Part shown: piece after piece, positions 1 to 53,873 of the stretch
Numbering within the stretch: position 1 is the first letter of the stretch
Layout: the number at the start of each line of letters is the position of its first letter
NCBI GenBank assembly: GCA_029262855.1
Contig: JAJCYP010000047.1
Coordinates: 1-53,873 of the forward strand
Source of the DNA: Bacteroidota bacterium
GTDB taxonomy: Bacteria; Bacteroidota; Rhodothermia; Rhodothermales; UBA10348
Length of the DNA stretch: 53,873 bases
Reading direction: 5' to 3'
Program-made: the position numbers and the translations under genes
Notes under the pieces: model-generated
The model's database searches: none
The model's input: the letters and a program-made list of their open reading frames with translations, nothing else
What the model was told of the DNA's origin: nothing

Positions 1-392
<392 letters not shown>

Positions 393-480
393 AAGGATGT
401 TTGATTTGGTTTGCTCTATACTCGCAATTCTCTACCGGCGAACCGGCAAGAATCGACTAGGACTCGCTTTGCATCCAAAC

Positions 481-494
481 TCATCAAAGAACAC
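481..494 (-). promoter_or_regulatory. boxA-like antitermination site in rRNA leader
   Basis: The minus strand reads GTGTTCTTTGATGA, close to the boxA core (TGCTCTTTGA and variants) bound by NusB/NusE during rRNA antitermination. It lies between the promoter and the 16S 5' end, as boxA does in other rRNA leaders. A second near-consensus copy, GCTCTTTGAA on the minus strand near 602-611, lies upstream of the promoter and is less likely to be transcribed from it. Confidence 0.4.
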
Positions 495-520
495 GACCGG
501 GTCTCGCCGATCACAACCGG

Positions 521-535
521 GCTAAAAATTTTAGC
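521..535. repeat. 15-base palindrome in rRNA leader
   Basis: GCTAAAA and TTTTAGC form perfect 7-base arms around a single central A, about 10 bases downstream of the -10 element of the rRNA promoter. A one-base loop makes it a poor RNA hairpin, so a protein-binding site in DNA or chance are the alternatives. No function is known to me. Confidence 0.35.
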
Positions 536-545
536 GCGGACCAGA

Positions 546-575
546 ATAGTACGGCGGAGAAGCTTCGGTTGTCAA
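546..575 (-). promoter_or_regulatory. Probable rRNA operon promoter (-35 TTGACA, -10 TACTAT)
   Basis: On the minus strand, a perfect TTGACA (575 down to 570) is followed after 18 bases by TACTAT (551 down to 546). This predicts a transcript start near 540 and an rRNA leader of about 150 bases. The elements match the general sigma-70 type and sit at the expected place upstream of a 16S gene. No -7 TAnnTTTG element of the classical Bacteroidetes type is seen here. Confidence 0.6.
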
Positions 576-890
576 CCTCTTTTCGCATCTTGGGCGTCTC
601 TTCAAAGAGCGCTCAGATGCGGGTTGGTGCCCAAGGCAAGTCCGCTGTTCAATCTGTCAAAGTCCGCGTCCTGATGAGGCACCTTTTCAGGCAGCCTTAC
701 ATCAAGTCCGGCGCCCACCAACCTGAGGTGGGGGGTTAGGTTTCCCCGGATCCGACATGTTTTGTTCATTCATGTTTTCTCCGTCAGGCGTTCTTGGGTC
801 GCACACATTTTTGGGATCATTGCAGTCGGCTTCGTTCCGAGAGAAACCCGGCAAAACATGGCGTGTTGACTGGTTTTTGATCCCGATGCG

Positions 891-1685
891 ATGAGCGAAC
901 CAAGTCCTGCGACATATAAGGTCTATCTGAAACGTTTTTTGGACGGCAGTCTCAGGTTTCTGCGCAACCGGTATTTTTGGGCGGGCCTTGGTGTGCTGAT
1001 TCTTGTCGGCCTAGTGGCCTACCTCATATTTGATCGGGCCGTGATGCCGAGCGTCACGCGCCACGGCGTCGCCGTACAGGTGCCCGATGTGATGGACCTT
1101 CCGCCAGCACGCGCCGATTCCGCCCTTGCGGCGGTCGGCCTGTCCATGCATCAGCAGGTTCTTCGGAAGCTGAACCTTCCCAGAGACAAGGTCATCGACC
1201 AGCGTCCGCCCGGCGGTAGTCTGGTCAAGCCTGGACGCAGCATCTATGTGACCGTAAACACAGGAGACACAACAACTGTGATCGTGCCGTCCGTGGTGGG
1301 GCGATCCCGAAGGGATGTTTCCGGGCTCCTGTCTGAGATCGGACTCACTACTGACGCCATGCAACAGGATTCGATCAGATCGAACTTCCCCAGAGACGTA
1401 ATCTCACGGCAGCTGCCGCGGCCTCAAATGCGGGTGCCTCGCGGCTCGCTGGTCAGACTCTGGTACAGCATGGGACCCTCTGCCCAATTTGTCGTAGTGC
1501 CCGATGTAGCCGACCTGCCTGCCGATGAGGCATCGGCCCAACTTACTGCTCTGGGCCTGCGCTCTGTTGTCCTCGGTCCGACAAACGGCATCGTCAGGGA
1601 CCAAGGGCCGACGGCCGGCACCACAGTCAGAGAGGGTTCGGAAGTCCGGCTCAGGACACGGGCTGCTACCGGTTCCGATCAGTAG
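891..1685 (+). CDS. PASTA domain membrane protein
   Basis: The 264-residue protein has a short basic cytoplasmic N-terminus, one membrane segment (about residues 29-47) and three PASTA repeats (about 63-128, 130-195 and 200-260), each with the proline-rich VPxV/VPDV start typical of the fold. PASTA domains bind peptidoglycan fragments or promote protein contacts at the cell surface. No kinase or transpeptidase domain is attached, unlike PknB or PBP2x. The topology places the repeats in the periplasm. It stands alone between the rRNA region and the convergent pyrR gene, with only two bases between the stop codons. The ATG at 891 gives a normal signal-anchor. The role is inferred from the domain only. 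Confidence 0.9.
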   Translation: MSEPSPATYKVYLKRFLDGSLRFLRNRYFWAGLGVLILVGLVAYLIFDRAVMPSVTRHGVAVQVPDVMDLPPARADSALAAVGLSMHQQVLRKLNLPRDKVIDQRPPGGSLVKPGRSIYVTVNTGDTTTVIVPSVVGRSRRDVSGLLSEIGLTTDAMQQDSIRSNFPRDVISRQLPRPQMRVPRGSLVRLWYSMGPSAQFVVVPDVADLPADEASAQLTALGLRSVVLGPTNGIVRDQGPTAGTTVREGSEVRLRTRAATGSDQ

Positions 1686-1687
1686 GG

Positions 1688-2233
1688 CTATTCGACCACG
1701 TCGACTGAGGCATCAGGACTGATCCTGACCTCCACGCGCTCCCGGTGTTTTGTGGGTATCCGCCTGCCGACAAAATCGGGCTGGATGGGGTACTCGCGGT
1801 GACCGCGGTCTATGAGAACCGTCAGCTGGATTGACCGGGGCCTGCCCAGCCGAATCAGGGCGTCGAGCGCAGCCCTCACCGTGCGACCGGTGAAGAGCAC
1901 ATCGTCCACCAGAATGACGTCCCGGTCCTCGATGGCCGGACCACCCTCTGCGGGATCGCCAGGAGCCTCGGCGGCGTCATCGCGATAGGGAGCGGTGTCC
2001 AGTGCGTGATAGACCACGGGGCGCGACTCGATGGCTGCAATCTCTGCTGCCAGGGCCCGACCCACCGCATCGCCACGCGCAAGAATCCCGAGGACGGTGA
2101 TGTTTTCCGAACCGCGGTTTCGCTCCAGAATCTCGTAGGCAAGGCGACGGATCATCCGTCCAACCTGCTCCGCGTTCAGCAATCGAGTCCGGTGACCCGC
2201 TGCTACTGGAACATCGCCTTGATGCTTCCCCAC
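1688..2233 (-). CDS. pyrR: PyrR: pyrimidine operon attenuator / uracil phosphoribosyltransferase
   Basis: The PRPP-binding loop VILVDDVLFTGRTVRAALDA, the GRPRSIQLTVLIDRGHRE block and the C-terminal IPT motif match PyrR, which binds pyr mRNA leaders in response to UMP and has a side activity making UMP from uracil and PRPP. Length 181 aa is usual (about 180). The GTG start at 2233 overlaps the preceding gene's end by 31 bases; a TTG at 2182 would remove the overlap and give 164 aa, still covering the fold. It is last in the tmk-fur-small protein-pyrR operon, with no pyrimidine biosynthetic gene beside it, so any target leaders lie elsewhere. Confidence 0.93.
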   Translation of the reverse strand: MGKHQGDVPVAAGHRTRLLNAEQVGRMIRRLAYEILERNRGSENITVLGILARGDAVGRALAAEIAAIESRPVVYHALDTAPYRDDAAEAPGDPAEGGPAIEDRDVILVDDVLFTGRTVRAALDALIRLGRPRSIQLTVLIDRGHREYPIQPDFVGRRIPTKHRERVEVRISPDASVDVVE

Positions 2234-2664
2234 GTTCGGCGGATTGCGGTGCTGGTGTAGTTCACAGACTGCGTGAGCACGACTTCGCGGAGCCCGTTCT
2301 GGTAGACCACTTCCAGTCTATAGTCCAACTGGTCCGAGGCCGACTTGTAGACCTGGTCATCGCGGAACTCGTAAGGGACGCCCGTTCCGTGTGCCGAAAG
2401 CGCCTGCACCTTGACGAATTGCTGGTTGCTGTAGGGAGTCCGCCGGGTCAGTTCGTATTCACGGACCTCGTCCTCGGTCTCCATCTGCCACTTGACCACG
2501 AAGTCCCTGCCCTCTGGAACGATCTGGAAATACTCCAGCTTGACGCCGTACCCGAAGGATGCGGCGGTCAGCACGAGGACCGATAAAAAGAGCGGGATAC
2601 GTCTCACAAAGAGATCTTGACGGTGGGATCCGAAAGATAGTGCCCTATTCATGGGATTCAACAC
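2203..2664 (-). CDS. Small exported protein of unknown function
   Basis: The 153-residue product has a hydrophobic export segment at about residues 23-40 (RRIPLFLSVLVLTAASFGYG), then about 110 residues of alternating short strands. Phrases such as FVVKWQMETEDEVREYELTRR and LDYRLEVVYQNG resemble a single fibronectin type III-like beta sandwich of the kind found in Bacteroidota surface proteins. That resemblance is by eye. The gene sits between the Fur-family gene and pyrR and overlaps pyrR by 31 bases, so it is probably co-transcribed. Starts at 2664 or 2652 both keep the signal segment. I cannot assign a function. Confidence 0.75.
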   Translation of the reverse strand: MLNPMNRALSFGSHRQDLFVRRIPLFLSVLVLTAASFGYGVKLEYFQIVPEGRDFVVKWQMETEDEVREYELTRRTPYSNQQFVKVQALSAHGTGVPYEFRDDQVYKSASDQLDYRLEVVYQNGLREVVLTQSVNYTSTAIRRTWGSIKAMFQ

Positions 2665-2698
2665 AGTTTGAGGGGTCTAAACCGCATCCCTGCATATT

Positions 2699-3181
2699 TC
2701 ATGCCTCTGTGGCAGCCGTTTCGCGATTGGGACACGCCTCTCTGCGGCACCGCCCATACATGTGGAGCGAATGGTGGCGGATGTCGAACTGGAAAATGTC
2801 CGACACCATCTCCTGGATACTCTGTATCCGTGGGTCGCAAAATTCGAACAGCTCGTTGCAGTCCATGCAGATCAGATGATCGTGCTGCCAGTAGCTGTAG
2901 GCGGCCTCGTACTTGGACTGCTTGTTGCCGAACTGATGGCGTGCCACAAGCTGGCACTCGCAAAGCAGCTCCAGTGTGTTGTAGACGGTTGCGCGGCTGA
3001 CCTTCACGTTGCCTTTCAGGAGTACTACATACAACTCGTCTGCGTCGAAGTGGCCCGGTTGCCCGTAGACGGCATCCAGTACCACGAACCGCTCCGGGGT
3101 CTGACGCTGTCGCCGCGTCTTCAGGAAGTCCGCAAATATGCGGTGGACGCTCTCCTTTTGTTCTGTAGCCAGTTCGGGCAT
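2699..3181 (-). CDS. Fur family metal-responsive regulator
   Basis: The 160-residue protein has the N-terminal winged helix with the recognition segment VSRATVYNTLELL (61-73) shared by Fur, Zur and PerR, then the dimerisation domain. The HDH at 100-102 and the structural zinc cysteines C105xxC108 and C145/C150 are all present. It represses or senses through Fe, Zn, Mn or peroxide depending on subtype, which I cannot decide from the sequence. It lies 5 bases downstream of tmk and upstream of the small exported protein, so it is probably transcribed with DNA-precursor genes rather than with iron uptake genes. I see no clear Fur box in the neighbouring intergenic regions. Confidence 0.93.
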   Translation of the reverse strand: MPELATEQKESVHRIFADFLKTRRQRQTPERFVVLDAVYGQPGHFDADELYVVLLKGNVKVSRATVYNTLELLCECQLVARHQFGNKQSKYEAAYSYWQHDHLICMDCNELFEFCDPRIQSIQEMVSDIFQFDIRHHSLHMYGRCRREACPNRETAATEA

Positions 3182-3186
3182 GTTCG

Positions 3187-3840
3187 TCAGATTGTGGCGG
3201 CGTTACCGGACCCGGCCCGGCCTGTTCCGTTGATCAGGGCCTCAGCGTCCCTTCGAATGGTTTCCGACAACTCCTGAATGCTCCCTGAGCCATCCAGGCA
3301 CCGAACCCGGTCGGATTCGCTCTCTGCCAACCACCGGTACCCATCGTACACCCGCCGGTAGAATTCCTCTCCGGACGCCTCCATACGGTCGTCTTCCGAT
3401 CTGCCCTGCCGGCGCGATCTCGCCAACTCGGGCGTGATCTCTATGAGATAGGTACGATCGGGCACCAGCCCACCCGTAACCTGGCGGTGGAAGGCGTTCA
3501 GCCACACAGGCTCGGCCAACCCCCGACCGAACCCCTGGTAGGCGGTTGTCGAATCAAAAAACCGGTCGCATATCACCACCACGCCGGCCTCGAGCAGCGG
3601 ACGAACTTTTTCGGTAACCATCTGGGACCGCGCTGCGCTGAACAATAGAAGCTCCGCAAACGGATCGATTCGGCGCTCCCTGTCCAGGAGCAGATCGCGA
3701 ATGATCTCGGACGTATCGGTGCCACCAGGCTCGCGGAGCAGTTCGACTTCGAAGCCGCGTTCCCGATACCAGGCCGCCAGCAAGTGAGCCTGAGTGCTCT
3801 TGCCAGAACCGTCGAGACCTTCAAATGAAACCAGGAACAT
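3187..3840 (-). CDS. tmk: Thymidylate kinase
   Basis: The enzyme phosphorylates dTMP to dTDP. The P-loop FEGLDGSGKSTQ (6-17), the DRFFDSTTAYQG segment that binds the substrate and the arginine-rich lid RRQGRSEDDRME are all present, and 217 aa is the normal length. The ATG at 3840 starts the conserved FVSFEGLDG strand immediately. It is the first gene of the leftward operon tmk-fur-unknown-pyrR and is divergent from the TPR gene; the 165 bases between them must contain both promoters. Confidence 0.96.
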   Translation of the reverse strand: MFLVSFEGLDGSGKSTQAHLLAAWYRERGFEVELLREPGGTDTSEIIRDLLLDRERRIDPFAELLLFSAARSQMVTEKVRPLLEAGVVVICDRFFDSTTAYQGFGRGLAEPVWLNAFHRQVTGGLVPDRTYLIEITPELARSRRQGRSEDDRMEASGEEFYRRVYDGYRWLAESESDRVRCLDGSGSIQELSETIRRDAEALINGTGRAGSGNAATI

Positions 3841-4005
3841 GCTCTCGGACAGGCTTTGAATCGCAAGAATCTACAATTGAGTCGTTATAGATAATGGTGG
3901 TTAGCGAACGCTTGTTAGTGCAGACGCTCGCTTCAATTCATATTTTCCGCGAACCATCGCGCCAGCGAAGCTTATAAGCGCTCTTTCCAGGCGCCGCCAT
4001 ACTTC
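3841..4005. other. Divergent intergenic region between tmk and TPR gene
   Basis: This AT-richer stretch contains several TATA-like blocks (TTATAG at 3885-3890, CATATT at 3939-3944, TTATAA at 3973-3978) but no well-spaced -35/-10 pair. I can only say that promoters for both directions are expected here. No RNA gene or hairpin of note was seen. Confidence 0.5.
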
Positions 4006-5415
4006 ATGAGCATGCTCAACTTCGGATTCGATGATTTTGACGAGTCCAGAAATGAAGATCGCCTAAAAGACCTCGTTGCTTCCTTCGAGCACTCAGGAGG
4101 GTCGGACTATTTCGACTCTGACACGCTGGAGGACATCGCGACCTTTTATTACGAGCAGAGTCGTTACGACGACGCGCTGCGCGTAATCGATCGCGTTCTG
4201 GATGCACAGCCGTTTTCGTCCGACGGCTGGATGCGAAGGGGTATACTGCTGAATAACCTGGGGCGCCACAAGGAGGCCCTCGACGCCTACGACCGAACGC
4301 TCGCCCTGAACCCGTCGGACCTTGAGACCCTGGTCAACCGAGGCATCACGCTCGACAGTCTTGACCGTCCCGAAGAGGCCATCGAAAGCTATCAGGACGC
4401 ACTGCTTCTTGACCCATCCAGTGACGAGGCCCTCTTCAACAAGGGTGTGACGCTGGAACGTCTTAACCGACTGACGGAGGCGGTGGAGACGTTTGAGGGC
4501 TGCGCCGATGCCAACCCGGAGCATCCCGAAGTCTGGTATGAGCTCGGGTTCTGCTATGATCGCGCCAACAACGTTGAAAAGGCCATCGAGGCCTATGATC
4601 GCCACTTGGATATCGACCCGTACTCACACGATGCGTGGTACAATCGTGGCATCGTTCTGAATCGAGCCGGCAAGTACATTGATGCCGTCAGTTCCTACGA
4701 CATGGCGCTCGTCATCTCAGAGGACTTTGCTTCTGCCTACTACAATCGAGGCAATGCGCAGGCCAATCTCGGGCTGCTGGACGAGGCCATTGAGAGCTAC
4801 AAGCGCGTTCTTGAGCTCGAGGGCAACGACTCGGCCACGAGTTACAATGTGGCGCTCGCGTACGAGGAAAAGCGCGAGTACCGCAAGGCCATCAAGTATT
4901 TCGAGCAGGCCATCGAGGCGGACGATTCCTACGCGGAGGCGTGGTACGGTCTCGGTTGCTGTTTCGATGCGATGGAGCGCTATGACGAAGCCCTGGTCTT
5001 CTTCAATCGGGCCGTGGTCCTCAGTCCCAACACGGCGGATTTCTGGTATGCGAAGGGCGATTGTGCGTACAACCTCCGTAGAGTGGGCGAGGCCGTTTCG
5101 GCCTACCGCACGGTGGTTCGCCTGAAGCCGGAGAACCGCGAGGCTTGGCTGGACTTCGCTGAGACCCTGTACGAGGCCCGACGTCCCGAAGAGGCACTGG
5201 ATGCCTATCGCCGGGCGCTGGAAATGAAGCCAGACTGCGCGAGCACGTACTTCCGTCAAGCCAAGGCTTTCCTGGCACTTGGCAGGTTGGAAGATGCGCT
5301 TCGCTCCATCAAGATGTCCTTCAGCCTCGACCCGCTGCAGCGCGAGAGCATGCCAGAAGCCTACCCTGAGCTGAGCGCCGACCCGCGCGTCCGGGTGGCC
5401 CTTGGGCTGGCCTAG
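4006..5415 (+). CDS. Tetratricopeptide repeat protein
   Basis: The 469-residue protein is built of about eleven consecutive 34-residue TPR units from about residue 45 to 440. They are recognisable by recurring pairs such as WMRRGILLNNLGRHKEALDAYDRTLALNP, with the usual small and aromatic positions (W4-L7-G8-Y11-A20-F24-A27-P32). The acidic N-terminus has no signal peptide, so it is probably a cytoplasmic protein-protein scaffold. The start could be the ATG at 4006 or at 4012. It is a single-gene unit ending in the strong terminator at 5443. Partners are unknown. Confidence 0.9.
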   Translation: MSMLNFGFDDFDESRNEDRLKDLVASFEHSGGSDYFDSDTLEDIATFYYEQSRYDDALRVIDRVLDAQPFSSDGWMRRGILLNNLGRHKEALDAYDRTLALNPSDLETLVNRGITLDSLDRPEEAIESYQDALLLDPSSDEALFNKGVTLERLNRLTEAVETFEGCADANPEHPEVWYELGFCYDRANNVEKAIEAYDRHLDIDPYSHDAWYNRGIVLNRAGKYIDAVSSYDMALVISEDFASAYYNRGNAQANLGLLDEAIESYKRVLELEGNDSATSYNVALAYEEKREYRKAIKYFEQAIEADDSYAEAWYGLGCCFDAMERYDEALVFFNRAVVLSPNTADFWYAKGDCAYNLRRVGEAVSAYRTVVRLKPENREAWLDFAETLYEARRPEEALDAYRRALEMKPDCASTYFRQAKAFLALGRLEDALRSIKMSFSLDPLQRESMPEAYPELSADPRVRVALGLA

Positions 5416-5442
5416 GATCCTCCTCCACGACTGACCGTTTTG

Positions 5443-5476
5443 GCGGCGGCCCGATGCTTCGGGTCGCCGCTTTTTT
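5443..5476 (+). terminator. Rho-independent terminator after the TPR gene
   Basis: A 12-base-pair stem (5443-5454 with 5459-5470, one G-T pair) closes on the loop TGCT and is followed by six T residues (5471-5476). It lies 27 bases after the TPR stop codon. This is the most canonical terminator in the window. Confidence 0.92.
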
Positions 5477-5505
5477 GTTGACAAGCCTCCCCGATCGCGC
5501 TGCCT

Positions 5506-6378
5506 ATGCTGGATTATCTGAAGCACTTCCTGCACGGTTTCGGCATCGGGGTCGCCAACGTGATTCCGGGCGTGTCCGGTGGCACCATGGCCCTGATCTT
5601 CGGCATATACGAACGGGTTATCGGCGTCGCGAGCGACGGTGTTCAAGCGGGGGTCGATCTGGTTCGAGGTGACTGGAGCGCCTTCGTGGACGGCGTCAAG
5701 GCCTTGCAATGGCCGTTCCTGGCGCCGCTTGCAGTCGGAATAATGGCGGCGCCCTTTCTGGGAGCGGCGCTCCTGTCGGACCTGCTTGAGACGCATCCGT
5801 CATTGATGAGGAGCTTGTTCTTCGGCCTTATCGTCGGCTCGCTACCGATTCCGTGGGCCCGAATCGGGAAGCGTACATCGTTGACGGTAATTCTGGTGGT
5901 GGTGGCGACAGGCCTGGCCTGGCTGCTGGCCTCTCTTCCGACGCGGGCGACACCGGATCCGGACAGCTGGATGATCTTCGGCGGCGCGGCGCTGGCCATC
6001 AGCGCCATGGTCCTGCCGGGTGTGAGCGGCGCCTACCTGCTCCTTGTTCTGGGGATGTATGAAGCGACGCTTGAAGCGCTTGAATCTTTGGACCTGGGAT
6101 TCATTGCGCTCTTCGGAGCCGGGGCAGCCGTCGGACTTGCCGGGTTCACCGTTCTGCTGAACTGGCTTCTCAAGAACCGGCACGACGCCACGATGGCGGT
6201 GCTGGTTGGACTGATGATTGGCTCACTCAGGGCCCTTTGGCCGTGGCTGGATGCCTCCGTGGACCCGCGGCTTCCGGCGGCCGGCGATAACATCGGCGCG
6301 GCGGCCGCCCTGGCTGTCCTTGGGCTCGCTGTTACCGGCGTCCTGTCTTGGTGGGAGCTGCGGCAAAAAGCCCGGTGA
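5506..6378 (+). CDS. DUF368 family membrane protein, probable polyprenyl-phosphate transporter
   Basis: The N-terminal signature GFGIGVANVIPGVSGGTMAL (residues 7-26) and a second copy-like block AMVLPGVSGAYLLLVLG (about 167-183) define DUF368. The 290 aa contain about eight membrane segments. Members of this family (PopT) were recently shown to help recycle undecaprenyl phosphate across the membrane for envelope polymer synthesis; applying that here is by homology. The ATG at 5506 places the signature at its usual distance from the start. The 3' end overlaps the convergent haem-lipoprotein gene by 47 bases. A TTGACA lies just upstream (5478-5483), but its spacing to any -10 is unclear. Confidence 0.93.
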   Translation: MLDYLKHFLHGFGIGVANVIPGVSGGTMALIFGIYERVIGVASDGVQAGVDLVRGDWSAFVDGVKALQWPFLAPLAVGIMAAPFLGAALLSDLLETHPSLMRSLFFGLIVGSLPIPWARIGKRTSLTVILVVVATGLAWLLASLPTRATPDPDSWMIFGGAALAISAMVLPGVSGAYLLLVLGMYEATLEALESLDLGFIALFGAGAAVGLAGFTVLLNWLLKNRHDATMAVLVGLMIGSLRALWPWLDASVDPRLPAAGDNIGAAAALAVLGLAVTGVLSWWELRQKAR

Positions 6379-7738
6379 TCCGTCCCGGGACGCCGTCCAC
6401 CTGTATGTGCCGGAGTACCTGACCGGTGTCTGCGTCCAGGACACTGATCACGCCAACGACCGGCTGATCGCTGAATCTCGGCCCAGCGTCCAGGCCGGTC
6501 TCGCGGCTGCCCACCAGAAGCACCGACCCTGCCGATCCAAGCGATGTGGCCTGGGAGACGGTTGTCAGAGTCCGGGCAATGGAGCCGGGCGCGAGTTCCG
6601 CCACGCGAACCAAGCCCGAAGTCGTCAGGACGGCACCTCGTGAGCCCGACCGGGTACCGCTCAGGAGCGCTCCTCCGAAGTCGACGGCTCCAGATTGCCT
6701 CGGTGAACCGGGAGCGGACAGATCGAACAGGACGCCCTGTCCGCTTTGACCGCCGAAGGCTACCAGCGTACCACCATCAGCAGTCACGGCCATGGCGTTC
6801 ACCGCGTGGCGGGGGCCGTCTATTCCCACGTAGCTCGCCTGCGTCTTGCCCACCTGAATCACGGCCAATTGGTCCGCCGACCGGCTGGCGGTAAAAGCGA
6901 TGTCGCCCTGGGGCCGAATGGCGACTGCGTGCATCTCGGGAAATGTGCTTTGTACCGGAAACACGCGCATGTCTCCGGTCTCGACAGTTTCTATCCGACC
7001 CGTTGTGACCCCCGGTTCGCGTCCCGCGGTAATCCATGCCCCGTCAAATGATGCGGCCAGGTCGCCCACAGATTCGATCTCTCCAAGCCCACGGAGGTTG
7101 TGGGCGGCGTCAAAGCGAAGCACGATCCCCTCGCCGGGGAGGGACACGAACCAGCCGCTACCGTCGGGAATGGCGGCCAGGGCACCGGGCCTCGAAGCTG
7201 CGTCAAATCCAAGTGCCTCAAGGTCTATGAGTCGCGCCACCGCCAGTCGATCTGTATCCAGAATGGCCACCAGGGCCTCATCCGGAAATGTCGCGATGGC
7301 CGTGTGTTCGGCGTCGGCATACATGGGCTGCCCGTTGTCATCCCGGGCCCCGGCGTCGATCCAGCGTCTGAGGAAGTCGAATTCAGCCTCTGTCAGTGCC
7401 TCCTGTCCTACATCCACGGGGTGGACTCCCCCCGTCCGCGTGGACAGGTTGCGAATGAGCCGGCTTCTGCTGGACGCGAACGGGATTACCGCTCCTCCGG
7501 CGTCCGTTCCCGCGCGCAATCCCGCCAGAGACGTGAGATCAAGCGGCGTCTGGAATCCATCATGACAGGTGGTACACCGATCGTCGAACAGGACCTGGAC
7601 GTGCCGGACGTAACTGATGTCCGTGAGATTGGCGTAGTCGGGCAGCGAGGTGTCCCCGAGCAGTTCGCACGACGTCAGTCCAACCACCGAAAGGAGGAGG
7701 AGTAGTACGATAGTTTTTGAGTGGCGGAAGAAAGGCAT
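6332..7738 (-). CDS. Exported lipoprotein with cytochrome c-type CxxCH motif and beta-propeller-like region
   Basis: The 468-residue product starts with a lipoprotein signal (LLLLSVVGLTSC, lipid-anchor Cys at 24). A haem-attachment motif CTTCH follows within VLFDDRCTTCHDGF (about 50-63), typical of the short planctomycete-type cytochrome c domains. The remainder (about 145-460) has repeated strands with phrases such as VAILDTDRLAVARLIDL, resembling YncE-like seven-bladed propellers. It is third in a leftward set after two choice-of-anchor B proteins, 55 bases behind the second. The function is unknown; electron transfer at the cell surface or haem-linked catalysis is possible. The start ATG at 7738 gives a short, clean signal peptide. 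Confidence 0.85.
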   Translation of the reverse strand: MPFFRHSKTIVLLLLLSVVGLTSCELLGDTSLPDYANLTDISYVRHVQVLFDDRCTTCHDGFQTPLDLTSLAGLRAGTDAGGAVIPFASSRSRLIRNLSTRTGGVHPVDVGQEALTEAEFDFLRRWIDAGARDDNGQPMYADAEHTAIATFPDEALVAILDTDRLAVARLIDLEALGFDAASRPGALAAIPDGSGWFVSLPGEGIVLRFDAAHNLRGLGEIESVGDLAASFDGAWITAGREPGVTTGRIETVETGDMRVFPVQSTFPEMHAVAIRPQGDIAFTASRSADQLAVIQVGKTQASYVGIDGPRHAVNAMAVTADGGTLVAFGGQSGQGVLFDLSAPGSPRQSGAVDFGGALLSGTRSGSRGAVLTTSGLVRVAELAPGSIARTLTTVSQATSLGSAGSVLLVGSRETGLDAGPRFSDQPVVGVISVLDADTGQVLRHIQVDGVPGRITGLFAAAPTKTGRR

Positions 7739-7793
7739 CGCGGAGCAGGGGCTTATCCCTGTTGGGATCGACCGCCTGCGGACAATCTTCAGC

Positions 7794-9617
7794 CTACTGG
7801 CCCACCACGATCATTCTGGTTTCGCTGAAGGTCGTGCCCTGAAATCTTACCCAGTATCGGCCGGCGGGCCAATCGACCACATTCAGGTCCAGTCGCAGCT
7901 CCTCGCCGGGCCCGACCCAGTCGTCGTGGCTGAACGCCGTGCGTCGACCGACGGCGTCGAATACTTCGACCGCAACACGCTGGATCTCCGAGACCACCAG
8001 CGAGAGGTTTACGGACTCCGCGGCCGGATTGGGATAGGGATCCGAGACCACGTGGGTACCCGGGACGACAAAGACATCGTCCTCGACCAGGGTTCTGCGG
8101 CCACCAGACTCGGAAACTGCCACCAGCCTGACCTCGGATCGGCCGGCTGGCAGGTCTGATGTCGCGAGTTCAAAGTCCTGTTGCCCTCCGACCCCGGCCG
8201 GGACGCTGGCCACGAGCGCAAAGGTTTCGTCCGAAAGCCTGCGCTCCAGATCGTACCGAACGATGTCGAGCTGTCGAAGCATGGTCCATCGGAACTGAAC
8301 CGGGTCCGAATCGGAATCGATCGTAAGACTCCCAAGGCGACTCAACAACAGCCCCGCTGCCCTTAGGAGGAACAACCCTTCGCTCCGGCTTGAGACGGCG
8401 ATGGTGCCATCCGAGAAATAGGGGTAGACCGACCACGCTCCGCCAAACCCCGTGGCGTCATCATCGGGCGTGGTGTCAAAATGCGCCACCGGGGCCGGAA
8501 TGGTCGGGTCGATGATGTCCAGAATTCTCAGCCCTGAGGTGTAGTTGGCCTCGTACAACAGGCCATCTGCCACGTAGAGATTGTGGTCGATGGCGGGCGA
8601 ATCGTGGAAATACTCGCCCGCCAGCTGCGGATCGTCCAGGTCCAGGACATCCCATATCAAAGTGCGCGTCGGGGTTCCCGCAACGCGCTCATCGAGTTCG
8701 TCATTCTGGAAGAAGTAACGCTGATCGTCCGAGAGCCAGCCCTGATGCACATACCCGCTGGTCGGGTAGGTGGCCACTCCCAGGTCGACCGGTGCCGACT
8801 TGTCGGTCACGTCGGCGATTGAGACGGCGTTCTCGTTCGCCGCCAGGCAGATTTCCCGACCCCGATACGCCACGTCGGGACCCTCGTAGATGACACATTG
8901 GGCGTCATGCGTATACCCACGGCGGGTTCGCAGATCCCTGAAGCACCCGGCAAGGAGGGGCCGGCGCGGGTCGCGGACGTCAATCATGTGCAGTCCCTGA
9001 TTGCACTCTCCCTGCGACGAACCGACCGCGTAGGCGAAGCCGGTATCTTCATTCATCACCAGGTTGTGAGCCGACCCGAAGCCCTCATATCGCGTGAGTT
9101 CGGAGAATTCCACCGGCGGAGTGCCGGTGAGTCCCCTGAGTTCGCCAAGGTCAAAAACCTGCATGCCGTGCGGCCCCGCACCGTCGGCCACGACGAACGC
9201 GTGATCGGCGTACACCTTGATGTCTCGCCAGACGCTCGCTCGAGCTGCTTGGGTCATGGGCAAGCGGCCCACGAGGACCGGCGTCCCGGGCTCGGTCACA
9301 TCCACGAAGGCCGTTGCGTTTTCAAGACCCAGAAGGACATACCTACGTCCCGTCTGGGGGTCTTCCCATCCCCAGAGGTCGTTGGCCCGATACTGCCCGG
9401 CTTCAAGGTCCTCCAGACTCATGAAGGCAATAAGATCCAGGTTTTGACACGGATAGACGCCCGCGGACCCGTTCTGGCAGGTGACGGCGGCGGACTTGGC
9501 AACGCTACTCGACGGTGAATCGCCGCCCGTCACATCCAGCGCCTTAGCATCCTGGATTTGTCCACGTGCCGGTCCGGCCGCAAGGAGAAGGACAAGCAGG
9601 ATGGGTAGTCGATTCAC
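7794..9617 (-). CDS. Choice-of-anchor B family exported protein with type IX sorting domain (copy 1)
   Basis: The 607 aa start with a signal peptide (NRLPILLVLLLAAGPARG). The next 400 residues carry the choice-of-anchor B signature: LWGWEDPQTGRRYVLLGLENATAFVDVTEPGTPVLVGRLP, then WRDIKVYADHAFVVAD, GSAHNLVMNEDTGFAYAVG, THDAQCV, HQGWLSDDQRYFF and DHNLYV, interpreted as propeller blades. The last 80 residues (VSDPYPNPAAESVNLSL to the end) form a typical type IX secretion C-terminal sorting domain, so the protein is likely displayed at the cell surface. The GTG start at 9617 overlaps the stop of the paralogue upstream (GTGA), indicating coupling. The family has no established activity. Confidence 0.92.
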   Translation of the reverse strand: MNRLPILLVLLLAAGPARGQIQDAKALDVTGGDSPSSSVAKSAAVTCQNGSAGVYPCQNLDLIAFMSLEDLEAGQYRANDLWGWEDPQTGRRYVLLGLENATAFVDVTEPGTPVLVGRLPMTQAARASVWRDIKVYADHAFVVADGAGPHGMQVFDLGELRGLTGTPPVEFSELTRYEGFGSAHNLVMNEDTGFAYAVGSSQGECNQGLHMIDVRDPRRPLLAGCFRDLRTRRGYTHDAQCVIYEGPDVAYRGREICLAANENAVSIADVTDKSAPVDLGVATYPTSGYVHQGWLSDDQRYFFQNDELDERVAGTPTRTLIWDVLDLDDPQLAGEYFHDSPAIDHNLYVADGLLYEANYTSGLRILDIIDPTIPAPVAHFDTTPDDDATGFGGAWSVYPYFSDGTIAVSSRSEGLFLLRAAGLLLSRLGSLTIDSDSDPVQFRWTMLRQLDIVRYDLERRLSDETFALVASVPAGVGGQQDFELATSDLPAGRSEVRLVAVSESGGRRTLVEDDVFVVPGTHVVSDPYPNPAAESVNLSLVVSEIQRVAVEVFDAVGRRTAFSHDDWVGPGEELRLDLNVVDWPAGRYWVRFQGTTFSETRMIVVGQ

Positions 9618-11149
9618 TGCCGCGTTATGGGTCTCGTGATGACGACGCCGTCCAAGTCCAGGCGGACCATGTAGACGCCGGGAGTCAACCCGGATCCGTC
9701 GAATCGGATGGTTTCGGGGCCAGGCCGAACCACACCTTCTCTGAGGACGGAGAGCTCCCGCCCCAGCATGTCCAGAACGCTGACCCGCAGGCCACCCGCG
9801 ACCTCCATGTCCAGCTCAAGGGTCACCTGCCCGCTGAACGGGTTGGGCCAGGCAGTGGTCACGCGGAAGGTCCCCGGAATCTCGGCGGCCTGCTGCGTTC
9901 CCACCGAAAGCGATGGATGGGTGGCTTGCACCAGGAAGAGACCCTCGCCAATCGACGACAAGGCTATCGTACCGCTCTCGAAGTAGGGGTAGGTTGACCA
10001 GGTGCCTGCGAACTGCTCCCCATCGATGTTCGGAGTCGTGTCGAAGAAGGCAATCTCTGTCGGAGTCTCGGGCGAACTGATGTCGAGAATTCGGAGCCCC
10101 GCGGTGTAGTTGGCCTGATAGAGGAAATCGCCCCTCACGTACATGTTGTGATCGATGGAGCGAGTGACGGCCTGGTACTCTCCCAGATAGACGGGGTCAT
10201 CCAGATCCTCCACGTCGAAGATGAGTGATCGGGCCGGCTCGCCGGCCAGCTCATCGAGTTCATCGCCCAAGATGAACGTGCGCTGATCCTCGGTCAGCCA
10301 CCCCTGATGCGCGTAGGCTAGGCCCGGATACTCGGCCTTGGCGATCGTCTGCGGCTTTCCCTTCACGGTCACATCCACGATCGAAACGGCCGTCTCGTTC
10401 GCTCCCAGGCAGATTTCCCGGCCGGCATAATCTGGATCGGGGCCGTGATATTGCACACACTGCACATCGTGCGTGTAGCCCGTGCCCGCCCGGCCTGTCC
10501 CGTCGTGCGAAAAGCAGCCCACGAACCGCGGCGTATCGGGAATCTGGATGTTGATCATGTGCAGGCCCTGTCCGCAGCTTTGACCGCCGGATGCGCCGAC
10601 GACATAGGCAAAGCCGGTATCCTCATTGATGGCCACGTTGTGTGCGGAGCCGAACCCCTGGTAGTGCGCCGTCATCTGGAACTCCATTCCCTCGCCGGTT
10701 ACAGATCTCAGTTGCGTGAGATCGAAGACCTGAAGGCCGTGGTTGCCGGCCCCGTCTGCGACGACGTAGGCGTGGTTGGCGAAAACCTTGACGTCCCGCC
10801 AGTTACTGGCTGCCGCGCCCGAGTGCGGCAGGTATCCGACGACGCGCGGATTCTGCGGGTTTGATACATCGACGAAGGATGTTCTGTCGTCCATTCCAGC
10901 CAGGACATACTCGGCTCCCGTGTCGGGGTCGGTCCAACCCCACAGGTCCAGCGACTCTCGGGCACCCGGGCCCAGCGTACTGTTTGGTATGAAGGCCAGG
11001 AGATCCACGGCGCCGCAGGGATAGCCTTCGGCGAAGCCAGACAGACAGGCTGTGCGTTGCCCCGATGCGGACTCCTGTCCTTGGGTCGGCCCGACAAGAA
11101 TGAGCCCCAGGAGAAGCAGGGCCAGACTATCTTTGGCCCTGCGAACCAC
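9614..11149 (-). CDS. Choice-of-anchor B family exported protein with type IX sorting domain (copy 2)
   Basis: This is a paralogue of the next gene, with the same ordered blocks: LWGWTDPDTGAEYVLAGMDD, WRDVKVFANHAYVVADGAGN, GSAHNVAINEDTGFAYVVG, THDVQCVQY, HQGWLTEDQRTF and DHNMYV. It ends with a sorting domain (TTAWPNPFSGQVTLELDM to the end). Upstream frame remains open to 11488, but the signal peptide (KDSLALLLLGLILVGPTQG) begins just after a GTG at 11149, which gives 511 aa and a normal signal. Other GTGs at 11173 and 11230 are possible. The start region faces the SDR gene. Probably surface-exposed; activity unknown. Confidence 0.9.
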   Translation of the reverse strand: MVRRAKDSLALLLLGLILVGPTQGQESASGQRTACLSGFAEGYPCGAVDLLAFIPNSTLGPGARESLDLWGWTDPDTGAEYVLAGMDDRTSFVDVSNPQNPRVVGYLPHSGAAASNWRDVKVFANHAYVVADGAGNHGLQVFDLTQLRSVTGEGMEFQMTAHYQGFGSAHNVAINEDTGFAYVVGASGGQSCGQGLHMINIQIPDTPRFVGCFSHDGTGRAGTGYTHDVQCVQYHGPDPDYAGREICLGANETAVSIVDVTVKGKPQTIAKAEYPGLAYAHQGWLTEDQRTFILGDELDELAGEPARSLIFDVEDLDDPVYLGEYQAVTRSIDHNMYVRGDFLYQANYTAGLRILDISSPETPTEIAFFDTTPNIDGEQFAGTWSTYPYFESGTIALSSIGEGLFLVQATHPSLSVGTQQAAEIPGTFRVTTAWPNPFSGQVTLELDMEVAGGLRVSVLDMLGRELSVLREGVVRPGPETIRFDGSGLTPGVYMVRLDLDGVVITRPITRQ

Positions 11150-11195
11150 GGGACGAATTACCGCCCGAAACACAGGACGAACGACAGCGGAAAAC

Positions 11196-12008
11196 CTGAA
11201 GCGACTCAAGAGCAAAACAGTATATATCACAGGAGCCTCTGCCGGGCTCGGCAGGGCCTGTGCGGAGGGAGTCGGTGCGGCCGGTACGCGGCTGCTCCTC
11301 TGCGCTCGCCGGGCCGAAAGATTAGCCCCGGTCAAAGCGCATCTGAAAGATAGATACGATGTGGAGGTAAGGACGTTCTCTTTGGACGTAACGGACTCAT
11401 TGGCCGTCCGGCAGTCGCTGGACGGCCTGCCAACGGAGTGGCGGGACATCGACGTTCTGGTCAACAATGCCGGGAAAGCCCTCGGCAAGAGCCCTTTTCA
11501 CGAATCGGATCTGAGCGACATGGACGGCATGCTGGATGCCAATGTCCGTGGCCTCATCCACGTTTCCCGTGCGGTCATTCCCGGCATGGTCGCCCGCGGT
11601 GCGGGTCACGTGATCAACATCGGATCGGTGGCGGGCAAGTGGACCTACCCAGGTGGGACGGCCTACTGTGCCACCAAGGCTGCCGTGGCCGCCTTGACCG
11701 AGGGAATGAAAATGGACCTGCACGGGACCGGAGTTCGCGTGAGCACGGTGGACCCCGGGCTCGTGGAGACGGAGTTTTCGCTGGTCCGCTTTCACGGAGA
11801 TGCTCAGGCTGCCGAGAAGGTCTACCAGAACATTGAGCCGCTCACCGCCCATGATGTCGCGGACACGGTGCTGTTCTGTGCCAGCCGTCCCCCGCACGTG
11901 AACATCAATCAGGTGGTGATGATGTGCACGGATCAGTCATCCTCGACCATGGTGTATCGCCACCGTCAGCCGCCTCTTGGATCCATCCCCGCGACCCCCG
12001 ATATTTGA
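11196..12008 (+). CDS. Short-chain dehydrogenase/reductase, apparent CTG start
   Basis: A cytosolic SDR with the cofactor loop TGASAGLG, the NNAG motif, the catalytic SVAG serine and YCATK tyrosine-lysine, and length 270 aa. It resembles the NADP-dependent serine/3-hydroxy acid dehydrogenase (YdfG) group; the substrate is not predictable. The Rossmann fold normally begins a few residues after the start, which here points to CTG at 11196 (protein LKRLKSKTVYITGAS). In-frame ATGs at 11100 and 11052 would add an arginine-rich tail read across the neighbour's signal peptide codons and look unlikely. It is followed by the terminator at 12048. Confidence 0.9.
   Translation: MKRLKSKTVYITGASAGLGRACAEGVGAAGTRLLLCARRAERLAPVKAHLKDRYDVEVRTFSLDVTDSLAVRQSLDGLPTEWRDIDVLVNNAGKALGKSPFHESDLSDMDGMLDANVRGLIHVSRAVIPGMVARGAGHVINIGSVAGKWTYPGGTAYCATKAAVAALTEGMKMDLHGTGVRVSTVDPGLVETEFSLVRFHGDAQAAEKVYQNIEPLTAHDVADTVLFCASRPPHVNINQVVMMCTDQSSSTMVYRHRQPPLGSIPATPDI
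11219..11224 (-). promoter_or_regulatory. Possible -10 element for the choice-of-anchor operon
   Basis: The minus strand reads TATACT at 11224-11219, about 70 bases upstream of the GTG at 11149. No good -35 hexamer is seen at the right spacing. If it is used, the GTG at 11230 cannot be the start codon. The site overlaps the first codons of the divergent SDR gene. Confidence 0.3.
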
Positions 12009-12047
12009 ATCAGAAATCAGCTGACCCTCCCTATCGGCTCCATTTCA

Positions 12048-12082
12048 GAGGCCCGGCGCACTCGTGTGTCGGGCCTCATTTT
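12048..12082 (+). terminator. Rho-independent terminator after SDR gene
   Basis: Perfect 8-base arms GAGGCCCG/CGGGCCTC (12048-12055 and 12070-12077) extend inwards by five more pairs including two G-T pairs to a CTCG loop, followed by ATTTT. It lies 40 bases after the SDR stop and before the small gene at 12148. Confidence 0.85.
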
Positions 12083-12147
12083 CTTGTCGGCATGAGATCG
12101 TCGGCACGGTTTCTGCTCCATCACGGGCAGCAATAAAGCCGGATTCC

Positions 12148-12354
12148 GTGCCTCGCACGATCAAACATACCAAGTTGGACGAACACGACATCGCCTGTCT
12201 GCTGGCTGGTTCGCTCGCCGATGAAGAGCAGAAAGCCCTTCTGGCGCGCCTTGCGGCTGATTCGGACGCTCGCGAGCTCCTGAGGATGGCACTCGAGGCC
12301 CTCCATGCCGCCGAAGAAGCCGCCGAAGAGGCCGCCGACAAGCGGGCCGCCTGA
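12148..12354 (+). CDS. Small acidic protein resembling a zinc-less anti-sigma (ZAS) domain
   Basis: With a GTG start at 12148 the product is 68 aa. The stretch HTKLDEHDIACLLAGSLADE followed by EQKALLARLAADSDARELLRMAL follows the pattern of putative zinc-finger anti-sigma domains (H..L..E.L...LDGEL..EE...L..HLA.C..CRELL), but the two paired cysteines are replaced (DSDAR). An alanine/glutamate-rich helix ends the protein. The longer frame from 12064 has no protein-like N-terminus. No membrane segment is present. It lies between a terminator and an exported amidohydrolase gene, with no sigma factor adjacent. The gene call rests on composition and this resemblance only. Confidence 0.6.
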   Translation: MPRTIKHTKLDEHDIACLLAGSLADEEQKALLARLAADSDARELLRMALEALHAAEEAAEEAADKRAA

Positions 12355-12401
12355 GTCGCGCCTCATCGAGATGGGTCCGAGGTAATCAGTGCCCTGGTCT
12401 C

Positions 12402-12411
12402 GTACATTTTG
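12402..12411 (+). promoter_or_regulatory. Possible -10 element GTACATTTTG upstream of amidohydrolase
   Basis: GTACATTTTG lies 23 bases before the preferred ATG at 12434. The same ten bases occur just before the CBS gene (36839-36848), and a close form GTACATTTA precedes glyA on the minus strand (35714-35706). It resembles the Bacteroidetes -7 element TAnnTTTG with one extra base. No matching -33 TTG is obvious here. Confidence 0.3.
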
Positions 12412-12433
12412 CCGTCACCACACCGCCGGCATC

Positions 12434-14032
12434 ATGCGTCTCCTGCTCCCCGTTCTTGTTTGCCTGGGCCTGGTGCCCGGTACACCCCGACCAGCATTCT
12501 CCCAGCCGGTGTTCTCCGTCATCTTTGAGGATGCTCTGGTAGTCGATGGAACCGGCGCGACTCCGCGGCGCGCCGACGTTGGGATACTGGGGGATGAAAT
12601 CGGCGCCGTCGGTGATCTCCGGCACCGCCCGGCGGCTCGCAGAATTGACGCGTCTGGCCTGGTTCTGACGCCCGGGTTCATTGATATCCACAGCCACGCG
12701 ATTGGCAGTGGCGCCGACGGTTCGTTGGCGGCGCGCCCGCTGGCCGAGAACCTGATCCGTCAAGGGGTCACCGCCGTCTGGGGCGGACAGGACGGCAGTT
12801 CACCGTGGCCGATCGGCGATGCACTGGCCTATTTTGACAGCCATCCGGCCGCCGTCAACACGGGCCTCTTTGCGGGTCACGGGACCATACGAGGGCAGGT
12901 TGTGGGACTGGATGACAGACCGCCGTCACCTGAGCAAATGGCCGTCATGCAGGAGATGGTCCGCCGGGCCATGGTAGAGGGCGCCTGGGGACTCTCCTCC
13001 GGGCTGGAATACACGCCGGGCATGTTCGCCACCACTGATGAATTGGCTGCCCTGGCTCGCGAGACCGCCCCCTTCGGCGGACTATACATCAGCCACGTCC
13101 GCGACGAAGGCGGCCGGCTGATGAACAGTGTCAACGAACTCATCGACATCGCCCGTGAGGCCGGGGTCGCGGGGCAGCTGACGCATCACAAGATCATTGG
13201 AAAGCACCGCTGGGGCGGCACGACGGAGTCCCTGGCCCGAGTCGAAGAAGCGCGCGAAGAGGGACTCGACATCACGCTGGATGTGTATCCGTACACGGCA
13301 TCGAGCACAGGCATCACGATCCTCTTCCCGTCGTGGTCCAAGGACGGGGGACTGGCCGCTCTTCAGCACAGGCTCGAGGACCCGGCGGATCGACTCCGGA
13401 TCCGCGACGACGTGATTGCCCACATCAACTCGGAACGGGGCGGTGATTCGGCCACCATTGTCGCGGCCAACTGCTCGTTTGACGCCTCTCTGGCCGGAAA
13501 ATCCCTGGCCGACATGGCTACCGATCGTGGGTTGACCCCCGACGTCCCGAACGCAGCTGACATCGCCATGGAGCTGGTCAGTTCGGGCAGCTGTCAGGGG
13601 GTGTTTCACTCCATGTCGGATGACGATGTGACCCGAGTCATGCGTTCGCCTCACGCCATGGTGGCCTCCGACGGCGGCGTTCCGGCCTTCGGATCCGGAG
13701 CTCCCCACCCCCGCAGCTATGGGACCTTCGCCCGTGTGCTGGCTCGATATGTCAGGGATCTCGAGGCCCTGACCTTGGCAGAGGGCGTCTACAAGATCAC
13801 GGGGGCTCCGGCATCAAGACTGGCCCTGTCGGACAGGGGTCGCATCGCCAAGGGCTTCAAGGCGGACGTCGCTCTCTTCGATCTGACTGCCATTCAGGAC
13901 CTCTCGACCTTCGGCGACCCGCACCAGTACGCCACCGGGATGCACTACGTGATGGTGAACGGTGTTTTCGTCCTCGAGGACGGCACCATCACCGGAGCGC
14001 GGCCAGGGCGAAGCCTGCGCAGAGCGCCCTGA
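12434..14032 (+). CDS. Exported amidohydrolase, N-acyl-D-amino-acid deacylase (D-aminoacylase) type
   Basis: After a signal peptide (MRLLLPVLVCLGLVPGTPRPAFS) the 532-aa protein has the amidohydrolase layout: LTPGFIDIHSHA (first metal HxH), YISHVRDEG and LTHHKI (metal histidines) and VASDGG (catalytic Asp), with the C-terminal GRIAKGFKADVALFDL strand of the composite beta domain. Family members release the acyl group from N-acyl-D-amino acids or act on D-amino-acid dipeptides. A periplasmic place is predicted from the signal. The frame is open from 12389, but the ATG at 12434 fits the signal best. It is followed after 124 bases by a TonB-dependent receptor. Confidence 0.9.
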   Translation: MRLLLPVLVCLGLVPGTPRPAFSQPVFSVIFEDALVVDGTGATPRRADVGILGDEIGAVGDLRHRPAARRIDASGLVLTPGFIDIHSHAIGSGADGSLAARPLAENLIRQGVTAVWGGQDGSSPWPIGDALAYFDSHPAAVNTGLFAGHGTIRGQVVGLDDRPPSPEQMAVMQEMVRRAMVEGAWGLSSGLEYTPGMFATTDELAALARETAPFGGLYISHVRDEGGRLMNSVNELIDIAREAGVAGQLTHHKIIGKHRWGGTTESLARVEEAREEGLDITLDVYPYTASSTGITILFPSWSKDGGLAALQHRLEDPADRLRIRDDVIAHINSERGGDSATIVAANCSFDASLAGKSLADMATDRGLTPDVPNAADIAMELVSSGSCQGVFHSMSDDDVTRVMRSPHAMVASDGGVPAFGSGAPHPRSYGTFARVLARYVRDLEALTLAEGVYKITGAPASRLALSDRGRIAKGFKADVALFDLTAIQDLSTFGDPHQYATGMHYVMVNGVFVLEDGTITGARPGRSLRRAP

Positions 14033-14078
14033 AACGGGGGCTTTGATCCAATTTGCGCGCAGACTGCGTTGTCCTTGT

Positions 14079-14084
14079 TATACT
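14079..14084 (+). promoter_or_regulatory. Possible -10 element upstream of TonB receptor
   Basis: TATACT at 14079-14084 lies 73 bases before the receptor's ATG at 14157. A TTGCGC at 14053-14058 is 20 bases further up, longer than the usual 17, so this is only a candidate. Confidence 0.3.
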
Positions 14085-14156
14085 GCGGCTCCCCAACCGT
14101 CTTCCAGGCGAAGTCTGCGGACCCCTCAAAGCCCACCCACAACTTACTCGGCAGTC

Positions 14157-16976
14157 ATGAAGAACATCGCTACCGGCATGTATCGTCCCCTTCGGTCATG
14201 CGCCCTTGCCTTGATTATCGGCCTTCTTGCCGCACCCTCCGCTTTCGCCCAGACGGGAAGCGTGTCGGGACGCGTCATCGACGGCGATGATCTGCAGCCG
14301 CTTGCCGGCACAACCATTCAGATCCAGAACAATTCCGGTGCCATGGTGACTGGCGCCGCCACAGATGTGGACGGTCGGTATACCATCACCGGCCTGACCC
14401 CCGGAGGCTATACCGCTGTGGCGTCCTTTGTGGGGTACTCGGTCGAGGAAGTGAGCATTCAGGTTGTCGCCGGCCAGACCGCCAGGGCAGACTTTGCGCT
14501 TTCGGTTGGAATAACCCTCAACACGGTCGTCGTAACATCCGGACGTCAGCCGGAGAAGGTGCTCGACGCGCCTGCCTCCATTTCGGTGCTGACAGCAGAT
14601 GACGTCGCCTCTGACCTCGGTACCTCTTCGATCGAAGCCCTTCGGACCACGACAGGCGTCGATATGGCCCAGACCGGCGTCGACCGGCGCGAGGTGGTTC
14701 TTCGTGGCTTCAACAACGCCTTCTCGGGTGCCACCTACGTCCTGACGGACTATCGCCAGGCCGCTGCCCCATCTCTTGGTGTGAACATCTACAGCATCAT
14801 GCCGAACATCAACATTGATGTCGATCGCGTGGAGGTGGTTCGTGGACCGGGGTCTGCACTTTATGGCCCCGGCGTGGATGCCGGGGTGATTCACTTCATC
14901 ACGAAGGGCCCCTTCGAGCATCCCGGGACGACCGTGTCCGTCTCCGGTGGCGAGCGTTCCTACATGGGTATTCAGTTCCGGCATGCCGGCGTTGCGTCTC
15001 CCAAATTCGGCTACAAGCTCACCGGAACGTATGGTCAGGCTAATGACTGGGCCATGGACCCGAACGACCCGGACGATGCGATTCAGTTGCAAGGTGACGT
15101 CGGCCCTCGAAACAACGACTTCGAGAAGTTCAACATCAACGCGAACCTGGAATTCCGGCCCAAGGAAGGCACGTCCATCATTGCCAACTTTGGCCAATCA
15201 GGGCTCACCTCGACCGTACTATCGGGCATTGGGACGCTCCAGGCCGACGGGTTCGGTTACCGCTACGGCCAAGTCAGACTCCAGTCCGGCAACCTGTTCG
15301 CCCAGGCTTATGTCAACCAGAATGATGCCGGTAATTCCTTTGTGTACGACCAGGACTTCAATGGGGACGGTGTGCCGGATCCGGTGACGGACAACGGTCT
15401 GCAGATCAACTTCCAGACGCAGTACGACTACCAGCTCAACCAGAAACAGTCGTTCATTCTGGGGGCAGACGCGGACCTGACCCGTCCCGACACGGAAGGG
15501 ACCATTCTGGGTCGGAACGAGGACAACGATTCCATCAACGAGTACGGCGTCTACGTGCAGTCCCAGACCGCCGTGTCTCCGAAGCTCGATGCGGTACTCG
15601 CCCTTCGTGGCGACTACAACGATGTGCAGGAAGCCGTCACGTTGTCTCCACGCGCGGCGCTGGTTTTCAAGCCGGACCGCAACCACTCCTTCCGCGCTAC
15701 CTACAACCGCGCTTTCTCCAGCCCGGGCACGAACTCGAACTTCCTGGATATCGTCGCTGCAACCTCCCCACTCGTCGCCCGCGGACGCGGCTCGGCTACC
15801 GGGTTCACCTGGGAACGCAATTCGTCCTACCGGGGCATGGGTGCCATCACCGACCTGGTCGCGACGAGTCTTCTGCCGACTTCACTTGGGCAGCCGACGC
15901 CGGTGGGAGCGGATCTCGGCGAGATGTACGGGCTGGTGTACGCCGGATTGGCTGCCATGCCGACGGCCAACATCACCGCCATCCTCAACGCACAGGGTAT
16001 TCCGATTGACGTCGCTACCACGGGGCAGCTCGTCGCGCTCCTCAGCCCGCAGGCGGGCACCCAGGTCAGCGGATTCACGCCGGGCATCATGGCCATCCTG
16101 AACTTGACCACTGGCGCGCCTGGGGCTCTGCCGGATGACCTCGCCGATGTCAAGCCGCTTGAGCAGACAACGACGCAGACATTCGAAGTGGGCTACAAGG
16201 GCTTCATCGCGAACAAGCTTTCCTTCACCGTGGACGCGTACTACACGCAGAAGGAAAACTTTGTCGGTCCCCTGCTTCTTGAGACCCCGCTCGTGATTGT
16301 GCCCAATTTAGGTGGTGATCTCACCGTCGCATTGGCCGCCGGCATCCAGGGCAACCCGACACTGGCGGGCGCGCTTGGCAGCTTTGGGCTGTCACCTGGC
16401 GCCGTCGCGGGACTGGTCGTAGCCCTCGCCGAGCCCAACTTTCCCTCAGCCGTGGGCATCGTCCAGCCGGCAGAGAACAATCCGGGGCCAGGCACCGCGC
16501 CTGAACTCATGTTGACCTACCGCAACTTTGGTAAGCTGAGCTACACCGGCGTGGATGTGTCCTTCGATTACTTCCATAACAACCAGTTGTCCTTCTTCGG
16601 AAATGTCTCTTGGGTGTCCGACGACTTCTTTGACAACACGGAGCTCGAAGAGGACAATCCGAATCTGGCTCTCGCTCTGAACGCTACCACCCTCAAGGGT
16701 CGCATCGGAGCCAAGTACCGCGCCGACTCCGGACTGTCCGCTAACCTTGCGGTTCGAGTCACGGACGGCTTCCCGATCCGCTCGGGCCCGTACGTCGGTG
16801 ACCTGCCGTCCTTCACCATGGTGGACATCGGCATGAGCTACGACCTGAGTGCCAACGTACCCGGTCTCACGATCGGGGTCGGCGTCAACAACGCCCTCAA
16901 CGAGGAACACCGCGAGTTCATCGGCGCCCCGCTCCTGGGGCGGATGGTCATCGGCCGACTGACCTACTCCTTCTAG
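14157..16976 (+). CDS. TonB-dependent outer membrane receptor with carboxypeptidase-like N-terminal domain
   Basis: From the ATG at 14157 the protein is 939 aa, with a signal peptide (CALALIIGLLAAPSAFAQ). A carboxypeptidase-regulatory-like domain follows (GSVSGRVIDGDDLQPLAGTT, about 33-120). The plug is next (VVVTSGRQPEKVLDAPASIS, RGPGSALYGPGVDAGVIHFI, about 122-260), then a 22-strand barrel ending in aromatic LTYSF. Two long weakly charged insertions (bases about 15750-16170 and 16290-16500) are unusual and presumably form extracellular loops. Uptake needs TonB-ExbBD, which is not in the window. The substrate is unknown; the neighbouring amidohydrolase may process it, but that is inference. 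Upstream frame to 13962 overlaps the amidohydrolase and is not used. Confidence 0.93.
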   Translation: MKNIATGMYRPLRSCALALIIGLLAAPSAFAQTGSVSGRVIDGDDLQPLAGTTIQIQNNSGAMVTGAATDVDGRYTITGLTPGGYTAVASFVGYSVEEVSIQVVAGQTARADFALSVGITLNTVVVTSGRQPEKVLDAPASISVLTADDVASDLGTSSIEALRTTTGVDMAQTGVDRREVVLRGFNNAFSGATYVLTDYRQAAAPSLGVNIYSIMPNINIDVDRVEVVRGPGSALYGPGVDAGVIHFITKGPFEHPGTTVSVSGGERSYMGIQFRHAGVASPKFGYKLTGTYGQANDWAMDPNDPDDAIQLQGDVGPRNNDFEKFNINANLEFRPKEGTSIIANFGQSGLTSTVLSGIGTLQADGFGYRYGQVRLQSGNLFAQAYVNQNDAGNSFVYDQDFNGDGVPDPVTDNGLQINFQTQYDYQLNQKQSFILGADADLTRPDTEGTILGRNEDNDSINEYGVYVQSQTAVSPKLDAVLALRGDYNDVQEAVTLSPRAALVFKPDRNHSFRATYNRAFSSPGTNSNFLDIVAATSPLVARGRGSATGFTWERNSSYRGMGAITDLVATSLLPTSLGQPTPVGADLGEMYGLVYAGLAAMPTANITAILNAQGIPIDVATTGQLVALLSPQAGTQVSGFTPGIMAILNLTTGAPGALPDDLADVKPLEQTTTQTFEVGYKGFIANKLSFTVDAYYTQKENFVGPLLLETPLVIVPNLGGDLTVALAAGIQGNPTLAGALGSFGLSPGAVAGLVVALAEPNFPSAVGIVQPAENNPGPGTAPELMLTYRNFGKLSYTGVDVSFDYFHNNQLSFFGNVSWVSDDFFDNTELEEDNPNLALALNATTLKGRIGAKYRADSGLSANLAVRVTDGFPIRSGPYVGDLPSFTMVDIGMSYDLSANVPGLTIGVGVNNALNEEHREFIGAPLLGRMVIGRLTYSF

Positions 16977-16996
16977 AGTTCGATCTACTCCCGACA

Positions 16997-17039
16997 AGAG
17001 CCCCGGCGCGTTTCGCTCGTGCCGGGGCTCTCTGTATTT
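16997..17039 (+). terminator. Rho-independent terminator after TonB receptor
   Basis: Perfect 11-base arms AGAGCCCCGGC/GCCGGGGCTCT (16997-17007 and 17021-17031) enclose a 13-base loop and are followed by CTGTATTTA. It lies 20 bases after the receptor stop and isolates the nuo operon from upstream transcription. Confidence 0.88.
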
Positions 17040-17234
17040 AGGGGCGGGTCCGCCGCTCATCCCCGGCGCAGTCCATTTGCCCAATATTCAACGCTATTCG
17101 TTGATCGCCGGGAGAGGGCCGCGTAGCTTCGTAGTTGCCTTTTTCGGTCCCTGCGAAAGGGTCGAGCAGGCAGATCCGGGCGCCATTTGGTGGTCCGGGT
17201 CTGGTGATTACCCACGCCTCCAAGTCCACCCGCG
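17040..17234 (+). other. Intergenic region upstream of nuo operon
   Basis: This 195-base region must hold the nuo promoter. I see a 6-base-arm inverted repeat TCAACG-CTATT-CGTTGA (17088-17104) but no convincing -35/-10 pair. No RNA gene was recognised. Confidence 0.4.
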
Positions 17235-17606
17235 ATGCTTTCGGATTTTCTTCCGCTCCTTCTGATGCTCCTGATTGCCACTGGATTGGCAATGATGCTG
17301 CTCAAGGCCGCCGAGCACCTCGGCCCCAGCCGGCCAAATCGCATCAAGCAGAAGGCCTACGAGAGCGGGATGGATCCAATCGGAACGGCCCGCGACCGCT
17401 ACTCGGTAAAGTTTTACCTCGTAGCCATGATCTTCATCGTGTTCGATGTCGAGGTGGTTTTTCTGTATCCCTGGGCGGCGAGTTTCGATGAGTTCATGGC
17501 GGCCGGTCAGGCGCTACCTGTCCTTGGTATCGTGTTCTTCTTTATCGCGATCCTGGCCATTGGGCTGCTTTATGACATCAAGAAGGGCGGCCTCGAGTTT
17601 GACTGA
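17235..17606 (+). CDS. nuoA: NADH-quinone oxidoreductase subunit A
   Basis: The 123-aa membrane subunit of respiratory complex I has three membrane segments (about 3-22, 62-82, 91-112). It carries the conserved YESGMDPIGTARDRYSVKFY loop that lies near the quinone cavity, followed by FDVEVVFLYPWA. The ATG at 17235 gives the first helix at once. It is the first gene of nuoABCDE-x-F-y-GH; nuoB follows after 52 bases. Confidence 0.96.
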   Translation: MLSDFLPLLLMLLIATGLAMMLLKAAEHLGPSRPNRIKQKAYESGMDPIGTARDRYSVKFYLVAMIFIVFDVEVVFLYPWAASFDEFMAAGQALPVLGIVFFFIAILAIGLLYDIKKGGLEFD

Positions 17607-17658
17607 GGGCTAAACCCTCGATAACCGCGGACAGAACGCCGCGACAACCAACCCCACC

Positions 17659-18249
17659 ATGTCCGACGACATTCTTGGCGGAGAAGGCTTCCTGACGACG
17701 CGGGTAGACGCGGTCGTCAACTGGGCGCGATCCAACTCACTCATGCCGATGCCCATGGGGCTGGCATGCTGTGCCATCGAGATGATGGCTTTTGCCGCCC
17801 CCAAGTACGACGTGGCCCGGTTCGGCAGCGAGGCGATGCGCTTTTCGCCTCGGCAGGCCGATCTGATGATTGTGGCCGGCTGGGTGTCCTACAAAATGGC
17901 CCACACCGTTCGTCGCGTTTGGGACCAGATGGCAGACCCGAAGTGGTGCATCGCCATGGGAGCCTGTGCGTCCACTGGCGGCATGCACCGTTGCTACGGC
18001 GTCGTCCAGGGCTGTGATAACTTCCTGCCGGTGGATATCTACATCCCGGGCTGCCCGCCTCGCCCCGAGGCGTTGATTCATGCGCTCATGGACATCCAGG
18101 AAAAAATACGCAACCAGTACTCGGTCTCGACGGACGCGCACGAAGGCAAGGGAGCCGCGGAGCCCACCGCCCTCCGTCCGCGTGTACTCACGCCCTCAGG
18201 CGAGGGCGCGATCTCGCCGGCCACCCTCTACGGAACCACCGAAGGCTGA
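17659..18249 (+). CDS. nuoB: NADH-quinone oxidoreductase subunit B
   Basis: This subunit carries cluster N2, the last iron-sulfur centre before quinone. Its ligands are visible as C37-C38 ([12 protein letters not shown]), C103 (GACASTGG) and C132 ([10 protein letters not shown]). The 196 aa exceed the usual core by about 40 residues because of a C-terminal tail from about 148. The stop overlaps the nuoC start (TGATG). It sits in the membrane-proximal part of the peripheral arm. Confidence 0.97.
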
Positions 18250-18902
18250 TGTCCAAATTGGAATTCCATTTCACGCCCGTGGATGGGCCCTCTGAGACAG
18301 AGGACTCGCCGAATCCACACGCGAAGAGCACGACCTTCGTCCCGGAGGCCGTCAAGGCGCTCCAGGACACGTTCGGAGACGATGTCCAGGAGGTCTTTCT
18401 CTACGCCAACGAGCACACGGTCTACGTGAGCAAGGACCGCATCGTCGACGTCTGCCGGTACCTGAAAGAGGAGCTGGGCTTCACCTACCTGGTGGACATC
18501 GGAGGCATTGACCTGTTCACCGATGAGGACCGCTACGAGGTGTTCTACAATCTGGTGAACCTCAAGGAGGGCAAGCGGCTTCGTCTGAAGACTCGCGTGG
18601 ACGAAGAGTCGTCTTCGCTCCCCTCCGTGACAGGCGTGTACCGCGCTGCAGGTTGGAACGAGCGCGAGGCCTGGGACATGTTCGGGCTTCGCTTCGAAGG
18701 CCATCCAGACCTCCGCCGCATGTTCATGCCCGAAGACTTCGAATACCATCCGCTGCGAAAGGAATTCCCATTGCTGGGTGTTCCGGGATCGCTGCCGCTG
18801 CCTCCCCAGACGCCGGAGGCCGGCCTCACGCTGGATCCCTTTGCGGCCGCGCACGGGTCCAAGCCCATCAAGAGTTACGAAGAAGCCGCCTCGGACGAAT
18901 GA
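18249..18902 (+). CDS. nuoC: NADH-quinone oxidoreductase subunit C
   Basis: The 30-kDa-type subunit of complex I is 217 aa. The signature NEREAWDMFGLRFEGHPDLR (about 137-156) and the following HPLRKEFP are diagnostic. The first 30 residues are an acidic extension not needed for the fold. It is separate from nuoD, not fused as in E. coli. The stop codon overlaps the nuoD ATG by ATGA. Confidence 0.96.
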   Translation: MSKLEFHFTPVDGPSETEDSPNPHAKSTTFVPEAVKALQDTFGDDVQEVFLYANEHTVYVSKDRIVDVCRYLKEELGFTYLVDIGGIDLFTDEDRYEVFYNLVNLKEGKRLRLKTRVDEESSSLPSVTGVYRAAGWNEREAWDMFGLRFEGHPDLRRMFMPEDFEYHPLRKEFPLLGVPGSLPLPPQTPEAGLTLDPFAAAHGSKPIKSYEEAASDE

Positions 18903-20215
18903 GTGTGATCACCGAAGAAGCCGTCGAAGACAAGCTGAGCTTCTGGCCGCGTCACCAGGAGGCCCTCTATCGCCGCCTGGAGTCAAAGCACTCGTGGCTT
19001 GAGGAAAAGGGACTGGTACGAGAAAAGGAGGCCGATCCCCTTGAGCATGAGATGACGCTCAACATCGGGCCCCAGCACCCGGCCACCCATGGGGTGCTCC
19101 GGTGCGCTGTGAAGCTGGATGGCGAGACCATCCAGAAGTGCGTCATCGACATCGGGTACCTGCACCGGGGTCTGGAGAAGGTCGCCGAGAACAAGACCTA
19201 CCAGGAGTTCATGCCCTATACGGATCGCATGGACTACCTCAGCCCCTACTCCAACAATGTGGCGTGGTGTCTGGCGGTCGAAAAAATCGCGGGCATCGAG
19301 GCGCCCGAGCGTGCCCAGTGGATTCGCATGATGATGTGCGAACTGGCGCGGATTTCGGCCCACCTGCTCTGGATGGGTGTGGGCCTGATGGACGCCGGTG
19401 CGGTTTCCGTCTTCCTGTGGTCCTTCAAGTTTCGGGAAGACATCTATTCCATCTTCGATGAGATCGCAGGCCAGCGACTCACCGTTTCGCACAGCCGAAT
19501 TGGCGGCATTGCCTCAGAGCCCTCCGAGCAGGGTCTCGCCATGATCAAGGCGTTCGCGGACAGCTTCCCCGAGGTCGTTGCCGGTTGGAAGAAACTCCTC
19601 AACCGCAACCGGATCTGGATCGACCGAAATGTCGGCATCGGCACGCTTACCGCAGACGAGGTCATCGAATTCGGGATGACGGGTCCGAATCTTCGGGGCT
19701 CGGGAGTCCCGTATGACGTCCGCCGCTTCGAGCCGTATCTGAAGTACGACGATGTGGACTTCATCATTCCGATGCGTGAAGAGGGCGATTCGCTCGCCCG
19801 GTACTTCATCCGCCTGGAGGAAATGGAGGAGTCGGTCAAGATCATCCAGCAGTGCCTGGCCAAGTTGCCGTCCGTCGGCGGTCCGATCCGCGTGGACGAT
19901 GCCAAGAAAGGCTATCCCTCCAAGGACGAGGTCTACTACTCCATGGAAGGCCTGATTCACGACTTCATGTACACGGACACCGGGGTGTGCCCACCGAAAG
20001 GCGTCTGGTCGTACCACGCCATCGAGGCTCCAAAGGGCGAACTGGGTTTCTATCTACAGTCGGACGGCACAGGCCATCCGTACCGCGCCCGCATGAACAC
20101 TCCCAGCTTCACCAACCTTCAGGCTCTCGAGCCCATGATGGAGGGCGCCCCGATGGGCGACATGGTGATTCTCATCGGAACGATCGACCCCGTCTTGGGC
20201 GAATCTGACAAGTAG
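18899..20215 (+). CDS. nuoD: NADH-quinone oxidoreductase subunit D
   Basis: This 49-kDa-type subunit, related to the hydrogenase large subunit, forms part of the quinone pocket with NuoB. Conserved blocks are MTLNIGPQHPATHGVLR, IGYLHRGLEKVAENKTY, DRMDYLSPYSNN and the C-terminal DPVLGE. The true start is the ATG at 18899, overlapping nuoC (ATGA), giving 438 aa; the open frame further upstream (to 18653) only shadows nuoC. nuoE begins two bases after the stop. Confidence 0.97.
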   Translation: MSVITEEAVEDKLSFWPRHQEALYRRLESKHSWLEEKGLVREKEADPLEHEMTLNIGPQHPATHGVLRCAVKLDGETIQKCVIDIGYLHRGLEKVAENKTYQEFMPYTDRMDYLSPYSNNVAWCLAVEKIAGIEAPERAQWIRMMMCELARISAHLLWMGVGLMDAGAVSVFLWSFKFREDIYSIFDEIAGQRLTVSHSRIGGIASEPSEQGLAMIKAFADSFPEVVAGWKKLLNRNRIWIDRNVGIGTLTADEVIEFGMTGPNLRGSGVPYDVRRFEPYLKYDDVDFIIPMREEGDSLARYFIRLEEMEESVKIIQQCLAKLPSVGGPIRVDDAKKGYPSKDEVYYSMEGLIHDFMYTDTGVCPPKGVWSYHAIEAPKGELGFYLQSDGTGHPYRARMNTPSFTNLQALEPMMEGAPMGDMVILIGTIDPVLGESDK

Positions 20216-20216
20216 T

Positions 20217-20891
20217 ATGGCTGACTTCATTAAGAACCCGGTCGTCGAACTACCCGAGCGGAATCCCGCGCCGTCGTTCCCGGCATCAGAGCTTGTGTTC
20301 ACCGATGCGGAGAAGGCGCAGATCGCCGAGTACGTAGAGCGCTACCCGACCGCCGATGGCGCGATCATGAGGGCGCTCTGGTTGGCGCAGGAAAAGTTCG
20401 GCTATCTCCCGCCGGATGTCATCAAGCTGGCCGCGGAGGAGGTGGGCATGCCGTATGCGAAGGCATACGGCGTGGCCACGTTTTACACCCAGTACTACAA
20501 GAAGAAGATGGGTGCACACGTTCTGGACGTGTGCACGTGCTTCTCCTGTCAGATCTGTGGCGGCTACGACATGCTGCATTATCTGGAGAACAAGCTGGGC
20601 ATCCACAAGGGGGAAACCACCGAAGACGGACAGTTCAGCATTCAGGAGGTCGAGTGCCTGGGAGCCTGTGGCTCGGCGCCGATGCTTCAGGTCACCAACG
20701 GGTCCTACGTGCACAACCTGACCACCGATAAGGTGGACGCGCTGATCGACGCGCTGCGCGAAGGCAAGTCGTGGCCCTTCGAGTCCGTTACGCTACCTCA
20801 GGATGAAGACGACTTGGGCGGCAATCGTCGCACCGATGTGACAGCCACCGAGACCTACCAGACACCACCCGCATCGGAGACCATCGCCTAG
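20217..20891 (+). CDS. nuoE: NADH-quinone oxidoreductase subunit E
   Basis: A thioredoxin-fold subunit carrying the [2Fe-2S] cluster N1a, with ligands C106 and C111 (VCTCFSCQICGG) and C147 and C151 (ECLGACGSAPM). Two further cysteines, C108 and C114, sit in the first cluster loop. At 224 aa it is longer than the usual 160-180, with an added C-terminal tail from about 180 that is acidic and threonine-rich. The TAG stop overlaps the GTG start of the next gene by one base. Confidence 0.95.
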   Translation: MADFIKNPVVELPERNPAPSFPASELVFTDAEKAQIAEYVERYPTADGAIMRALWLAQEKFGYLPPDVIKLAAEEVGMPYAKAYGVATFYTQYYKKKMGAHVLDVCTCFSCQICGGYDMLHYLENKLGIHKGETTEDGQFSIQEVECLGACGSAPMLQVTNGSYVHNLTTDKVDALIDALREGKSWPFESVTLPQDEDDLGGNRRTDVTATETYQTPPASETIA

Positions 20892-21562
20892 TGGAGCGCG
20901 AACGTTCCGATATGTCCCACAACGTGGAGCGCCGGGCTCAGGAGAGTTCGCGCGGCCAGGTTCCGGCCGGACCGGCCGAACTGCGGGAGCCGTTCCATCG
21001 GGTTCGGGCTGAGATATCAGAAATTGGGCGGGAGCGTCGGGCCAACGCTGGGCTGACCAAGCGGGAGCGCAAAGTAAAACACCTGCTGCTCCGAGAGCTG
21101 AAGAAGAGCACCGATACAAACCTGCTCTCGTATGACGAAATTCAGCACCTGCAGAAGACCTTAGACGTGGACTGGGTTGATGCGCAGCTGGCAAAGATGC
21201 GCGCCGAACTGAAATCACATCCCCGGATGATCCACTGGGCAGCTGCCATTTACGGAATACTGGCTGTCCTGAACCTGGTGGACTCCCAGGGATCGGGTCA
21301 GGGAGCGATCATTTCGCTGGTATGGCTGGTGGCCGCCATTGGTGTCGGCTTCCTCGGTCCGATCGCCGCAAGACGATCCATCCGGCGCAAGGTTTTTATT
21401 TACGAGGCCCTGCGCGAGCTGGCAGGGCCGGATGAAGCCGGAGTGACCCTGGACCAAGCCGTACGAGATGCCGACGACCTCATCACCCGCATCGTAGACA
21501 TGGAACTGGCCGCAGAGGCCAAGAAACCCGCAAAGTCAATCGGACGCGTCCGAAATAGATAA
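20891..21562 (+). CDS. Unknown two-helix membrane protein inside the nuo operon
   Basis: The 223-aa product has a charged N-terminal half (about 1-113, rich in Arg, Glu and Lys, probably helical). Two membrane segments follow (about 115-130, WAAAIYGILAVLNLV, and 139-160, AIISLVWLVAAIGVGFLGPI), then a basic stop-transfer and a helical C-terminal region. No known domain was recognised. The GTG start overlaps nuoE's stop; an ATG at 20912 is an alternative. Its stop overlaps the nuoF ATG (TAATG). Tight coupling on both sides suggests a role with complex I, such as assembly or membrane anchoring of the NADH module, but that is inference from position only. Confidence 0.85.
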   Translation: MERERSDMSHNVERRAQESSRGQVPAGPAELREPFHRVRAEISEIGRERRANAGLTKRERKVKHLLLRELKKSTDTNLLSYDEIQHLQKTLDVDWVDAQLAKMRAELKSHPRMIHWAAAIYGILAVLNLVDSQGSGQGAIISLVWLVAAIGVGFLGPIAARRSIRRKVFIYEALRELAGPDEAGVTLDQAVRDADDLITRIVDMELAAEAKKPAKSIGRVRNR

Positions 21563-22893
21563 TGGAAGCCAAGAGCGGAAAAGCAGGAGACTGGCGCAGC
21601 TACGAACGCGTGCTGTTGCCGAAGGTCAAGGACTACCACCAGTTGGAGGTCTACGAAGCCAACGGCGGCTACAAGGCGCTGCGGGAGATCCTGACGAACG
21701 ACAAGTGGGATCCGACGGCTGTCACCAACGAGGTGAAGAAGTCTGGACTGAAGGGTCGCGGCGGTGCTGGTTTCCCGACGGGACTCAAGTGGAGCTTCAT
21801 GCCGCCGGTCGTCGAAGGCGTACCGCGCTACCTCTGCTGCAACGGGGACGAATCCGAGCCGGGCACTTTCAAGGATCGCCAGCTTCTGGAATACAATCCC
21901 CACGCCGTTTTCGAGGGGATGCTGATCGCCTCGTACGCCATGAGCCTGGCGGGCTCCTACTTGTATATCCGCGGGGAATACGCCGACTGGATCACCCACA
22001 TGGAGGGTGAACTCAAAAAAGCGTACGACAAGGGCTACGTGGGCAAGAACATCATGGGGTCCGGATTCTCGTCCGAACTCGTGATCCACAAAGGCGCCGG
22101 TGCCTATATCTGTGGCGAAGAGTCCAGTCTGATGAACTCGCTCGAAGGCAAGCGTGCCTACCCGCGCGTCAAGCCGCCTTTCCCCGCACAGAAGGGCATC
22201 TGGGGATACCCGACGACTATCAACAACGTCGAGACCCTCGCGGCGGTACCGTACATCATCAACCGCGGTGGCGCCTGGTTCGCCGGCACAGGTGCAGAGA
22301 AGCATCCCGGACCGGTACTCTACGGGATCTCCGGACATGTAAATCGCCCGGGCGTTTATGAGTACCCCACCGGGATGCTCATGACCGACCTTATTTACGA
22401 GGTGGCCGGCGGCATCCGCGGCGGCAAGAAGCTCAAGGCCGTAGTGCCCGGCGGCAGTTCGACTCCGGTCCTCCGGGCCGACATGATTGAGGGCGTCACG
22501 ATGGACGCCGACTCGCTGCGTGAAGCGGGCTCGATGATGGGCACCAGCGGCATGCTGGTGATGGACGAGGACACGGACATGGTGTCCTTCCTCCGACGCA
22601 TCACGCACTTCTACCACCACGAGAGCTGTGGACAGTGCACGCCGTGTCGCGAAGGCACAGGCTGGCTGGAGAACATCGTCACCCGAATTGATGAGGGCGA
22701 AGGGCATTTGAGAGATCTCGACCTGCTGGTGGATCTGTGCTCCGAAATGGAGGGCCGCACGGTCTGCGCGCTCGCCGATGCCGCTGCCTGGCCAGTCCGC
22801 TACACCATTGACCGTTTCCGGAGCGAGTTTGAGGCAAAGTGCCGCGCATCCCTGGTCTCCTCCGGTATTGACCTTGCTGAGGTATCCGCTTGA
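21562..22893 (+). CDS. nuoF: NADH-quinone oxidoreductase subunit F
   Basis: This is the NADH- and FMN-binding subunit at the tip of complex I, 443 aa. The FMN/NADH loop GRGGAGFPTGLKW, the CNGDESEPGTFKDR block and the N3 [4Fe-4S] ligands ESCGQCTPCREGTGW with a fourth Cys in RTVCALADAAAWP are all present. The ATG overlaps the stop of the unknown membrane protein. Its TGA overlaps the TTG start of the DUF4920 lipoprotein. Confidence 0.97.
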   Translation: MEAKSGKAGDWRSYERVLLPKVKDYHQLEVYEANGGYKALREILTNDKWDPTAVTNEVKKSGLKGRGGAGFPTGLKWSFMPPVVEGVPRYLCCNGDESEPGTFKDRQLLEYNPHAVFEGMLIASYAMSLAGSYLYIRGEYADWITHMEGELKKAYDKGYVGKNIMGSGFSSELVIHKGAGAYICGEESSLMNSLEGKRAYPRVKPPFPAQKGIWGYPTTINNVETLAAVPYIINRGGAWFAGTGAEKHPGPVLYGISGHVNRPGVYEYPTGMLMTDLIYEVAGGIRGGKKLKAVVPGGSSTPVLRADMIEGVTMDADSLREAGSMMGTSGMLVMDEDTDMVSFLRRITHFYHHESCGQCTPCREGTGWLENIVTRIDEGEGHLRDLDLLVDLCSEMEGRTVCALADAAAWPVRYTIDRFRSEFEAKCRASLVSSGIDLAEVSA

Positions 22894-23399
22894 AACACCT
22901 GCTCGTTGTACTCCTGGCCTTCTTCCTCGCCGCCTGTGTCGGTGATCACTCCAAGACCGTGGATGTGGCGGCCAACTATGATGCGTTCGGCGTAGACATC
23001 TCACCGCTGGATGCCGTGCCTGTGCAGGCTGTGGTGGCCGATGGGGCCGCGCTGGTTGGGAAGCCCGTCAAGATCGAGGGACGCATCACCGAAGTCTGCC
23101 AGGGCATGGGATGCTGGCTGTCCTTCCAGATCGTGGATGGCCCCTTGGTTCGCATTGACGTTCCCCGGGACGAGAACGGCGAGTACCTCTACACCTTCCC
23201 CAAGGACGCTTCCGGTCGCCGCGCGATCATCTCCGGGATTCTGGCCGAGGGCTCGGCCGACCATGACGTCGAAGGGGACATGGACCACCATGCCGAAGAG
23301 GGAGCCGAAGGTCACGACGAGGCGGAGACCCGCGTCCTGAATCAATCCGTTTACACGCTGACGGCCACCGGCGCGCTGATTGAGCGCGTGCGCGCCTGA
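22890..23399 (+). CDS. DUF4920-type lipoprotein inside the nuo operon
   Basis: The TTG at 22890 (overlapping TTGA with nuoF) starts a 169-aa protein with a lipoprotein signal (HLLVVLLAFFLAAC, anchor Cys at 16). The central region GKPVKIEGRITEVCQGMGCW followed by LSFQI matches DUF4920, a small OB-like domain with a conserved CxxxxCW pair. A histidine- and acid-rich insertion (about 113-136, with HDVEGDMDHHAEEGAEGHDE) could bind metal and is not part of the usual fold. The domain's role is not established. Its place between nuoF and nuoG is unexpected, because the product is exported while NuoF and NuoG are cytoplasmic. Confidence 0.88.
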   Translation: MKHLLVVLLAFFLAACVGDHSKTVDVAANYDAFGVDISPLDAVPVQAVVADGAALVGKPVKIEGRITEVCQGMGCWLSFQIVDGPLVRIDVPRDENGEYLYTFPKDASGRRAIISGILAEGSADHDVEGDMDHHAEEGAEGHDEAETRVLNQSVYTLTATGALIERVRA

Positions 23400-23415
23400 A
23401 CGAGAGCAAGAACAC

Positions 23416-25131
23416 ATGCCATCCGTAACGATAGACGGCCAGACGTTCGAATTTGAGGGACGTCCAGGACTGCTTCAGTTTTGCCTGCAGCACGGCCTCG
23501 AGGTGCCGCATTTCTGCTACCACCCGGCCATGTCCGCTCCGGCGAACTGTCGGCAGTGCCTGGTAGACGTCGGGACACCCGAGATGGATCGGGAAACCCG
23601 CCAGCCTCGTCTGGACGAAGCCGGAAACCCGGTCATCCGGTTCTTCCCCAAGCTGCAGACTTCCTGCACCATGGAGATCACCGATGGCATGGTGGTCAAG
23701 TCACACCGGTCCAGTGAGGCCGTTGAGCGCGCGCAGAAGGACAACCTTGAGTTGCTTCTGATCAACCACCCGCTGGACTGCCCGATCTGCGATCAGGCGG
23801 GACATTGCCCGCTGCAGATCCAGGCGTACAAGTACGGGCCCGAGGGTTCGCGCTTCGAGTTCGAGAAGGTGAACAAGCCGAAGCACATCCCGCTCGGCCC
23901 CCAGGTGATGCTTGACGGCGAGCGGTGCATCAATTGCACGCGCTGCGTCCGGTTTACCACAGAGATCTCCGAGAGCCACCAGCTGACTATCATCGAGCGG
24001 GGAGTCAGGAACTATCCGATGACTCCGCCGGGCGTCACGTTCGATGAGCCCTACTCGATGAACGTCATCGACATCTGCCCGGTCGGCGCCCTGACATCCC
24101 GGGATTCCCGCTTCAAGGCCCGCATCTGGGAAATGTCCCGGACGGCCTCGGTCACGACGGGTGGCGCGAACGGCAACAACTGCTACTACTGGGTCAAGGA
24201 CAACCAGATCATGAAGGTCACGCCGCGGGACAATCCCAGCGTGAACGAATACTGGCTTCCGGACGAGGAGCGGCTGGACTACCACCGGTTCAACGACGAT
24301 CGCCCTGAGGGCCCTGCCATCGGCAAAATAAAGACCGACTGGAATGCCGCCTACGACGCTGCCGCATCGCTTCTCAAGGACGCCGATGCTTCGCGCGTCG
24401 TGTTTATGGGCTCGGCCTACGCCACCGTTGAGGACAACTACCTCCTCATGAAGCTTGCCGCCTCCCTCGGAGCGGACGCACCGACCTACATCCCCCACAT
24501 CGAAGAGGGCCACGGTGACGACTGGTTGCGCACCGACGACCGTTCGCCCAACCGCGAGGGCTGTGAGCGACTCGGAATGATGCCTGCCGGCGATTCCCTC
24601 GCGGCCCGCCTGAATGCCGGCGAAGTAGACGTGCTGTACGTACTCGAAGAGGACCCGGTTGCCGCGGGACTGGCCACGACCGAGCAGCTCGCGAACGTGA
24701 GAGTCATTCTTCACGCCTACAACACCACCAACCAGACGATGCCGGCTGCGGACGTCTTCCTGCCCGCCGCAACTGTCGTCGAGACCGTCGGCACCTTTGT
24801 GAATCACAAAGGCCACGCCCAACGCGTGCGCCCGGCCAAGGCCATCAGGGGCATGAACCGGACCCTGATGATGGAGGTCGGAAAGAGCCGCGCTGATCTG
24901 CATGGCACGCCTTTCGATCGCTGGCACGACGAATCCAATCTTGTAGACTGTCAGCCGGGGTGGGTCTCCCTCCCTGCTGTCGCGATCCGCCTTGGGCATG
25001 CGATGGACTATCGCGGGCCCAAATACATCATGCACGAAATCGCTGATTCGATTGACGCCTTCGATGGCGCCACGTACGCAGCGATGGGAGAGCAGGGCGT
25101 CCGACTCGAAGATGTCGGCGCCGCAGTCTAA
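23416..25131 (+). CDS. nuoG: NADH-quinone oxidoreductase subunit G, short form
   Basis: This subunit carries the iron-sulfur chain between NuoF and NuoI. Visible are the N1b [2Fe-2S] ligands (CYHPAMSAPANCRQC and a later Cys in LQTSC), the His-Cys N5 motif HPLDCPICDQAGHC, and the N4 cysteines CINCTRC with CPVGAL. The next domain lacks the extra N7 cysteines (GGANGNNCYYW in their place), and the pseudo-molybdopterin part is cut to about 270 residues. Total length is 571 aa against 680-900 in most bacteria. The ATG at 23416 is preferred over 23380, which would overlap the lipoprotein gene. No frameshift is apparent. Confidence 0.95.
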   Translation: MPSVTIDGQTFEFEGRPGLLQFCLQHGLEVPHFCYHPAMSAPANCRQCLVDVGTPEMDRETRQPRLDEAGNPVIRFFPKLQTSCTMEITDGMVVKSHRSSEAVERAQKDNLELLLINHPLDCPICDQAGHCPLQIQAYKYGPEGSRFEFEKVNKPKHIPLGPQVMLDGERCINCTRCVRFTTEISESHQLTIIERGVRNYPMTPPGVTFDEPYSMNVIDICPVGALTSRDSRFKARIWEMSRTASVTTGGANGNNCYYWVKDNQIMKVTPRDNPSVNEYWLPDEERLDYHRFNDDRPEGPAIGKIKTDWNAAYDAAASLLKDADASRVVFMGSAYATVEDNYLLMKLAASLGADAPTYIPHIEEGHGDDWLRTDDRSPNREGCERLGMMPAGDSLAARLNAGEVDVLYVLEEDPVAAGLATTEQLANVRVILHAYNTTNQTMPAADVFLPAATVVETVGTFVNHKGHAQRVRPAKAIRGMNRTLMMEVGKSRADLHGTPFDRWHDESNLVDCQPGWVSLPAVAIRLGHAMDYRGPKYIMHEIADSIDAFDGATYAAMGEQGVRLEDVGAAV

Positions 25132-25167
25132 CCACACTACCCCGCCTGGGGCTCGGCCACAGAATCC

Positions 25168-26202
25168 ATGGAAATAGCCTGGTACTGGACGGCAGCTGTC
25201 GCCTTCCTGATCGTCAACTTCCTTCTCGTCTCAGCCTCGGTGCTGGTCTACGCGGAGCGTAAGGTTTCCGGGTATATCCAGGCCCGGCCAGGACCCAACC
25301 GCGTTGGGCCCTTCGGCTTCCTGCAGCCGTTCGCCGACGTGCTCAAGCTGATCCTCAAGGAGAACATTGTCCCGCTGACGGCCAATCCCTTTGTCCATTC
25401 GCTGGCGCCCACTCTCATGGTCATCATCGCCATGGGCGCGGGTGGTCTGATCCCGTTTGCCCGCGGGGTCGTTGTCGCAGACATGGAGGTTTCGGCTCTG
25501 GTGCTGCTGGCACTCACCTCCATTTCGGTATACGGGGTCACACTGGCCGGCTGGAGTTCGAACTCCAAGTATTCGCTTCTGGGTGGCCTGAGGTCCTCGG
25601 CCCAGATGATTTCCTACGAGTTGTCCATGGGACTCTCGGTACTCTCCGTTGTGCTGCTGACCGGCTCCCTGAATCTCGTGGACATGGTCGAAGCCCAGCA
25701 GGTTGGCTGGGGCTTCTTCGGCTGGAACATCTTCCGCAACCCCATCGGTGCCATCATCTTCATCGTGACGGCCTTCGCCGAGACGAACCGTACTCCCTTT
25801 GACCTCCCGGAGGCCGAGCAGGAACTGGTTGGCGGCTACCACACCGAGTACTCGGGCATGAAGTTCGGGATGTTCTTTCTGGCGGAGTACGTCAATTTTT
25901 TCGTCGCCTCGTTCTTCATCGCCACCCTCTTCTTTGGCGGCTATCTGCTCCCGTTCGAGCCCGTGATCATTGGAGTCTTCCCGGACCTGGCAGACTCCAT
26001 CCTGCTCATGGTGCTCCAGATTCTGACACTGGTACTCAAGGCCGGCTTCTTCGCGTTCCTGTTCATCTGGGTTCGATGGACACTCCCCCGCTTCAAGTTT
26101 CAGCAGTTGATGGTGCTCGGATGGAAGGTCCTCCTTCCATTGGCACTCGTCAATGCGATGGTAATCGCGCTCGTTCTCGTCCTCCTGGACTCACTCTTTT
26201 AG
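25168..26202 (+). CDS. nuoH: NADH-quinone oxidoreductase subunit H
   Basis: The 344-aa membrane subunit at the junction of the two arms has eight to nine membrane helices. It carries the signature AERKVSGYIQARPGPNRVGP and the acidic quinone-channel loop ETNRTPFDLPEAEQELVGGY. It is the last nuo gene here; nuoI, which normally follows, is replaced by rpe six bases downstream. The remaining subunits (I-N) must be encoded elsewhere. Confidence 0.97.
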   Translation: MEIAWYWTAAVAFLIVNFLLVSASVLVYAERKVSGYIQARPGPNRVGPFGFLQPFADVLKLILKENIVPLTANPFVHSLAPTLMVIIAMGAGGLIPFARGVVVADMEVSALVLLALTSISVYGVTLAGWSSNSKYSLLGGLRSSAQMISYELSMGLSVLSVVLLTGSLNLVDMVEAQQVGWGFFGWNIFRNPIGAIIFIVTAFAETNRTPFDLPEAEQELVGGYHTEYSGMKFGMFFLAEYVNFFVASFFIATLFFGGYLLPFEPVIIGVFPDLADSILLMVLQILTLVLKAGFFAFLFIWVRWTLPRFKFQQLMVLGWKVLLPLALVNAMVIALVLVLLDSLF

Positions 26203-26208
26203 GGTGTG

Positions 26209-26883
26209 ATGCCCATTCTGGCTCCCTCCATTCTTTCCGCAGACTTCGGTCGACTGGAGCCCCACTGTCGTGAGGCAGTCGAGGCTGGAGCGGAGTGGCT
26301 GCATGTGGACGTCATGGACGGACATTTCGTCCCGAACATCACCATCGGCCCGCTCATCGTGAAGGCTCTCAAGCCGCTGGCGCTCGAGACCGGCGCCCTT
26401 CTCGATGTCCACCTAATGATCGAGAAACCCGAACGGTACGTTCAGGCTTTTGCCGATGCCGGCAGCGACATCCTGACCGTCCACGTCGAGGCAACGACGC
26501 ATCTGCACCGCACCATCCAGACCATCAAGCAGGCCGGCATGAAGGCCGGCGTGACACTGAACCCGGCCACTCCTCTGAGCAGCCTCGAAGAGGTGTTGGC
26601 CGACGTTGATCTCGTCCTCATCATGAGCGTCAACCCCGGCTTCGGCGGACAGAGTTACATCCCCCAAAGCACGTCGAAGATCAGGCGGCTCCGGGAAATG
26701 CTGGACACCATCGATTCGGCGGCGTACCTCGAAGTGGACGGGGGTGTGAAGCCTTCCAACGTCGGCGAAGTGGTCGAGGCGGGGGCCGACGTGATCGTCG
26801 CGGGAAGCGCCGTTTTTGGTGGAGGCGGTGATGTGAGGGACAACGTGAGCGCGTTCCGGCGCGCGTGGTCCACGTTCGCATGA
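26209..26883 (+). CDS. rpe: Ribulose-phosphate 3-epimerase
   Basis: Interconverts ribulose 5-phosphate and xylulose 5-phosphate in the pentose phosphate pathway. The TIM-barrel signatures ILSADFGRL, HVDVMDGHFVPN, DVHLMIEKPE, MSVNPGFGGQSYIP and EVDGGV are complete and include the metal ligands. The length is 224 aa from the ATG at 26209 (a GTG lies immediately before it). It follows nuoH by six bases and overlaps the next SDR start (ATGA), so it is probably on the nuo transcript. Confidence 0.96.
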   Translation: MPILAPSILSADFGRLEPHCREAVEAGAEWLHVDVMDGHFVPNITIGPLIVKALKPLALETGALLDVHLMIEKPERYVQAFADAGSDILTVHVEATTHLHRTIQTIKQAGMKAGVTLNPATPLSSLEEVLADVDLVLIMSVNPGFGGQSYIPQSTSKIRRLREMLDTIDSAAYLEVDGGVKPSNVGEVVEAGADVIVAGSAVFGGGGDVRDNVSAFRRAWSTFA

Positions 26884-27749
26884 ACCAGATCGAAGGAAGC
26901 ACCTGCATTGTCACGGGTGCCAACGCCGGAATCGGCAAGGCGACCGCCATCGAGATGGCTCGCATGGGTGCGCGGGTGGTGATGGTCTGTCGTAATCGCG
27001 AGCGCGGGCGGCAGGCGCTGGTCGAAGTATGTCACGCGTCGGGCAGTTCAGCGGTCGACCTGATCCTCGCTGACCTCTCCGTTCAAAAAGAAGTCCGGGA
27101 CCTGGGCGTCCGCATCGCAGGCGAGTACCCGCAGGTTGACGTCCTGGTAAACAATGCCGGGCTTTACCAGAGGAAGCGGCAAGAGACCCCGGACGGCCTC
27201 GAGACCACTTTCGCCGTGAACCATCTGGCGTACTTCATCCTCACGCTGGACCTGATCGAGACCTTGAAGGCCAGCGCGCCGGCACGAATCGTCAACGTCG
27301 CCTCGAGTGCCCACAAGGGGAACAAACTCGATTTCGACGATCTACAGGGTGCCCGAAAATACAGCGGTTGGAAGGCATACGGCCGGTCGAAACTGGCGAA
27401 CGTCCTGTTCACCTACGAATTGGCACGGCGGCTGGATGGCACGGGTGTGACGGCCAACGTCCTGCATCCGGGTGTGGTCGCATCGCGATTCGGACGCTCC
27501 GGAAATGGCCTGCTCAGTCTGATCTGGTCGATGGGCGGCCGGTTCATGAAGACCTCAGAAGAAGGTGCCCGCACCTCCGTGTATCTGGCCAGTTCCCCGG
27601 ACGTGGACGGAGTCAGTGGCGGCTACTTTGCGAACGAAAAGCCTGTTCGCTCGTCTAGGGAGTCGATGGACAAAGAAGCGGCTGCACGACTATGGGACGA
27701 GAGTCTTCGACTTGCTGGTTACGACCACGATCCGCTTCCGCGGCTCTGA
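26880..27749 (+). CDS. Short-chain dehydrogenase, retinol dehydrogenase-like
   Basis: The 289-aa SDR has the cofactor motif TGANAGIG, NNAGLY, the catalytic serine in NVASSAHKG and the YGRSK tyrosine/lysine pair. NHLAYFILT and HPGVV(A/ASRFG) are typical of the retinol dehydrogenase/WW-oxidoreductase-like group. The natural substrate in bacteria is usually unknown. The ATG at 26880 overlaps rpe's stop. The 3' end overlaps the start of the M23 peptidase gene by 58 bases. Confidence 0.92.
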   Translation: MNQIEGSTCIVTGANAGIGKATAIEMARMGARVVMVCRNRERGRQALVEVCHASGSSAVDLILADLSVQKEVRDLGVRIAGEYPQVDVLVNNAGLYQRKRQETPDGLETTFAVNHLAYFILTLDLIETLKASAPARIVNVASSAHKGNKLDFDDLQGARKYSGWKAYGRSKLANVLFTYELARRLDGTGVTANVLHPGVVASRFGRSGNGLLSLIWSMGGRFMKTSEEGARTSVYLASSPDVDGVSGGYFANEKPVRSSRESMDKEAAARLWDESLRLAGYDHDPLPRL

Positions 27750-28597
27750 TCCTGTTTCTGCTGGCCTTGGCCCTGCCCGCCGTCTCGCGGGCTCAGGAAG
27801 ACTGCTTCGACAATGCCTTCTGCCTCGAGGGCGTCCGTGATGGAAATGGCGAAGTGGCCATTCGTATCCGCAATCTGCTGCCCGGCTCCATCACCATGCG
27901 CCTGCAGATGGATCTGGAGAACCTCTCGGCGGATCGGGACCTGCCCATCGTAGTGACACTCCCGCGCGCAAGGACCATCCAGCCGCTCCGGCTCCGCATA
28001 GAAGACGAGTACGTTCGCTGGGGATACCGATTCGATGCAAAGTGGATCATGGGTACCCTTGCGGCCGATCACGATCACGGCACCACGTATGGCCTGCCGT
28101 TCGATCGTGGCGCGGAGTGGCTGGTGGGCCAGGGGTACAACGGACGCACCACTCACACGGGCAAGAACGCCCTGGACTTTGACATGCCCGAAGGCACGAG
28201 GATCAGGGCCGCCCGGGACGGCGTCGTGGTCGAGACCGAGGACGCTTTTCGTGTGGGAGGGCCCGATCCATCACTCAAGACGCGGGCGAACTTCGTAAAG
28301 GTGCAGCACGAGGATGGGACCATCGCCAATTATGTCCACCTGCTCCACCGCGGTGTGCGAGTGCGACCCGGGCAACGGGTCAGGCGGGGCGAGGTGATTG
28401 GTGTCTCCGGAAACACCGGCTTCACAACCGGTCCACATCTTCACTTCGAGGTCTACGGAATCACCTCGGACCTGGATAGGGAGACCATACCCGTGCACTT
28501 CCTGACGACGGGAGGACGGGAGGTCCTGCGCGAGGGAGGACGATACACCAATCCCAGCTCCAGCGCAGCGACTGGCGATCAGCCGCGCGGCTGGTAG
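27692..28597 (+). CDS. Exported M23 family metallopeptidase
   Basis: The 301-aa protein has a signal peptide (ALILFLLALALPAVSRAQ), an N-terminal beta-sandwich of about 110 residues and a C-terminal LytM/M23 domain. Zinc and catalytic residues are visible: H in TTHTGKNALDFDMPEG with its D, H in NYVHLLHRG and the HLHFEVY motif. Such enzymes cut peptidoglycan cross-links or peptides in the periplasm. The ATG at 27692 lies inside the preceding SDR gene; a later start would lose the signal. Confidence 0.92.
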   Translation: MGRESSTCWLRPRSASAALILFLLALALPAVSRAQEDCFDNAFCLEGVRDGNGEVAIRIRNLLPGSITMRLQMDLENLSADRDLPIVVTLPRARTIQPLRLRIEDEYVRWGYRFDAKWIMGTLAADHDHGTTYGLPFDRGAEWLVGQGYNGRTTHTGKNALDFDMPEGTRIRAARDGVVVETEDAFRVGGPDPSLKTRANFVKVQHEDGTIANYVHLLHRGVRVRPGQRVRRGEVIGVSGNTGFTTGPHLHFEVYGITSDLDRETIPVHFLTTGGREVLREGGRYTNPSSSAATGDQPRGW

Positions 28598-28626
28598 GAC
28601 CACCCCAGAATCCGGCCTGGGATCGT

Positions 28627-29772
28627 TTATTCGTGACTACTGCCCAGGCGCATGGTCAGGTTGGCCAGTTTTCCGTCGCGACGAACGCTGAAGAGCAGGC
28701 GATCTCCCGGCCTGAAATCGTACAGCCGAGCCGCAAAGTCGGTCTGATTGGCAATCGCCTCACCCTGCACGGCAACGATCACGTCGTAGGGTAGGAAACC
28801 CGCCCGGTCGGCCGGAGACCCCGGCGCCACATCCTCCACGAAGACACCCTCCACGGTGGAGAGTGCCAGGGCCCTGGCAATGCGCGGCGTGACGTTGCGC
28901 CCCGTCAGTCCCGTGTAGTAGGAGCGATCGACGAACCCCTTTTCCTTGAGCTCGGCCACGACGCGGACCACTCGTCCAACGGGCACCGCGAACCCAATCC
29001 CCACCGATCCACCTGTCTGGCTGATTATGGCGGTGTTGACTCCGATCACCTCGCCAAGCGCGTTGATGAGCGGGCCTCCGGAGTTACCCCTGTTGATGGC
29101 CGCGTCCGTCTGGATCATGTCGCGATACAGGCGCCCCTCCTGGGGGGCCAGATCTCTTCCGGTGGCGCTCACAACACCGACTGTCACTGTGGGATCGGAG
29201 GCCTCGAACAGCCCAAACGGGTTTCCGAGAGCGATGCACCATTCGCCCACAATGGGATCGGACACGTCCTCAAGGCTGAGGTGCTCCAGCGGCGCTTCCG
29301 GGTTGACCTTCAGCAAGGCCAGATCCGAAGCGGGGTCGGTGCCCACCAACTCGGCGCGCAGTGTCTGTCCATTCGGAAAAGCCACCGTGATCACATCGCC
29401 CTGACCCGCCACGTGATCGTTGGTCACGACGTATCCGTCCGAGGTTATCACAAATCCAGAGCCCACCCCCTGCACCTGCCTCTCGCGAATTGCCTGGCGC
29501 TGTCCGCCAAAGAAGAAATCGAAGAACGGATCGGCAAACGGATCCTGGTAGCGTACGCGCTGAACGACGCTGATGGACACCACCGCCGGCGACGCGGCCT
29601 GCACGGCCCGCGTGATGGCGTTCTGACGAGTGGAGCCGATATTGTCTGAGGCTCGCGCCAGACTCCGGGCACTGTCTGCCGAGCCAACCTCCTGAGACTG
29701 GACGGGCTGCTGGCACCCGGCGCTGAGCATGATCAGTGGGATCAATATGTAGAAACGGGTCACTTTTGGCAT
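28627..29772 (-). CDS. HtrA/DegP-like serine protease, lipoprotein
   Basis: The ATG at 29772 gives 381 aa with a lipoprotein signal (FYILIPLIMLSAGC). The trypsin-like domain has the triad histidine in VVTNDHVAGQG, aspartate in DPASDLALLKV and serine in NRGNSGGPLINA. One PDZ domain follows (about 285-375, VEGVFVEDVAPGSPADRAGF). The family degrades or refolds damaged envelope proteins. The linker PFADPFFDFFFGG is the usual LA-loop phenylalanine run. It is transcribed divergently from the M20 amidase gene across 82 bases. Longer starts up to 29907 would overlap that gene. Confidence 0.94.
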   Translation of the reverse strand: MPKVTRFYILIPLIMLSAGCQQPVQSQEVGSADSARSLARASDNIGSTRQNAITRAVQAASPAVVSISVVQRVRYQDPFADPFFDFFFGGQRQAIRERQVQGVGSGFVITSDGYVVTNDHVAGQGDVITVAFPNGQTLRAELVGTDPASDLALLKVNPEAPLEHLSLEDVSDPIVGEWCIALGNPFGLFEASDPTVTVGVVSATGRDLAPQEGRLYRDMIQTDAAINRGNSGGPLINALGEVIGVNTAIISQTGGSVGIGFAVPVGRVVRVVAELKEKGFVDRSYYTGLTGRNVTPRIARALALSTVEGVFVEDVAPGSPADRAGFLPYDVIVAVQGEAIANQTDFAARLYDFRPGDRLLFSVRRDGKLANLTMRLGSSHE

Positions 29773-29854
29773 CCGTGCTTTTCCTTGGTTCGATCCATCC
29801 ATACGAACGATTCGGCAGAGAGTTGTCGCTAGATTCCCGTTGAAACCTGTGCCC

Positions 29855-31075
29855 ATGCGTATCAATGCCAACCGATTACTGACCAGCCTGACTGAGCTGG
29901 CCACCATCGGAGCCCTGCCCGGCGGCGGCGTTCAGCGTCTGGCTTTCACAGCAGAGGATTTTCAGGGACGCAACTACGTGGCCGAGCGCCTCCGCTTGCT
30001 GGGCCTGGAGCCGCGCGTGGATGCGGTTGGCAACCTATTCGCCCTTCGACCCGGGACCGATCCGGACGCCCCGGCTGTGCTTGCAGGCTCCCACACCGAC
30101 ACCGTGGCCAACGCCGGTGGCTTCGACGGCGCCCTCGGCGTGTTGGCCGCCGTGGAGATCCTGGCCCGTTTGCAGGAGGTAGGGGTAGAGACGCGCCACT
30201 CGGTCGGACTCGTTTCCTTTGTCAATGAGGAGGGTGTTCGCTTCATGCCCGACATGATGGGCAGCCTGTACGTTCGTGGGGATCTGGACCCCGGGACGCT
30301 CCGGAGCATTGTCGGCACCGACGGTACAACCGTCGGCGACAACCTGGACCGGCTTGGAATGGCGGGCTCTGACAGCCTGATTGGCACACCCATCCGTGCC
30401 TTCCTGGAGCTTCATATCGAACAGGGTCCCGAACTGGAGGGTCTGAACCTTCCGGCGGGCGTGGTGACGGGTGTTCAGGGGCTTCGTTGGATGGTGGTGA
30501 GGCTGAAGGGTCACTCCAATCATGCGGGGACAACTCCCATGGCGAAGCGACAGGATGCCGGACTGGTCGCTGGCCAGGTCACCACGTCAGTCCGAAAGCT
30601 GGCGCGAGACATTCCGGGACTGCGCGGCACCGTGGGCAGGGTCACGCTCAGGCCAAACCTGATCAACGTGATTCCTTCCGAAGCCACCCTGACGGTGGAC
30701 CTCCGCCACCCAGATCAGAATCGTTTGGACGATGCCGTGGCGAAGATGAAGGCGGGGATCCTGAGATTCGCGGCCGACGAAGGAGTAGCCTGTGAGATAT
30801 CTGAAACGGCGAGTGCGCCTGCCATCGAGTTTGACAGGGAGGTGATCGAGGACATCAAGGCGGGCATGGATTCGCTGGGACTCGAGCCCCACTCGCTAGT
30901 AAGCGGAGCCGGACACGACGCCCAGATCATGGCGACGCACTGCCCTGCCGCGATGGTCTTTGTTCGCAGCCGGGACGGTGTATCACACAATCCGCGGGAG
31001 TTCACGAGCGATGCGGACTGCGTGACTGGCGCCGACATTCTCCTGCAGGCGGTGCTTCAGCTGGCCTCCGGGTAA
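29855..31075 (+). CDS. M20 family amidase, hydantoinase/carbamoylase type
   Basis: A zinc-dependent amidohydrolase of the N-carbamoyl-L-amino acid hydrolase / allantoate amidohydrolase group, 406 aa. Metal ligands are in GSHTDTV, GGFDGALG, NEEGVRF, LHIEQGP and SGAGHDAQ; the dimerisation lid carries GHSNHAGTTPM. The substrate (carbamoyl amino acid, ureidoglycine or other) cannot be decided. The ATG at 29855 is preferred over a TTG at 29840. The gene stands alone, convergent with the S41 protease gene. Confidence 0.92.
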   Translation: MRINANRLLTSLTELATIGALPGGGVQRLAFTAEDFQGRNYVAERLRLLGLEPRVDAVGNLFALRPGTDPDAPAVLAGSHTDTVANAGGFDGALGVLAAVEILARLQEVGVETRHSVGLVSFVNEEGVRFMPDMMGSLYVRGDLDPGTLRSIVGTDGTTVGDNLDRLGMAGSDSLIGTPIRAFLELHIEQGPELEGLNLPAGVVTGVQGLRWMVVRLKGHSNHAGTTPMAKRQDAGLVAGQVTTSVRKLARDIPGLRGTVGRVTLRPNLINVIPSEATLTVDLRHPDQNRLDDAVAKMKAGILRFAADEGVACEISETASAPAIEFDREVIEDIKAGMDSLGLEPHSLVSGAGHDAQIMATHCPAAMVFVRSRDGVSHNPREFTSDADCVTGADILLQAVLQLASG

Positions 31076-31084
31076 GAAGCCGGC

Positions 31085-32710
31085 CTAAGAACCCAGAATG
31101 GACGCATACCGCCCGCTGCCAAGCACGTCGACGGCAGTCCGCAGCGATTCGTCGGCATCCAGAGCCTGCTGGATGCGCAGCGCGGGGTCCAGCAGGCGGG
31201 CAGCCAATTCGGTCTGGATCTCCGCGAGGATTCGATCACCCGCGTCATCAAAAGCCTCCTCCTCCGCCTGACTGGCAAGGAGTCTCAGGGCCTGTACAGG
31301 CTCCTGAGAACCGGGGTGATCCAGTGCCTCCAGGGCGTCAATCCGTTCGGTCAGCTCGGATTCGAAGCTGAACTGTTCGTCGGAGAGCCAGCTGCGAAAA
31401 CGCTCAAGCGCATCCGTTGGAAGCTGAATCTCGCCCGCTCGCTGTGACGCGGCGCGAATCTGCTCGCCTTCGCTGGTGGCCAGTTCTCCTGCGAATCGGA
31501 AGTAGGCCGCCTCGCGGAGGAGCGCTATCTCAAGCGGCGAACGCTTCGGAGAAGCCATCAGCACATCGGGCTCAATGCCGTTCCCCTCCCGCACCGTTCG
31601 GCCGTTTGTGGTTCTGAAGTCCTGAAGGGGTGCGCCCCCGGCGTCAGCGTCTTTGCGGATACCTCGTCCCGCTGGAGTGAAGTACCGCGAATAGGTCATC
31701 TTGATGGCCGTGTGGTAGGGCATGGGACGAACCACTTGAACCAGACCCTTTCCGAAGGTCGACTCACCCAGAATCACCGCCCGATCCAGGTCCTGCAACG
31801 CGCCCGACACAATCTCACTGGCCGAGGCCGATCCCTCATCAACCAGAATTACCAGATTGACGTCACCCCAATCTGGATCGTCGCCGGTGGTGTACAGCCG
31901 ATTGGCCTCCGGCGACTTGCCGCGCGTGGAGACCACCGGCGTGTCTTTCGGGACAAAGAGGCCGACCAGCGAGATGGCCTCGTTGACCAGACCGCCGGGA
32001 TTCCCGCGAAGATCGAGGATGATGCCCTCCAGATCAGTTCCCAGGCCCTCTTCCACATCCTCCAACGCATTGTCGATCTCCCGGGCGGTCCCCGGACCAA
32101 AGGCGTCGAGCTTCACCAGGGCATACTTCGAATCGGCCACCGGCCCCGCATACGATACATAGGCCACAACAGGAGGCTCGCGCTTCAGCATGAATGTCAT
32201 CTCGCCCTCTCCCGCGCGCGTCACGACCATCTCCACAGCCGTATTCGGCTCACCGCGCAGCAGCTGGAAGATCTGGGCCAGAGGCAATCCCTCGGCCGGC
32301 TCCCCGGCCACGGACTCGATGACATCGCCGGTTCGAACTCCCTGCGCATAGGCGCCCGTCAGGGCATCGGGCGCAAGTACCGTGACCCGCCCGCTACGGG
32401 TACCGAGATTGATGTCCACTTCCGACAGGCCGGACTGCCCGCGCAGTTCCATCGCCACGTTGTCCGCTTCATCGAGGAAATCCGTCCACGGGTCGAGAGT
32501 CTCCAGCATGGCGTCCATCCCTGTGCGCATGAATCGCTCGGGATCGACACGCACCATGTAGGAACCGACTACCTGTTCGTACACCGCGCCGAAGAGCTCG
32601 AAGTTCTTCCGCATGGCGTAGAAGTCATCATCGCGGGCCGTCTGAAAACCAGACCAGAAGAGAGCGGCCCCGAGTAAAGGACACAGAATTACGAGGGTCT
32701 TTCGTCGCAT
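31085..32710 (-). CDS. S41 family C-terminal processing protease
   Basis: The 541-aa protein has an N-terminal membrane anchor or signal (about 5-22), a Ctp N-terminal helical part, a PDZ domain (about 95-175, VLAPDALTGAYAQGVRTGDV) and the tail-specific protease core. The catalytic serine is in DEGSASASEIVSGAL and the lysine in GESTFGKGLVQ. These enzymes trim C-termini of periplasmic or envelope proteins. A C-terminal helical extension of about 150 residues is usual in Bacteroidota members. It is the last gene of the glyA-PRTase-tatC-S41 run. Confidence 0.94.
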   Translation of the reverse strand: MRRKTLVILCPLLGAALFWSGFQTARDDDFYAMRKNFELFGAVYEQVVGSYMVRVDPERFMRTGMDAMLETLDPWTDFLDEADNVAMELRGQSGLSEVDINLGTRSGRVTVLAPDALTGAYAQGVRTGDVIESVAGEPAEGLPLAQIFQLLRGEPNTAVEMVVTRAGEGEMTFMLKREPPVVAYVSYAGPVADSKYALVKLDAFGPGTAREIDNALEDVEEGLGTDLEGIILDLRGNPGGLVNEAISLVGLFVPKDTPVVSTRGKSPEANRLYTTGDDPDWGDVNLVILVDEGSASASEIVSGALQDLDRAVILGESTFGKGLVQVVRPMPYHTAIKMTYSRYFTPAGRGIRKDADAGGAPLQDFRTTNGRTVREGNGIEPDVLMASPKRSPLEIALLREAAYFRFAGELATSEGEQIRAASQRAGEIQLPTDALERFRSWLSDEQFSFESELTERIDALEALDHPGSQEPVQALRLLASQAEEEAFDDAGDRILAEIQTELAARLLDPALRIQQALDADESLRTAVDVLGSGRYASILGS

Positions 32711-32781
32711 GGTGCTCCAGGGTAGGTCCCTGTCAGACGCGCCGGACCGGCCGGGGATTCAGCGGGTCACGGATTTGGGCC

Positions 32782-33642
32782 TCAGGCCAGCGCCTCAGCC
32801 ATCTCCTTGTCCCGCTTCTTCTCAACCGCCGCCGCAATGAATATGGACAGCTCATACAGGAGCAGGAGCGGCATCGCCACAAGCACCTGGGAGAGCGGGT
32901 CGGGTGGCGTGAAGAACGCTCCCAGCGTGAGACAGGTGATCAGTGCCCACTTGCGAGACTTCCGCAGGAGAGCCGGGGTCGCGATCCCCATCTTGGCCAG
33001 GAAGTAAATCACCACGGGGAGCTCAAACAGAATCCCCGCTCCGAATGCCCAGAAGGTGATCATCGAGAAGTACCGCGAGATGTCGAACTCGTTCGTGATC
33101 TCCGGACTGATCGAGTACTGCGCGAAGAACTGCAGCGCCAGCGGCGTGATGATCAGGTAGCCGAAACTGATGCCGAGGACGAAGAAGAACGTGGCGAAGA
33201 CTGCCGCGAATCGCAGTCCACTCTTCTCGGACGGGTACAGGCCAGGTTCGATGAATCGCCACATCTGGAACACGGCCACGGGCGAGCCGAGGATGATTCC
33301 CACGGCGAACACGGTACCGACGTCCGCAAAGAACTGACCCGTGATATTTCGATTCTGGAGGACGAACTCCACCGCATCGATCCCAAAGACGTGATACATG
33401 AAAAAGTCCGGGTCCTTCGGACCCAGCAAGAGCACGTCGATGATCCAGCCGCGGAAGAAGAAAGCCGCGACTGTGCACAGGACTACGCCAATTCCAGCCT
33501 TGATGAGCGACCAGCGCAGCTCTTCCAGGTGGTCGAGGAAGCCCATCTCCGACAGCGGCTCGCCGCCTGTCATGGCCCCTTCGAGTCCCTCCGGCACGGG
33601 CGGTCCGGCGAGCGCTTTATTTCGGGTGAGAAACCGGTTCAT
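32782..33642 (-). CDS. tatC: Sec-independent translocase subunit TatC
   Basis: The core of the twin-arginine translocase, 286 aa with six membrane helices. Conserved blocks are FLDHLEELRWSLIKAG at the N-terminus (the signal-peptide binding edge), FIEPGLYPSEKSGLRF in the central loop and TPPDPLSQVLVAMPLLLLYE. The first 30 residues are a proline- and glycine-rich extension. tatA/tatB are not beside it. It lies between the phosphoribosyltransferase and the S41 protease genes on the minus strand. Confidence 0.96.
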   Translation of the reverse strand: MNRFLTRNKALAGPPVPEGLEGAMTGGEPLSEMGFLDHLEELRWSLIKAGIGVVLCTVAAFFFRGWIIDVLLLGPKDPDFFMYHVFGIDAVEFVLQNRNITGQFFADVGTVFAVGIILGSPVAVFQMWRFIEPGLYPSEKSGLRFAAVFATFFFVLGISFGYLIITPLALQFFAQYSISPEITNEFDISRYFSMITFWAFGAGILFELPVVIYFLAKMGIATPALLRKSRKWALITCLTLGAFFTPPDPLSQVLVAMPLLLLYELSIFIAAAVEKKRDKEMAEALA

Positions 33643-33666
33643 CGGTGTGCCCGAGGTCTCTGATTC

Positions 33667-34266
33667 CTAGTACGAATCGGAGCTGCCCGGCTGGTTATCG
33701 CGGAGATTGAGATCCAGCAGCGTGTCCACCCAGAGGCCCTGTGCCTCGATGCGGGACCGACCGCCGCTCCAGGTGAAGTTAAAGAGCGTCATCAGCCCTT
33801 CAACCCTGAATCCCTCATTTCGCAAAAGAGCCACAGCCCGACTGGCGGTCCGGCCCGAATTGAGGATATCGTCCACCAATACCACGGGATAGGACCGGTT
33901 CAGAGGCCCCTCCACCAAGCGACGACGACCATGCGGCTTGCGCTGCTCGCGCAGGAATCCGCCCAAAAAGGCCGGCTGCGTGTCGGCCGAGAGCACAGCA
34001 CTGACGAGCGGGAAGGCGCCAAACCCGAAGCCAACCACCTGACCCACGCCACGAGATCGCAGTCTGGTTGCCAGCACAGAACCCACTTCACGAAACAGAT
34101 CCCCGTCAAGCATCGGCATCCGCGTATCGAGCAGCCACCCAATGGGCTGGCCACGCGGATCCGTGATCTGCTCCTGTTCCCGCCGCACCAGTGCGCGATC
34201 GTACAACCGGCGACCGAGGTCAAGAAGCTCGGCGTAGGCAGTTGAGTTCAAAGCAGATTGGGACAT
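33667..34266 (-). CDS. Phosphoribosyltransferase, orotate PRTase-like
   Basis: The 199-aa protein has the PRPP motif VVLVDDILNSGRTASRA (about 130-146) preceded by FLREQRKPHGRRRLVEGPL, which matches the flexible catalytic loop with lysine and the following strand of orotate phosphoribosyltransferases (PyrE). Whether it truly makes OMP cannot be told without alignment; an alternative is another type I PRTase. It overlaps nothing, sits 97 bases after glyA and 24 before tatC. With pyrR near 1.7-2.2 kb it is one of two PRTases in the window. Confidence 0.85.
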   Translation of the reverse strand: MSQSALNSTAYAELLDLGRRLYDRALVRREQEQITDPRGQPIGWLLDTRMPMLDGDLFREVGSVLATRLRSRGVGQVVGFGFGAFPLVSAVLSADTQPAFLGGFLREQRKPHGRRRLVEGPLNRSYPVVLVDDILNSGRTASRAVALLRNEGFRVEGLMTLFNFTWSGGRSRIEAQGLWVDTLLDLNLRDNQPGSSDSY

Positions 34267-34363
34267 GAAGATGGCGGTAGAACGGGCCAGAATGCTGACC
34301 CAGGCTCTTCAAAGGGTACGAATGCAAAGGCAGTATTGGCCGCCGCTCACGGAGATCGGTTTA

Positions 34364-35671
34364 TCAGGCGACCGCGAAGTCATACAGTGGGAAACGATCG
34401 CAGAGTGCCCGGACCTCATCTTTTACGGTGGCCGCCACCTTTTCGTTGCCGGGATCGACCAGAACGCGGTCCATCAGTTCGACCACCTGCCCAAATTCCT
34501 CCTCGGTGAAGCCCCGCGTGGTCATGGCCGGGGTCCCGATTCGGATGCCGCTCGTCACGAACGGGCTCTGGGTGTCGAAGGGCACCATGTTCTTGTTGAC
34601 CGTGATTTCCGCGCGGCCGAGTGCCTGCTCGGCCTGCTTGCCGGTCAGGCCCTTGCTCCGGAGATCGATCAGCATCAAATGGTTGTCGGTGCCGCCGGAC
34701 ACCAGGTCGTAGCCGTTGGCAAGGAGGGCCGCGGCCATGGCCTTGGCGTTGTCCACAACCTGCCGGGCATAGTCGTGGAAGGAGGGCTCAAGAGCCTCTC
34801 CAAACGCCACGGCCTTGGAGGCGATGACGTGCATCAACGGACCACCCTGATAGCCGGGGAATACGGCCGAGTCCAGAAGCTCTGACATCTTCTTGACCCG
34901 CCCCGACTTCGCCGCCACCTTGCCGAACGGATTGTCGTAGTCCTTCCCGATCAGGATCATTCCGGCTCTCGGGCCGCGCAGTGTCTTGTGCGTAGTGGTG
35001 GAAACCACGTGGCAGTGCGGCATCGGGTCAGACAGTACACCTGCCGCAATCAGGCCAGCTGTGTGCGCCATGTCCATCCAGAGGTAGGCGCCCACTTCGT
35101 CCGCGATCTCGCGGAATGCCTTGTAATCGAAGTCCCGCGCGTAGGCGCTGGCACCGATGGAGATCATTCGTGGGCGCACCTGCAGGGCGCGCGTCCGCAC
35201 CTTGTCCATGTCGATTCGGCCGGCAAGCGGGCCGTCCTTTTCGACCCCGTAGTACTCGGCCTTGTACAGTAGACCCGAGAAATTGACCGGCGAGCCGTGC
35301 GTCAGGTGACCACCATGGGCCAGATCCAACCCCAGAAACGTGTCGCCCGGGCGCATGAAAGCCAGATACACCGCGGCGTTGGCTGAGGCGCCCGAGTGAG
35401 GCTGAACGTTCACCCAATCGCAACCAAACAATCGGCAGGCACGCTCGCGCGCCAACTCCTCGACCTCATCGACAAACTGGCAACCGCCGTAGTAGCGCTT
35501 GCCCGGCAGACCCTCGGCGTACTTGTTTGTAAGAGGAGTGCCCATCGCCTCCATCACCGGCCGCGACACGAAATTTTCGGAGGCGATCAGCTCGAGGCCA
35601 TCGTTCTGGCGATGGACTTCCTTCTCGATGATCTCGAATACCTGGGGATCCGCCTGTTGCAGCTGGGACAT
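34364..35671 (-). CDS. glyA: Serine hydroxymethyltransferase
   Basis: This PLP enzyme converts serine and tetrahydrofolate to glycine and methylene-THF. Visible are the N-terminal [16 protein letters not shown] block, [16 protein letters not shown], the PLP-lysine motif [16 protein letters not shown] and the C-terminal [12 protein letters not shown]. The length of 435 aa is standard. A possible -10 (GTACATTTA) lies on the minus strand at 35714-35706. I see no glycine or folate riboswitch in the 93 bases upstream. Confidence 0.97.
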
Positions 35672-35705
35672 TACGGAGTCGTTGAATGGTGGCTCAGATC
35701 TACGA

Positions 35706-35714
35706 TAAATGTAC
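35706..35714 (-). promoter_or_regulatory. Possible -10 element upstream of glyA
   Basis: The minus strand reads GTACATTTA, about 40 bases before the glyA ATG. It is close to GTACATTTTG found before the amidohydrolase and CBS genes. No clear -35 or -33 element accompanies it. Confidence 0.3.
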
Positions 35715-35764
35715 GCCCCGGTTCGGCCGCGAGGCCGCGAAATCGTTACGCGGCTGGTCGGCCC

Positions 35765-36103
35765 TCACTCCGAGTCCGGCCCCGACATCTCGATGAACTG
35801 GCCGGCGATCCCGAGGAATCGCCACGCCTCATCCGGATCACCATCTCCACCAACATCCACGATATAGATGCTGAAGACCTGGTAGTTCTTCCGCTCGCTT
35901 ACACGCGCTGCAAGCGAGCCGACAACCGAGGACCCCATCTGAGTCAGGAGTCGACCCAAACGGTTGGTGTTTCCACCGTCCTCGCGGAGTCGCTGCTCAA
36001 CGCGCCGCTCGACGAAGGACTCGAATTCTTCGGGAGTTGGGTTGATGGCGAAGAGAACCGCGGCGAGGCCGAGAACGAAGAGGACGGGGAGCGTTGACTT
36101 CAT
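35765..36103 (-). CDS. Small exported protein, DUF4359-like
   Basis: The 112-aa product has an N-terminal hydrophobic segment (LPVLFVLGLAAVLFAINP) and then INPTPEEFESFVERRVEQ, followed by a central GSSVVGSLAARVSERKNYQVFSIY. This pattern resembles DUF4359 proteins, judged by eye. It lies 10 bases after the DUF4159 gene on the same strand, so the two are probably co-transcribed. The product is probably periplasmic or membrane-tethered. The function is unknown. Confidence 0.75.
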   Translation of the reverse strand: MKSTLPVLFVLGLAAVLFAINPTPEEFESFVERRVEQRLREDGGNTNRLGRLLTQMGSSVVGSLAARVSERKNYQVFSIYIVDVGGDGDPDEAWRFLGIAGQFIEMSGPDSE

Positions 36104-36113
36104 GGTGCTGACC

Positions 36114-36785
36114 CTACCGCATCATGGCATAGGTGAGGATGTTTGTCCCCATGCGAAGTGCGGCCTGTCGAAGTTGTGGTGCATCATTGTGGACGGCCTC
36201 AGGCTCCCAGCCATCGCCCAGATCGGACTCGAAGGAATAGAAGACCACCACACGGCCGTCATCGTCGAGGATCGCGAAACCCTGCGCCGGAGCTCCGTCA
36301 TGCTCGTGGATCTTTGGAAGCCCCCCGGTAAACTCGAACTGGTTCCGGTAGATGGGATGCGAAAACGGGAGTTCGACCAACTCGCGGTCCGGAAACACCT
36401 TCTTCAGTTCGCGTCGAAAGTGGCGGTCCAGGCCATAGTTGTCGTCAACGTGAAGGAATCCGCCGCCCAGGAGGTAGCGCCGCAGCGTCTGTGCCTCGCG
36501 CTCGGTCAGCACCATGTTGCCGTGGCCTGTCAGGTAGATATACGGGTAGGTGAAGAGCTTGTCGCTGGACAACTCCACCGTTTCGGGCTCCGGAGCGACA
36601 TCCATCGCCGTGTTCGCGCGAACGAATCGGAGGAGCTCCGGGAGGGACTGAGGATCGCTGTACCAGTCTCCCCCTCCGGTATACTTGACCCGCGCGATGC
36701 TGAACGCGTGATCCCGCTGGGCGGCCACGTGGCCCGCCGGCAACGCGGCGAGGATCAGAAAGAGGACAACAGGGGTAATTCGCAT
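36114..36785 (-). CDS. Exported DUF4159 domain protein
   Basis: The 223-aa protein has a signal peptide (TPVVLFLILAALPAGHVAA) and then a DUF4159 domain. Diagnostic segments are VKYTGGGDWYSDP, FTYPYIYLTGHGNMVLTE, RRYLLGGGFLHVDDNYGLD and LPFSHPIYRNQF. The domain has a glutamine amidotransferase-like fold and is often found with MoxR/VWA genes, but here it is a solo exported version coupled to a small DUF4359-like gene. Its activity is not established. Confidence 0.9.
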   Translation of the reverse strand: MRITPVVLFLILAALPAGHVAAQRDHAFSIARVKYTGGGDWYSDPQSLPELLRFVRANTAMDVAPEPETVELSSDKLFTYPYIYLTGHGNMVLTEREAQTLRRYLLGGGFLHVDDNYGLDRHFRRELKKVFPDRELVELPFSHPIYRNQFEFTGGLPKIHEHDGAPAQGFAILDDDGRVVVFYSFESDLGDGWEPEAVHNDAPQLRQAALRMGTNILTYAMMR

Positions 36786-36815
36786 GAGCTTTCCTACGGA
36801 GGATGGCTTGCGAGG

Positions 36816-36848
36816 TTTTGGTAAGGCGGCCTGCAGCGGTACATTTTG
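36816..36848 (+). promoter_or_regulatory. Possible Bacteroidetes-type promoter before CBS gene
   Basis: TTTTGG (36816-36821) is followed by TACATTTTG (36840-36848). The TTTG (36817-36820) to TA distance of 19 bases is close to that of -33/-7 promoters (TTTG, TAnnTTTG), with one extra base in the -7 element. Transcription would begin about at the ATG (36851), which would make the mRNA leaderless. Confidence 0.35.
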
Positions 36849-36850
36849 AT

Positions 36851-37276
36851 ATGACCCTAGTGGAAGACATCATGACCCGCCATGTGGTGCGCGTGAATGC
36901 GGATGATCCGCTGAAGGTCGTGCGGCACAAACTCAACCAGGGCGGGTTTCATCACGTGCCGGTCATGGATCGTCAGGCTCTGGTCGGAATGATTTCTGAC
37001 CGGGATGTGCTGGGTGCCTTGAGTCCGTTCCTCGAGTCTCCGTCCGAGCGCACCCGCGATCACCGGACGCTGGAGAAGAAGGCCCACCAGGTCATGACAC
37101 CCCAACCGTTCACCATACTCCCGTCTGCCACGGTCGAGGCCGCCGCAGAAATGCTGCTGGCACTCCATATTTCCGGCCTGCCGGTCATCGACATGGATGG
37201 CCACCTGGTTGGAATCGTTACCTGGCGGGATGTTGTAGACTACTTCGTGGACGGGACTCCGGACTCTGCCGGCTGA
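36851..37276 (+). CDS. Two-CBS-domain protein
   Basis: The 141-aa protein consists of two CBS motifs (about 1-60 and 78-138), shown by VEDIMTRHVVRVNADDP, HHVPVMDRQALVGMISDRDVL and VMTPQPFTILPSATV, ISGLPVIDMDGHLVGIVTWRDVVDYF. Such stand-alone pairs bind adenosine nucleotides or SAM and act as sensors, but the partner is unknown. The ATG at 36851 fits the fold; the longer frame from 36803 runs through the promoter-like sequence. argS starts 59 bases downstream. Confidence 0.92.
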   Translation: MTLVEDIMTRHVVRVNADDPLKVVRHKLNQGGFHHVPVMDRQALVGMISDRDVLGALSPFLESPSERTRDHRTLEKKAHQVMTPQPFTILPSATVEAAAEMLLALHISGLPVIDMDGHLVGIVTWRDVVDYFVDGTPDSAG

Positions 37277-37335
37277 CCAGCACTCACTTGGGGCGATCGC
37301 TCCTCTCCAGGCCTATCCGGCCACCTATCTGCCTT

Positions 37336-39018
37336 ATGCGCGACTACCTGTCGTCCCAGATTATCGCCGCCCTCGAGAGCATGGGTGGAGCGCCCGACGC
37401 CTTCGAGGTCGACTTTCAGCAGACGAACAACCCTGATCACGGTGACCTGGCCACCAATGCTGCCCTGCAGTTGGCTCGTCACTTCAAGAAATCCCCGCGG
37501 GCCATTGCCGACGAGTTGGCCGCGAAGATCGATCTGGACCCGAGCCGGATTTCGGCGGTCGAGGTGGCGGGACCGGGATTTCTCAATTTCAGGTTTGCTG
37601 CTGCCCACCTCTCGACCGCGCTCCGGGGAATGTTGGATGCCGGACCCTCCTTCGGCCGCGTGGATCCGACGGGAAAGACGGCGATTGTGGAGTTCGTCAG
37701 CGCAAACCCGACGGGTCCGCTCACGGTGGGCCATGGTCGTAACGCCGTGCTGGGAGACACGATAGCCACTCTGCTCGAGTCGCAGGGCTTCACGGTGACC
37801 CGCGAGTACTATTTCAACGACGCGGGGCGTCAGATGCGGGTTCTGGGCGAGTCCGTCCGCGCCCAGTATCAGGCGCTGGTTGATCCGTCGCACGGACGGA
37901 AGACCATCGAGGCCGCCGGCGGCGAACGCCTGGATGTCCCCGAGAGCTTCCCGGAAGACGGGTATCAGGGGGACTACATCCTCGAAATCGCGGACGCCCT
38001 CAAGGAGCGCAGCGGGGATGCACTGCTGGCAGGCGACGATGTCGACGTGTTCAAGAATGCCGCGCAGGAGCGGATCTTGGAAGATATCGCATTCACCCTT
38101 GAGCGGATGGGCATCCGGATGGATTCGTTCTTCAACGAACGCAGTGTCTACGAGTCCAACGCGGTGTGGGACATCGTTGAGGAACTCCGGCGAAAGGACC
38201 TAGCCTACGACAAGGATGGAGCGGTCTGGTTCAGAACCACGGCCTTCGGGAAGGATCAGGACACCGTACTGGTGAAGAGCTCGGGCGAGCCCACGTACCG
38301 ACTGCCGGACATCGCCTACCACATCGACAAGCTCTCGCGCGGTTTTGATCGGATTGTGGACGTCTTCGGCGCGGACCACATCGCGACCTTTCCGGACGTG
38401 CTCTCGGGAGTGCAGGCCATGGGCCACTCCACCGACGGCATCCAGGTGGTCATCTACCAGTTCGTTACGCTGGTGCGCGGTGGCGAGCCCGTCAAGATGA
38501 GCACCCGAAAGGCCACGTATGTGACCCTCGACGACCTCATGGATGAGGTCGGCGAAGACGTGACACGCTTCTTCTTCCTGATGCGGTCCCCGAACACGCA
38601 CCTGGAGTTTGACCTGGATCTGGCCAAGGAGGCCAGCGAGAAGAACCCCGTCTTTTACCTCCAGTACGCCCACGCCCGGATCGCATCCATTCTGCGGAAG
38701 GCCGAAGAAGTTGGTTTCAGCTTGAGCGACGACGCTCCCCTTGAGCTGCTGGTTCACGATGCCGAGGAGAACCTGATCAAGGAGATGATGCGCTATCCTG
38801 CTGTACTGGCGCGCGCTGCAGAATCGTTCGAACCGCATCGACTCGCCAATTACCTGCGCGAGGTGGCCGTGGCCTTCACGCAGTTCTACGGCAACTGCCG
38901 CATCATCGGAGAGTCGCCAGAGCTTGCCTCGGCCCGAATGCTGCTGGCCCGTGCCGCGCAGGGCGTTCTGGCGGGCGGACTGGGGCTTCTGGGGATCTCC
39001 GCTCCGGACAAAATGTGA
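37336..39018 (+). CDS. argS: Arginyl-tRNA synthetase
   Basis: Class I synthetase of 560 aa. The N-terminal Add-1 domain recognises the tRNA D-loop, the HIGH-type motif is in SANPTGPLTVGHGRN, the KMSKS counterpart is KMSTRK, and the C-terminal helical anticodon domain (DALR type) ends the protein. The ATG at 37336 is preferred; upstream codons to 37288 are proline- and arginine-rich and unlike the family. Its stop overlaps the pheA start (TGATG). Confidence 0.96.
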   Translation: MRDYLSSQIIAALESMGGAPDAFEVDFQQTNNPDHGDLATNAALQLARHFKKSPRAIADELAAKIDLDPSRISAVEVAGPGFLNFRFAAAHLSTALRGMLDAGPSFGRVDPTGKTAIVEFVSANPTGPLTVGHGRNAVLGDTIATLLESQGFTVTREYYFNDAGRQMRVLGESVRAQYQALVDPSHGRKTIEAAGGERLDVPESFPEDGYQGDYILEIADALKERSGDALLAGDDVDVFKNAAQERILEDIAFTLERMGIRMDSFFNERSVYESNAVWDIVEELRRKDLAYDKDGAVWFRTTAFGKDQDTVLVKSSGEPTYRLPDIAYHIDKLSRGFDRIVDVFGADHIATFPDVLSGVQAMGHSTDGIQVVIYQFVTLVRGGEPVKMSTRKATYVTLDDLMDEVGEDVTRFFFLMRSPNTHLEFDLDLAKEASEKNPVFYLQYAHARIASILRKAEEVGFSLSDDAPLELLVHDAEENLIKEMMRYPAVLARAAESFEPHRLANYLREVAVAFTQFYGNCRIIGESPELASARMLLARAAQGVLAGGLGLLGISAPDKM

Positions 39019-39881
39019 TGGCCATGCGTGAACGCATTGCATTTCAGGGTGAGATCGGGGCCTATTCCGAGGAGGCGGTCCTGACTCTTTTTCCGGACGC
39101 CCAGGTCGTGCCACTGGCAAGTTTCGATTCCGTCTTCGAAGCCGTGACAAGCGGCGCCGTCGACGGCGGCCTGGTGCCCATCGAAAACTCGCTTCACGGC
39201 TCGGTGCACGCCAACTACGACCTGCTGCGGGAGCACGAGGTCGTGATCACCGCTGAAATGCACCTCCGGATTCGCCATCACCTGCTGGCCCCCAAGGATG
39301 CTCGTTTGGAGGAAATTCGGCGCGTGCATTCCCATCCACAGGCACTGGGTCAGTGCCGGGATTACCTGAGACGGGTACTGCCGGCGGCCGAGATCATTCC
39401 GGCGTATGACACGGCGGGTGCCGCGAAGGACATCGCCAGACGACGCACGCCGGGCGACGCCGCCATCGCCAGTCAGCGTGCAGCAACCGAATACGGCCTG
39501 TCGATCCTGGCCTCAGAGATCGAGAGCAACCCCAACAACTTCACCCGTTTCCTCGCCTTGAGGACGCGCGAGGCGGCGGGCTTGGCCGAGGCTCAGGCGG
39601 GCCGATCCGGCCAGATCAAGACGTCCATTCTGTATGTGCCCGGCCACAACATTCCGGGCGTCCTCTTCAAGAGTCTCGCTGTCTTCGCGCTCCGTGACAT
39701 CGACCTCTTCAAGATCGAGAGCCGGCCGCTGGTGGGCAGCCCGGGCAAGTACATCTTCTATTTGGATCTGGCCGGTTCAACCGAAGACCCGACGGTGGCC
39801 AACGCCATCAGCCATCTCGAGGAAATCGCGGGCTTCGTAAAGGTGCTTGGGTCCTACGCCGCTGCGCCGGTCTCAGCCTAG
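39018..39881 (+). CDS. pheA: Prephenate dehydratase with ACT domain
   Basis: Makes phenylpyruvate from prephenate in phenylalanine synthesis. The catalytic domain (1-185) has FQGEIGAYSEEA, PIENSLHGSVH, HSHPQALGQC and NFTRFL; the ACT domain (about 200-280) has HNIPGVLFKSL and the ESRP phenylalanine-binding motif. The 287 aa lack a chorismate mutase domain. The ATG at 39018 overlaps argS; the next ATG at 39024 is possible. A GTG start for the methyltransferase follows directly after its stop. Confidence 0.95.
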   Translation: MAMRERIAFQGEIGAYSEEAVLTLFPDAQVVPLASFDSVFEAVTSGAVDGGLVPIENSLHGSVHANYDLLREHEVVITAEMHLRIRHHLLAPKDARLEEIRRVHSHPQALGQCRDYLRRVLPAAEIIPAYDTAGAAKDIARRRTPGDAAIASQRAATEYGLSILASEIESNPNNFTRFLALRTREAAGLAEAQAGRSGQIKTSILYVPGHNIPGVLFKSLAVFALRDIDLFKIESRPLVGSPGKYIFYLDLAGSTEDPTVANAISHLEEIAGFVKVLGSYAAAPVSA

Positions 39882-40634
39882 GTGGACCGGGCTCTACGCG
39901 ATTCACTGGCTGCCGTGGAGGACCGTCATTGGTGGTTTGAGGGCAGGCGGGTAATCCTGCGCCGCCTTCTGGAGGCTCAGGGAGTCAGCGGGCCGGTGCT
40001 CGAGGTGGGCTGCGGAAACGGGGCGAATCTGGGGATGCTGGAAGCCTTCGGGCAGATCACGGCCGTCGAACCAGATGATGGCGATCGGGCCCGCGCAGCG
40101 GCTCGCGGGATCGGCGACGTTCTACCGGGCTCGCTCCCGGACGGGCTTGCGGTGGACGGACCATTCGGGATCGTGCTGGCGCTCGATGTGATCGAGCACG
40201 TCGAGGATGATCTTGCGTCGGTGATTGCGATGCGGGGCCTGCTTGGCCCCGGGGGACACCTTGTACTGACCGTACCCGCATATCCCTGGCTCTGGAGTAA
40301 CCACGACCGAGTCAACGGCCACTTCCGCAGGTATACCCGCCGAACCCTGTCGACCCTGCTGGCGCGAGCCGACATGCGGATTGAACGACTCAGCTACTTC
40401 AACTCGTTTCTTCTGGCGCCGATAGCAGCGGTCAGACTCCTGGGACGCCTCATCGGCCAGGACGGCGCCGGCACGGGACTCCCCCCCGGCTCGATCAATA
40501 TGGCTTTGCTGAAACTGCTGGGGTTCGAGGCCCGTCTATTGGGTCGATCCAACCTCCCAGTCGGCGTTTCTCTGGTGGCCATCGCCAGACGCGCGTCGAC
40601 ACCTCCCCAGGATGCCCCCGTCACGTCCCGATGA
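39882..40634 (+). CDS. Class I SAM-dependent methyltransferase
   Basis: The 250-aa protein begins with DRHWWFEGRRVILRRLL, typical of a large group of Bacteroidota and archaeal methyltransferases. Motif I is LEVGCGNGANLGML, the acidic residue follows at AVEPDDGD, and motif IV-like is GIVLALDVIEHVEDD. A C-terminal hydrophobic stretch follows (RLSYFNSFLLAPIAAVRLLG). The target is unknown. The GTG at 39882 follows pheA's stop with no gap. The end overlaps the sigma factor gene by 23 bases. Confidence 0.9.
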   Translation: MDRALRDSLAAVEDRHWWFEGRRVILRRLLEAQGVSGPVLEVGCGNGANLGMLEAFGQITAVEPDDGDRARAAARGIGDVLPGSLPDGLAVDGPFGIVLALDVIEHVEDDLASVIAMRGLLGPGGHLVLTVPAYPWLWSNHDRVNGHFRRYTRRTLSTLLARADMRIERLSYFNSFLLAPIAAVRLLGRLIGQDGAGTGLPPGSINMALLKLLGFEARLLGRSNLPVGVSLVAIARRASTPPQDAPVTSR

Positions 40635-41214
40635 CCAGGCGCTTGCCGAACTCCTGACCCGCGCCCGTGCGGGTGACCGGCAGGCCGAGTCTGCGCTCAT
40701 GGAGGGCCTCCAACCCACCGTGCGTGCCTACTTCTTCCGGCGCGTCGGCGACCACGCCGAACTGGATGACCTGATCCAGAATACCCTGGTTCGGGTGTTC
40801 CGAGGAATCCAAGAGATCAAGGATGTGGAGCGTGTCCGCGCCTTCACGTTGAAGGCCGCCCTCTTCGAGCTCCAAGACCTCTACCGCGGGCGGTACGGAA
40901 GCAGAGAGGTCACCGTGGCCGCAGAGCTGGCGGAGCCTGCAGTCCGGCCGATGCGCTCCGGCCTGAATCTGGACATCGAGCGTGCCCTCGGAGCACTGAC
41001 GCCGAAGGCGCGGCGAATCATTGAACTGAAGGCTCTCGGCTACCGCTACGAGGAAATCGCCGGCATGGTCGAGACCACCGAGGCGGCGGTGAAGATGCAG
41101 GTCAAGCGAGCGCTGGAAAAGCTCCGCTCCATACTCGGCGTCCTGGCCCTCCTTTTTCTGCCCGCAAAGTCCCTTCTGTTACTTTTGCGGCCTTTGATCC
41201 GGCTACTGTTTTGA
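40612..41214 (+). CDS. ECF sigma factor with a C-terminal hydrophobic tail
   Basis: The 200-aa protein has sigma region 2 (about 12-92, with AELDDLIQNTLVRVFRGI) and region 4 (about 122-174, with TPKARRIIELKALGYRYEEI and EAAVKMQVKRALEKLRS). ECF factors normally end here, but this one adds about 27 residues (174-200) dominated by leucine with a few lysines and arginines (GVLALLFLPAKSLLLLLRPL), able to form a membrane-associated helix. It is coupled to the methyltransferase gene and followed after 30 bases by the FecR gene, a typical anti-sigma partner. Tail function is inferred. Confidence 0.92.
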   Translation: MPPSRPDDQALAELLTRARAGDRQAESALMEGLQPTVRAYFFRRVGDHAELDDLIQNTLVRVFRGIQEIKDVERVRAFTLKAALFELQDLYRGRYGSREVTVAAELAEPAVRPMRSGLNLDIERALGALTPKARRIIELKALGYRYEEIAGMVETTEAAVKMQVKRALEKLRSILGVLALLFLPAKSLLLLLRPLIRLLF

Positions 41215-41244
41215 CACGACCTGCCCGCTAGTAATTCCTGCGAC

Positions 41245-42303
41245 TTGGCGACTGACCACCCAGATAACAACCCTGACCCCGGACTTCTCGGGGCCGACAT
41301 CCTCTCGCACCTTGACCATGTGGTCGATGGGCGGTTGCTTGTGCTTCAGGGTCTGCGGGAGGCCGGTCTGGAAACTGCGCTCACGCAGGACGAATTACGC
41401 GCCTGCACAGAGGGCGAGGCGCTTGTCCACGAGGCTTGCGAGAACCACCCCGGACTGGCCGCTGAGGTCCGGGCGGTTGAGCGCGAGGTCGCCCGGTTCA
41501 ACGAAGTGTGGCCCTTGGGGTCAGTGCGTACGAGAACGCCGCGCGTTGAGCGAGCATCCGTCGCCTCGCATCGGCGGCGTAAGCCGCTGGTCCGGTGGCC
41601 AGCCCGCATCGGACTGGGTCTTTCGGCGCTGGTCCTCGGGGCCATCATTGTGACCACCGTTTTCGATTCCGTGCAGCGAACCACGGTGTCGGCTGAAAGC
41701 GCGCCGCTCGTTGTCGAACTCGGCGATGGGTCAACCGTGAGACTCACCGCCGGCTCATCGCTGACGTTCGTGCCGGGATCCGGCTTTGATCGCAATGTGG
41801 ACCTTTCGGGAGGGGCCTATTTTGACGTGCGGCCAGAGACCCGGCGTTTCTCGGTGACCACTTCAACGGCCGTCACGTCGGTTCTGGGTACGCGTTTTGG
41901 TGTAGTGGAGTTGGTGGATGGGACGGAGGTTGTGCTGGTCTCGGGCAAGGTGGCCGTGGCTTCTCGGGCCAGCCGTGAGTCTGTGGTCATCCTTGAGCCA
42001 GGAGAGCGCACCCTGGTCTCACCGGGCAGGGCACCTGAGCCCCCACGCCCGGTTCAGATTGAAACAGCCATGCCCTGGCTGGACCTGCTTATTTTCCGCG
42101 ACACGCCAATGGATCAGGTAGTCCGCGCACTCGTGGATTCGCGCGGAGCTCGGATTGACCTCGGCGCCGGCCTCGCAGCGCTCACCGTGAGCGGCACTTT
42201 CCGCTCCGATCAGACCGCCGGCGAGATCCTCGCCATTCTGGCTGCGACCCTGGAGGCAGATCTCGAGAGATCCGCGCAGGGATTCACCCTCACGCTGCGG
42301 TAG
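41245..42303 (+). CDS. FecR-family transmembrane regulator (anti-sigma)
   Basis: The TTG at 41245 starts a 352-aa protein. A cytoplasmic helical part (1-122) is followed by one membrane segment (about 124-144). A FecR domain comes next (about 157-255, with LGDGSTVRLTAGSSLTFVPG, GAYFDV, VLGTRFGV and VSGKVAV), and a C-terminal STN-like region ends the protein (about 280-352, DTPMDQVVRALVDSRGARID). It should hold the ECF factor until the TonB receptor's periplasmic STN domain signals. The N-terminus lacks the Trp/His pattern of classical FecR, so the contact with the sigma factor may differ. Confidence 0.93.
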   Translation: MATDHPDNNPDPGLLGADILSHLDHVVDGRLLVLQGLREAGLETALTQDELRACTEGEALVHEACENHPGLAAEVRAVEREVARFNEVWPLGSVRTRTPRVERASVASHRRRKPLVRWPARIGLGLSALVLGAIIVTTVFDSVQRTTVSAESAPLVVELGDGSTVRLTAGSSLTFVPGSGFDRNVDLSGGAYFDVRPETRRFSVTTSTAVTSVLGTRFGVVELVDGTEVVLVSGKVAVASRASRESVVILEPGERTLVSPGRAPEPPRPVQIETAMPWLDLLIFRDTPMDQVVRALVDSRGARIDLGAGLAALTVSGTFRSDQTAGEILAILAATLEADLERSAQGFTLTLR

Positions 42304-42316
42304 GGCGGAGAGTCCA

Positions 42317-42336
42317 ATCCCCTATCTTCGGGGGAT
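42317..42336 (+). promoter_or_regulatory. Hairpin overlapping the start codon of the STN receptor
   Basis: ATCCCC (42317-42322) pairs with GGGGAT (42331-42336) around an 8-base loop. The second arm contains the G-rich ribosome site and the first two bases of the ATG at 42335. It could limit translation initiation of the receptor relative to FecR. Six pairs only, so this may be chance. Confidence 0.3.
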
Positions 42337-44983
42337 GGTTCGACAGGCTCGACGATCGTTTTTCTGCTCCCCGAGGCTCGGGGCCGCTTTCCTGGCCCTT
42401 CTGGTGATCGGGCTGGCGCCCTGTCTGGCGAACGCCCAGCGAATTGTGATTGAAGGAGACCGCCGACCTCTCGCTCAAGCGCTGTCGGACGTCGGGACCC
42501 AGGCAAACGTCGATGTCGTGTTCGCTCAGCGTCTTGTGGCTGACCTCTACACGAACTGCCGCTACCGGGGATCAGACGTAGCCTCTGCCTTTCGATGTCT
42601 CCTTGCCGGCACGAGGCTGGAGGCGCGGTCAACCGGCCCGGCGCAGTACGTCCTTGTTCGGGCCAGCGCACCCAAGAGGCGCCTCGGCATTTTTGGGACG
42701 GTGATGGACCGGGAAACCACACAGCCCCTGCCGGGGGCCAACGTCCTCGTGATCGATCGAGGCCTGGGTGCGGCTTCGAATCGGACCGGCTTCTTCGCCT
42801 TTCCGACGATGCCCGAAGGGCCCCATCGAATCCGAATCACGTTTCTCGGCTATGCCACGCTGGATACGTTCGTTGTGGCCGGCGATCGCGTTCACAGGTT
42901 CGAGCTGAAGCCACGAGCCCTCGAGTCGGCTGGACTCCTGGTCGAATCCACAGAAATCAGGCCGGGTGATCAGACGCCTCTTCCGGGAATGCTGACCCCT
43001 CCGATTGCCCGCCTGGAGCGACTTCCCGCCTCCCTCGGAGGTCAGGATCTACTGGAGGCCCTGACCTGGACTCCGGGAATCCGCCGAGCAGGAGAGGTTT
43101 CCGGCGGGCTGCTGATCCGTGGCGCCGGCCCCGACCAGAACCTCTACCTCCTGGACGGGGCTCCCGTCTATCATCCCTGGCACGCGTTCAGTCTTATCTC
43201 CACCTTCCAGACAGAAACGTTCCGGTCGGTACGCGTCTACCGCGGCGCGTATCCGGCTGAGTTTGGCGGTCGACTTTCGGCAGTCCTCGACGCCGAACTC
43301 ACCGACGGGAGTGGATTACAGCCCCGGGTACAGGCCGCGCTCAATACGCACAGCGCCAGGTTTCTCATCGAGGCGCCCTTGTCGTCGCGAGCCTCCTTCA
43401 TGTTTGGTGGACGGAGGTCATACATAGACCGGATTATTGGCAAGTCGCACCCCGTCTCCGATGACTCGGGTCGCCGCGACACCCTCCGAACCGGCTACTT
43501 CTTCTACGACTGGACAGCCAAGCTGGTCTTCCGTCCGGATGATCGCAGCCGCCTCTCCATCATGTCCTATCGCGGGCGGGACGATCTGGATCTGCGCCTC
43601 CCGTTCGACCTGTCGTTGGATCTCTCCTCCTGGCTGCGCCCCACGGACCTGCTGTTTGAGGTGCGCGAGTTCTGGCGAAACCGGGTGGTGAGCACGCGTT
43701 ACGAGCGGTTGCTGTCCGAGCGCTGGTATCTCACGGCCACGGCGCACGATTCGCGCTACCAGGCCGAGGAAAGTGCCTTCCTCCAACCGTCGTCGTCCAG
43801 CAGCGTCCAAAGCTCCTATAACGTTGACATCAGGGATACGGGTCTACGGATTGATCTGGACTACTTTCATTCGGCACGCAACCGCATGCGAATGGGAGTG
43901 CTGGCTGTCGGTCGGGATTTCGAGTCTGACGTCGATGCGGTGGTCAACTACAACCCGAGTCTGACCGAGCGGCTCAAGGAGGCGAGTAACTCCCGGGCCG
44001 TCGAACTGACCGCTTACGTCCAGAGTACGTGGCTGGCGACCGAGAGGCTTGAGGTTCGAAGTGGCCTTCGTGCCGCCGCCTTCGGATCCGACCGCCTGGC
44101 CAGGCTCGAACCACGACTGAGTGTGCAGTGGTCCGCTGACCCGCAGCTCCTGGTTATGCGGGCCTCGTTCACCCGTTCCTACCAGTACCTGCACCGAATC
44201 CGTGACCGGCACTCGGTGCTCTATGACCTGGTTTCCAGCCGATGGATTCCTGCCAGCAACAGCACACCTCCGGTTCGAGGAACCGAAATCGCGTTGGATG
44301 TCGAGTCCAGACCGCAGGATTGGACCCTGCGTGCCAGTACCTACTACCGGGAACAGGTGCACGTACTTCTTCCGCGCGACGCCTTTCAGTCAAAAAATGA
44401 ACTCGCAGGCCCTGGGATCGAAGTCGGTACCCTGCTCGGGCAGTACGAGTCGGGCACGGCAAGGGCCGGTGGGGTTGAGGCAGGCGGGACATACCAAAAG
44501 GGCGCGGTGCTGGCCACGCTCGGCCTTGCGATTGAGCGGTCTGTCACGTCTGGGCCCTCCGACGGGGACCGCTTTATCCCCGCCCGCTATGATGTGCCGG
44601 TGACGACCCGGGGATACATCGAGCGTCGTGGTCAGACGTGGAGCTACGGGCTGGGTCTTCTGGCTCGCTCCGGATATCCCATCACAGTTCCGGAGGCCCG
44701 GTACGCGGTTGCCGGGCCGGTGGACGATGAACCGACCACCTACCTGTTTCGCCCGACGGCACACAACGGCAGGTTGCCCCTCTATTGGAGACTGGATGTC
44801 AATGCGTCCCGCAGCTTTGTGCTGTTTGCGGCGCAGTGGCGCGCCCAACTGCAGTTGTATAACGCACTGGGCCACCGAAACGTGATCGATCGCTTCTTCG
44901 AGCCTGACGGGAATTCGGTGCACGTTACCCAGCGGCGCGGGCTGCCAATCCTGCCGTTGTTCGAGTTGAGGGTGGACCTATGA
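42335..44983 (+). CDS. STN-domain TonB-dependent receptor (signal transducing)
   Basis: The 882-aa receptor has a signal peptide (about 1-34, GAAFLALLVIGLAPCLANA), an N-terminal secretin/TonB short domain (about 36-108, RPLAQALSDVGTQANVDVVF) used to signal to FecR, and a carboxypeptidase-like domain (about 117-195). The plug follows (about 210-330, with LLIRGAGPDQNLYLLDGAPV and YRGAYPAEFGGRLSAVLDAE), then a barrel ending in PLFELRVDL. Together with the sigma factor, FecR and the DUF4249 lipoprotein it forms a cell-surface signalling and uptake unit. The ligand is unknown. Its stop overlaps the DUF4249 start. Confidence 0.94.
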   Translation: MVRQARRSFFCSPRLGAAFLALLVIGLAPCLANAQRIVIEGDRRPLAQALSDVGTQANVDVVFAQRLVADLYTNCRYRGSDVASAFRCLLAGTRLEARSTGPAQYVLVRASAPKRRLGIFGTVMDRETTQPLPGANVLVIDRGLGAASNRTGFFAFPTMPEGPHRIRITFLGYATLDTFVVAGDRVHRFELKPRALESAGLLVESTEIRPGDQTPLPGMLTPPIARLERLPASLGGQDLLEALTWTPGIRRAGEVSGGLLIRGAGPDQNLYLLDGAPVYHPWHAFSLISTFQTETFRSVRVYRGAYPAEFGGRLSAVLDAELTDGSGLQPRVQAALNTHSARFLIEAPLSSRASFMFGGRRSYIDRIIGKSHPVSDDSGRRDTLRTGYFFYDWTAKLVFRPDDRSRLSIMSYRGRDDLDLRLPFDLSLDLSSWLRPTDLLFEVREFWRNRVVSTRYERLLSERWYLTATAHDSRYQAEESAFLQPSSSSSVQSSYNVDIRDTGLRIDLDYFHSARNRMRMGVLAVGRDFESDVDAVVNYNPSLTERLKEASNSRAVELTAYVQSTWLATERLEVRSGLRAAAFGSDRLARLEPRLSVQWSADPQLLVMRASFTRSYQYLHRIRDRHSVLYDLVSSRWIPASNSTPPVRGTEIALDVESRPQDWTLRASTYYREQVHVLLPRDAFQSKNELAGPGIEVGTLLGQYESGTARAGGVEAGGTYQKGAVLATLGLAIERSVTSGPSDGDRFIPARYDVPVTTRGYIERRGQTWSYGLGLLARSGYPITVPEARYAVAGPVDDEPTTYLFRPTAHNGRLPLYWRLDVNASRSFVLFAAQWRAQLQLYNALGHRNVIDRFFEPDGNSVHVTQRRGLPILPLFELRVDL

Positions 44984-45840
44984 AACTCCTGCAAGGCGTT
45001 CTCCCCGGACTTCTCCTGATCATGTCGGCGGCCTGCGACTCCGCGCCGGTAGCGTCTGATGCGCTCGTGGTTCAGGCATTCTTTCAGCCCAACAGGCCTT
45101 TCCCCACCGTTACTCTGTCGCGCGCCGTTCCGCTTGGAGAGGATGGTATCGGACGGCCAGCTCGAGGAGCTGACATCCAGATCACGGTTGCTGGGTTAGA
45201 GGTGGAATACGCTGAATCTCCCGAAGCCGGCGTCTACACAGCCGTTTCCCCCGGCCTTGTTGCCCCCGGAGCAAGCTTTGAATTCGTGGCCAGGCACGCC
45301 GGTGATGTCGCGACGGCCAGGGGGATGGTCCCACCGCCCATGACTCTCGACAGCTTGAGGGTCTCGGCCCCGAGCCAGCCCATTCGGGCCGTACTGCTGG
45401 ACTCGCTCTCCCTTTCGCTCGACACTCTTTCACTCTCGAGCACGGGTTTCATTTATCCCGTGGACGTGACGCTCTGGTGGAAGACACCTCCGGAGACCGG
45501 GGGAGATTACTGGGTGGAAACCTCCGTCACGCCTCTGGTGTCGTTTTCCTCCCGACTGATAGATTTCTTCCTGCCGTCGTCTTCCGTCCTGCAGGAGCCG
45601 CCAAACGGCCCGGCCCCCCTGAGTTGGACGGGGATCTATGCCGTGCCGGTTGAGTCGGCCACTACGCCTCTCCCTCAGCACGTGCTCCGCGTGTCGGCCG
45701 TCCGGGGTGACCTGGACTACGCGCGCTTCGCCTTGTCCCGGACCGACCCGGATCGGCGCGAGCCCGTCAGCAACCTCACTGGAGGGATCGGAATCGTGGC
45801 CGGGATCGCTCTGGACTCGATCCGCGTCTACGTCGAGTGA
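44980..45840 (+). CDS. DUF4249 lipoprotein, receptor partner
   Basis: The 286-aa protein starts with a lipoprotein signal (LPGLLLIMSAAC, anchor Cys at 19). A beta-rich region follows (VVQAFFQPNRPFPTVTLSRA, ADIQITVAGLEVEYAE, YTAVSPGLVAPGASFEFVA) that matches DUF4249, a family regularly encoded after TonB-dependent receptors in Bacteroidota and thought to cap or assist them. The ATG overlaps the receptor's stop (ATGA). Its stop is overlapped by the recX GTG. Confidence 0.9.
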   Translation: MKLLQGVLPGLLLIMSAACDSAPVASDALVVQAFFQPNRPFPTVTLSRAVPLGEDGIGRPARGADIQITVAGLEVEYAESPEAGVYTAVSPGLVAPGASFEFVARHAGDVATARGMVPPPMTLDSLRVSAPSQPIRAVLLDSLSLSLDTLSLSSTGFIYPVDVTLWWKTPPETGGDYWVETSVTPLVSFSSRLIDFFLPSSSVLQEPPNGPAPLSWTGIYAVPVESATTPLPQHVLRVSAVRGDLDYARFALSRTDPDRREPVSNLTGGIGIVAGIALDSIRVYVE

Positions 45841-46520
45841 ATCGCCCCAAGCGCAATCGCCGTGATCCCGTTCCCGGGCCCGTCACCGCCACCTCCGTTC
45901 AGGCGCGCGACCCCAATCGCATGTCCGTGTTCGTTGACGGGGAGTTTTCCTTTGGTATGCCGCTGGATGCGGCCCTGGATTTGGGAATCCGTACGGGTGT
46001 CGAACTTGACGAGTCGTTACTCGCAAAGTGCCTGGCCGCCGAGGAGGCCTTCCGGGCAAGACAGAAGGCGCTCAACCTGCTGGCCCACCGGCCTCGAAGT
46101 GTTGGGGAGCTGACCCGCCGGCTGGGAATGTCCGGGTTCTCCAAGGAGGCGATCTCATTTGCCATGGGCCGCATGGAGGCGCTGGGATACCTGAATGACG
46201 AGGCGTTCGCGGAGAGCTTCGTGCGCGACCGGATGATCGTGCGAGGACTCGGCCGGAGACGGATTCTCGTTGAGTTGGCCAGGAATGGCGTCAGTCGGGA
46301 ATTGGCCGAACGCGTCGTCGCCCGCATCTCGCCATCGCGTGATGAGGTGGAAGACGCGTACAATCTGGCCGTCAAGAAGCATCGGACGCTGGGCCGCGTC
46401 TCGGATCCCCGGAAAAAGCGCGACCGTCTGTACAGTCATCTGGTTCGGAAGGGTTTTGAGACGGACATTATCCGCGACGCCTTGGCCCGCTTGCAGGCTG
46501 AGGTGGGGACCGAAGACTGA
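45837..46520 (+). CDS. recX: RecX family regulatory protein
   Basis: The 227-aa protein has the tandem three-helix repeats of RecX: AFRARQKALNLLAHRPRSVG, then ELTRRLGMSGFSKEAI, LGYLNDEAFAESFVRDRM and LGRRRILVELARNGVSRELA, ending with KKRDRLYSHLVRKGFETDII. RecX inhibits RecA filament growth. The N-terminal 40 residues (SVFVDGEFSFGMPLDAALDL) are the usual strand-rich lead-in. The GTG start overlaps the DUF4249 stop, so recX is linked to the surface-signalling transcript, which is unusual; recA is not nearby. Confidence 0.93.
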   Translation: MNRPKRNRRDPVPGPVTATSVQARDPNRMSVFVDGEFSFGMPLDAALDLGIRTGVELDESLLAKCLAAEEAFRARQKALNLLAHRPRSVGELTRRLGMSGFSKEAISFAMGRMEALGYLNDEAFAESFVRDRMIVRGLGRRRILVELARNGVSRELAERVVARISPSRDEVEDAYNLAVKKHRTLGRVSDPRKKRDRLYSHLVRKGFETDIIRDALARLQAEVGTED

Positions 46521-46557
46521 CACGCGCCGTAGGATGCGGTGGACTGACCAAGCCAGC

Positions 46558-47640
46558 ATGCTCCAGGAGACCCGATACCAGCCCATACAGCCAGGGAAGT
46601 TCACCGCGGACAAGATTATTCGCGCCGTGGTGTACCTGCTGTTGGCTACGGGCGTGCTCCTGCTCTTCTGGTATTTCGCGCGACTCGTTGCCTACGTCAT
46701 CGTCGGGATGGCCTTCGCCTACGTCATGCGGCCGTTCAAGGACTGGATGGAGAGCTTTGGCATCTCCCACCTGACCGCCCTTCTGCTCACGTTCGTGGGA
46801 TTTCTGGGCCTGATCGGCGTGCTGCTGACCTACCTCGTCCCGTTCGCCGCCGGACAGATCAGCGAGGTTTCACGACAACTCTCGCCCGATGGAGTGGCCC
46901 GGACCGTAGCGGCGCGAATCGCCCTCTGGCTGCCTATCGACGCAGAGGCCGTGCGGCAGGGTATGTTCGGCGCCCTGGAAACCCTGATGCAGGAAGACCG
47001 CATCACCGCCATGGCCGGATCCGTGATTGATCTGTTCACGAACATCTTCTACGCGGTGCTGGTCATCCCCTTTGTGTCGTTCTTCTTTCTGAAGGATGGC
47101 CCGAAGATTCGGACGAGCATGCTCCAGGTTATTCCGAATCGGTTCTTTGAGATCTCACTGGGGATTGTCGACAAGGTGGAAATGAGCATCGGGCGGTACT
47201 TTCGAGCCCTGCTGCTGCAGAGCCTTTCCATCGCGACGATTGCCACTATTCTGCTTTCTGTCGCGGGACTGGACTACGCGTTGGCTGTCGGCATCTTTGC
47301 GGGACTGGCGAACACCATACCCTACTTCGGTCCTGTGATCGGACTCCTGGCCGGTGCTGTTGTCGGCATCTCGCAGACCGGAGACTTCTCGCTCTTCCCA
47401 GGAGTGCTCGTGGCCATGGCGGTGACACAGGTCAGCGACAACCTGCTGCTGCAGCCGCTGATTTTCTCGCGCGCGGCGCGCGCGCACCCGCTGATGATTC
47501 TCTTCGTGGTTCTCATCGGGGCCCAGTTGGCCGGCATCATTGGCATGCTGGTCGCCATCCCGCTCGCCACCACCTTGAGCGTCGTGATTCGCGAGGTGCT
47601 CTGGAGCATGCGCACGTTCCGCAGCCTGCGCGCGGCATGA
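46558..47640 (+). CDS. AI-2E family permease
   Basis: The 360-aa protein has about eight membrane segments and the family blocks YVIVGMAFAYVMRPF, FVSFFFLKDGPKI, IGRYFRALLLQSLSIATI, GLANTIPYFGPVIGLLAGAV and DNLLLQPLIFSRAARAHPLM. Members export varied small solutes (TqsA, YdiK, PerM types); no substrate can be named. Start at 46558 or 46534 both leave about 25-30 residues before the first helix; longer frames overlap recX. The stop overlaps the next gene's ATG (ATGA). Confidence 0.92.
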   Translation: MLQETRYQPIQPGKFTADKIIRAVVYLLLATGVLLLFWYFARLVAYVIVGMAFAYVMRPFKDWMESFGISHLTALLLTFVGFLGLIGVLLTYLVPFAAGQISEVSRQLSPDGVARTVAARIALWLPIDAEAVRQGMFGALETLMQEDRITAMAGSVIDLFTNIFYAVLVIPFVSFFFLKDGPKIRTSMLQVIPNRFFEISLGIVDKVEMSIGRYFRALLLQSLSIATIATILLSVAGLDYALAVGIFAGLANTIPYFGPVIGLLAGAVVGISQTGDFSLFPGVLVAMAVTQVSDNLLLQPLIFSRAARAHPLMILFVVLIGAQLAGIIGMLVAIPLATTLSVVIREVLWSMRTFRSLRAA

Positions 47641-49535
47641 GAGAAGCCGTCGCTGCTGTCAGGGCTGTAACGGACCGCGTCCCCCGTTTGGCGCTTGTTC
47701 TGGGCTCCGGGCTGGGCGAATTGGCCGAGGCCGTGGAGGATCCGGTCATCATACCAGCCGCCGATATTCCCGGTTACCCGGCGGCCACTGTTCAGGGCCA
47801 TCAGGGACGACTCGTTTTCGGAACCCTCGAGGGATGCGAGGTCCTGTTCGTTCAGGGCAGGGCGCATATGTACGAGGGGCACAGCCTCGAACGGGTAACC
47901 TTTCCGATTCGCCTGACGGCGGCGCTGGGCGCCCGGCAGGTACTGCTCACGAACGCCGCCGGCGGGATCAACCGGGACTTCCCACCGGGCACGCTCATGT
48001 GGATCAATGGGCACATTGACTGGATCGGGCCGAGGCCTGATTTGAAGCCGCCCCCCCGCATCGAGCGGAGTGACTACGATAAAGCCTGGCTGCTGGAAGC
48101 GGGAGGTCTGGCTGAAGCCGACGGAATTGAGGTTCGGCAGGGGGTCTACCTCTGGACCATGGGTCCCAGCTACGAAACGAAGGCGGAGATTCGCGCCTTT
48201 CGGGCGCTGGGTGCTGACGCTGTCGGCATGAGCACGGTCCCGGAGGCCCGGGCCGCCGCCAAGGCGGGCATGCGTGTGCTGGGACTGTCCACCATCACCA
48301 ATCCGGCGGCTGGCCTCAACAGCGAGCCGCTCGGTCACGACGAGGTAGTCGAGACCGGCCGGATGGTCAGGAGCACCCTGATACGTCTGATTGGGCTTGT
48401 GGCGAGGGGCGTTTCCGACCACCGGATGATTGATTCCAGGCCTGATGTTCAGGACATGGTGAGACTGGTCCGACCCGAGGTGCGGGCCGCGCGAGAATAC
48501 GTGGTCGGGAGCTTCCCGGACATTCAGGTCAAGCTGAACCAGAACGAGAGTCCGCTGGATTTTCCTGAGGCGCTCAAGGCCGAGCTGCTGGCAACCCTTC
48601 AGAGCACGGACCTGAACCGGTATCCGGACGAGATCCCCCATCGATTGCGGAATGTGCTGGCGGATCGGCTGGACCATCCCGCCGAGGGAATCATCGTCGG
48701 GAATGGCTCAAACGAACTGACCTATACGCTGGGAATGTGCTTTGTGGCGCCGGGGACTCCCGTAGTGGTGCCACGGCCCATGTTCGCCCTGTACGAGTCC
48801 ATGATCCGCCTCCACGGAGGCTCGGTGGTCCCGGTGGCACCCCGCGCCGATCTGTCGTTCGACGTGGACGGGCTGATTGCTGCCATGGAACGGACCCAGG
48901 CGCCGCTCACCATCGTGACGACGCCGAACAACCCCACCGGCCTTGCACTTGCACGGGAGGAACTGGAGGGGCTGATCGAAAAGGCACCGGGCATCATCGT
49001 GGTGGACGAGGCCTACGTGGAGTTCAATCCCGAGGGGTCGGTCCTGGATCTGATGGAGCAGTTCCCGAACCTGATCATACTTCGGACGCTGTCGAAGGCG
49101 TTTGGACTGGCGGGGTTGAGATTGGGGTATATGGTGGGGCATCCCGTCTTGGTCAAGGAACTCATGAAGTCCCGCCTGCCCTTCATGGTGGACCGGATTG
49201 CGGAGGCCGCCGCACTTTCGATTCTGGAGCGCGAAGACCTTGTGTCTGAACGCGTGCGCCAGATGCAGGCGTGGACAGCGGAACTCGGCGTGGACCTGGA
49301 GCAGATGGCCGAGATTGACGTGGTCTCGGGTCGAAGCAATTTCGTACTCTTCCGGACGCCGGTGCCCCCCCCGGTCATGCTGAACAGGCTGGCCGAATCG
49401 GGTGTGCTGGTTCGCAACATGGGAGGCTATCCCGAGCTCGCTGGGTACCTTCGCGTCACTTCCGGAACCCCGGCAGAGAACAGGCTATTCCTGGACGCGT
49501 TAAAACGGGCTCTGAACGAGCCCAATGCAGGTTAA
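47637..49535 (+). CDS. Fused frame: purine nucleoside phosphorylase + histidinol-phosphate aminotransferase
   Basis: One 632-codon frame. Residues 1-257 are a trimeric-type PNP (LVLGSGLGELAEAV, GRAHMYEGHS, TNAAGGIN, GPSYETKAEI, GMSTVPEA, TITNPAAG). Residues about 265-632 are HisC (KLNQNESPLDFP, YPDEIP, GNGSNELTY, TPNNPTGL, VDEAYVEF and the PLP lysine in TLSKAFGLAGLRLGY). Both halves look complete. An ATG at 48426 (MIDSRPDVQD) would be a natural HisC start and lies in ATGA. If one G of the run 48406-48409 were absent, PNP would end at that TGA, giving a normal four-base overlap. So this may be two genes joined by a one-base change or error, or a true fusion. Confidence 0.88.
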   Translation: MREAVAAVRAVTDRVPRLALVLGSGLGELAEAVEDPVIIPAADIPGYPAATVQGHQGRLVFGTLEGCEVLFVQGRAHMYEGHSLERVTFPIRLTAALGARQVLLTNAAGGINRDFPPGTLMWINGHIDWIGPRPDLKPPPRIERSDYDKAWLLEAGGLAEADGIEVRQGVYLWTMGPSYETKAEIRAFRALGADAVGMSTVPEARAAAKAGMRVLGLSTITNPAAGLNSEPLGHDEVVETGRMVRSTLIRLIGLVARGVSDHRMIDSRPDVQDMVRLVRPEVRAAREYVVGSFPDIQVKLNQNESPLDFPEALKAELLATLQSTDLNRYPDEIPHRLRNVLADRLDHPAEGIIVGNGSNELTYTLGMCFVAPGTPVVVPRPMFALYESMIRLHGGSVVPVAPRADLSFDVDGLIAAMERTQAPLTIVTTPNNPTGLALAREELEGLIEKAPGIIVVDEAYVEFNPEGSVLDLMEQFPNLIILRTLSKAFGLAGLRLGYMVGHPVLVKELMKSRLPFMVDRIAEAAALSILEREDLVSERVRQMQAWTAELGVDLEQMAEIDVVSGRSNFVLFRTPVPPPVMLNRLAESGVLVRNMGGYPELAGYLRVTSGTPAENRLFLDALKRALNEPNAG

Positions 49536-49560
49536 TCAGACCTCAACTTACCTCCGGTAG

Positions 49561-50169
49561 ATGGATTTCATACAGGTAGATATCATTGGCCTCTCCACGA
49601 GTCCCTCGAGCGGTGGGGCCTACGCCCTGGTCCTGGGCGAGGTAGACGGGAATCGCCGCCTTCCTATCATCATTGGAGCATTCGAGGCACAGGCCATCGC
49701 GCTGGAATTGGAGAAGATCCAGCCGCCGCGACCCATGACTCATGACCTGCTGCGCGATCTTTTCGACGCTGTGCAGGGTGACGTGATCGACATCGTGATC
49801 GACGAATTGCGGGAAGGCACGTTCTTCGCCAAGATCCGGTACACGGTTTCGGGCGAAGAGGGTCAATTGGATTGTCGGCCCAGCGACGCTGTGGCACTCG
49901 CTGTCCGTGTGGACGCGCCTATTTTTGTGGCGCCGATGGTCTTGGATGAGGCCGGAATCCCCACTGACGACGAGGACATGGAAGGCGCTCCGGCCCCTAC
50001 TTCGACGCCGCAGGTCGCCGAGGCCGCGGAGGAGGAAAAGCCGGGAGCACCGCGTTCCCGCGTCGACGAAATCAACGCCGAACTGGAGAAGGCCATCGCC
50101 GACGAGGACTACGAGAAAGCCGCCAGACTCAGGGATGAGATCAACCGGATGTCCGGGGGCAGCAACTGA
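49561..50169 (+). CDS. Bifunctional nuclease family protein with UVR motif
   Basis: The 202-aa protein has a DUF151/BFN domain (about 1-128, VDIIGLSTSPSSGGAYALVL, LPIIIGAFEAQAIALELE, RPMTHDLLRD, CRPSDAVALAVR). An acidic proline/alanine linker (about 132-160) and a C-terminal UVR motif follow (about 165-198, RVDEINAELEKAIADEDYEK then AARLRDEI). This arrangement is common in Bacteroidota. BFN proteins have been reported to degrade RNA and DNA; the UVR motif suggests protein contacts as in UvrB/UvrC. The last base of the stop overlaps the probable CTG start of bshC. Confidence 0.94.
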   Translation: MDFIQVDIIGLSTSPSSGGAYALVLGEVDGNRRLPIIIGAFEAQAIALELEKIQPPRPMTHDLLRDLFDAVQGDVIDIVIDELREGTFFAKIRYTVSGEEGQLDCRPSDAVALAVRVDAPIFVAPMVLDEAGIPTDDEDMEGAPAPTSTPQVAEAAEEEKPGAPRSRVDEINAELEKAIADEDYEKAARLRDEINRMSGGSN

Positions 50170-51824
50170 CTCAGGAAGCCATTCAGACCGCCTCGGACAG
50201 CAAGCCCAAGGCCTCCAGCGCCATCGCGCAGATATCGTACGGTCAGATGGCTGGATTCTCCCGGCTGTTCGTTGACTATGTAGAGGATTCAGGCACGGCC
50301 GGCGAGTACTACGCCCGCCGTTTTGACAAGGCTGACCTCTTGGCCTTCGCCAAGGAGACCGCCAAGGCATCCCGGGCCGATCGGGCACTGATCAAGGACA
50401 TTCTGGTGGATCAGCAGGCCCTCTGGGGCAATGACCGGGCAGCGGCCGAGAACGCGAAGCGGTTGAGCGATCCCTCGGCGACCGTGATTGTCACGGGACA
50501 GCAGGTCGGGCTCTTTGGCGGCCCGCTGTATACGGTGCTCAAGGCTTTGACCACCGTACTCCTGGCGCGGGAACTGGAGGCCGCATCTGGCGCTCCCGTT
50601 ATTCCCGTCTTCTGGCTGGGCTCGGAGGACCACGACTTCGACGAGATGGCGTCGGCATCCGTACCGGGCGCCACCTTCACGGTCCCCCACCCGGGCGCCT
50701 CGAACACCGGCCCGGTGGGCGCTCTGGAATTCGGGCCCGAGATTGCCGATCTGGTGGACCAGCTGCAGGAGTCGCTTCCCCCGACCGACTTCCGCGATGA
50801 GGTCCTGAGTACGGTGCGCTCCTGCTACAAGCCGGGAGCCACGTTCCGGGATGCCTTCGCCGGCTTGCTGCGAAGTCTCCTGCCGGAGACGGGCCTGGTG
50901 CTCTTCGCCCAGGATGACCCGCGTGTCAAGCGGCTCGCGGCTCCACTCTGGCAGCGCGAGATCGAGGATTTTGCCTCGTCCGACGCTGCGCTGAGATCGG
51001 CCACCGATCGCATCGCCAGGGAATATCACGCTCAGGTCCATATCCGGCCGTCCAACCTGTTCCTGATTCATGAGGGCCAGCGACTCCCGCTGGACACCGA
51101 GGACGACCGATTCAATCTCAGGGGTACAGAGCACTCCTGGAGCCGGGAAGAACTCTCGGCGCTCCTCGAGAGCAACCCGGAGAAATTCAGCCCGAATGTG
51201 GTGCTCCGGCCGCTGACCCAGGACTGGCTTTTTCCGACCGTCGCCTATGTGGGTGGCCCGGGCGAGACGGCTTACTTCGCGCAGTACAAGGGCGCCTATG
51301 CCTGGGCCGATCTCCCGATGCCCGCCATCTATCCCAGGATCAGCGCCACGCTGATCGAGCCAGGGATTCGCCGCAGCCTGAACAAGATCGGAGCACCACC
51401 CGAAGCGTTTGGCGAGGACCCCGACGCCCTGTTCTCGAAGCTGGCCAAGGCCCGCATGGAATTCGACGTTGAGGCCAGATTCGGCAGGACCATCGGTGAA
51501 ATCAACAAGCTTATCTCGCCGCTGATACCCGAAGTGGTGGCTATCGATGCCTCGCTGAAGAAGTCCGTCGAGGCCACGCGGGCAGCCCTCCAGAACGAAA
51601 TAGTCCGCCTCCGGGACCGTGTCCTAAAGGCCGATCGAAGAAACCGGGATCTCCTCCGCCAGCAGATTGAGAAAGTGGCCGATGGGCTCTTCCCCGGTGG
51701 AAAGCCTCAGGAGCGTGTCATCTCTCCGCTGTACTTCACCACGAAGTACGGGACCGATTTCTTCCTCCGTTTGATACACGACCTGGATGCCGACACCCGC
51801 TCCCATCTTTTGATTGACCTGTAG
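50166..51824 (+). CDS. bshC: BshC, putative cysteine ligase of bacillithiol synthesis, apparent CTG start
   Basis: The family signature [20 protein letters not shown], the [17 protein letters not shown] block and the [18 protein letters not shown] block identify BshC, which adds cysteine to GlcN-malate. The first ATG (50247) would start at [11 protein letters not shown], but the usual N-terminal strand ([10 protein letters not shown]) lies just before it. The frame is open to 50139 with no ATG, GTG or TTG. A CTG at 50166, preceded by GGGGG, overlaps the preceding stop as CTGA, matching the ATGA/GTGA/TTGA junctions nearby. From CTG the protein is 552 aa; from ATG, 525. Confidence 0.92.
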
Positions 51825-51838
51825 AGCCTCCAAGCACC

Positions 51839-53873
51839 ATGTCCGACTATCCGTTCGAGGATATAGAGGCCCGCTGGCAACAGCATTGGCAAGAGAAGAA
51901 GACCTTCCGCGTCCCCGAGGATGTCGACACGTCGAAGCCGAAGTACTACGTCCTCGACATGTTTCCCTATCCGAGTGGCGTGGGGCTCCACGTGGGCCAC
52001 CCGCTTGGTTACATCGCAACCGATATCGCGGCGCGATACAAGCGTATGCGGGGCTTCAACGTGCTCCATCCCATGGGCTTTGATGCCTTTGGGCTTCCGG
52101 CTGAGCAGTTTGCGGTCGAGCACGGCGTGCACCCGAGGGTGACCACGGAGAACAACGTCGCCAACATGCTGCGCCAGCTGAAGGCGCTTGGGCTGAGTTA
52201 CGATTGGGATCGGACGCTCTCCACCACCGATGTCGACTACTACAAGTGGACGCAGTGGATTTTCCTCAGGCTGTACGAAAGCTGGTACGACAAAGACGCG
52301 AAGACGGCGCGGCCGATCTCTGAGCTGGAGGCGCAGTTTGCTTCGGAATCCGATTGGTCCTCGCTTTCTCGCGCCGATCAGGCGGCGAGGCTCGATGACC
52401 ACCGGCTGGCCTATCTGGCCGAGGTCCCGGTCAACTGGTGCCCGGCGCTGGGGACCGTTCTGGCCAATGAGGAAGTCACCAACGAGGGGCGAAGCGAGCG
52501 CGGTAACCATCCGGTGTTTCAGCGTCCGCTGAAACAGTGGATGCTTCGGATCACGGCCTACGGGGATCGGCTGGAGCAGGACCTGGATCTGGTTGACTGG
52601 CCTGAGCCGGTCAAGCTGATGCAGCGGAACTGGGTCGGTCGGTCGGAGGGCGCTCACGTCACCTTCGATGTACTCGGGTCCGAATCGACGCTGGAGGTCT
52701 TTACCACCCGGCCGGACACGCTCTTCGGAGCGACCTATATGGTGCTCGCTCCCGAGCACACCCTCGTCGATGAGATCACGGAGCCCGGACAGCGTGAGGC
52801 CGTGGACGCCTATCGCCTCCAGGCTGCGCGGCAGTCCGACCGGGACCGCATGATCGACGCCAAGACCAAGTCCGGTGTATTCACCGGTGGCTACGCGGTC
52901 AATCCGGCGAATGGAGAGCCGATTCCGATCTGGATCGCGGACTACGTATTGATGGGCTACGGCACTGGAGCCATCATGGCCGTACCGGCGCAGGATTCTC
53001 GCGACTGGGAGTTCGCCGAGGTGTTCGGGCTCTCCATTGTCCGCACGGTGCAGCCCACTGAGGGCTTTGAGGGCAAGGCGTTCACGGGGGATGGCCCGGC
53101 CATCAACTCCGGCTTTCTGAACGGACTCGGCATCGCAGATGCGAAGGCCAAGATGATCGATTGGCTCGAGGAAACTGGTCACGGACGACGCGCTGTGACC
53201 TACAAGTTGCGCGACTGGCTCTTCAGTCGGCAGCGATACTGGGGCGAACCCTTTCCGATTCTGCACGGTGCCGACGGATCCATCAAGGCCGTGGCGGAGG
53301 ATCAGCTGCCCGTGGAGCTGCCGCCGATGGACGACTTCAGACCGTCGGCTTCGGATGACCCTGATGCCCCGCCGACGCCGCCTCTCGGACGGGCCCCGGC
53401 CTCCTGGCGGAGTGTCGAACTCGATGGCGAGACCTACACCCGGGAGTTGAACACCATGCCCCAGTGGGCGGGTTCGTGCTGGTACTACCTCCGGTTCATA
53501 GACAACCGGAACGAGGAGCAGTTTGTAAGTCCGGAGCTCGAGAAATACTGGATGGGAGACCACGGCGTGGATCTCTATGTCGGTGGCGTCGAGCATGCCG
53601 TGCTCCATCTGCTCTACGCCCGCTTCTGGCACAAGGTGCTGTACGACATCGGCCTGGTGTCCACGGTCGAGCCCTTCCAGTGCCTGCGCAATCAGGGAAT
53701 GATCGAGGCCTACAGCTACCGCGACGAGGCTGGCAAGTACTTCTCGCCCGACGATGCCGAGGAGCGCGAGGACGGGTGGTTCTCCCGGAGCACCGGCGTC
53801 GAGCTGCGGACTCGCAGCGAGAAGATGTCCAAATCGAAGCTGAACGTCGTCAACCCCGACGACGTCATCGGCA
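51839..53873 (+). CDS. leuS: Leucyl-tRNA synthetase, 5' part (runs off the window)
   Basis: The ATG at 51839 starts [19 protein letters not shown], the standard LeuS N-terminus. The HIGH motif is HVGHPLGY after DMFPYPSG, the CP1 editing domain includes [19 protein letters not shown], and the KMSKS motif is at 53822-53836, just before the window ends. About 678 codons are present of a usual 800-900; the anticodon-binding end is outside. The frame has no stop inside the window. It follows bshC by 14 bases. Confidence 0.97.

Follow-up and report, generated by a model that had tools for sequence, protein, structure and literature searches.

A purine nucleoside phosphorylase and a histidinol-phosphate aminotransferase in one open reading frame of a Rhodothermales genome

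Within the 53,873-nucleotide stretch of DNA analysed here (the window), a Rhodothermales genome carries a purine nucleoside phosphorylase (PNP) and a histidinol-phosphate aminotransferase (HisC) in one open reading frame. As read from the window, this frame spans positions 47637–49535 on the forward strand, from ATG to TAA, and comprises 632 codons without interruption. Comparison with relatives leads us to regard it as fairly probable that the fused frame is real DNA, which would have arisen through the loss of a DUF3276-type gene, followed by the in-frame loss of the remaining spacer and of the PNP stop codon. The main rival to a real fusion is a nearby indel. The preference for real DNA is approximate and reflects our judgement rather than a computed value.

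Composition of the fused frame

The first-pass annotation had described PNP and HisC as one 632-residue protein, a reading that was confirmed here, both halves being full-length by family models. The calculated mass of the fused chain is 68.6 kDa, correcting the 67 kDa proposed at that stage. Residues 2–253 matched the PNP model NF006054 with 286.3 bits (cut-off 218), covering positions 9–268 of the 274-position profile, and the same half also scored above the cut-off of TIGR01697; narrower models, such as TIGR01700, gave matches below cut-off only. The Pfam domain PNP_UDP_1 (PF01048) was assigned to residues 17–252 with 158.6 bits (cut-off 25.1). By these curated models, the first half is a nearly full-length member of the PNP family. 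It resembles PNPs of the PNPH-PUNA-XAPA group (NF006054/TIGR01697) in exceeding the cut-offs of both models, but differs from them in that its frame does not close at about residue 261–262 and continues into HisC. The best solved chain by sequence for the PNP part is 8swu_A.

The second half is a full-length HisC as classified by the equivalog model TIGR01141, whose curated cut-off of 276.55 bits it exceeds with 294 bits (residues 279–624; profile positions 1–348 of 349). Pfam Aminotran_1_2 covers residues 296–622, and the best solved HisC chains by sequence are 3cq5_A and 3cq4_A. Although it shares this model with other HisC proteins, it differs in that PNP precedes it in frame.

We placed the end of the PNP part at the last genus-conserved residues, ARGV, which assigns residues 1–259 to it (47637–48413, forward strand). 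Four codons on the same strand (48414–48425) encode the join S-D-H-R at residues 260–263. The HisC part follows as residues 264–632 (48426–49532, forward strand), starting at an ATG whose homologue in the congener G001 is the likely HisC start codon. In an AlphaFold model of the fused chain, which bears on the folded parts and not on oligomers, two folded parts were predicted (mean pLDDT 80.3; pTM 0.57). The last PNP helix spans residues 234–256 and HisC opens with a short helix at 271–275; confidence drops below 50 at residues 259–267, a segment that includes the SDHR join. The predicted picture is consistent with two domains connected by a flexible join, which speaks for a real fusion.

The source genome (G000) has a size of 4.74 Mb in 146 contigs, with a completeness of 98.95% and a contamination of 4.29%, and the window is its contig C47. 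This genome yielded no other match in the PNP range, and the HisC part retrieved only four weak aminotransferase matches (27–33%), which likewise counts in favour of a real fusion. Judged by model score, another histidine-pathway gene is present besides HisC, namely hisD (495.6 bits; cut-off 243.8). Upstream of the fused frame lies a gene for an AI-2E family transporter (46525–47640, forward strand; match start given, with a candidate start codon), whose stop overlaps the PNP start by ATGA. Two conserved neighbours follow downstream on the same strand, a bifunctional-nuclease-domain (BFN)/UVR protein (49561–50169) and BshC (50247–51824).

The PNP–HisC junction in relatives

The genus was represented by three genomes, the source genome and its congeners G001 and G002, and the family by 27, in which the entry for the source genome is the fusion itself. 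Junctions were read automatically in 21 relatives and by hand in G001, giving 22. Automatic reading returned no junction for G001 and G003–G006; the latter four were judged by the positions of their separate matches, with PNP and HisC about 2 kb apart. All 22 relatives with a junction read have an ordinary PNP stop. A DUF3276-type gene (the family name was taken from the G002 protein) lies between PNP and HisC in 19 of them, and the two genes are directly adjacent only in G001, G018 and G019. Across the 27 family genomes, a DUF3276-type match was present in 22 and was not found in G000, G001, G004, G018 and G019. In two genera, the members that lack such a match (G000/G001 and G018/G019) have PNP and HisC adjacent.

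The two congeners illustrate both arrangements. In G002, PNP ends in ARGVASV and TAA and is followed by the DUF3276 gene and then by HisC. In G001, PNP ends in ARGVGG and TGA, and HisC follows after 141 nt in the same frame, that TGA being the sole in-frame stop between them. The G001 PNP was pieced together from two contigs with 27 identical bases at their ends, and its PNP–HisC junction lies on one contig (L035). A comparable layout was seen in G018 (L010, 2302–2344), where PNP and HisC share one frame, interrupted by one TGA and a short spacer; in G019 the genes are adjacent in different frames. Because HisC of G001 is already in the same frame as PNP, a fusion would require no frameshift. 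This same-frame spacer arrangement in G001, together with the lack of a DUF3276 match in both G000 and G001, argues for an origin of the fusion by gene loss.

Protein identities to the window favour G001 as the closer congener for three of four neighbouring proteins, with 92% against 82% in G002 for the BFN-domain protein, 76% against 69% for BshC and, only slightly, 70% against 69% for HisC. PNP runs in the opposite direction, with 79% identity to G002 (over residues 1–260) and 76% to G001, so it is not certain that the DUF3276 loss was shared with G001.

These comparisons suggest a sequence of events whose order we infer. The DUF3276 gene would have been lost in an ancestor that the source genome probably has in common with G001, leaving PNP and HisC adjacent, and in the lineage of the source genome the spacer still left between them would have disappeared in frame together with the PNP stop. 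Ribosomes would then read from PNP through the SDHR join into HisC's own N-terminus and on through HisC, producing a single polypeptide of about 69 kDa that carries both enzymes and would presumably be stable and keep both activities.

A technical or natural frameshift as a possible source of the join

The strongest rival explanation is a technical artefact, which we hold to be possible but clearly less probable than a real fusion. It proposes that the true DNA contains two genes, their junction being ATGA or one nearby, and that the assembly has a single base too many or too few. The first-pass annotation had pointed to a candidate for such a change in a run of four G's at 48406–48409 (forward strand), where removal of one G ends PNP in ARAFPTTG with a TGA at 48427–48429 that overlaps an ATG at 48426. 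We reproduced this arithmetic; a surplus G as the specific cause was rejected on two grounds. The loss of any single base across 48395 to 48426, that is, at 32 of the 35 positions tested, produces the identical TGA stop, and the G run is thus not singled out. In addition, the ARGV codons, which read GCG AGG GGC GTT in the window, GCG CGC GGC GTG in G001 and GCG CGG GGG GTG in G002, align in both congeners. The G run thus falls within conserved Arg-Gly codons, and the frame with four G's is the conserved frame, which contradicts a surplus G. The conservation of the PNP frame through ARGV with all four G's speaks for an origin by gene loss. Among the options raised initially, a natural fusion stands as probable, while a single extra G falls with the conserved codons of the congeners.

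If an artefact is responsible, the most plausible site of the base change is on the 3' side of the ARGV codons and not the G run itself. The loss of one base at 48412–48426 yields a PNP of 263 residues with ARGV intact, whereas one base gained at any of the 35 positions makes PNP 265 residues long. Both alternative frames thus stop PNP near its native length, for which 261–262 residues can be deduced from the C-terminal ends in G001 and G002. That a single loss at 48412–48426 gives a near-native PNP and a common type of junction favours the artefact and weighs against gene loss.

The frequency of this junction type was assessed across the window. Of the 31 close co-directional gene pairs examined, 7 allow an NTGA overlap, the start codons at these overlaps being candidates and the PNP–HisC pair being one of the 31; this, too, would fit an artefact. 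Just upstream of PNP, possible overlaps occur at 44980, 45837 and 47637. In the gene stretch that leads into PNP (42335–47640), the junction before the transporter has no NTGA overlap. An ATGA overlap between PNP and HisC was looked for in the relatives and occurs in none of the 22 junctions read, a weak argument as adjacency of the two genes is limited to G001, G018 and G019. The ATGA at the HisC start can be accounted for otherwise: HisC of the window begins with MIDSRPDVQD and that of G001 with MIESKPGVQD, where we infer the start as ATGATC. ATGA would thus be the first four bases of a Met-Ile start and need not be the remnant of a lost stop, which counts against the artefact.

The quality of the assembly was evaluated by comparison with G002, with which the window is colinear from about 1.1 kb all the way to the end; a chimeric contig join is therefore not supported. 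Two related ORFs stand in tandem at 7797–11374 (reverse strand), and G002 has a tandem pair too, with cross matches of 51–53%. In a frame audit of 46 genes and 48,640 bases, PNP and HisC included, no gene was clearly broken, so that an assembly indel is unlikely. One stop was counted, at column 291 of 303, where the gene ends naturally. The 46 genes were hand-picked, in that antisense shadows and two doubtful ORFs were dropped and genes hidden by an overlap filter were restored; a stretch near 40621–41166, matched in part only, lies outside the list. The same list underlies the count of close gene pairs given above. By the rule of three, the audit sets an upper bound of about 6e-5 errors per base, which amounts to about 0.002 over the 32 positions concerned. 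This figure is rough because 5 of 48 ORF matches cover less than 90% of the G002 ORF; we attribute these shorter matches to the choice of start codon or to the end of the window.

That a recent natural change of one base in the sequenced population fused two overlapping genes, possibly polymorphic and without benefit, appears improbable. A natural indel would leave the same picture as an artefact, so that the same sequence evidence speaks for it; the G001 junction, however, has no overlap, and HisC is already in frame there, so that no frameshift is needed. Deliberate production of both forms by slippage at the G run is very improbable: its sole point in favour is that a one-base slip anywhere near ends PNP at the HisC start, whereas the run consists of just four G's accounted for by conserved Arg-Gly codons, and the 22 relatives with a junction read have an ordinary PNP stop.

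Distribution and significance of the fusion

Relatives sharing the fused frame, which would have favoured a true fusion, were sought at four taxonomic levels and did not emerge. No fused frame was found in the 26 other genomes of the family. Besides the source genome itself, none was detected in the order (114 genomes; E ≤ 1e-100; at most 11 candidates scored per genome), the class (244 genomes; E ≤ 1e-110; at most 5 candidates) or the phylum (395 genomes drawn; E ≤ 1e-135; at most 3 candidates). The order, class and phylum sets overlap and include the source genome, and a strongly diverged fusion could miss these E-value cut-offs. Within these E-value and candidate limits, no further genome shares the fusion. 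Plasmid records gave matches in 682 cases, all of them covering less than 80% of the query; the five that were listed concern the HisC part only. The frame is probably a real fusion of neighbouring genes that is confined to this genome. That no second genome has the fused frame in these searches weighs against an origin by gene loss, and its occurrence in one assembly only, among the genomes searched, would equally suit an artefact.

The functional pairing is a further point against an origin by gene loss. The roles of PNP and HisC are unrelated and their usual oligomers differ, PNP being a trimer and HisC a dimer.

In the literature searched, no PNP–HisC fusion was found, as judged by title and the start of the abstract. 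The accessible part of a 2021 survey of histidine genes in the superphylum, covering 91 strains, names hisIE and hisNB as fusions and describes no HisC fusion (PMC8305728). The same part reports that HisC proteins of Rhodothermota and of most Chlorobi carry some seven additional residues at the N-terminus (PMC8305728). As far as that text goes, hisIE and hisNB resemble the present case as fusions of a histidine-pathway enzyme in the same superphylum, but they join two functions of the histidine pathway (PMC8305728), whereas PNP–HisC joins enzymes of unrelated pathways and was seen in one genome.

Our preferred reading, real DNA that arose by loss of the DUF3276 gene, presumes that the fused frame has read support. 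A further step, that a stable and functional bifunctional PNP–HisC has become fixed in this Rhodothermales species after the DUF3276 loss, supplying salvage and histidine enzymes in a 1:1 ratio, is conceivable yet doubtful. If the fusion is real, gene loss in a conserved neighbourhood alone can weld unrelated neighbouring enzymes together with no pathway reason. It would also call for caution, as the inference of functional links from gene fusions would here wrongly tie purine salvage to histidine synthesis.
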